Source: Clostridiales bacterium
Lineage (GTDB): Bacteria; Bacillota; Clostridia; Peptostreptococcales; Anaerovoracaceae
DNA length: 32,044 nt
Reading direction: 5' to 3'
NCBI GenBank assembly: GCA_012513435.1
Contig: JAAZCE010000015.1
Span: 1 to 32,044 of the forward strand
Each line of letters starts with the position of its first letter. Within the stretch, counting starts at the first letter, position 1. The translations under genes were made by a program, and so were the position numbers. This document shows positions 1-32,044 of this stretch, one piece after another. The notes below the pieces were generated by a model. The model was not told the origin of the DNA. It saw only the letters and a program-made list of their open reading frames with translations, and made no database searches.

Positions 1-1
1 C

Positions 2-604
2 ATGATATTGGAAAGAGCAGGCATCGCCGGGGCAGCCTCTATTATGAATGCTATTATATTGACATCCGTTCTTTCCTGCGGTGCTTCCAGCCTCTACGGT
101 TCAAGCAGGATGCTGTATTCAATGGCGAGGGAAGGCAAGGCTCCTAAATGGCTTGCCAAGCTGGATAAGAGGGGAGTTCCCACCAACGCTGTGATTTTAA
201 CCACTATAATGGCATCCAGCGTATTCCTTTCCTCAATAGTAGGAGCAGGCAGGATATATATAGCTCTTTATAATATTTCGGCTATAACAGGCTTCATAAT
301 ATGGTTTGGAATCGTGTGGTCACATTATAGATTCAGGAAGGCCTATATTATTCAGGGCAGGAGGCTTGACGACCTGCCTTACCAAGCAGGATTTTTCCCA
401 ATAGGGCCTATTATCGCCGGACTTTTCAGCCTGCTGGTGATACTGGGGGCGAACTTTAGCATATTCGAGGACGGCAATTTCAATTGGTTTGACTTTGCCA
501 CAAGCTATGGTATCATTCCGGCCTTCCTCATTATTTATCTCTGGTATAAAATTAAACACAAAACAAAGATGGTTCCACTTGAAAAATGTAATTTTTCGAT
601 GTAG
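2..604 (+). CDS. Amino acid permease, APC superfamily, C-terminal part (5' truncated by window)
   Basis: The reading frame is open from the window edge, so only about the last 200 residues of a roughly 480-500 residue transporter are seen. The part visible includes a 'SRMLYSMAREGKAPKWLAKL' stretch, the conserved cytoplasmic loop between late membrane helices in the lysine/amino acid permease (AAT/LysP-like) group, then about four hydrophobic helices separated by the basic loop WSHYRFRKAYI and a final short basic tail. It would import an amino acid with cation coupling; the substrate cannot be told from this fragment. Nothing terminator-like is visible between its stop codon and the following gene 66 bases downstream. 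Confidence 0.85.
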   Translation: MILERAGIAGAASIMNAIILTSVLSCGASSLYGSSRMLYSMAREGKAPKWLAKLDKRGVPTNAVILTTIMASSVFLSSIVGAGRIYIALYNISAITGFIIWFGIVWSHYRFRKAYIIQGRRLDDLPYQAGFFPIGPIIAGLFSLLVILGANFSIFEDGNFNWFDFATSYGIIPAFLIIYLWYKIKHKTKMVPLEKCNFSM

Positions 605-670
605 GATAATTATGCATAAAGCTGTCCCTTTCCTAATATTATTTAGTATACCTAATGAGGAGGAAAAGGG

Positions 671-1171
671 ATGAATAGTAAAAGACGTTCGCATAGGCGC
701 AGCTTCACCCGAAAGAAAAAGGTTAAACCAAATTACCTGCCGGTGGTCATAATACTTTGTCTTTCGGTGGGCTGTGGATACGCCACTGCAAAATATGTGG
801 TTGAGCCAGCTGTAAATTACGTTCCAGAGCTTACAGCCAAGTACGAAGACTCCGAAGAAAAGGAAACCAAGGCTGAAAAGGAGAAAACAAAGACCGAAAA
901 AGAGACTAAGGTCATTGAGGACGATGTAAAGGTAGAGCAGGCAGAAAAAGTAAAAGGCTATGCCGTTCAGCTAGGCTGTTTTTCAAGTGAATCATCTGCC
1001 AAAACGGCAATGTCGGGTTTTGGTATTGACGGATTGCAGATAGTGGAGCAAAATGAAATGTACAAGGTAATAGGAAAGGTGTACGATACCAAGGAAGAAG
1101 CAGGCAAAGCTCTCAAGGACATATCCGAGGATAAAAAGAGCAATGCATTTGTAGCAACAATATACCAATAG
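671..1171 (+). CDS. SPOR-domain membrane-anchored protein
   Basis: A 166-residue protein with a very basic N-terminus (RRSHRRSFTRKKK), one membrane helix at about residues 22-40, a charged Lys/Glu-rich linker (about 55-94), and a C-terminal SPOR-type domain (about 95-166, starting YAVQLGCFSS and ending FVATIYQ). SPOR domains bind denuded peptidoglycan glycan strands, so it probably sits in the cytoplasmic membrane with the SPOR domain outside, at division or sporulation septa. The start is set by a strong GAGGAGG at 657-663, seven bases upstream. The next gene, rarA, begins 15 bases after its stop, so they are probably co-transcribed. The septal role is inferred from the domain. Confidence 0.8.
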   Translation: MNSKRRSHRRSFTRKKKVKPNYLPVVIILCLSVGCGYATAKYVVEPAVNYVPELTAKYEDSEEKETKAEKEKTKTEKETKVIEDDVKVEQAEKVKGYAVQLGCFSSESSAKTAMSGFGIDGLQIVEQNEMYKVIGKVYDTKEEAGKALKDISEDKKSNAFVATIYQ

Positions 1172-1186
1172 AAAAGGAAAATAAGC

Positions 1187-2479
1187 ATGATACCATTATC
1201 TACGAAGATGAGGCCTGTAAAGGTGGAAGAATTTGTTGGACAAACACACTTTATGTTTGAAGGCTCACTTTTTTTCAATTCAATAAAGAACAAAACCTTT
1301 GATTCAGCCATATTTTTTGGACCGTCCGGTGTAGGTAAGACGACACTTGCCAGGATAATTGCGGGAGAAATGGATAGTGGCTTCGTCGAAATAAATGCAT
1401 CCACGACGGGAACTAAGGAGCTGAAGATAATACTTGAGAATGCAGCAGCAAGATTTTATGGGCTCCAGAAGGAAACCACATGTCTTTATGTAGATGAAAT
1501 ACATAGGTGGAATAAGTTGCAGCAGGACTCTTTGTTGAAGGCACTTGAGGAAGGAACCGTAAAATTCATAGGAAGCACCACGGAAAATCCCTATTTTTCT
1601 GTCAACAATGCCATAATAAGCAGGGTGCGGAACATATACGAGTTCAAGAGGCTCAAGACCGAGGAGATACTTACAATCTTAAAGAGAACCCTCAAGGACA
1701 AGGAAAAGGGCTTCGGAGGTCTTGATATAAAGTATGACGAAAGGGCTCTCGAAATGCTGTCCGCCATGGCAGGGGGAGACTGCAGAGTGGCTCTGGATGC
1801 TCTTGGGTTCATAATAGATAACCTGTCCGAGGGGAAGAAAATAGACATGGTAATAGTCGGCGAGGCTATGCAGCAGCAGACTACCTTTTATGATAAGGAG
1901 GAGGACAAGTACAATCTTCTTTCAGCTCTTCAAAAATCAGTTAGAGGAAGTGACCCTGATGCGGCGGTTCACTATTTGGCCAGGCTTCTTGAAGGCGGAG
2001 CGGATATTATGATGATAGGCAGAAGGCTTATGGTCATGGCAAGCGAGGATATAGGTATGGCATATCCCAACGCCATAACCATAGTGACCTCCTGTGTTCA
2101 GGCAGCACAGATGATTGGGCTTCCCGAGGCGAAGATAAATCTGGCTCAGGCAACAGTGCTTCTGGCATCCTGCCCTAAATCAAATGCGTCAAATGAAGCG
2201 CTGAACAGTGCAGTAGCTGACCTTATGACAAAGAAGATAGATGATGTGCCTGCTCACCTGATGGATTCTCATTACAGCGAAGCGGCTAAACTTGGCAGAG
2301 GGCTGGATTACAAGTACCCTCATGCCTATGGCGGATATGTAACTCAGCAGTACCTGCCGGATAGCCTTTGCAGAGCAGGAGTTAAATACTACAGGCCGAC
2401 AAAAAACGGAAGCGAGGCTTCTTTTAAAAAATATTTAGAGGAACTGGAAAAGATAGATGAGAGAAATAATAAGGGCTGA
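1187..2479 (+). CDS. rarA: Replication-associated recombination protein A (RarA/MgsA AAA+ ATPase)
   Basis: A 430-residue AAA+ ATPase of the expected family length. Residues 4-20 carry the family start (PLSTKMRPVKVEEFVGQ). Walker A is GPSGVGKTT at 45-53, Walker B LYVDEI at 100-105, sensor 1 GSTTENP at 129-135, and the ISRVRN arginine-finger region follows. The C-terminal half matches the MgsA tetramerisation and Cys/Ala-rich helical region, with YPHAYGGYVTQQYLP near the end. RarA acts at stalled replication forks together with SSB and recombination proteins. Its last 23 bases overlap the start of the IspH-S1 fusion in another frame, which points to translational coupling. Distinguished from RuvB, also in this window, by the motifs and C-terminus. 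Confidence 0.93.
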   Translation: MIPLSTKMRPVKVEEFVGQTHFMFEGSLFFNSIKNKTFDSAIFFGPSGVGKTTLARIIAGEMDSGFVEINASTTGTKELKIILENAAARFYGLQKETTCLYVDEIHRWNKLQQDSLLKALEEGTVKFIGSTTENPYFSVNNAIISRVRNIYEFKRLKTEEILTILKRTLKDKEKGFGGLDIKYDERALEMLSAMAGGDCRVALDALGFIIDNLSEGKKIDMVIVGEAMQQQTTFYDKEEDKYNLLSALQKSVRGSDPDAAVHYLARLLEGGADIMMIGRRLMVMASEDIGMAYPNAITIVTSCVQAAQMIGLPEAKINLAQATVLLASCPKSNASNEALNSAVADLMTKKIDDVPAHLMDSHYSEAAKLGRGLDYKYPHAYGGYVTQQYLPDSLCRAGVKYYRPTKNGSEASFKKYLEELEKIDERNNKG

Positions 2480-4496
2480 GAATGCAGGGTTTTGCTTTGG
2501 CGTAAAGCAGGCCATAGAAAAGGCGGAAAAGGCTGCCAAAAGCGGCGGCAACATATACTCAATGGGATCTCTTATTCACAACGATAGAGTGACGAAGGAC
2601 CTGGAGAAAATGGGCGTGAGGATAATATCATCTCTTGACGAAGCGGAGGATGACGCCCAGGTCATAATAAGGTCTCACGGCGAAGGCAAGGCCTTTTATG
2701 ATGAGGCCGCAGGCAGGGCTCTGCGCCTTGTAGATGCTACGTGTCCCTTTGTAACCAAGATACACGACCTTGTAAGCGATACGGATAAACAGGTGGTGAT
2801 TGTAGGAGACAAGGAACACCCTGAGGTTATGGGAGTTTTTGGCTGGTGCAAAAAGCTTGCTGCCGTAGTGAGTTCCTATGAAGAAGCCCTGGAGCTTAAA
2901 GGGGATGATTTTTTTGTCGTGACCCAGACTACTATAAGGAAGGACATGCTCAATCAAGTGCTTAAGGCCTTGGATGAGAAGAGAAAGAAGTATACCGTAA
3001 GGAATACCATCTGCAGTGCTACTGTCAAGCGTCAGGAATCCTGCGAAGAGCTGTCCAAAAAATCGGACCTTATGATAGTAATAGGAGGAAAAAACAGCTC
3101 CAACACAAAAAAACTGTATGAAATTTCTAAAAAATACTGTGCAAATACCTTTTTTGTAGAAAATATTGAAGATTTACCGTTGAAACAACTTCAAAAATGT
3201 AATAGAATAGGAATAGCGGCGGGTGCTTCGACGCCTGAACGCACAATTAAGGAGGTTATTGCCAGCATGAGTGACGTTACACTTGAAAACAATGAATTAA
3301 ACATGAGCGATTTAATGGACGAAATAGAAAGGTCCCTTAGATTGCCGAGAGGCGGCGAAATTGTAACAGGAAAAATTCACCAAGTTACAGAACAAGAAGT
3401 TATAGTAAACCTAGGATGCAAAAAAGACGGAATACTTCCTATCACAGAAGTGACTTTGGAGGAAGGACAGACTTTGGCAGATGTCTTTAAGGTTGATGAC
3501 GAAATCCAGGCAAAAGTAATCAAGACTGACGACGGCGACGGCGGCATTTTACTTTCTAAGAAAAGGTTAGAAATCAGTGCCAACTGGGATGAAATTCTTA
3601 AGGCGCTTGAAGATAAAATAGTTCTGGAAGTTAAAGTCACAAGGCCGGTTAACGGCGGAGTGATAGCAGAGTACAAAGAAGTTTCAGGTTTCATTCCTCT
3701 TTCTCAGCTTTCAGACCACTATGTAGAAAATTCGGAAGAATTTATTGGTCAGACCATGGAGGTCAGAGTATCCAGAGTTGATCAGAGGAGAAACAGAGTT
3801 GTCTTCTCTCACAAGATGTTCTTAAACGAAGAGAGAGACAAGTTGATTGCAGAAATTTGGGAAAACCTGAATGTAGACGATGTAGTTGAAGGTACGGTAA
3901 TGAGATTTACCGACTATGGTGCATTCGTAGATATCGGCGGCATCGATGGACTTCTTCACATTTCGGAGATTTCATGGGGCAAATTGAAGCACCCTCAGGA
4001 AGTTCTTTCCATAGGTGAGAAGATTAATGTCAAGGTATTGTCAATGAACGCCGAAAAGGGAAAGATTTCTCTGGGTCTCAAGCAGAATCAGCCTGAGCCA
4101 TGGAGCGTTATAGATGACAACTATCAGGTAGGACAGGTTATAGAAGGTAAGGTTGTGCAGATTAAGGAATACGGAGCTTTTGTAGAATTGGAACCGGGTC
4201 TTGACGGACTTGTACATATCTCAGAGGTTGCTCATAAGAGAGTCGGAAACATCAGTGACGAGCTTACCGTTGGTCAGGAAGTGTCGGCTAAGATTCTTGA
4301 GATAGACAAGAATAGGAAGAGAATTAGTCTCAGCATAAGAGAAACCTTGGAGCCTCCTACAGAAGACGCGGAAGATACTGCGCCTGCCGAAGAAGCGACT
4401 GAAGAGGCTGTAACTGAGGAAGCTGCACAGACTGAAGGGCCTGTTGCCGAAGAAGCTCCCGAAGAAGAAGCTCCTGCAGAGCCTGAAGCAGAATAA
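2457..4496 (+). CDS. ispH: 4-hydroxy-3-methylbut-2-enyl diphosphate reductase fused to ribosomal protein S1 (IspH-RpsA)
   Basis: A 679-residue fusion. Residues 1-275 are IspH, last enzyme of the MEP isoprenoid pathway, which reduces HMBPP to IPP/DMAPP. The three [4Fe-4S] cysteines are visible: C13 (GFCFGV), C96 (DATCPFV) and C186 (TICSAT), with substrate histidines H41, H74, H121 and catalytic E123 in HPEV. Residues about 300-370, 386-453, 473-542 and 558-628 are four S1 RNA-binding repeats, the last two closest to consensus (YGAFVD/E...DGLLHISE). The tail (about 636-679) is an acidic Ala/Glu repeat. The fusion is a known Clostridia architecture. The start is fixed by the conserved IspH N-terminus, overlapping rarA by 23 bases. 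Confidence 0.95.
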   Translation: MREIIRAENAGFCFGVKQAIEKAEKAAKSGGNIYSMGSLIHNDRVTKDLEKMGVRIISSLDEAEDDAQVIIRSHGEGKAFYDEAAGRALRLVDATCPFVTKIHDLVSDTDKQVVIVGDKEHPEVMGVFGWCKKLAAVVSSYEEALELKGDDFFVVTQTTIRKDMLNQVLKALDEKRKKYTVRNTICSATVKRQESCEELSKKSDLMIVIGGKNSSNTKKLYEISKKYCANTFFVENIEDLPLKQLQKCNRIGIAAGASTPERTIKEVIASMSDVTLENNELNMSDLMDEIERSLRLPRGGEIVTGKIHQVTEQEVIVNLGCKKDGILPITEVTLEEGQTLADVFKVDDEIQAKVIKTDDGDGGILLSKKRLEISANWDEILKALEDKIVLEVKVTRPVNGGVIAEYKEVSGFIPLSQLSDHYVENSEEFIGQTMEVRVSRVDQRRNRVVFSHKMFLNEERDKLIAEIWENLNVDDVVEGTVMRFTDYGAFVDIGGIDGLLHISEISWGKLKHPQEVLSIGEKINVKVLSMNAEKGKISLGLKQNQPEPWSVIDDNYQVGQVIEGKVVQIKEYGAFVELEPGLDGLVHISEVAHKRVGNISDELTVGQEVSAKILEIDKNRKRISLSIRETLEPPTEDAEDTAPAEEATEEAVTEEAAQTEGPVAEEAPEEEAPAEPEAE

Positions 4497-4510
4497 GATT
4501 ATTTAAGGAT

Positions 4511-4548
4511 AAAGCTGTTGCTCTGTATCAGGGCAGCAGTTTTCTTTT
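4511..4548 (+). terminator. Rho-independent terminator after ispH-rpsA
   Basis: An 11-base-pair stem with two G-T pairs (4515-4525 with 4529-4539), a 3-base TAT loop, flanking A/T pairs, and a TTTTCTTTT tract. It begins 15 bases after the fusion gene stops. It also rules out the TTG at 4518 as a start of the next gene, because that codon lies inside the stem. Confidence 0.85.
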
Positions 4549-4562
4549 ATATGGAGAACCTT

Positions 4563-5036
4563 ATGAAGAAGATACTTGTAAGCACGTGTTTATACGGAGG
4601 CGAGCCCGTAAGATATGACGGAAAGAGCAAGGCATTGGAAGCCCCTGTGTTTTTGAAGTGGAAAGAAGAAGGGCGGCTTATTCCCATATGCCCTGAGGTT
4701 TTTGGAGGGCTTCCTGTTCCCAGAGTTGATGCACAGAGGCAGGGGGATAGGGTCGTAACGAGGGATGGGACAGATGTGACGGCAGAGTACAGCGCGGGGG
4801 CCTGTGAGGCAGTAAGGCTGGCTGCAGAGGGAGGTGTGGTGTGCGCCTTACTGAAGGAAAAAAGCCCTTCCTGCGGAAGCACCTATATTTACGATGGAAG
4901 ATTTGACGGGACACTGACCGAAGGGGAGGGGCTGACGGCGGAGCTTTTGCGGAAGGCAGGAATTGAGGTTTTTAGTGAAAACCAACTAGATAAAATATCC
5001 CGGCTTATAGAAGACTTGCAGGAGACAGATATATGA
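4563..5036 (+). CDS. DUF523 family protein
   Basis: A 157-residue cytosolic protein with all the family's hallmark segments: ILVSTCLYG (C9), RYDGKSK, ICPEVFGGLPVPR (C43) and KEKSPSCGS (C104). The three conserved cysteines suggest metal or Fe-S binding, but the biochemical role of the family is not established. I place the start at ATG 4563, which gives the family's usual MKKILVSTC beginning. A longer frame starting from TTG 4518 would initiate inside the terminator stem. A modest GGAG at 4553-4556 precedes it. The stop overlaps the next start as ATGA, so it is translationally coupled to the shikimate kinase-like gene. Confidence 0.85.
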   Translation: MKKILVSTCLYGGEPVRYDGKSKALEAPVFLKWKEEGRLIPICPEVFGGLPVPRVDAQRQGDRVVTRDGTDVTAEYSAGACEAVRLAAEGGVVCALLKEKSPSCGSTYIYDGRFDGTLTEGEGLTAELLRKAGIEVFSENQLDKISRLIEDLQETDI

Positions 5037-5542
5037 AGAATATAATAATGATAGGAATGCCGGCAAGCGGCAAGAGCGTAACCGGCGTGGTCCTGGCCAA
5101 AGCGTTAAAAATGAAGTTCATAGATGCAGACCTTATCATTCAGGAAAAAAGCGGCAAGGTTTTGCAGGAAATAATAGAAGAGGATGGAATAGAGGCCTTT
5201 AAGGAATGTGAGGAAAATGTTCTCTGCGAAATAGCTGCAGCAAATGCTGTGATTGCTACTGGAGGCAGCGCTGTATACTATCCGGCCGCTATGGAACACC
5301 TCAAAGCAAACGGCATAGTCGTATATTTAGAGGCGGAGCTTGGGACGGTGAAAAAGCGCCTGCGTAACATAAGGACAAGAGGCGTGGCAATAGGCAAAAA
5401 CCAGACACTTGATGACCTTTATTATGTGAGACAGCCTCTCTATGAGAAGTATGCAGATATTACAGTTAAGACGGGAGAAGACCCTCTTGAAACAACAGTC
5501 GATAGCATTATCAATGCATTGAAGGGAGCAAACATATGTTAG
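5033..5542 (+). CDS. Shikimate kinase-like P-loop kinase (AroK/AroL family)
   Basis: A 169-residue single-domain kinase of shikimate kinase size. It has Walker A GMPASGKS (8-15), the DAD substrate/Mg motif (31-33), a GG-containing loop (77-79), the lid arginines in RNIRTR (111-116) and the VRQPLYEKYAD segment (132-141) near the end. Shikimate kinase phosphorylates shikimate at O3 in chorismate synthesis. Three usually conserved spots differ: the shikimate-binding FR is FK (56-57), GGG is GGS, and the lid RPLL is RGVAI. No other aro gene is near. Either a divergent shikimate kinase or a relative acting on another small hydroxylated substrate. It overlaps both neighbours (4 and 7 bases), so it belongs to a coupled three-gene operon. 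Confidence 0.7.
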   Translation: MKNIIMIGMPASGKSVTGVVLAKALKMKFIDADLIIQEKSGKVLQEIIEEDGIEAFKECEENVLCEIAAANAVIATGGSAVYYPAAMEHLKANGIVVYLEAELGTVKKRLRNIRTRGVAIGKNQTLDDLYYVRQPLYEKYADITVKTGEDPLETTVDSIINALKGANIC

Positions 5543-6525
5543 AGAATAAGAAGGTGAGCTTTTTACATCTGCCTACACCTCTGGAATACCTTCCTAATAT
5601 TTCCGAGAGTCTGGGTGTTGAATTTTACATAAAACGGGATGACCTGACGGGACTGGGAGCCGGAGGCAACAAGCTGAGAAAGCTGGAGTATTTTCTGAAG
5701 GATGCACAGGATAAGGAAGCAACTATGCTCATTACGGTAGGAGGAGCGCAGACAAATCACGGCAGATTGACGGCAGCGGTGGCTGCCAAGTACGGCATGA
5801 AGTGCGCCATCGTCTGTGACGATGAATACCCGGGAGAGGTGAGTGCCAACATTCTGCTGGACAGAATAATGGGAGCCGAGGTGGTTCTCCATAAGCCCGA
5901 CGGCACGGAGCTGATGGACGTAGTTGAGGATGTGAAAAAGCGTTACGAGGCTCAGGGAGAGAAGGTATATTTTATACCTATGGGCGGCAGCAACGAAGTA
6001 GGCGAGCTGGGATATTACGAGTGTGCTCAGGAATTAAAGAAGCAGTGCGGCAATGGCCATGTTATCACTGCCGTAGGAAGCATGGGAACCTACATGGGCC
6101 TTTTCTGCGGCCTTCACGGGGCTGATATTTCACTTACCGGGATTCTCATAGGACCGTTTTATGAGGACTGCAAGGCTTACGCTGTTGAATATTTCGGACA
6201 TATTAAGGAAGCCATGGGTCTTGATTACCATGTGGCAGAAGATGATTTTGACATTCGAGAAGAGTTCATCAGAGGCGGCTACAACAATACCAACGAAGAG
6301 GTAAGGCAGGCCATATACGAAATGGCAAGAAAGGAAGCGATTCTTTTGGACCCTTGTTATACAGGCAAGACATATGCGGCTATAAAGGATATGGTGGCAT
6401 CGGGAGATATTAAGAAGGGCGAGAAAATCATATTTATCCATACAGGTGGCATGCCGGGACTGAATACACCTCATCACAGAAGAGCCTTTGAGGAAGAACT
6501 GATGGACGGAGTTACGGTGATATAA
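5536..6525 (+). CDS. PLP-dependent D-cysteine desulfhydrase / ACC deaminase family enzyme
   Basis: A 329-residue fold-type II PLP enzyme. The PLP lysine is K46 in GAGGNKLRKLEY, and the substrate-binding segment is GGAQTNHGRLTAA (69-81). The phosphate-binding glycine loop is the GSMGTYMGL stretch, and the C-terminus has the HTGGMPGL motif. Members convert D-cysteine to pyruvate, H2S and ammonia, or related beta/alpha-elimination substrates such as 2,3-diaminopropionate or cysteate. The usual QSNH reads QTNH here (T73 for the catalytic-site serine), which may alter specificity. ATG 5536 overlaps the previous gene's stop. The operon ends in a terminator shared with convergent recN. Exact substrate unknown. 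Confidence 0.82.
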   Translation: MLENKKVSFLHLPTPLEYLPNISESLGVEFYIKRDDLTGLGAGGNKLRKLEYFLKDAQDKEATMLITVGGAQTNHGRLTAAVAAKYGMKCAIVCDDEYPGEVSANILLDRIMGAEVVLHKPDGTELMDVVEDVKKRYEAQGEKVYFIPMGGSNEVGELGYYECAQELKKQCGNGHVITAVGSMGTYMGLFCGLHGADISLTGILIGPFYEDCKAYAVEYFGHIKEAMGLDYHVAEDDFDIREEFIRGGYNNTNEEVRQAIYEMARKEAILLDPCYTGKTYAAIKDMVASGDIKKGEKIIFIHTGGMPGLNTPHHRRAFEEELMDGVTVI

Positions 6526-6550
6526 GCCGGAATATAAAAAGGACTAAAAG

Positions 6551-6574
6551 CCGGGCTTTGCCCGGTTTTATTTT
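6551..6574. terminator. Bidirectional Rho-independent terminator between the desulfhydrase operon and recN
   Basis: The stem CCGGGC/GCCCGG (6551-6556 with 6560-6565) has a TTT loop, a plus-strand TTTTATTTT tract, and on the minus strand a shorter CTTTTAG tract. It overlaps the recN stop codon (6568-6570), so one hairpin ends both convergent operons. Confidence 0.85.
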
Positions 6575-8187
6575 GAAGCGTCTATAAGCTCGTGGGCTGA
6601 TTTAAGGATGGTTTCTGTAATGTTTGTACCGCCTAGAAGTCTTGCGATTTCCTGCACCTTCTCATCTTCGATGAGGGGTTCTACAGTTGTATAGGTCATA
6701 GCATTGTCAGAGTTCTTGGCGATTCGGTAGTTGTGCTGCCCGAAGGCTGCAATCTGGGGAAGGTGAGTAATGCAGATAATCTGATGGTTTTTCGCTATTT
6801 CCTTGAGCTTGCCGCCGACGATGCTGGCGGCTATACCGCTGATTCCGCTGTCGATTTCGTCGAATATCATAGTAGGTATTTCGTCGTAATCCCCGATGAT
6901 TTTTTTGAAGGCCAGCATTATTCTGGACATTTCGCCTCCCGAAGCTATTTTGCTGAGAGGCTTGAGAGGCTCGCCCTTGTTGGTGCGTATGAGAAATTCC
7001 ACAGTATCGGTTCCTGTGCTTGAAAAAGCATGATTTTTCTTGAAATCTATGGAGAACTCGGCATCGGCAAAATTCAGCTGAGCCAGCTCATAGGTAATCT
7101 TTTCTTCAAGGCTTTTTGCTGAAGTCTTTCTTATTTCGGAGAGCCTTTCGCATGCGATGGAAAGGGCAGTCTCACACTTTCTAAGTTGGTCTTCCATATC
7201 TTCTCTTACGTTATCCGCGTTTTTTATATTGGAAAGTTTATCTTCCAGCTCCTGTCTGTATTCAATAAGCTCATCTATGGTCTTGCCATGCTTCATCTTC
7301 AGCTTGTTTAGAACTTCACTTCTGGCAATAGCGGCATCCAAGGCAGCTGGTGAAAACACGGCCTTGTCCATAGAATCTCTTATGGAACGGCATGAGTCCT
7401 CAAATTCATAATAGAGTTCGTCTATCCTTGAACTTAGTTCATCCAGGTCGTTGGAATATGAAGAAATTTCGGAAATCAAATCGGAAACCTTTTTGAAAGC
7501 GGAAAGAATTGAATAGTCGCTTTCGCTGGAAATTTGATAAGCCCCCGCTAGGTTTTCGTAAATTTTTTCACTGTTTTGCAGGAGTGCTATCTCATTTTCC
7601 AGTTCATCGTCTTCTCTTATTTGCAAGCCTGCATCTATAAGTTCTTGAAGCTCGTAAGCCATGAAATCCTTTTCCCTTTGGTCCTTGGTAGCCTGTTCCG
7701 AAAGTTCTTTTAGCTGAGCATTCAAAGATGTGTAGTTGTCAAAGAGAAGGGCGACTGCATCCTTTGCAGGCCCTGTTTTTTCCTTTTGGTAGAGGTCCAC
7801 AAGCCTGATGTGATAATCGGCATTGAGAAGGGACTGATGGTCATACTGACCGTGGATATCGGCCAGCTTCTTGCAAAGCATACTCAGATGTCCTAGCGTG
7901 ACGATTTCATCGTTTATCTTACAGACGTTTTTGCCGGACTGAGAGACTTCTCTAGTAATTATGTACTCATGCCCATTGTAGTCGGCTATCATCTGGACGG
8001 TGGCTTTTTCTGCTCCGGAACGAACAAAAGCAGTATCTGCCCGGCTGCCGAGAGCCAGGCTTACTGCTTCGATTACTATTGATTTACCGGCGCCTGTTTC
8101 GCCAGTAACTATATTCAAGCCATCGTAGAAATCGATGTCGACCTCTCTGATGATGGCAAAATTACGAATGCTTATATGTCTAATCAT
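6568..8187 (-). CDS. recN: DNA repair protein RecN
   Basis: A 539-residue SMC-like ATPase, slightly short for RecN. Walker A GETGAGKS is at 29-36, a long central coiled-coil arm follows, and the C-terminal ATPase half has the ABC signature ASGGEMSRIMLAFK, Walker B TMIFDEIDSGISG and the switch ITHLPQIAAF. RecN binds DNA ends early in double-strand break repair. It lies 11 bases after argR, the usual argR-recN order of Firmicutes, and probably relies on the argR promoter. No in-frame disruption seen. Confidence 0.95.
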   Translation of the reverse strand: MIRHISIRNFAIIREVDIDFYDGLNIVTGETGAGKSIVIEAVSLALGSRADTAFVRSGAEKATVQMIADYNGHEYIITREVSQSGKNVCKINDEIVTLGHLSMLCKKLADIHGQYDHQSLLNADYHIRLVDLYQKEKTGPAKDAVALLFDNYTSLNAQLKELSEQATKDQREKDFMAYELQELIDAGLQIREDDELENEIALLQNSEKIYENLAGAYQISSESDYSILSAFKKVSDLISEISSYSNDLDELSSRIDELYYEFEDSCRSIRDSMDKAVFSPAALDAAIARSEVLNKLKMKHGKTIDELIEYRQELEDKLSNIKNADNVREDMEDQLRKCETALSIACERLSEIRKTSAKSLEEKITYELAQLNFADAEFSIDFKKNHAFSSTGTDTVEFLIRTNKGEPLKPLSKIASGGEMSRIMLAFKKIIGDYDEIPTMIFDEIDSGISGIAASIVGGKLKEIAKNHQIICITHLPQIAAFGQHNYRIAKNSDNAMTYTTVEPLIEDEKVQEIARLLGGTNITETILKSAHELIDASK

Positions 8188-8198
8188 GCCATATCCCT

Positions 8199-8651
8199 CT
8201 ATTTGTTTAGCAGAGCATTGAGAAACTCAACTACCTCAAGTGAGTTTTTGGGGTCGTCTACGACGAACATAATGGTGTTGTCACCGGCAACGGAGCCAAT
8301 GACATGAGGTACCCCCATTGAATCAAGACCTTCGCCGGCCGCGTTGGCACAGCCCGGAAGGGCTTTTACAAGAACGATGTTCCCGGAATAGCATATGGAT
8401 TTGACTGTTTCCTTGTATATCTTGGAAAATCTGTCGGAAATCGGACCCTCATCTATCTTGGAGACAGCATATTTATATTTTCCGGAGGAGGAGAGAATTT
8501 TTATGAGCTGAAGTTCTTTAATATCCCTTGAGATTGTGGCTTGTGTAACCTCGTACCCAAAATCCCTCAGCATTGATGCCAGCTTATCCTGAGTTTCAAT
8601 TTCATAGTTCCCAATCAACTCTAAAATTTTATTCTGCCTAGAAATGCGCAT
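8199..8651 (-). CDS. argR: Arginine repressor ArgR
   Basis: A 150-residue protein with the ArgR layout. The N-terminal winged-helix DNA-binding domain (about 1-70) contains ATISRDIKELQLIKI, and the C-terminal arginine-binding hexamerisation domain contains the conserved GSVAGDNTIMFVVDD. It represses arginine synthesis and controls catabolism genes when arginine binds. The start is preceded by GGAGGT eight bases upstream on the minus strand. It is first gene of the argR-recN operon and divergent from tetR. I saw no convincing ARG box in front of it. Confidence 0.95.
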   Translation of the reverse strand: MRISRQNKILELIGNYEIETQDKLASMLRDFGYEVTQATISRDIKELQLIKILSSSGKYKYAVSKIDEGPISDRFSKIYKETVKSICYSGNIVLVKALPGCANAAGEGLDSMGVPHVIGSVAGDNTIMFVVDDPKNSLEVVEFLNALLNK

Positions 8652-8689
8652 GGAAATACCTCCACATATTATTTATTCTAATTACGTTC

Positions 8690-8719
8690 AGTATAACATA
8701 TAAATTTGGGTATTGACAA
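8690..8719 (-). promoter_or_regulatory. Candidate sigma-A promoter for argR-recN
   Basis: On the minus strand, -35 TTGTCA (8714-8719), an 18-base spacer and -10 TATACT (8690-8695), about 40 bases ahead of the argR start. Its -35 overlaps the -35 of the divergent tetR promoter and touches the tetR operator, so the two promoters probably interfere. Confidence 0.6.
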
Positions 8720-8741
8720 GTGAGCAGCTGCTCACTATAAT
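8713..8741 (+). promoter_or_regulatory. Strong sigma-A promoter of tetR
   Basis: Consensus -35 TTGACA (8713-8718), exactly 17 bases of spacer, and consensus -10 TATAAT (8736-8741). The spacer is almost entirely filled by the palindromic operator at 8719-8736. A bound repressor would block RNA polymerase directly, as expected for autorepression. Confidence 0.85.
8719..8736. promoter_or_regulatory. TetR-family operator 1 (perfect palindrome)
   Basis: AGTGAGCAGCTGCTCACT is a perfect 18-base palindrome located between -35 and -10 of the tetR promoter. It is the same motif as operator 2, with centres 34 bases apart. Confidence 0.8.
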
Positions 8742-8752
8742 AGTGCTCAAGG

Positions 8753-8770
8753 AGTGAGCAACTGCTCACT
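8753..8770. promoter_or_regulatory. TetR-family operator 2
   Basis: AGTGAGCAACTGCTCACT is the same palindrome with the two central bases not symmetric. It lies just after the expected transcription start and just before the AAGGAGG ribosome binding site (8773-8779). The GTG at 8754 that extends the reading frame is part of this operator and is not the start. Confidence 0.8.
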
Positions 8771-8789
8771 AAAAGGAGGCAAAGCTGTT

Positions 8790-9380
8790 ATGAAGGAAAA
8801 AGGTAATACCAGGGAAAGAATCCTTGAGGAAGCAATCAAACTGTTTTCTATCAAGGGTTATGATGCGGTTTCAGTAAGGGCCATTGCCGATGAAGTGGGA
8901 ATAGTAAACAGCGCTCTCTATAAGTTTTATGACAGCAAGCAGGATATATTTGATACAATAGTGGATAGATCCAAGGAGCGATATCTAGATACCTGCACGG
9001 CTGCTGTCAACAGGAATACAAGAGGTGCGGAGCAGATCAAGGAGGTATGTTTGGGAATGTATAACTACCAGACCAATGACCAGTGGATAGTAATGTTTCG
9101 AAAAATACTTACGATGGAACAGTTTAAGAATCCTAAAATGGCAGAGATATATAAAGAATTTTTTATAGATATTCCTTTAAGACGGCAGCAGGAAATTTTT
9201 AAGGTTTTGATAGCCAAAGGCTATATGAAGAACAGAGACCCCAATGTCTTAGCCATGGAACTGTACGCACCGTTTTATATGTACCATATGGTAAAGGCAG
9301 ATGAAGGTGAGCTTATGAAGCTTTTTACGAAGCACGCAGAATACTTCTTTGAGAATAATGTATTAATAAGGAGTGAGTAA
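8790..9380 (+). CDS. TetR/AcrR family transcriptional regulator
   Basis: A 196-residue regulator with an N-terminal TetR helix-turn-helix: NTRERILEEAIKLFSIKGY, then SVRAIADEVGIVNSALYKFYDSKQDIF. The C-terminal ligand-binding and dimerisation part is all-helical and ends in YFFENN. ATG 8790 is chosen because AAGGAGG sits at the right distance and upstream codons lie in operator 2. The two operators in its own promoter indicate autorepression. Its stop carries a ribosome binding site for a following gene that is now a relic (9382 onward), suggesting that the operon it controlled included an alpha/beta hydrolase-like enzyme and an exporter. Ligand unknown. Confidence 0.88.
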   Translation: MKEKGNTRERILEEAIKLFSIKGYDAVSVRAIADEVGIVNSALYKFYDSKQDIFDTIVDRSKERYLDTCTAAVNRNTRGAEQIKEVCLGMYNYQTNDQWIVMFRKILTMEQFKNPKMAEIYKEFFIDIPLRRQQEIFKVLIAKGYMKNRDPNVLAMELYAPFYMYHMVKADEGELMKLFTKHAEYFFENNVLIRSE

Positions 9381-9381
9381 A

Positions 9382-9614
9382 ATGCTAATCAACAAAATGG
9401 TACATTGCATTACTATGAGGCAACAGGCGGGAATAAGCCTCTGATAATGATTCGTGCACAGAGCGTAGACTCGCGTGGGAGTCTTCCCGGATAGATTCAG
9501 GGATAAGCTAAAGGCTAAATTGGTTGGTTATGCCCAAAAGGGCAGAAAGAAAAATCCTAAGGGCGATTTGAAGATGCCGCGGAGGTAAAGGAACTGATAG
9601 CGGCAGTCAAATAG
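9382..9614 (+). pseudogene. Decayed gene remnant, N-terminus like an alpha/beta hydrolase
   Basis: An ATG at 9382 follows a good ribosome binding site inside the tetR end, but its frame stops after 20 codons. Changing frame at about 9394 gives NGTLHYYEATGGNKPLIMIR followed by AQSVDS, which resembles the first strands of an alpha/beta hydrolase; it ends at a stop near 9494. Further pieces (a Lys-rich stretch read about 9500-9560, then EDAAEVKELIAAVK up to a TAG near 9614) lie in different frames and may belong to another lost gene. Frameshifts plus missing middle sequence indicate a deletion-ridden pseudogene. The family call rests on the short N-terminal resemblance only. Confidence 0.45.
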
Positions 9615-10211
9615 TTGATTTTGACTGAGGTCACGGAATACATTTGGAAAAGAAAGAAGAATTTCTTTTTACTCAGCGCGGCTCTCGTTTGGGGTGCGGC
9701 TCTGGTAGCTCAAAAAGCAGGCATGGAATATTTGGGGCCTTTTGGCTTCACTGCCCTTTATATTATTATTACTCCCGTACTGGAAAGGCTCACAGGGAGG
9801 CGTATCACAAAATATGTCTGGATTGGAGCCGTAATAGCAATGGTGGGCATGTACCTTCTCTGCCTTTCGGGAGGGTTGTCGGGCTTCACCTTCGGGGATG
9901 CTATGATGCTGTGTGCGGCTTTTGCCTGCTCGATTCAGGTCATAGTGGTCGACCAATGTGTTCACTCTTGCATAATTCCAATTCTGTACGCGGCGCTAGC
10001 ATCCTGTGGAATAGGCTATACCTTTCAGGTTATAGGGCAGAAATATACTCCGCCTTCCCAGGCAACCCTACTGCTCTCACTTGAAACGGTATTTTCCCTG
10101 TTTGCGGGGATGCTCTTTTTTAAGGAAGTAATGACTATAACGGAGTACATAGGGTGTGCCGTCATGTTCGTCGCTATCATAATAAGTCAGGGCAGAAGAA
10201 GGTTGTCATAA
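9615..10211 (+). pseudogene. EamA/DMT-family exporter with two in-frame internal deletions
   Basis: The frame encodes 198 residues where EamA drug/metabolite transporters have about 300 residues and ten helices. Segments from both EamA repeats are present in order: AALVWGAALVAQKAGMEYLGPF (helix 1), LYIIITPVLERLTGRR and the following helices, then ILYAALASCGIGYTFQVIGQK and the TPPSQATLLLSLETVFSLFAGMLFF end region. Helices after residue 45 and after about 115 are missing, with joins at GPFGF/TALY and VDQCVHS/CIIPIL. The only upstream starts are TTG codons without a ribosome binding site. I read it as a pseudogene of an efflux protein once controlled by the upstream TetR; a surviving mini-transporter is unlikely. 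Confidence 0.65.
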
Positions 10212-10245
10212 ATTTAACAACTATATGAAAATTCTGAAAAATATC

Positions 10246-10274
10246 TTGAACCGTACCTACTTCCGTGCTATAAT
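10246..10274 (+). promoter_or_regulatory. Sigma-A promoter of the acidic hypothetical gene
   Basis: -35 TTGAAC (10246-10251), a 17-base spacer and consensus -10 TATAAT (10269-10274), 36 bases ahead of the start codon at 10310 and followed by GGAGGTG (10296-10302). It makes the next gene a single-gene unit. Confidence 0.75.
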
Positions 10275-10309
10275 CCCTCTAGAGTAAATCACAACGGAGG
10301 TGTGACATT

Positions 10310-11383
10310 ATGAATAAAATCGACATTAAAGTGAAGCAGGATGAGGCCAAGCATGTAGCCTATTGGTTCTGTGATGTGCATACTAACAGTGGAATTGACT
10401 TCTTCTATAAAGACAATATTCTTTGCCTAATCAATGAAAAAAAAGAGTCGTTGAGAGTTGGAAAAATAGAAAAAGAAGAATTGCTGGAAATGATAATTGA
10501 GAACATCGATGAGGATGACAAGGTAAACGGATGGCTTCTCAATTGTGTAAGGGATAAGGACCCTGACAGAGCAGCAATTTTTGATTTTGTTGATGAAGAC
10601 GAGTGGGGCGCCGGGAGATACTTGGATTACTACTTGTCCATAGATAACAACAAGCTGAAGAAGAATCGCGAATGCACATGGGCTGTAGGTAACATAGACC
10701 TTGAGGACCCGGAAGAGGGAGATGATGCATTCAGAATCATATCCATCGAAATCAAGCCTGCTCAGGGGAAGACTGTTCATAGTGACTGGCAGCGTAATTG
10801 GTTTTATGAGAAGAGAGATTTTGAGAACAAACTGTATTTAATGTATTCTCAGGAGGACGAGGATATTCAGGTTCCTAGGTATTTTAAGAGAACCATAGAC
10901 CCGGATGCCCGAAGGGAATTGATATTCGATATGCTTTTTGCTCTCAAGGTGGAGTATAACATTGATGAAAAATTCTCGGAGTTGTCTGAGGGTAGAGTTA
11001 AGAGAATCTTCGATGATTTGTCTCGCAAGCCGGGGTTCAAAGATATGTTTTTTGACCCTTTGATGGCTCTACACGGATTCACTAAACAGGAGACCGGGGC
11101 GTTGCTCATGGATAAACTCACGGATATAGTATTTGCTCATGAGTGTGGACGTATGACATTCCGTGAAATATGCATTTCCCACGATGACGTGGATACTGGA
11201 ACTGCGGCAAACTGGTTTGCTGCCTTGATGGTAGACGATTTTGAAAAGAAGCTGCTGGAATTCATGACACCTTATCAGCCTGAGGAATGGGGCCAATTCA
11301 TTGAAGTTCCACCCCTGTTCGGATTGCAGATAGAAGAATACCTAGCCTATTGCGATAAGCTGGATAAATTATTTGAGAGATAA
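10310..11383 (+). CDS. Hypothetical acidic cytosolic protein
   Basis: A 357-residue protein I do not recognise. It has no signal peptide or membrane helix and is strongly acidic in the first half (for example FDFVDEDEWGAGRYLDYYLS at about 92-111, and DLEDPEEGDDAF). The second half is mostly helical-looking, with an HDDVDTGTAANWFAALM stretch and an ending EYLAYCDKLDKLFER. The Trp and Asp-rich pattern could suit a protein- or nucleic-acid-mimic role, but nothing in the sequence proves one. It has its own good promoter, a strong ribosome binding site and a terminator, so it looks expressed and independent. Coding quality resembles the core genes around it, without signs of recent transfer. Confidence 0.75.
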   Translation: MNKIDIKVKQDEAKHVAYWFCDVHTNSGIDFFYKDNILCLINEKKESLRVGKIEKEELLEMIIENIDEDDKVNGWLLNCVRDKDPDRAAIFDFVDEDEWGAGRYLDYYLSIDNNKLKKNRECTWAVGNIDLEDPEEGDDAFRIISIEIKPAQGKTVHSDWQRNWFYEKRDFENKLYLMYSQEDEDIQVPRYFKRTIDPDARRELIFDMLFALKVEYNIDEKFSELSEGRVKRIFDDLSRKPGFKDMFFDPLMALHGFTKQETGALLMDKLTDIVFAHECGRMTFREICISHDDVDTGTAANWFAALMVDDFEKKLLEFMTPYQPEEWGQFIEVPPLFGLQIEEYLAYCDKLDKLFER

Positions 11384-11397
11384 TAACTGATTTTACC

Positions 11398-11424
11398 AGA
11401 GGCCCCCAGGTGGGGCCCTCTTTG
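11398..11424 (+). terminator. Probable Rho-independent terminator
   Basis: AGAGGCCCC pairs with GGGGCCCTCT leaving one bulged base and a short loop; the T-run after it is weak (TTTG). It begins 15 bases after the hypothetical gene. Confidence 0.6.
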
Positions 11425-11433
11425 TGATATAAT
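11425..11433 (+). promoter_or_regulatory. Possible extended -10 promoter ahead of the fic relic and sbcDC
   Basis: TGATATAAT (11425-11433) matches the extended -10 form TGnTATAAT. No -35 is recognisable because that position lies in the terminator stem. It is the only promoter-like sequence seen between the terminator and sbcD. Confidence 0.35.
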
Positions 11434-11443
11434 AACAGGATAA

Positions 11444-11683
11444 AAAGGCAGCAGTTTAGCAAAAAAAGAGACAAGATATAACTATAAAACCAGGTTACTT
11501 ATTGCTGGTGACAAAGCATATAACGTAGACGAGATGATAGAAATAAGCAATTATTTTCGGCTGTTTGATTTTATGCTTCAAACAGCTGAACAGCCATTAA
11601 GTGAAGATATAATAAAAAAGTATTACTATATTCTTAAGTACGGTACAAAAGACAATATGCCATTCATTAGGAGCTTTGGATGA
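11444..11683 (+). pseudogene. Remnant of a Fic-family protein
   Basis: An open stretch of 79 codons with no usable start (an in-frame stop lies just before, at 11441). It reads TRYNYKTRLLIAGDKAYNVD, then EMIEISNYFRLFDFMLQTAE, QPLSEDIIKKYYYILKYGTK and DNMPFIRSFG before a stop. This resembles the helical region that precedes the HPFxxGNGR active site in Fic (AMP-transferase type) proteins, where N-F-R, PLSE.IIK and ILK.GT are common. The catalytic motif is absent: the frame ends where it should continue. Its stop overlaps the sbcD start, and its last bases provide the sbcD ribosome binding site (AGGAG near 11669). A toxin-type gene has thus been eroded and its end captured. Confidence 0.6.
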
Positions 11684-12816
11684 AAATCATACACCTTGCA
11701 GACCTTCATCTAGGGAAACGTGTAAACGAATTCCCTATGTTGGAGGACCAGGAGTTCATACTTAGAAGAATAATAAATATTATCGATGAAGTAAAGGCCG
11801 ACGCTGTGGTTATAGCAGGCGATGTCTATGACAAGTCTGTTCCTTCAGCAGAAGCGGTGCAGCTCTTCGATGATTTTTTGTGCAGGCTTGCAAAGAGAAA
11901 GCTCCATATTTTCGTCATAAACGGCAATCACGATTCTGCGGAGCGAATAGCCTTCGGCGGGCGTATTATGGATGAGGCCGGTGTTCACATGGCTCCAGTC
12001 TACGATGGGAATATTAAGCCGGTGGTTTTGGAGGATAAGTGGGGCAAGGTGAATTTTTATCTTCTGCCTTTCTTAAAGCCTGTCTACGTGAAAAGACTTT
12101 ATCCAGATGATCAAATCGGAACTTACACGGAGGCTGTCTGCTTAGCCGTGGAAAAGATGAGGGCAAATGAGGATGAAAGAAACCTATTGGTTGCCCATCA
12201 ATTCGTTACGGGTGGGGAACGCTGTGAATCGGAGGAAATATCGGTAGGTGGTTCTGATAACGTTGATATGAGAGCATTTAAAGGATTTGATTATGTGGCT
12301 CTAGGACATCTTCACAGACCGCAGCATGTGGGGCAGGAAAATATCAGGTACTGCGGAAGTCCATTGAAGTATTCATTTTCTGAGGCTTCACATAATAAGT
12401 CAGCCACAATAGTAACTATAGAGGAAAAGGGAAGTGTGAAGATTGAAAACACACCCCTTGAGCCGAAACACGATATGAGAGAAATAAAGGGCGCGTACAT
12501 GGAACTGACTGCAAAGGATTTTTATAAAGATACGGTAAAGGATGATTACATGCATATAACCCTAACCGATGAGGAGGATATTCCCGATGTGATAAATAAG
12601 CTGAGGGTCATATATCCTAATCTCATGCGGCTGGATTATGATAACGCCAGAACAAGAACAAGCAGTGAAGTTGAGGGCGCTGAGGATGTGGATAGGCAGT
12701 CGCCCTTTGAGCTGCTCTGCCAATTCTATGAGAAGCAGAACAACAGGGAAATGAAGAAGGAACAGAAGGACCTTGCCAAAGATATTATGGAGAAGATATG
12801 GGAGGATGAGATATGA
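11680..12816 (+). CDS. sbcD: Exonuclease SbcD (Mre11-like nuclease subunit)
   Basis: A 378-residue metallophosphoesterase with the full set of metal-binding motifs: DLHLG (8-12), GDVYD (47-51), NGNHDS (81-86), the AHQF histidine (about 183) and GHLHRPQ (about 224-230). CGSPLKYSFSE follows, the usual SbcD signature before the capping domain. With SbcC it makes a complex that opens hairpins and trims blocked DNA ends. The start ATG overlaps the end of the fic relic. Its stop overlaps the sbcC start as ATGA, so the two subunits are translated together. Confidence 0.95.
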   Translation: MKIIHLADLHLGKRVNEFPMLEDQEFILRRIINIIDEVKADAVVIAGDVYDKSVPSAEAVQLFDDFLCRLAKRKLHIFVINGNHDSAERIAFGGRIMDEAGVHMAPVYDGNIKPVVLEDKWGKVNFYLLPFLKPVYVKRLYPDDQIGTYTEAVCLAVEKMRANEDERNLLVAHQFVTGGERCESEEISVGGSDNVDMRAFKGFDYVALGHLHRPQHVGQENIRYCGSPLKYSFSEASHNKSATIVTIEEKGSVKIENTPLEPKHDMREIKGAYMELTAKDFYKDTVKDDYMHITLTDEEDIPDVINKLRVIYPNLMRLDYDNARTRTSSEVEGAEDVDRQSPFELLCQFYEKQNNREMKKEQKDLAKDIMEKIWEDEI

Positions 12817-15578
12817 GGCCTTTGAAGCTTACTGTTTCGGCATTCGGACCCTATGCAGATAAAACGGTCATCGATATGGAATCTCTGGGTGAAACGGGAC
12901 TGTATCTTATTACAGGGGACACGGGATCAGGGAAAACGACTATCTTCGATGCAATTACATTCGCTCTTTACGGAGAGGCCAGCGGTAATATGAGAGAGCC
13001 AAACATGATGCGTTCAAAATATGCAGAGACTGGAACGCCTACCCAGGTGGAGCTGGAGTTTTCTTACAGAGGGAGGATTTATAATGTAAAGCGAAATCCT
13101 GAGTATCTGAGACCTGCAAAGAAGGGCGGTGGAATGACTACCCAAGGTGCAGATGCGCAGCTCACTGGATCTGACGGCACGGTGGTGACCAAGACAAGAG
13201 AGGTAACCAAGGCAATTACGGGAATAATAGGAGTGGATCGCAGTCAATTTTCACAGATAGGAATGATTGCTCAAGGAGATTTTAGGGAGCTGCTTTTCGC
13301 AGGGACGGAAAAGCGTAAGAGCATATTCAGTAAAATTTTCAGAACAGAGAACTATGAAAAATTTCAAAAAATTGTTAGAGAAGAGGCAAGTGCAACACAC
13401 AGAAAATGTGTGGCTCTTCGCAGCAGTATAGAACAATATATAGATGGTATAGACTGCCATGGGGACCCTGTACTGGAGTCAGAAGTAATAAAGGCAAGAG
13501 AGGGTCTGCTGACATCCGCAGATACTATGGAGCTACTTGAAAGCTTGATAGCACAGGACACTGAGAAGAAGCTTTTCATGTCAGGGAAGGAGAAATGCCT
13601 TGAGAAAAAGTTGGACGATGTGAAAAGCAAGCTAGCTAAAGGCGAAGAACGTACAAAGCTCCAGGAGTCCCTCACAAATGGGAAAAAGCAGCTGGAGATA
13701 AGGCTGCTTAAGGAGGACGGTCTAAAACGTGCTTTGGAGGAAGCAAAAGCTGGAGATGAAAAGATAAAGAAGTTGGACAGTGAGCTAATATCTATGGATA
13801 TGGAATTGCCTCAATATGATGAGCTTGAAGAAGCACGGGCAGCCCTTTCTACTGCCAGAAAAGATATTGGCACAAAGAAGAAGGGCTTGGAAAGTGAAAT
13901 CAGAGCCATAAGCACTATGGAGACGAAAATGGCGGGGCAAAAGGAAGAGGAAAAGACCCTTGCCGATGCAGGGGAGAAAAAGAACGCGTTGGGGGGAAAG
14001 AAAGCAAGTATTGAAGAAAGCAAAGGAAAGCTTACTGCTTTACATGATGATATGGATGCGTATGCAGAGGCGAAAGCGTTGTACATATCTGCCCAAAAAA
14101 ACTATGAAAACGTTCAGAAAAAGGCAGACGAGCTGAGTGAAAAATACAATAATATGAACAGAGCCTTTCTCAGAGAGCAGGCAGGGCTAATAGCGGAAAC
14201 TTTGGAGGAAGGCCAGCCTTGTCCTGTGTGCGGTTCGATAAATCATCCGTCTTTGGCTGTTAAATCAATAGAGGCTCCGACGGAAGCTGATCTTAAGGAG
14301 GCAAAGGAAGAAAGGGAAAGGGCCGGACTTAAGGCTCAACAGGCCAGCAGGGAAGCGTCCAGGTTGAAGGGATCACTTGAGGAGCAGGAAAACAGCATAA
14401 GTGAGAGAATAAAGCAGCTTATGGAGGCTGACTCAATAGAGGAAGGCAGAGATAAAATACCGGTTTTGATAGAGAAACTAAGCCAGCAGATAGAAGGTCT
14501 GGATGATCAAATAGAGGACGAAGAAGAACGAATAAAAAGAAAAAAAGCCCTTGAAAAACTGATTCCTGCTCAACAGGAGAGCATCAACGAAAAAGCGGAG
14601 ATAACGGCAAAGCTCCGTGAGGATATAGCGGCCTTAGACAGTAGAATAAAATCTTTGGAAAAGGGCGAAAAGACCATTTCCGAAAAATTAAAATACGAGA
14701 GCAGAATAGAAGCAGAGAAAAAGCAAAGGGAATTTAAGACTCAAAAGCTTTTTATTGAAAAGCAGTCCAAGGACGCCAGAGATTCATGGGATTCTTTTGC
14801 AAAGGAGAAGGCAGTACTTGAAGGTAAAATAGAGGAGCTGAAGGAGCAGTTGCAAAAGACTGCGATTGTAGACGTGGAAGGACTCAGAAGCGAGGAGGGT
14901 GAGCTGACCCGTGAAAAGAGCAGCATAGCAGGTGAGATAAGCAGGGTGCAAGTGTGGCTTGCGACCAACGAATCGGTCAAGGCTAAAATTCTTGAGAAGT
15001 CAAGTGAGCTGGAGAGTATAGAAGAAGAATATGCGTTGGTAAAGAATCTTTCAGATACGGTAAGCGGAACCCTTGCAGGAAAAGAAAAGATAATGCTGGA
15101 GACGTATATCCAGATGAAATATTTTGACAGGATAATCGCTCGTGCCAACACAAGGCTCATGATGATGTCTCACGGTCAATACGAGCTGAAACGCCGCAGA
15201 GAAACTGCTGGCAGAATGAGTCAAAGCGGTCTTGAGCTTGATGTTCTAGACCATTACAACGGAACGGAGCGAAGCGTCAAAACATTGTCGGGAGGAGAAT
15301 CTTTTAAGGCATCCCTTTCACTGGCGCTTGGTCTAGCCGATGAGGTTCAATCTTGCGCAGGAGGAATTCGTCTGGACACCATGTTTATAGACGAGGGCTT
15401 TGGTTCTCTTGATGAAGACTCTCTGCAGCAGGCGGTGCAGACCTTGGCGGGGCTTACGGAAGGCCATCGTCTTGTGGGGATAATTTCTCACGTGGGAGAG
15501 CTCAAGGATCGCATCGATAAGAAGATAATAATAAGCAAGGAAAAGTTAGGTGGAAGCAAGGTAAATATTCAGGTTTAA
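12813..15578 (+). CDS. sbcC: Exonuclease SbcC (Rad50-like ATPase subunit)
   Basis: A 921-residue SMC/Rad50-type ATPase. Walker A GDTGSGKT is at 35-42, followed by the QIGMIAQGDFRELLF segment typical of SbcC. Long coiled coils (about 180-465 and 480-790) flank the zinc hook CPVC at 470-473. The ABC signature LSGGESFKASLSLALGLADE is near 825, Walker B TMFIDEGFGSLDED near 856-869 and the switch IISHVGEL close to the end. It tethers DNA ends and powers SbcD. Coupled to sbcD by a 4-base overlap. No terminator follows; the ruvC promoter lies just after its stop. Confidence 0.95.
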   Translation: MRPLKLTVSAFGPYADKTVIDMESLGETGLYLITGDTGSGKTTIFDAITFALYGEASGNMREPNMMRSKYAETGTPTQVELEFSYRGRIYNVKRNPEYLRPAKKGGGMTTQGADAQLTGSDGTVVTKTREVTKAITGIIGVDRSQFSQIGMIAQGDFRELLFAGTEKRKSIFSKIFRTENYEKFQKIVREEASATHRKCVALRSSIEQYIDGIDCHGDPVLESEVIKAREGLLTSADTMELLESLIAQDTEKKLFMSGKEKCLEKKLDDVKSKLAKGEERTKLQESLTNGKKQLEIRLLKEDGLKRALEEAKAGDEKIKKLDSELISMDMELPQYDELEEARAALSTARKDIGTKKKGLESEIRAISTMETKMAGQKEEEKTLADAGEKKNALGGKKASIEESKGKLTALHDDMDAYAEAKALYISAQKNYENVQKKADELSEKYNNMNRAFLREQAGLIAETLEEGQPCPVCGSINHPSLAVKSIEAPTEADLKEAKEERERAGLKAQQASREASRLKGSLEEQENSISERIKQLMEADSIEEGRDKIPVLIEKLSQQIEGLDDQIEDEEERIKRKKALEKLIPAQQESINEKAEITAKLREDIAALDSRIKSLEKGEKTISEKLKYESRIEAEKKQREFKTQKLFIEKQSKDARDSWDSFAKEKAVLEGKIEELKEQLQKTAIVDVEGLRSEEGELTREKSSIAGEISRVQVWLATNESVKAKILEKSSELESIEEEYALVKNLSDTVSGTLAGKEKIMLETYIQMKYFDRIIARANTRLMMMSHGQYELKRRRETAGRMSQSGLELDVLDHYNGTERSVKTLSGGESFKASLSLALGLADEVQSCAGGIRLDTMFIDEGFGSLDEDSLQQAVQTLAGLTEGHRLVGIISHVGELKDRIDKKIIISKEKLGGSKVNIQV

Positions 15579-15580
15579 AA

Positions 15581-15609
15581 TAGACAAACATATGTTTGTG
15601 TGATATACT
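15581..15609 (+). promoter_or_regulatory. ruvC promoter with LexA-like operator
   Basis: -35 TAGACA (15581-15586), a 17-base spacer and -10 TATACT (15604-15609). A perfect 16-base palindrome ACAAACATATGTTTGT (15584-15599) covers the end of the -35 and most of the spacer. The Gram-positive LexA box is CGAAC-N4-GTTCG-like; the core AAACATATGTTT differs by one base per half-site. RuvAB genes are SOS-controlled in several bacteria, so LexA repression of the ruvCAB operon is a reasonable inference. Confidence 0.6.
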
Positions 15610-15653
15610 AAAATAGTATAAAGAAGTGACATTGAGGTCTGAAGGAGCATTGG

Positions 15654-16157
15654 ATGAAAATACTGGGAATAGACCCGGGCTACGCCATACTTGGCTACGG
15701 AGTAATCGAAAAGGTAGGCAATAAATTTAAGGCGTGCAGCTACGGAGCCATAACCACGGAAGCCACTATGCCTATGACGGAAAGACTGGAATGTCTCTAC
15801 GACTCTCTTCGCGAGGTCATAGAGGAAGAAAGGCCTGATGTGGCGGCAATAGAGCAGCTCTTTTTTAACACCAACGCCAAGACGGCAATCCTTGTGGGGC
15901 AGGCCAGAGGCGTTGCTGTGCTTGCTTGCGTCAAGGGCGGGCTGGAAATCCAGGAATACACGCCTTTGCAGATAAAGCAGGCCCTTGTAGGCTACGGCAG
16001 GGCTGATAAGAATCAAGTTCAGCAGATGGTCAAGATGATGTTAAATCTAAAGGATGTACCCAAGCCCGATGATACGGCAGATGCACTGGCTGCAGCCATA
16101 TGTCACGGCCATTCGGCTGATACGAGAAGGCGACTCAAGGAGCTCAATATCAAATAA
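15654..16157 (+). CDS. ruvC: Crossover junction endodeoxyribonuclease RuvC
   Basis: A 167-residue Holliday junction resolvase. The four catalytic acidic residues are visible: D7 (GIDPG), E67 (IEQLFF), D140 and D143 (PDDTADALA). Length and the ending ICHGH region are normal. It cuts branches moved by RuvAB. First gene of the ruvC-ruvA-ruvB-queA-glycosylase-tgt-uracil methyltransferase run; ruvA starts 19 bases after its stop. Confidence 0.95.
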
Positions 16158-16176
16158 TTTCAAGGCGGTAAAACAT

Positions 16177-16779
16177 ATGATAGGTTTCATTAGAGGAATA
16201 CTTGCGGAAAAAGGTGCAGGATATATAATAATAGACGTAAATGGTGTGGGATACGAGATATACGTGCCCTCCAATTCAGGCGCTTACCTTGCAGGTGAGG
16301 GTCAGGAGGTTACTGTGTACACTGTCATGATGGTGAGAGAAGACGACGTAAGCCTTTATGGATTTTCAAGAAGAGGCGAGCTGGATGCCTTTAAGAAGCT
16401 GATAACCGTAAACGGGGTAGGTGCAAAGGCAGGCCTCAGCATTTTATCGGCTTTTACACTGGAACAACTGCAGCAGGCTATCGTTTTCGAGGATTCTAAG
16501 TCGTTGACCAAGGCTAACGGCGTTGGCAAGAAGACGGCGGAAAGGATAGTTCTTGAGCTTAAGGACAAGTTTCAGACGGACGGTGCAGAAGATCCTGTAT
16601 CATCAGATATGGAAGGACTTGTTTCCCAAGGAGGCGAAGGTAGTAGAAGCGAGGCTGTTACGGCACTTATTGCTCTGGGATATACGAGAGGTGAGGCTAC
16701 AAGCGCTCTTGTAAGAGTGAAGGATCAGGATTTGACCGTTGAAGAATATATTAAGCTGGCACTTAAGAATTTGTTTTAG
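16177..16779 (+). CDS. ruvA: Holliday junction branch migration protein RuvA
   Basis: A 200-residue protein of typical RuvA length starting MIGFIRGIL, with an N-terminal OB-fold (1-62) followed by two helix-hairpin-helix motifs (VNGVGAK at 78-84, ANGVGKK at 113-119) and a C-terminal RuvB-binding domain (ending VEEYIKLALKNLF). The same frame is open for 41 codons upstream inside ruvC, but the family N-terminus and the AAGGCGG site at 16162-16168 set ATG 16177 as the start. It holds the junction for RuvB. Confidence 0.95.
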   Translation: MIGFIRGILAEKGAGYIIIDVNGVGYEIYVPSNSGAYLAGEGQEVTVYTVMMVREDDVSLYGFSRRGELDAFKKLITVNGVGAKAGLSILSAFTLEQLQQAIVFEDSKSLTKANGVGKKTAERIVLELKDKFQTDGAEDPVSSDMEGLVSQGGEGSRSEAVTALIALGYTRGEATSALVRVKDQDLTVEEYIKLALKNLF

Positions 16780-16789
16780 AGGATAGATT

Positions 16790-17860
16790 ATGGATTATGA
16801 AGAGAGAATCACAGCGGTGGAATTAGGCGAAGGCGAAGAAAAATCAGAAGGTACTTTACGGCCTCAGATTCTTGGAGATTACATAGGACAGAAGAAGGCT
16901 ACGGATAACCTGAAGATTTTTATTGAGGCGGCAAAGCTTAGGGGGGAACCCCTGGATCACGTGTTGTTTTACGGTCCGCCGGGGCTTGGTAAGACCACAT
17001 TAGCCGGTATCATTGCCAATGAAATGGGCGTAGAGATAAGGATAACGTCAGGGCCTGCCATAGAAAGGGCAGGAGATTTAGCCGCTATACTGACAAATCT
17101 TAATGAAAACGATGTGCTGTTCATAGACGAAATACACAGGCTCAATAGGTCCGTTGAGGAAGTGCTTTATTCGGCTATGGAGGATTTTGCCCTTGATATA
17201 ATCATTGGCAAGGGTCCGTCAGCTCGTTCAATAAGGCTTGATATTGCCAGGTTCACTCTTATAGGGGCAACCACAAGGGCCGGAAGCCTGTCGGCACCTC
17301 TTAGGGACCGTTTCGGGGTGAACTGTAAGTTTGAGCTTTATACTAGGGACGAACTCAAGGAAATAATCGAAAGGTCTGCGAGAATATTGAATGTTTTGGC
17401 CGATGATGAATCTATGGATGAGATGGCTCTGCGTTCGCGAGGTACACCACGTGTTGCCAACAGAATGCTGAAGCGTGTTCGTGACTTTTCACAGGTGAAG
17501 GGAAACGGCAGCATTGACATAGACATCACCCGCCAGGCCCTTGAAGCTCTGGGCGTAGACCCTATGGGTCTTGAGAGCCTTGACAGAGAAATACTGCATA
17601 CAATAATAGAGAGGTTCAACGGCGGACCTGTAGGTATAGAGACCATCGCCGCCTCCATAGGAGAAGAGCGGGTCACCATAGAAGATGTAAACGAGCCATA
17701 TCTGATTCAGGCAGGCTTCCTACACAGGACCCAGAAGGGAAGAGTGGTTTCGGAGAAGGCCTACAGACACTTGGGAATCAGCTATGGGATGGATGACAAT
17801 CATAACAGTCCCGGACAGGATATAGAGCAGATGACAATTAAAACTTACGAAAAGGAATAA
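16790..17860 (+). CDS. ruvB: Holliday junction branch migration ATPase RuvB
   Basis: A 356-residue AAA+ ATPase: [12 protein letters not shown] at the start of the ATPase domain, Walker [10 protein letters not shown] (62-70), Walker [10 protein letters not shown] (110-118), sensor 1 GATTRAG and the arginine finger in APLRDRFG. The C-terminal winged helix ends with [13 protein letters not shown]. It drives branch migration on RuvA. Ten bases after ruvA and six bases before queA, firmly inside the operon. Confidence 0.97.
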
Positions 17861-17866
17861 CAATAA

Positions 17867-18913
17867 ATGAGAATAGATGACTTTGACTATAACCTGCCTA
17901 AAGGGCTTATAGCCCAAAAGCCTGCAGATAAACGTGACAGCTCCAGATTGCTCGTCGTCCACAGAGACAGCGGGCAGGTGGAGCATAAGCATTTTTTTGA
18001 CATACTTGAATACTTAAGAGAAGGTGACTGCCTGGTTCTCAACGATTCAAAGGTCCTGCCTGCAAGGCTCTACGGGATAAAGGAAGGCACGGGAGCTAAG
18101 ATAGAATTTTTGCTTATAAAACGTCTCAACGGCGATGTCTGGGAGACAATGGTAAAGCCGGGGAAGAGGCTAAAACCGGGAGACTGGGTTGTTTTTAGCG
18201 AAAGCCCTTTGCTAAAGGCGGAGGTAATCGAATACGGCGAGGATGGGACCAGACATGTTCGCTTTGTCTACGACGGCATTTTTATGGAAAGGCTTGAAGA
18301 AATAGGCACAATGCCGTTGCCACCTTATATAGAAAGGGCAGGCGAGGCCGAGGACAAGGACAGATATCAGACGGTATACTGTAGAGCAGAGGGCTCCGTC
18401 GCTGCACCTACGGCAGGGCTTCACTTTACGGAGGACATTCTTGCAAAGGCAAAGGACAAGGGCGTTGAACTTGCTTACGTTACCTTGCACGTGGGCATAG
18501 GTACTTTCAGACCCGTTAAGTGTGAAAATATAGAGGAACATAGCATGCATTTTGAGGAGTACTATGTGTCACCTGAGAGCGCGGAGATAATAAATCGTGC
18601 CAAGAAAGAGGGTAGGCGTGTAATCTCCGTAGGGACGACGTCAACGAGAACAACGGAAAGTGCCACCTATAAGGATGCAGAGGGTATATGGCAGGTCAAG
18701 TCAGGCTCTGGTAGCACGGGAATATTCATTTACCCGGGGTATGAATTCAAAATCATAGACAGCCTTATCACTAACTTTCATTTGACAAAATCAACCTTGC
18801 TCATGCTTATTTCTGCACTTTACGACATGGAAAAGATATTGGAGGTTTACCAAGAGGCTATTGAAGAAAAATACAGATTTTTTAGCTATGGCGATGCCAT
18901 GTTTATAGAATAA
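17867..18913 (+). CDS. queA: S-adenosylmethionine:tRNA ribosyltransferase-isomerase QueA
   Basis: A 348-residue protein with family motifs [16 protein letters not shown] at the start, [21 protein letters not shown] and [10 protein letters not shown] (around 207), EEHSMHFE and a [16 protein letters not shown] region. It transfers and isomerises the ribosyl group of SAM onto preQ1 at tRNA position 34, forming epoxyqueuosine. Works after Tgt, encoded two genes downstream in the same operon. ruvB-queA-tgt neighbourhoods are common in bacteria. Confidence 0.96.
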
Positions 18914-18930
18914 AGTGCAGGAGGCATTAA

Positions 18931-19428
18931 ATGGATAGTGGCAAGGTCGAGCACATATTTGAACCTTTTTATAATAAGGATTCTAGGATTTTGATATTGG
19001 GAACGATGCCGTCGCCTAAATCAAGAGAGCTGGGATTTTATTACGGACATCCCAGAAATAGATTTTGGATGATAATGGCAGATTTATTGGAGGGAGAATT
19101 ACCAGAAACAGTTAACCAGAAAAAGCTGCTGCTCACGCGAAATCATATTGCCTTATGGGATGTGCTTGCAAGCTGTGAAATAAAAGGTGCAGATGACAGC
19201 AGTATAAAAAAACCCATAGCCAATGACATGGATGTTATACTGGGAGCAGCGGATATAAAGGAAGTTTTTACTACCGGGACAAAAGCTACAGATTTATACA
19301 AAAAACTTTGCTATCCTAAGTGCAAAGTAGCATCAACAGGGCTTCCCTCAACCAGCCCTGCTAATTGCGCTTGCTCCTACGATAAACTTATGATAGCATA
19401 CAGCAAGATATTGGATTTTTTGAAATGA
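18931..19428 (+). CDS. Uracil-DNA glycosylase superfamily protein, hypoxanthine (deoxyinosine) glycosylase type
   Basis: A 165-residue protein. The N-terminal LILGTMPSPKSRELGFYYGH (21-40) and HPRNRFW (40-46), the ALWDVLASCEI segment (74-84) and LPSTSPAN (138-145) are hallmarks of the small family-6 UDG-fold enzymes that remove hypoxanthine from DNA. The first motif is in the place of the catalytic water-binding site and the last in the place of the DNA-intercalating loop. It joins sbcDC and ruvCAB as a DNA repair gene between the two queuosine genes. The family fit is good; specificity for hypoxanthine versus uracil is not proven. Gap to queA is 17 bases with a GGAGG site. Confidence 0.82.
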   Translation: MDSGKVEHIFEPFYNKDSRILILGTMPSPKSRELGFYYGHPRNRFWMIMADLLEGELPETVNQKKLLLTRNHIALWDVLASCEIKGADDSSIKKPIANDMDVILGAADIKEVFTTGTKATDLYKKLCYPKCKVASTGLPSTSPANCACSYDKLMIAYSKILDFLK

Positions 19429-19436
19429 AGGATTAA

Positions 19437-20564
<1,128 letters not shown>

Positions 20565-20581
20565 GATAAAGGAGAAAGTGT

Positions 20582-21757
20582 ATGGAAATATGCCGCGACA
20601 GTGCATTGTGCGGAGGCTGCGTCTATCAGGGCGTGAATTATGAGGAACAGCTAAAGAATAAATTTGGTGAGGTGAGAGAACTCTTAGACCGCAAAAGCCT
20701 CGACTATGGTCGGCTCCTTGATATTGAGCCGGCGTCTAGCAGATACGGCTATAGGAACAAGATGGAGTATACCTTCGGGGATATGGAAAAGGACGGGCCT
20801 ATGACTTTAGGCATGCACAAGAAGCGTCATTTCATGTCTATAGTGACGGTGGATGATTGTCAGCTTGTGCACCCGGATTTTAATGTTATTTTGCGTGGTG
20901 TGTTGGAGTTTGCATCTTCAAAGGGATACTCTCCATACCACAAGAAGAAACACACGGGGCTTATGCGTCACCTGATAGTTCGTCGCGGATTTCGTACAGG
21001 CGAGCTGCTGGTAAATGTAGTTACAAGCTCATCAAAGACTTCTGCAGGAGAAGCCTTTGATGGATCAGGCTTTGTAGATATGTTGCATCACCTGCCGCTG
21101 GAAAATCAGCTAGTAGGTGTATTGCATACTGTCAATGACAGACTAGCAGATGCAGTTTATTGCGACGAGCTTCGACTCTTGTGGGGTAGAGATTACTATA
21201 TGGAAGAGATAATGGGGCTTAGATTCAAGGTAAGCGCCTTTTCATTTTTTCAGACTAATGTAGAGGCTGTGGAGAAGCTGTATTCTTATGCAATCAGTTT
21301 AATAGATGATTTTGAAAACAAGACGGTCTTTGACCTTTACTGCGGAACGGGAACCATAACTCAGGCTCTGGCAGGGAAGGCAGGAAAGGCTGTGGGAATA
21401 GAGCTGGTGGAGGAAGCAGTGGACGCTGCCAAAGCCAATGCGGCACTAAACGGCATTGATAACTGCCAATTCATAGCGGGGGATGTGTTCAAGGTGTTGG
21501 AAACCGTGGAAGATAAGCCTGATGTTATCGTAGTCGATCCACCACGGGTAGGCATGTCAACAGATACTATGGATAAGATAATCAGCTACGGTGTAGATCA
21601 AATTGTTTACGTGTCCTGCAATCCCAAATCATTGGCAGATAATTTGTACTACCTTCAATATTACGGCTACAAAGTAGAGTCAGTGAAGCCATTTGATAAT
21701 TTCCCGGGGACGAAGCACGTTGAGACGGTAGTATTGATGTCAAGGGTTGAGAAGTAA
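20582..21757 (+). CDS. rlmCD: 23S rRNA (uracil-5-)-methyltransferase, RumA/RlmCD family
   Basis: A 391-residue SAM-dependent RNA m5U methyltransferase. The N-terminal C4-x5-C10-x2-C13 cluster plus the cysteine in VDDCQLVHP fit the [4Fe-4S] site of RumA. The SAM motif is FDLYCGTGTITQAL, followed by VVDPPRVGM and the catalytic cysteine in VYVSCNPKSL, and the protein ends PFDNFPGTKHVETVVLMSRV. Gram-positive members of this family methylate U747 and U1939 of 23S rRNA. It lacks a separate TRAM domain at the N-terminus. The 3' end of this gene family is a recurrent integration site for conjugative elements, and the accessory region starts directly after it. Confidence 0.92.
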   Translation: MEICRDSALCGGCVYQGVNYEEQLKNKFGEVRELLDRKSLDYGRLLDIEPASSRYGYRNKMEYTFGDMEKDGPMTLGMHKKRHFMSIVTVDDCQLVHPDFNVILRGVLEFASSKGYSPYHKKKHTGLMRHLIVRRGFRTGELLVNVVTSSSKTSAGEAFDGSGFVDMLHHLPLENQLVGVLHTVNDRLADAVYCDELRLLWGRDYYMEEIMGLRFKVSAFSFFQTNVEAVEKLYSYAISLIDDFENKTVFDLYCGTGTITQALAGKAGKAVGIELVEEAVDAAKANAALNGIDNCQFIAGDVFKVLETVEDKPDVIVVDPPRVGMSTDTMDKIISYGVDQIVYVSCNPKSLADNLYYLQYYGYKVESVKPFDNFPGTKHVETVVLMSRVEK

Positions 21758-21788
21758 TGTGTGAAAAAGGCTTGAATTAAAGGGATTT

Positions 21789-21827
21789 CCGAGAGTTGGG
21801 GGTTAAACTCCGGCTCTCGGATTTTTT
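21789..21827 (+). terminator. Rho-independent terminator after the rRNA methyltransferase gene
   Basis: A 13-base-pair stem with wobble pairs (21789-21801 with 21808-21820), a six-base loop and ATTTTTT. It closes the long ruvC-to-rlmCD transcript and marks the limit of clearly chromosomal sequence. Confidence 0.88.
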
Positions 21828-21941
21828 GCGTTTAGGCAGTGGCCAAACATATCCACGGTTAAAATGCCGTAGGGTTGAGTTGATGGAATGAAAATGGGTA
21901 GGTTGGGTTGATAGGATTGTTAATGAGAAGTAACTTATATA

Positions 21942-21997
21942 TTCGTATGAAATCATATATATTCATATAAAACCGTTGAAAATCATACGAAAGTATG
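21942..21997. repeat. Repeated TTCGTATGA-type half-sites before the methyltransferase operon
   Basis: TTCGTATGA (21942-21950) and its exact inverse TCATACGAA (21983-21991) are 32 bases apart. Between and beside them are degenerate copies TCATATA and TTCATAT, and TCATAC-GAA-AGTATGG forms a small inverted repeat inside the promoter spacer. The layout suits binding by a small regulator, perhaps the HTH protein encoded next. Confidence 0.5.
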
Positions 21998-22004
21998 GTA
22001 TGCT
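21976..22004 (+). promoter_or_regulatory. Candidate promoter of the HTH-methyltransferase operon
   Basis: -35 TTGAAA (21976-21981), 17-base spacer, -10 TATGCT (21999-22004). The spacer contains the TCATAC/GTATGG inverted repeat, so a protein bound there would compete with RNA polymerase. The first start codon is 28 bases beyond the -10. Confidence 0.6.
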
Positions 22005-22031
22005 TAAAGCCAAAGGATTGGAGGGATAAAT

Positions 22032-22241
22032 GTGGATATAAACATATCTGACAAATGGGTAAGCATCGAATATGCCGCAGAATATCTTGATATAAGCCAA
22101 GATACGATTAGAAATTGGATAAAAAAAGAAAATGGAATTCCCGCGCACAAAATAGGAAAACTGTGGAAATTTAAATTATCTGAACTTGATGAATGGGTAA
22201 AAAGCGGGAAAAGTGCTTATTCAGAAGGAGAAATTAAATGA
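22032..22241 (+). CDS. Small helix-turn-helix protein, excisionase/MerR-like fold
   Basis: A 69-residue protein. The core VSIEYAAEYLDISQDTIRNW followed by IKKENGIPAHKIGKLWKFK is the winged HTH of the excisionase-family DNA-binding domain. It starts at GTG 22032 with GGAGG seven bases upstream; the overlapping ATG at 22030 stops after three codons. It ends in an ATGA overlap with the first methyltransferase. It could be the operon's transcription controller, like the C proteins of restriction-modification systems, or an excision factor of the element. A related protein is encoded at 28915-29115 before the ATPase gene, which favours a control role linked to this cassette. Confidence 0.8.
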   Translation: MDINISDKWVSIEYAAEYLDISQDTIRNWIKKENGIPAHKIGKLWKFKLSELDEWVKSGKSAYSEGEIK

Positions 22242-23275
22242 GATTTATAGGTTGTAAAACACTTTTGTTAGATAAAATTAAAGAGGTCATAGATGAGAAT
22301 GCCCCGGAAGCAAAGACATTCTGTGATATTTTTTCGGGAACATCAGTTGTTTCAAGATATTTTAAGCAGTGGTATGAAATCACTTCAAATGACATTTTGT
22401 ATTTTTCATTTGTTTTGCAAAGGGCAACAGTTGAAAATGATACTTTGCCTTCATTTTCTGGATTAGATCAGCTTGGAATTGATGACCCTGTGCAATATTT
22501 TAATGAAATGAAGCCAGCAGAAATGGAAACATTAGAGCAGGAAAAACGTTTTTTTCAGAACACATATGCCCCAACTGGTGGCAGAATGTACATCAATGAT
22601 GAAAATGCGTTAAGAATAGATTATGCAAGAAACACTGTTGAGGATTGGCATAACTCATCGCTAATAACAGATGATGAATATTTTTATTTAGTGGCTTGTA
22701 TCGTTGAGGGGATACCTTTTGTTTCAAATATTTCTGGTACTTATGGGGCATTTCACAAACAATGGGAGAAACGCTCATATAAAAAATTTGAATTATTTAG
22801 ACTTGATGTGTTGACAAATAATAAAAATAATAAATGCTACAACGAGGATGGAGTTGAACTGCTGAAACGTTTAGAAGGAGATGTTTTGTATATTGACCCT
22901 CCCTATAATGGACGTCAGTATTTGCCCAACTATCATGTTTTAGAAACAGCGGCGAAATATGATTTTCCAGAAGTTAGGGGTGTTACTGCGCAAAGACCTT
23001 ATGAGAATAACAAGTCTGATTTTTGCTTAAAAGGAAAAGTAATCGAGGCCTTTTCAAATTTAATTGAGAATGCCCAATATGGACATATCATTTTGAGCTA
23101 TAGTACAGATGGACTTATGTCCGTTGAAGATATTGAGGCTGTAATGAAAAAATACGGCATTGCAGATACTTTCAGAATCTATGAGATTCCATATAGAAGG
23201 TATAAAAGCAGAACACAGGGAAAGAAAGATGAATTAAAGGAGCTACTTGTATATGTGCGCAAAAATAAAAAGTGA
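22238..23275 (+). CDS. Adenine-specific DNA methyltransferase, D12 (Dam-like) class, copy 1
   Basis: A 345-residue N6-adenine methyltransferase. A motif X-like start is present (RFIGCKTLLLDKI), the SAM-binding motif I is FCDIFSGTSVVSRYF (28-42) and the catalytic motif IV is DPPYNGRQY (220-228). The order X-I-(target region)-IV is that of D12/alpha-class enzymes. YSTDGLM and the basic YKSRTQGKKDELKE come towards the end. It would transfer methyl from SAM to adenine N6 in a specific sequence. Overlaps the HTH gene by four bases and the next methyltransferase by 23. AT-rich codon use contrasts with the core genes, a sign of transfer. Confidence 0.88.
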   Translation: MRFIGCKTLLLDKIKEVIDENAPEAKTFCDIFSGTSVVSRYFKQWYEITSNDILYFSFVLQRATVENDTLPSFSGLDQLGIDDPVQYFNEMKPAEMETLEQEKRFFQNTYAPTGGRMYINDENALRIDYARNTVEDWHNSSLITDDEYFYLVACIVEGIPFVSNISGTYGAFHKQWEKRSYKKFELFRLDVLTNNKNNKCYNEDGVELLKRLEGDVLYIDPPYNGRQYLPNYHVLETAAKYDFPEVRGVTAQRPYENNKSDFCLKGKVIEAFSNLIENAQYGHIILSYSTDGLMSVEDIEAVMKKYGIADTFRIYEIPYRRYKSRTQGKKDELKELLVYVRKNKK

Positions 23276-24167
23276 TAAATATATAAAAAGTCCTTTGAAT
23301 TACACAGGAGGAAAGTATAAGATTCTTGCTCCAATTTACGAAATCTTACCGGAGCGTGTTGGTACTTTTGTTGATTTATTTGCAGGTGGATTTAATGTCG
23401 GAATAAATGCTAATGCATCAAATATTATTTGCAATGACCAGATTAATTATATTATTGATTTGTATCAGTATTTCCAATCGCAATCAACAGAAAAAGTGAT
23501 ACAGGAAATTAGCAGAAGAATAGATGAATTTGAATTATCACAACAAAATGCAGATGGCTACAATAAACTGAGAAGTCGATATAATAAAGAAAAAGATATA
23601 ATGGATTTTTTTGTGTTAATATGTTTTGCATTTAATCATCAGATTCGATTTAACAATAGCCATCAGTTTAATACTCCATTTGGAAAAGAACGCAGTAGCT
23701 ATAATAGAAATATAGAGAATAACTTGATCCTATTTTGCGATGCTATACATTCAAAAAATATTAACTTTTTGAATACTGATTTTCTGTCTGTAGATTTGTC
23801 TGCTTTGGGAGAAAATGACCTTGTTTACTGTGACCCTCCATACTTGATTTCTACTGGGTCATACAATGACGGAAAACGTGGATTTAAAGACTGGACAGAG
23901 AAAGAAGAACATCAACTGCTCGACCTTTTGGATCGACTCAATGCTCACGGAGTTATGTTTGCTTTGTCTAATGTGTTTTATCATAAAGGTATGTCAAATG
24001 AGATTCTAATAGAATGGAGCAAAAATTATATAGTTAATTATATTGACAAGTCATATTCGAATTGTAGCTACCATTTTAAGGATAGAAATGCAAAGACGGT
24101 AGAAGTTCTAATTACAAATTTTGAAAGGAGGGAGCCGGATTGTCAACAACTAAGTCTGCAGCTATAA
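23253..24167 (+). CDS. Adenine-specific DNA methyltransferase, D12 (Dam-like) class, copy 2
   Basis: A 304-residue protein with the classic Dam layout: motif X KSPLNYTGGKYKI (12-24), motif I TFVDLFAGGFNVG (38-50), FNTPFG in the middle, and motif IV VYCDPPYLISTGSYND (191-206). ATG 23253 is preferred over the TTG six bases earlier because of its distance from GGAG (23239-23242). Sequence is only distantly related to copy 1, so it is not a recent duplication. Two D12 enzymes side by side are what type IIS systems with asymmetric targets use, one per strand. It overlaps both neighbours, so the group is translationally coupled. Confidence 0.88.
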   Translation: MCAKIKSDKYIKSPLNYTGGKYKILAPIYEILPERVGTFVDLFAGGFNVGINANASNIICNDQINYIIDLYQYFQSQSTEKVIQEISRRIDEFELSQQNADGYNKLRSRYNKEKDIMDFFVLICFAFNHQIRFNNSHQFNTPFGKERSSYNRNIENNLILFCDAIHSKNINFLNTDFLSVDLSALGENDLVYCDPPYLISTGSYNDGKRGFKDWTEKEEHQLLDLLDRLNAHGVMFALSNVFYHKGMSNEILIEWSKNYIVNYIDKSYSNCSYHFKDRNAKTVEVLITNFERREPDCQQLSLQL

Positions 24168-25150
24168 CTTTATACGAAGAGTCAGAAAGATTCAGTGATG
24201 CTTATCCGGAGTATGACCTTTCAAAATTGCCACAGTGGGTTAGAGATAATATTCAAGAGGCAAGGGTTTATGGAAATCAGAAAAAAGGTGTTATATTAGC
24301 TGACGGGCGCAAATATCATCTTGATAATAAATTAAATGATATGACCGGGAGAGATTGGACTTTTTTTATAAACTCAGTTTTTTCTACACATTATCCAACA
24401 AGAGGAACCGAAGGATATGCACATGAGATTAGAAAGATACACCCATCTCCTAAACCACCACAATTAATGAGAGACTTGATTTCTTTCTTTACTAAGGAAG
24501 GAGAACTTGTATTTGATTCCTTTGCTGGTGTTGGCGGAAGTTTATTGGGTGCTGCTCTTTGCAACAGAAAAGCCGCCGGAATAGATTTGAACCAAGAATA
24601 ATTAAATGCATATATTGAAGCATCAAAAAAATTGGATTTACAAGTATATCCTACTATTTGTGGAGATTGCATTCAAATACTCCAAAATGATGCAGTTATG
24701 AACGAATTAATAGGAAAACAACAGATTGGACTTTGTCTCATTGACCCACCGTATGCGAATATGATGAGCAAAAAGAAAACGGGAGCAGATGCTTATATCC
24801 ATGGTGATGTTGCTACACCGTTTACCAACGAAGCTGCTGATCTTGGAAATATGGAGCGTTCAGAATTTCTTGAAACATTAAAAAAATCAGTAGAATTAAT
24901 GCTTGCGTATATGAAGACAGAAGGATATGTGGTTGTTTTTATCAAAGATTTGCAGCCACACAAAAAAGAAACAAATCTTCTTCATTCGGAAGTGGTCAAC
25001 AAGCTAAATGAAATTCCAAAATTGTATTACAAAGGAATGAAGATTTGGGCAGATGAATCTGCAAAAATCTATCCATATGGTTATCCATTTAGTTTTGTTG
25101 CAAATCAGGTTCATCAATACATTCTTGTATTTAGAAAAGAGAAGCGCTAA
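24140..25150 (+). pseudogene. Third DNA methyltransferase, interrupted by one in-frame stop codon
   Basis: TTG 24140 follows AAAGGAGGG at 24124-24132 and begins a frame that stops at TAA 24599-24601 after 153 codons, then continues uninterrupted to 25150. The first half has motif X (HPSPKPPQLM, 101-110) and motif I (VFDSFAGVGGSLLGAAL, 124-140); the second half has motif IV (LIDPPYANMM). The break falls in NQE-stop-LNAYIEASKK, directly after motif I, and one base change would restore a sense codon such as tyrosine. The second half has no ribosome binding site for reinitiation. It would be a 336-residue adenine or amino-methyltransferase. Either a true inactivation, a sequencing error, or stop readthrough. 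Confidence 0.82.
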
Positions 25151-25169
25151 TGCAGCACTTCTCTTTTTT
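25135..25169. terminator. Bidirectional terminator between the convergent methyltransferase and nuclease operons
   Basis: The inverted repeat AAAAGAGAAG/CTTCTCTTTT (25135-25144 and 25158-25167) has a 13-base loop and is followed by more T on the plus strand. On the minus strand it also ends in a T-rich arm. It overlaps the last codons of the third methyltransferase. Confidence 0.85.
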
Positions 25170-25205
25170 GAGTAAAAATTCAATTTCTTAATGAGCAGGC
25201 GAATG

Positions 25206-26603
25206 TTAGCTATATGTAACACCCGTGCCAGCAAATGCCGTTCTTATACATTGTGGTGCATTAGAATTGATTATAATCCGACCATTGTCAGCAAGATAGA
25301 AAAGAACTTTTTTATGTGGTATGCGTGTGCAATTTCCACCAAAAATGCTAACACACCTCATAATTTGAACGTTGCCATATGCTGGATAAATGTATTCTTG
25401 TTCTATGCTGTCATAGTTTTCGATTTCTTCAACTCCCAATTGCAAAGTGGAAAGCATTTTTCCTTCAACTAAAAGAATGAAGTTGGTCTGCTCATCGTAA
25501 AGAACAACATCTGGAAGGTAAAGATTATTGATACCGCTACTATCCTTTTTTGGAAGCGTAATTAACTGTCCACGTTTAGTACGGAAATATCCACGTTCAC
25601 AGCCTGCGTGATTTTCGTAAACACAATACATTCCATGATACATAGTTTGTAAGTGAAGTAAAATGTCTGCCATTTTCTCTGAACGCTGTTCATAATGCCA
25701 ATAGAGTTCAGGCATTGCAACCTGTGGTGGCATATTGATTCCGTCTAATTTCATTCCAAGAATATTGCATATGTACAAGAACTTGTTTTTTCCATGAGTA
25801 CGATTAACATATTGCTGAGTAACACCGTGCATGGTTACCACAATATCCTTCGTCCAACCGAGTTTTCTTATACAAGCAGAGATCATTGAAAGGGCGCCTA
25901 TATTAGGGTCATGTCCTATATTTCCTGCGGTAGCAGGCTTAGCTAATCGCCCAGACACTTCAATTCGATTATCAAATTTCTTTATTGTGATAGGGACATT
26001 TCCGGCTGGAGGCATTCTCATCGCTGCTTTAAATTGAATGAGTTCATCAAGATTTCTAAAGGGTTTAAACCAACGGCTGGTATCTTTTCCAACAACGGTT
26101 ACGCCTAATGTCAGCAAGATATTTGTACCAAAAACGCTTGTGTCTGATGGTTTCTTTTCTTCTCTCGCCTCAAGTTCCTCATTATAAAGCATATACAGGC
26201 GAACATTGTTGTAATAAGGTGTTATATATACAAACTTAGAGCCTCTTTGGTATACTCCGGTATTACGAGATTCATCATCGCTTGTTTTAGTTTCTTCAAT
26301 AGCCATAATGAGGTTATCTGCTGAATTCCCTTCGACGGGTGCATTAGGCTGCTTGAAAAGTAAAAAGTCAAGAAAGCTGGAATTACCACTAACTGTTTTG
26401 ATAAAAATGTTTTGTGCTTTTCCAACACGTAAATTTTCTACTACGTAGATGAACTGAAAAAAACCATTCTCAATAATTGGCTTTATCTTAATTTCTCCGA
26501 GCATTGAAACAGAATCTGAAAAGTCAGCAGAATACATATTCACAATCTGTAATACAACAGACGGCTTGGGTCTTTCTTCGGTTAATAACCATAAATTGTC
26601 CAT
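25206..26603 (-). CDS. Probable type II restriction endonuclease with two PD-(D/E)XK-like motifs
   Basis: A 465-residue protein, large for an orthodox type II enzyme. Near residues 96-106 it reads D-NLIMAI-EETK followed by TSDDESRNTGVYQR, a metal-nuclease-like D...ExK block with a downstream Gln. At 364-382 it reads PDVVLYDEQTNFILLVEGK, a textbook PD-(D/E)XK core (P364-D365...E380-x-K382). The region between is unrecognised and may bind DNA. It is the last gene of the minus operon, 19 bases after the ATPase gene, with an AGGAGG site. Position facing three methyltransferases supports a restriction role. The exact REBASE family is not recognised. Confidence 0.72.
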   Translation of the reverse strand: MDNLWLLTEERPKPSVVLQIVNMYSADFSDSVSMLGEIKIKPIIENGFFQFIYVVENLRVGKAQNIFIKTVSGNSSFLDFLLFKQPNAPVEGNSADNLIMAIEETKTSDDESRNTGVYQRGSKFVYITPYYNNVRLYMLYNEELEAREEKKPSDTSVFGTNILLTLGVTVVGKDTSRWFKPFRNLDELIQFKAAMRMPPAGNVPITIKKFDNRIEVSGRLAKPATAGNIGHDPNIGALSMISACIRKLGWTKDIVVTMHGVTQQYVNRTHGKNKFLYICNILGMKLDGINMPPQVAMPELYWHYEQRSEKMADILLHLQTMYHGMYCVYENHAGCERGYFRTKRGQLITLPKKDSSGINNLYLPDVVLYDEQTNFILLVEGKMLSTLQLGVEEIENYDSIEQEYIYPAYGNVQIMRCVSIFGGNCTRIPHKKVLFYLADNGRIIINSNAPQCIRTAFAGTGVTYS

Positions 26604-26622
26604 TTTAATTTCCTCCTAAGTT

Positions 26623-28893
26623 TTATAGTGATGTTTCTATCATCATCTGATAATGTTGTTCTTGCTCCATGGCAGTAAAGATACATTTGAAGGTTTCTTT
26701 AATCCTGTCGGCATCTTCCGAACCCTCCACATAATTGAGTCCGTCATTAAAGCCTTGCGTGTCAGATCCTATGTAATGCAGCATTGCGGTAACGGAGAGG
26801 AGCAAATCTCGGTTCTCGCTGCCATCTGCATTATAGCGAATAAATACATCTTCTCGTTTCAAAATGCGCTCTGACAGGCTTTGACCTTCATAACCGCTAA
26901 TCTGTATAAAGTAGTATTCCAGTATCTGTCTGACGATTCTCATCAGTGCGGAAGATGATGTAACCTCATTGTATTCTCTCCAAAGCGCAGCATACGAGTT
27001 TTGCACAGGTGTGTAATTATGCTCGTATGCAGGTTCTTTGGAAAATGGGTCTTTCTTAGTGCAGAGAGTAATTGTGGATACATTATTCGATTTTTTTATC
27101 AAGTAGAAATTCACACAGTGATAGTATTTCAATCTGTCATAAGATACTTCCTTATGGAAGAAAGCATTATGCGTTAGTATGAAAATCTGTTTGATAAACT
27201 TTGGTGCATCAGCTTTTGCTGCAGAACCATTATTAAAACATATGGATATCAATTCACGGACGATGGAACTTACGATAAATAGTGAGCTGCTGTCCATGCT
27301 GGACACAGGGTCATCAATTACTATAATTCTATCCCGGAAAGTGCTGTCAGCGCTTTCTCTGCCAAGTACCTTATGGTAGAAGTATAAGAAGGCAATAAAG
27401 TTTCGCTCACCTTCACTCAAGCCGTGTGCCGGAGAACCATCATCACGAATGATTTCATATTTGTTAGGGTCATCAGCTTTTTTCTGTACCTTAAATCCTT
27501 GAAAACCAGAATCAGCCAATTTTTTATTGATGCTATTCATAGTAGAATCAATGTTTACTATTTTGCTGGAAAGTTTTGTGATTTCTTCCTTCAGAGCATT
27601 TCCATCATCAATGAGTTTCTTCATTGCTATTTTAAGTTGCTGTAATTCAGCATTTACAACTTTTAGGCTGTTCTGATAACTTGATATATCATCACGGACT
27701 AAGAATGCCATATGCTTCCAAATGGCAGTTTTACATTCTTCCTGTTTTGCCTGTCGAGATGAAATGATAATGTTGTTCTCATCAATAGCTGCATTAAGGG
27801 TATCTATGATTACATTGATTTCCTGTAACTTATCGTCAATACTTTCAATAACAATCGATGTAGTAGGAGCTGCAATCTTGTCAGCCAATTTACTTTTATT
27901 TAATTCCACTATTGCAATTGCGGTATCCAGTCGCCCATTATACTCTGTGAAGTCATTTCGGGGGAACTGATTGTTTGCATTCTCCTGCAAAGTGCTAATT
28001 ACTGTATTTGCTGCGGATTCATACAAGCTTTTGAAGGACTGCAATGTCTGGCGGTCAGCTTCGTATTGCGCATCAAAACATGATGCAATCTGCTGTTCGT
28101 AGTCAGTTGGAAGTTTCTGATTGCAATACGGACATTTATCCCCGGCGGTATGACTGAAGTTTTCGTGTCCTTGCCTAATCCAGTCGGTTGCACCAATAGC
28201 ACGAATAAAATCTGCAAATGGTGTATCTGCACTACTTGTAATGGCTTTAGCAAGAAGGTCGAATCCTGCGATTTTTTCTATTGCAATAGGATTTACAGGA
28301 TTTAGTTTTGGATAAATAGTGGTGTCAGAGCCAAATGCTGTAGCATATAAGGCAGTCAATTCAGTAACATCACATTCCTTTGGAGCAGCAATGGACAATA
28401 ATTCATCAACAAATACGGATTTACTTCCACGTTTATTCTTCATCGTGTCTGGAAAATCAGAACGAAAAGTTGCTGTGGCTTTCCAACAGGCATCATCAAG
28501 GGCGGAGCGGAGTGCAGCAGGACGTTTAGACTTATCATCACTTTCTGATTTCTTATCCTTATATTGTGTACCGAGGTCATTGAGTAGCACCTCTTTAGCA
28601 TCAATTTCTTTCTGCTTTTCGATATTGCCTTCGCTCACGCTAAATACACCGGGCATTCCGGCATCTTCACGGATATTACGGCTGATAAAATCTCTGTCAT
28701 AAACAAGCACATCATAATCAGACAGCGCAGGTGTTACGCCTGAACCGTCCGTAATTTGTTGTGCAATAGTAGATTTACCTACTCCATTTTTACCGAAGAA
28801 AAAGTTGATGAGTGTAGGTGTTATTGTAATATTGTGATAAGTACGACCATCAAGTTTAATAGACTTGATGGCAGCTTGCATTTTATTATCCAT
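26623..28893 (-). CDS. RloC/PrrC-like ABC ATPase with zinc hook, candidate anticodon nuclease (AAA_13 family)
   Basis: A 756-residue ABC-type ATPase. Walker A FFGKNGVGKST is at 33-42, a zinc-hook-like CPYCNQKLP at 254-262 is flanked by helical regions, the coiled coil runs about 330-460, the signature HGLSEGERNF is at 490-499, Walker B IIVIDDPVSSMDSSS at 523-537 and the H-loop LTHN at 573-576. Domain order matches RloC and PrrC, which sense phage attack on restriction and cut tRNA. The C-terminus has R655-x3-E659 and a later H706, like the Arg/Glu/His set of the PrrC nuclease, although the E-to-H distance (47) is longer than in PrrC. Nuclease activity is therefore a hypothesis. 21 bases after the HTH gene; GGAGGA is 11 bases upstream of the start. 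Confidence 0.8.
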   Translation of the reverse strand: MDNKMQAAIKSIKLDGRTYHNITITPTLINFFFGKNGVGKSTIAQQITDGSGVTPALSDYDVLVYDRDFISRNIREDAGMPGVFSVSEGNIEKQKEIDAKEVLLNDLGTQYKDKKSESDDKSKRPAALRSALDDACWKATATFRSDFPDTMKNKRGSKSVFVDELLSIAAPKECDVTELTALYATAFGSDTTIYPKLNPVNPIAIEKIAGFDLLAKAITSSADTPFADFIRAIGATDWIRQGHENFSHTAGDKCPYCNQKLPTDYEQQIASCFDAQYEADRQTLQSFKSLYESAANTVISTLQENANNQFPRNDFTEYNGRLDTAIAIVELNKSKLADKIAAPTTSIVIESIDDKLQEINVIIDTLNAAIDENNIIISSRQAKQEECKTAIWKHMAFLVRDDISSYQNSLKVVNAELQQLKIAMKKLIDDGNALKEEITKLSSKIVNIDSTMNSINKKLADSGFQGFKVQKKADDPNKYEIIRDDGSPAHGLSEGERNFIAFLYFYHKVLGRESADSTFRDRIIVIDDPVSSMDSSSLFIVSSIVRELISICFNNGSAAKADAPKFIKQIFILTHNAFFHKEVSYDRLKYYHCVNFYLIKKSNNVSTITLCTKKDPFSKEPAYEHNYTPVQNSYAALWREYNEVTSSSALMRIVRQILEYYFIQISGYEGQSLSERILKREDVFIRYNADGSENRDLLLSVTAMLHYIGSDTQGFNDGLNYVEGSEDADRIKETFKCIFTAMEQEQHYQMMIETSL

Positions 28894-28914
28894 CCGTGCA
28901 GCCGTCCTCCTTGG

Positions 28915-29115
28915 TTATTCTGTAATTTTTCCGCCCCTAACATAATCGTCTATTTCGGAAATTTTAAATTTATAGCGTTTTCCCGCTTTGTAAAATGGAA
29001 TTTTTTCGTCCTTTATCCAAGCACGGATTGTGTCTTTGCTAACACTGAGATAATCCGCAACATCTTCTAAGTTGACCCATTTTTCAATTGGTGTGTTTCC
29101 TTCTTCAATGTTCAT
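28915..29115 (-). CDS. Small helix-turn-helix protein, excisionase/MerR-like fold (second copy)
   Basis: A 66-residue protein whose core WVNLEDVADYLSVSKDTIRA followed by WIKDEKIPFYKAGKRYKFKISEIDDYV parallels the protein at 22032-22241 (WVSIEYAAEYLDISQDTIRN, IKKENGIPAHKIGKLWKFKLSELDEWV). It is between the 210-residue protein and the ATPase, in the same orientation, with gaps of 15 and 21 bases. The pair suggests that each operon of the cassette carries its own copy of a related regulator. It could repress the ATPase-nuclease operon. Confidence 0.82.
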   Translation of the reverse strand: MNIEEGNTPIEKWVNLEDVADYLSVSKDTIRAWIKDEKIPFYKAGKRYKFKISEIDDYVRGGKITE

Positions 29116-29130
29116 AGATTAATCCTCTCT

Positions 29131-29763
29131 TCAAATCTGGAATCCTAATTCTTGTAATTCGGCTATTAAATCTATTTTCTTTATGCTCCAATGCATACGG
29201 TTGAATTCGTTAAAAGACGAATCGCCGCTTATATCTAAATCGAAAAGAGCCTCGTTTAACCGTTGCTGTGGAAGAAGGTACATGATATGTGGATATATCT
29301 TAATACCATCCCGACGAATTTTAATCTGTCGAATATATCCGTATCCCAATGTCTGTTCTTCATCAGTGTGACCATAGGCTGCGTTTTCGTTTGCGAAGAT
29401 GCAGGGAAATGTTTTTATTTTTTCTATGACATCAGGAGATAGGGTAGCATATTCAGCTTTTATGTCATCGTCCGTATTTTCGGTCAATGCCCGTTTAGCA
29501 TCAACTGTAAAAGGAGTGCTCTGAGAGAAGTCTGCCCCATAAGTAACGAATAGATTATAATGTGTTCTATTTATCGTCATAGCCGTTGGCTGTGGCTTCT
29601 GTGTTAATAGTTGTGGCACAATACTTCCCTGAACGGTAACATTCATTGTATCTACATGGGCAGCATATACATTTTTCTCCCCAGTCTGCTGTACGGAACT
29701 AACAGGAGTCCCGGAGGCAATGCCTAATGCAGAAGGAGTTGATGATTGTAATTCATTTGACAT
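29131..29763 (-). CDS. Uncharacterised protein with an N-terminal GEKNV motif (210 aa)
   Basis: I do not recognise a named family. Residues 1-27 are a Ser/Thr-rich flexible leader. Residues 28-42 are GEKNVYAAHVDTMNV, nearly repeated at the C-terminus of the protein encoded just upstream. The rest (about 65-210) looks like one globular alpha/beta domain: HYNLFVTYGADF, RALTENTDDDIKAEY, then IKTFPCIFANENAAYGHTDE, YIRQIKIRRDGIKIYPHI, and an end FNRMHWSIKKIDLIAELQELG. No membrane helix and no catalytic motif I can name. It starts 12 bases after the previous stop with AAGGGGGA. It resembles hypothetical proteins I associate with gut Firmicutes mobile elements, from memory and unverified. Confidence 0.75.
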   Translation of the reverse strand: MSNELQSSTPSALGIASGTPVSSVQQTGEKNVYAAHVDTMNVTVQGSIVPQLLTQKPQPTAMTINRTHYNLFVTYGADFSQSTPFTVDAKRALTENTDDDIKAEYATLSPDVIEKIKTFPCIFANENAAYGHTDEEQTLGYGYIRQIKIRRDGIKIYPHIMYLLPQQRLNEALFDLDISGDSSFNEFNRMHWSIKKIDLIAELQELGFQI

Positions 29764-29775
29764 ACAAATCCCCCT

Positions 29776-30630
29776 TTATAAATTCAAGGTATCGAGATGA
29801 TCGATGTGAACATTTTTTTCGCCTTTCTGATTAACAATGGTGGCGTGTTCTATATATTGTGTATATGCTTTTGAATATTCCTGTGTGGTGGAATCTGAGT
29901 CAATAACTTCGACTTGTGGTTCATCATCGGTAGGGGTGCCTTCAAAACTATCTGCATCATGTAGTATGTCAAGAGGGACTGACTCGATTTTCAGTTCTCT
30001 TATTATCCCGTTACCAACAGTTCCACGATAATTTCCTTTGCTTGGATACCATTGTTTGTAAGTATCTGCACCTTTTTCGTTGTCATCTGCACGATTCATA
30101 ATAATGTAATGCCAGACTCCGAGCAGAAAGGATTCAATATAAAAATGGTCAATGCTTGATATGTCTTTCGCTTTTGTTGCAGCCGAATCTGGCGTTATGA
30201 AAAACTCATCATTTGCTAGAATAGCGTCATCGCTTTCTATCATGTCAAGTAGGCAGCGCACAAGCTGAAGCCATAAGGCAGGGTCAAGAAATTCCTGAAC
30301 AAATTCTGCCGTCATACGAAGAGCCTTGGAATGTCTATCTTTTATATCCTCGTCCAATGCTCTGTGCAAATCATTATCAGAAAATTGTCCGTAAGCCACA
30401 AGCGAATCCGTGCAGCTTTTATATTTGCTGGTATAAGGCTTAAGACTTGTACCACCGAAAAAATCGGATAGTTGATATATTGAAATAAGCCTCCTGAACG
30501 TTTCTTGTTCAGAGAGGCTTTCTTTTTGTCCGTTTGTATGCTCTGCGGAGGACGTCAGTTCTTTTCTCGCCCGTAATATCTGGGTAAGAAATGTGCCGCC
30601 ACAAAGATATGGAGTTTTTTCTTTTGCCAT
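29776..30630 (-). CDS. Uncharacterised protein with a C-terminal GEKNV motif (284 aa)
   Basis: Start chosen at ATG 30630 (MAKEKTPYLCGGTFLTQILR); an upstream extension to 30744 adds an implausible hydrophobic leader and covers the ATTAAC repeats. The domain contains SDFFGGTSLKPYTSKYKSC (a short serine/lysine-rich loop), a helical middle with FVQEFLDPALWLQLVRCLLD, and FLLGVWHYIIMNRADDN. The acidic linker near 225-260 leads to the last 15 residues GEKNVHIDHLDTLNL at the very end (270-284). First gene of the five-gene minus operon. No known enzymatic motif. It pairs with the next protein by the shared motif, so the two probably act together. Confidence 0.75.
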   Translation of the reverse strand: MAKEKTPYLCGGTFLTQILRARKELTSSAEHTNGQKESLSEQETFRRLISIYQLSDFFGGTSLKPYTSKYKSCTDSLVAYGQFSDNDLHRALDEDIKDRHSKALRMTAEFVQEFLDPALWLQLVRCLLDMIESDDAILANDEFFITPDSAATKAKDISSIDHFYIESFLLGVWHYIIMNRADDNEKGADTYKQWYPSKGNYRGTVGNGIIRELKIESVPLDILHDADSFEGTPTDDEPQVEVIDSDSTTQEYSKAYTQYIEHATIVNQKGEKNVHIDHLDTLNL

Positions 30631-30652
30631 AGTTTGCCTCTGATTTTCAAAT

Positions 30653-30708
30653 ATTAACTGGATTAACACGATTAACAGCAAAGGTGTCTTGCTATTAACT
30701 GCATTAAC
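30653..30708. repeat. Five ATTAAC repeats with 9-base spacing
   Basis: ATTAAC occurs at 30653, 30662, 30671, 30694 and 30703: a triplet and a pair, each at exact 9-base period, the blocks 23 bases apart. The array begins 22 bases ahead of the minus-strand start at 30630, in the likely 5' leader of that operon (read as GTTAAT). It may be a binding array for a regulator or an RNA element. Confidence 0.65.
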
Positions 30709-30779
30709 AATAGTCTTGTAGTTAGTGAAGAAGATAGAACACATCAGTCAGTGTGCTTCCTATCAAATCCCACTAAATC

Positions 30780-30788
30780 ATTATATCA
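30780..30788 (-). promoter_or_regulatory. Candidate extended -10 promoter of the minus-strand five-gene operon
   Basis: On the minus strand the sequence TGATATAAT (-10 at 30780-30785, TG extension to 30788) matches the extended -10 form; the -35 is poor (TGGTAA at 17 bases). It would give a leader of about 140 bases that includes the ATTAAC array. Confidence 0.4.
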
Positions 30789-31098
30789 CTGTTATACACA
30801 CTTTACCAGTGGAGGAATGTAAATTTTGTATGAATCCACAAGAAAAAGTGTACAAGCATCTTGCTTTCAGTTGAATTAAACAGTTCTTACGAACTAAAAA
30901 GCAAGAGAAGGGTTAGCTACCCTAAAAAAGAAAATCATGCCGGAGTGCGCAATCTTGGCAGGATATCTCATAGGTTTCGATTCACTGTGATAAAGACAGT
31001 GGACGAGCCTGCAAAGAGATACCCTTACCTCGTTGCGCTCTTTTGCATTTACGGGTCTGTGTATCTCCATATGTAGACCTATTTTTATACCCTGCCAT

Positions 31099-31124
31099 GA
31101 TTGCCTCCGGCGAAGGAGGCAATC
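31099..31124 (+). promoter_or_regulatory. Hairpin enclosing the ribosome binding site of the sigma-like gene
   Basis: GATTGCCTCC (31099-31108) and GGAGGCAATC (31115-31124) form a perfect 10-base-pair stem with a 6-base loop. The right arm includes most of the AAGGAGG ribosome binding site and ends one base before the ATG at 31126. In RNA it would hide the site, so translation may depend on unfolding or on a protein or ribosome upstream. Confidence 0.75.
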
Positions 31125-31125
31125 T

Positions 31126-31668
31126 ATGAAAATCAGTGTTAAATATGAAAACACAAATGAAAACAAACCGCCAGTATCAATGACCATTGAGGTGCCGGAC
31201 GAGGACTGCACGTTAATGATTGAGGCAGATTATCAGAATCGTCTTGAAGAGGAAGCGGACAAGGAAAGTGTAAAACGCAGAAATGTTCAGGAAATCATGG
31301 ACGAGCAGTTTAATAAGCCGCTTTACAACAACTGGCACAGAGAGCATCGTCGCCGTGGGCAGATACAGACTCCATTTCGCAAAGATGATGAAACAGACGA
31401 TGAGTCCGATGGCATGGAAACAGTGCCTGATTATTCTGATGAAGCCAACCGCACTTCCCGTTATGAGTATGAAGATGTGTGCCAGCGTATCAGACAGGTT
31501 CTCGGTAAAAAGCAGGATTGGGCGAATATGTTTATAGCTGTTCGTATTGATGGAATGTCTGTCAAAGATTATGCCCTGTTTTGTGGTGACAGCGAAAACA
31601 ACATCACTCAGAAATTAAAGAGAGCCGAGAAAAAACTTCGGATATTTTTTCAAAACCGTCAGATTTGA
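31126..31668 (+). CDS. Sigma-70 region 4-like protein of a conjugative element
   Basis: A 180-residue protein starting MKISVKYENTNENKPPVSM at ATG 31126 (strong AAGGAGG six bases upstream; the longer frame from 31033 has no site). The first 60 residues look like a small beta-rich domain, followed by an acidic linker (DDETDDESDGMETVPD). The C-terminus (about 115-180) contains WANMFIAVRIDGMSVKDYAL and ENNITQKLKRAEKKLRIFF, a sigma region-4-like helix-turn-helix. Such proteins recur in Firmicutes conjugative elements, where they may direct element transcription. Function is inferred from the C-terminus and neighbours. Confidence 0.7.
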   Translation: MKISVKYENTNENKPPVSMTIEVPDEDCTLMIEADYQNRLEEEADKESVKRRNVQEIMDEQFNKPLYNNWHREHRRRGQIQTPFRKDDETDDESDGMETVPDYSDEANRTSRYEYEDVCQRIRQVLGKKQDWANMFIAVRIDGMSVKDYALFCGDSENNITQKLKRAEKKLRIFFQNRQI

Positions 31669-31691
31669 CCTTCTGCCGTGGCTATGAGGTA

Positions 31692-31707
31692 GGAGGACTA
31701 ATCCTCC
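31692..31707 (+). promoter_or_regulatory. Small hairpin GGAGGA-CTAA-TCCTCC upstream of the Rha gene
   Basis: A perfect 6-base-pair stem containing a decoy-like AGGAGG, located just before the true AGGAGG (31719-31724) of the next gene. It resembles the hairpin before the sigma-like gene in pairing an AGGAGG with its complement. Confidence 0.5.
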
Positions 31708-31731
31708 AAATAAAAATAGGAGGTTCTTTTG

Positions 31732-32044
31732 ATGAAAGAATTAATACCGAAAGACGAATACGGCATCTTTGCCGATACTCATGACACAGCGAGGGTGGAC
31801 AGCCTGTTTGTAGCTGGCTTCTTTGAGAAAAGACATGACCATGTTCTCAGAGATATTGTAAAAATCACTGACCCCAAATCTGGGTTGAGTGAGGAGTTTG
31901 TAAAAAGCAACTTTATGGCTGATAAATATCAAGATTCTACAGGACGAAAGCTGCCCAGCTACCAAATGACTCGTGACGGATTCACGATGCTTGTTATGGG
32001 ATACACCGGGCAGAAGGCTATGAAGTTCAAGGAACTGTACATCA
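31732..32044 (+). CDS. Rha family regulatory protein, 3' truncated by window
   Basis: Open from ATG 31732 (AGGAGG seven bases upstream) to the window edge, 104 residues seen. It includes FEKRHDHVLRDIVKITDPKS, the characteristic Rha/antirepressor N-domain motif, then MADKYQDSTGRKLPSYQMTR and DGFTMLVMGYTGQKAMKFKE. Rha proteins are phage- and element-encoded regulators with a KilA-N/ANT-like organisation; they influence lysogeny decisions. With the sigma-like gene upstream it marks the element backbone. The C-terminal part lies outside, so variants with an added antirepressor domain cannot be excluded. Confidence 0.8.
   Translation, partial: MKELIPKDEYGIFADTHDTARVDSLFVAGFFEKRHDHVLRDIVKITDPKSGLSEEFVKSNFMADKYQDSTGRKLPSYQMTRDGFTMLVMGYTGQKAMKFKELYI

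Follow-up and report, generated by a model that had tools for sequence, protein, structure and literature searches.

The systems closest to the locus analysed here are the bacterial amyloid signalling sequences (BASS), whose original paper is reportedly that of Dyrka in 2020. As described in the available portions of three sources, BASS belong to NLR/effector pairs (PMC7889193, PMC8086366, PMC12261475) encoded by adjacent or overlapping genes, in which a near-identical short motif stands at the C-terminus of one protein and at the N-terminus of the next and varies between systems. Short homotypic tags are likewise carried by RHIM and fungal PP proteins (RIPK1-RIPK3, HELLP), and homotypic beta stacking is described for BASS, PP and RHIM motifs in excerpts of the literature (PMC7889193, PMC7885112, PMC8086366). 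Do NLR-independent signalling amyloids exist in fungi and bacteria? This question is posed in the accessible text of a 2021 review (PMC7889193). Restriction-associated ATPases form a second point of comparison. RloC combines an ABC ATPase and a CxxC zinc hook with an Arg-Glu-His triad, according to the part of its description at hand (PMC2610378), and in the passages available it is rarely linked to restriction genes (PMC2610378, PMC3874168). PrrC, described in excerpts of the same two papers (PMC2610378, PMC3874168), offers a precedent for a restriction-linked trigger, this defence ATPase being genetically tied to EcoprrI, the restriction system that it possibly backs up.

The locus lies in a 32,044-nucleotide stretch from a Clostridiales bacterium (assembly GCA_012513435.1, contig JAAZCE010000015.1), hereafter the window. 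Two adjacent minus-strand genes encode protein A, of 284 residues (29776..30630, with the ATG at 30630 and the stop at 29776-29778), and protein B, of 210 residues (29131..29763), which we propose to be an effector and its receptor or trigger, respectively. Protein A consists of an N-terminal LCGGTF domain (residues ~1-230), an acidic linker and a C-terminal motif; in B the motif is N-terminal and is followed by a domain of ~150 residues. The original prediction had noted that the C-terminal end of A (GEKNVHIDHLDTLNL) and residues 28-42 of B (GEKNVYAAHVDTMNV) are identical at 9 of 15 residues and that 12 bases separate the two genes, and the sequence bears out the identity, the gap and the position of the motif in B. 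In local alignment the match covers the last 19 residues of A (VNQKGEKNVHIDHLDTLNL, 29779..29835, minus strand) and residues 24-42 of B (VQQTGEKNVYAAHVDTMNV, 29638..29694, minus strand) with a BLOSUM62 score of 62, while shuffled versions of B aligned to A gave a mean of 33.1 and reached at least 62 in 4 of 10,000 shuffles. Over the DNA of the 15-residue motif 29 of 45 bases are equal, third positions are unequal in 9 of 15 codons, and the nine identical residues use the same codon in five cases and another codon in four. With five of nine codons the same, the further claim that the similarity is kept at the protein level is a fair but modest one from the window pair, and the comparison across loci described below settles the point. 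A DNA repeat or recent duplication was rejected as the source of the match given the 29 of 45 equal bases in the window and because across loci the motif changes jointly in both genes.

The pair was said to head an operon with a RloC-like ATPase and a nuclease. Both are present, the nuclease being a Type II restriction enzyme, and a small helix-turn-helix gene had been omitted. This gene C (28915..29115, minus strand) sits between B and the ATPase and encodes a 66-residue protein of the HTH_17/excisionase type (Pfam HTH_17 3e-14) that is probably regulatory. The RloC-like gene D (26623..28893, minus strand) encodes an AAA_13 ABC ATPase with a CxxC zinc hook (AAA_13 2.9e-110; PDC-S06 1.5e-196), and the Type II restriction endonuclease E (25206..26603, minus strand; PADLOC REase_II PDLC03445 4.4e-61) ends the operon. 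On the opposite, plus strand are a D12-class adenine methyltransferase (22238..23275; Pfam MethyltransfD12 2.2e-39), a second enzyme of this class from the Dam family (23247..24167; Pfam 1.5e-34, TIGR00571 5.1e-45) and the C-terminal part of a Type II methyltransferase (24632..25150; PADLOC PDLC03391 1.3e-56, positions 210-380 of 381). At 24140-25150 two consecutive plus-strand reading frames, of 153 and 172 residues, resemble two halves of one Type II methyltransferase, with the profile match on the second half, and the gene there may be interrupted.

At the thresholds applied, searches of Pfam, NCBIfam, PADLOC and PHROGs assigned no family to A or B of the window. Across 56 relatives of A and 43 of B, each Pfam family was matched by at most one A or two B members, and no NTPase family appeared among the Pfam matches of the B proteins. 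No known fold or active site was recognised in any A or B. Pfam Ses_B was matched by one of the 43 B proteins at E=0.03, which is the chance level over 43 scans. In profile searches of the PDB a match to aciniform spidroin (0.0018) was put down to composition; another search gave a single match at 0.057, and no usable structure relative was obtained. Six of the 56 A proteins reach a Kyte-Doolittle value (KD) of 1.6 over 19 residues, and no clear transmembrane helix was seen. A three-component ABC-3C system was rejected because no CTD or MC component family, names that we take to be those of the ABC-3C Pfam families, occurred among the matches listed up to E=1 for these A and B proteins.

Relatives were sought in genomes, viral contigs, phages and plasmids, which gave 144 loci before the survey. 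Loci were counted with HMMs of A and B, and reading frames with identical last 200 residues were merged. This yielded 102 distinct A reading frames, with the window counted once, and B was present in the same locus for 78 of them. One of the 78 encodes A and B as a single protein (L119), leaving 77 separate pairs; L082 was left out as fragmentary, so the pair set comprised 76, the window's among them. By their record titles the loci are mostly from Bacillota (Lachnospiraceae, other Clostridia, Syntrophomonas, Enterococcus), and a few are labelled Prevotella, Bacteroidales, Actinomycetaceae or Desulfobulbaceae. Further carriers are viral contigs, phage records such as Javan105 of Streptococcus constellatus, and a Lactococcus plasmid. 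Both genes are rare: of 297 genomes of the order, 7 have B and 5 have A, and within the phylum B was found in 5 of 398 genomes and A, at E <1e-80, also in 5 of 398, the window's genome being counted each time. Weak partial A matches occurred in eight more of the phylum genomes.

Each pair was scored tail to head with a fixed 80-residue B head and a pass threshold of at least 40. The A tail and B head matched at this level in 72 of 76 pairs, while random N-termini, a background that includes B proteins of other loci, reached it in 1.05% of draws. The four pairs below the threshold scored 38 (L023), 37 (L106), 39 (L081) and 21 (L028), the last having an A gene broken into two reading frames. The motif sequence differs widely between loci and matches inside each locus, as in the A/B pairs NGDGNVVMPNYGTITI / DGNENVMVPNYGTVNI (L016), AEKIYYIDHVDN / AEKLYNIKHVEN (L132), TATITQFNNATIETIN / NAEIQQFNNPQINTMN (L139) and QTNIGHSVSKTYNIKDSTV / QTNIGNQVIKTYNIQDSNV (L006). 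When representatives were limited to 60% identity or less in the A core (n=32), the mean was 55.9 for own pairs versus 29.5 for mismatched pairs; none of 20,000 permutations attained the observed mean, and the true partner ranked first for 16 and among the top three for 28 of the 32. At 45% (n=17) the means were 54.4 and 27.2, and the true partner ranked first for 13. When the A core was compared with the B core there was no pairing signal (29.7 matched, 29.0 mismatched). Between-locus distances of A tails and B heads correlated at 0.79-0.80, and a partial Mantel test on fixed segments, with all pairs except L028 entering before clustering and both cores removed, gave r=0.60 (n=47), a value that none of 2,000 permutations reached, the highest being 0.136. 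The same test on 40 residues from within the A core, run as a control, gave -0.05. The check suggested in the original prediction, recurrence of the motif at fixed positions in neighbouring genes, thus found it at the same two ends and covarying within pairs. The outcome named there as refuting, homologs without the motif or without co-occurrence, is the opposite of what we observed, and the motif was found on separate NACHT partners as well.

Two loci added observations on gene arrangement. In L018 a 149-residue gene, Nudix-like by eye, lies between A and B at 6540-6989, and the motifs are still matched. On the Lactococcus plasmid (L164), which was outside the tested set, A and B are present and ANNIYNIEHVENLN / ADRIYNIEQANNVN were matched by eye; no D-like or restriction gene is annotated beside the pair, and the small gene after B is not C-like.

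Protein A was also found joined to NACHT proteins. It is fused to a NACHT NTPase in 10 proteins (10/10 tested), nine of which also carry Pfam SNaCT14. In six loci A is free-standing with the tail VNNYGTVQNQKFISIETMNGDI or a near copy, and the product of the next gene matches it at its N-terminus (scores 45-52); two of the six, L076 and L123, are near-identical. This partner was a NACHT protein with SNaCT14 in 3/3 tested loci (L076, L068 and L114), and the B HMM found no B match in the loci with a separate NACHT partner. A third gene also carries a matching motif in L114, L076 and L123 (scores 54-61). Its product in L114 is a DUF6650 protein, to which the L076 and L123 counterparts are 64-65% identical; DUF6650 is among the domains newly implicated in phage defence in the available part of a recent paper (PMC13092281). 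In L119, where A and B form one protein of 601 residues, the motif is absent, and in 16 of 18 fusion proteins no segment resembles the motif more closely than does the best of 20 shuffles of the same protein. The two exceptions are the B-TIR fusions L003 (41 vs 40) and L017 (42 vs 39), which exceed their shuffles by 1 and 3 points. Among the positive controls, six of seven motif-bearing proteins beat their own shuffles and L020 tied (39 vs 39). These comparisons show motif linkage interchanging with fusion, and the motif would appear to replace a covalent link.

The downstream genes offered a way of comparing the two kinds of locus. The helicase after A-B-HTH in L042 (PADLOC C3a139) and those after A-NACHT in L068, L076, L114 and L123 share 70.5-73.7% identity across at least 1077 residues, and a C homolog is present in the latter four loci and in two loci with an A-NACHT fusion, L055 and L126. 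B and NACHT thus alternate as the partner of A in one gene slot. In the window operon no NACHT protein was found among the ORFs examined, and B stands in its place. The B domain was also found fused to TIR domains (L003, L013 and L017, Pfam-tested). The C-terminal domain of B there lies N-terminal to the TIR, in L013 and L017 (CAP12/Pycsar type) and in L003, and by eye also in L005, E. coli plasmids being included; the B domain is possibly a sensor module for TIR effectors.

The motif segments are enriched in N (3.2x), Q (2.8x) and G (1.6x) and poor in charged residues, a composition described for amyloid signalling motifs in the accessible portion of one paper (PMC7885112), and in A the motif comes after the acidic linker. 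Facing near-copies of this composition, with such a linker in A, would suit homotypic beta stacking. A QIG-like core of the RHIM or PP kind occurs in a minority: the (I/V)Q(I/V)G core is strict in 2 of 76 pairs and present in relaxed form on both sides in 16, whereas most A-B motifs are of other sequence types. Among the 76 pair loci, only two third proteins with the motif were found above the score threshold. One is a Ser/Thr kinase in L069 (7844-8992; Pkinase 3.1e-36) with the N-terminal sequence QEAEKIYNIEHAD, which matches the neighbouring A and B and gives a further likeness to the RHIM and PP systems; a tagged Ser/Thr kinase is reminiscent of the RHIM-bearing RIP kinases. The other, in L020, has the motif followed by a helical domain X, and A carries X as a fusion in L040 and as an insertion in L034.

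Taken as a whole, the explanation that we consider probable is that the motif acts as a BASS/RHIM-like homotypic connector between A as effector and B as receptor, in a restriction-linked module triggered when restriction fails or is blocked. The original prediction of a partner-docking or beta-stacking motif that connects a sensor to an effector gains support from the matched pairs, from their covariation and from the separate NACHT partners that elsewhere are fused to A. Architecture points to A as the effector side, since its motif is C-terminal or, in the NACHT proteins, A is the N-terminal domain, and to B as the receptor side, since its motif is N-terminal and B is interchangeable with NACHT. 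B would sense a trigger itself or pass on one that D or the restriction enzyme supplies, and would then expose or cluster its N-terminal motif. The B motif could seed cross-beta stacking of its matching counterpart at the C-terminus of A, which would gather the A domains and switch A on as an effector, and active A would stop the growth of the infected cell. Restriction that has failed, or has been blocked by a phage, is the likely trigger because the module, composed of A, B and in most cases the HTH regulator and the zinc-hook ATPase D, stands before many kinds of restriction-modification genes and because of the PrrC precedent. More tentatively, and with rather less confidence than we would need to prefer it, we propose a phage-carried, non-NLR prion-like signalosome, a plug-in guard common to many restriction systems in which a self-templating beta motif would couple B to A and the same tag would recruit further proteins including the Ser/Thr kinase, as RHIMs recruit RIP kinases.

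If A and B were instead held in a permanent complex by constitutive, non-amyloid docking, with short strands pairing by beta augmentation and neither templating nor a switch, then matched motifs, covariation and replacement by fusion would fit equally well. We regard this as unlikely, though it deserves to be taken seriously. The motif sequences are near-copies, which goes beyond mere complementarity, and three products of one locus can be tagged (A, NACHT and the third gene in L114, L076 and L123; A, B and the kinase in L069; A, B and X in L020). Together with the N/Q/G-rich composition, these features make homotypic stacking the simpler account. A toxin-antitoxin pair, with A as the toxin and the motif as the site at which B docks to inhibit it, appears improbable. 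The layout of two genes, with A first and B small and adjoining, is what such a system would show, but the other partner of A, NACHT, is a switch NTPase to which A is fused where N-terminal effectors sit, the B domain is fused to TIR domains, and no B match was found in the loci with a separate NACHT partner. There is only a slim chance that both motifs bind a common third operon protein, D or C, without mutual contact. A C homolog is found downstream of B in 69 of 77 pairs and a D homolog in 65 of 77 (window included), yet matched motifs persist where no D was found (L042, L035, L033 and L139) and where no C was found (L141, L127 and L090); C is less firmly excluded than D, since a C homolog is also present in separate A-NACHT loci. 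Chance, which the shuffles of the window pair alone did reach, and a common globular fold element are contradicted by the permutation and covariation tests and by the position of the motif outside both conserved domains, and can be set aside with near certainty.

Returning to the restriction-linked connector that we favour, we surveyed the genes downstream of the module by scanning 20 of 58 listed ORFs, from 19 loci, against PADLOC. Restriction, methyltransferase or defence-helicase matches were obtained in 16 of the 19 loci and include Types I, II, IIG and III, SNF2-helicase systems and HmaA. No PADLOC match was obtained for the ORFs scanned in L141 and L039, and in L033 only a small gene was scanned against PADLOC; the helicases of L033 and L042 share 90% identity. 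The E family (PDLC03445) also follows D in L015 and L034. A-NACHT fusions stand before a BrxC gene (BREX) in L126 and before an NgoFVII-type enzyme in L070, and a DruA-containing gene follows the A-B fusion in L119.

Protein D resembles RloC in its ABC ATPase and zinc hook. The CxxC hook is present in 60/60 full-length D proteins, and the Walker A, signature and Walker B columns are conserved in the 60. Measured against the RloC triad Arg-X3-Glu-X36-52-His, Arg is found in 55/60 and Glu in 47/60, but unlike RloC the D family has no single conserved column for the catalytic His, which is found at one column in 33/60 and at another in 2/60, the window being one of these two. An assignment of D as an anticodon nuclease was not adopted, the triad being only partly kept. 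D also differs from RloC in setting, RloC being rarely linked to restriction genes in the accessible literature (PMC2610378, PMC3874168), whereas D often precedes them. The D gene is broken into two reading frames in L101, L054 and L067, where A and B are single reading frames. The A-B module resembles the PrrC-EcoprrI guard in that a defence ATPase is genetically tied to a restriction system that it possibly backs up, but here several restriction classes are involved besides type Ic, and an A-B-HTH module is added.

Paired motifs in NLR systems are already known, and A-B is a variant with a non-NLR partner. Gene order, facing motifs and variation between systems are as in BASS, by analogy with which the A-B motif may be amyloid. 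The BASS protein with the N-terminal motif is an NLR receptor (NACHT/NB-ARC), whereas B of the window is not an NLR, and an NLR partner was found in L076, L114 and L068. These sibling loci resemble the bNACHT defence proteins, A being the N-terminal domain of, or motif-linked to, NACHT-SNaCT14 proteins. The commonest BASS effector is a Bell-type helical membrane-targeting domain, whereas A has no recognised Bell domain and no clear transmembrane helix. CHAT or TIR effectors also occur in BASS, and the Bell domain is no strict criterion. A-B is found with restriction genes, phages and prophages, mostly in Bacillota, whereas the available text of a review places BASS mainly in filamentous actinobacteria and cyanobacteria. 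In the CC-licensed literature, among the matches listed and as far as the text of these extends, we found no description of a non-NLR partner, a restriction setting, phage carriage or the A effector family.

A single effector family thus pairs, through one type of motif, with NLRs in some loci and with the non-NLR protein B in most. Since NLR and non-NLR partners occur, in some cases before the same downstream genes, the question of NLR independence raised in the review becomes directly testable. The many natural matched pairs provide a ready set for finding the specificity determinants of such motifs. The distribution suggests a common backup module for restriction systems, on phages as well as on chromosomes.

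Distant A domains of the LCFGTF type were seen in L154, L163 and L155-L161, in other STAND-like proteins (P-loop GTGGLGKS in L154, GAGGLGKS in L163) and in several proteins of ~416-487 residues, and A seems to belong to a wider superfamily. The first part of a gene for a phage Rha regulator (Pfam Phage_pRha 5.1e-28) occupies 31729-32043 at the right end of the window. Chromosomal housekeeping proteins (MgsA, LytB-S1, SbcD/SbcC, RuvB and QueA) are among those scanned from 1.2 to 21.8 kb. The restriction island borders a mobile-looking segment.
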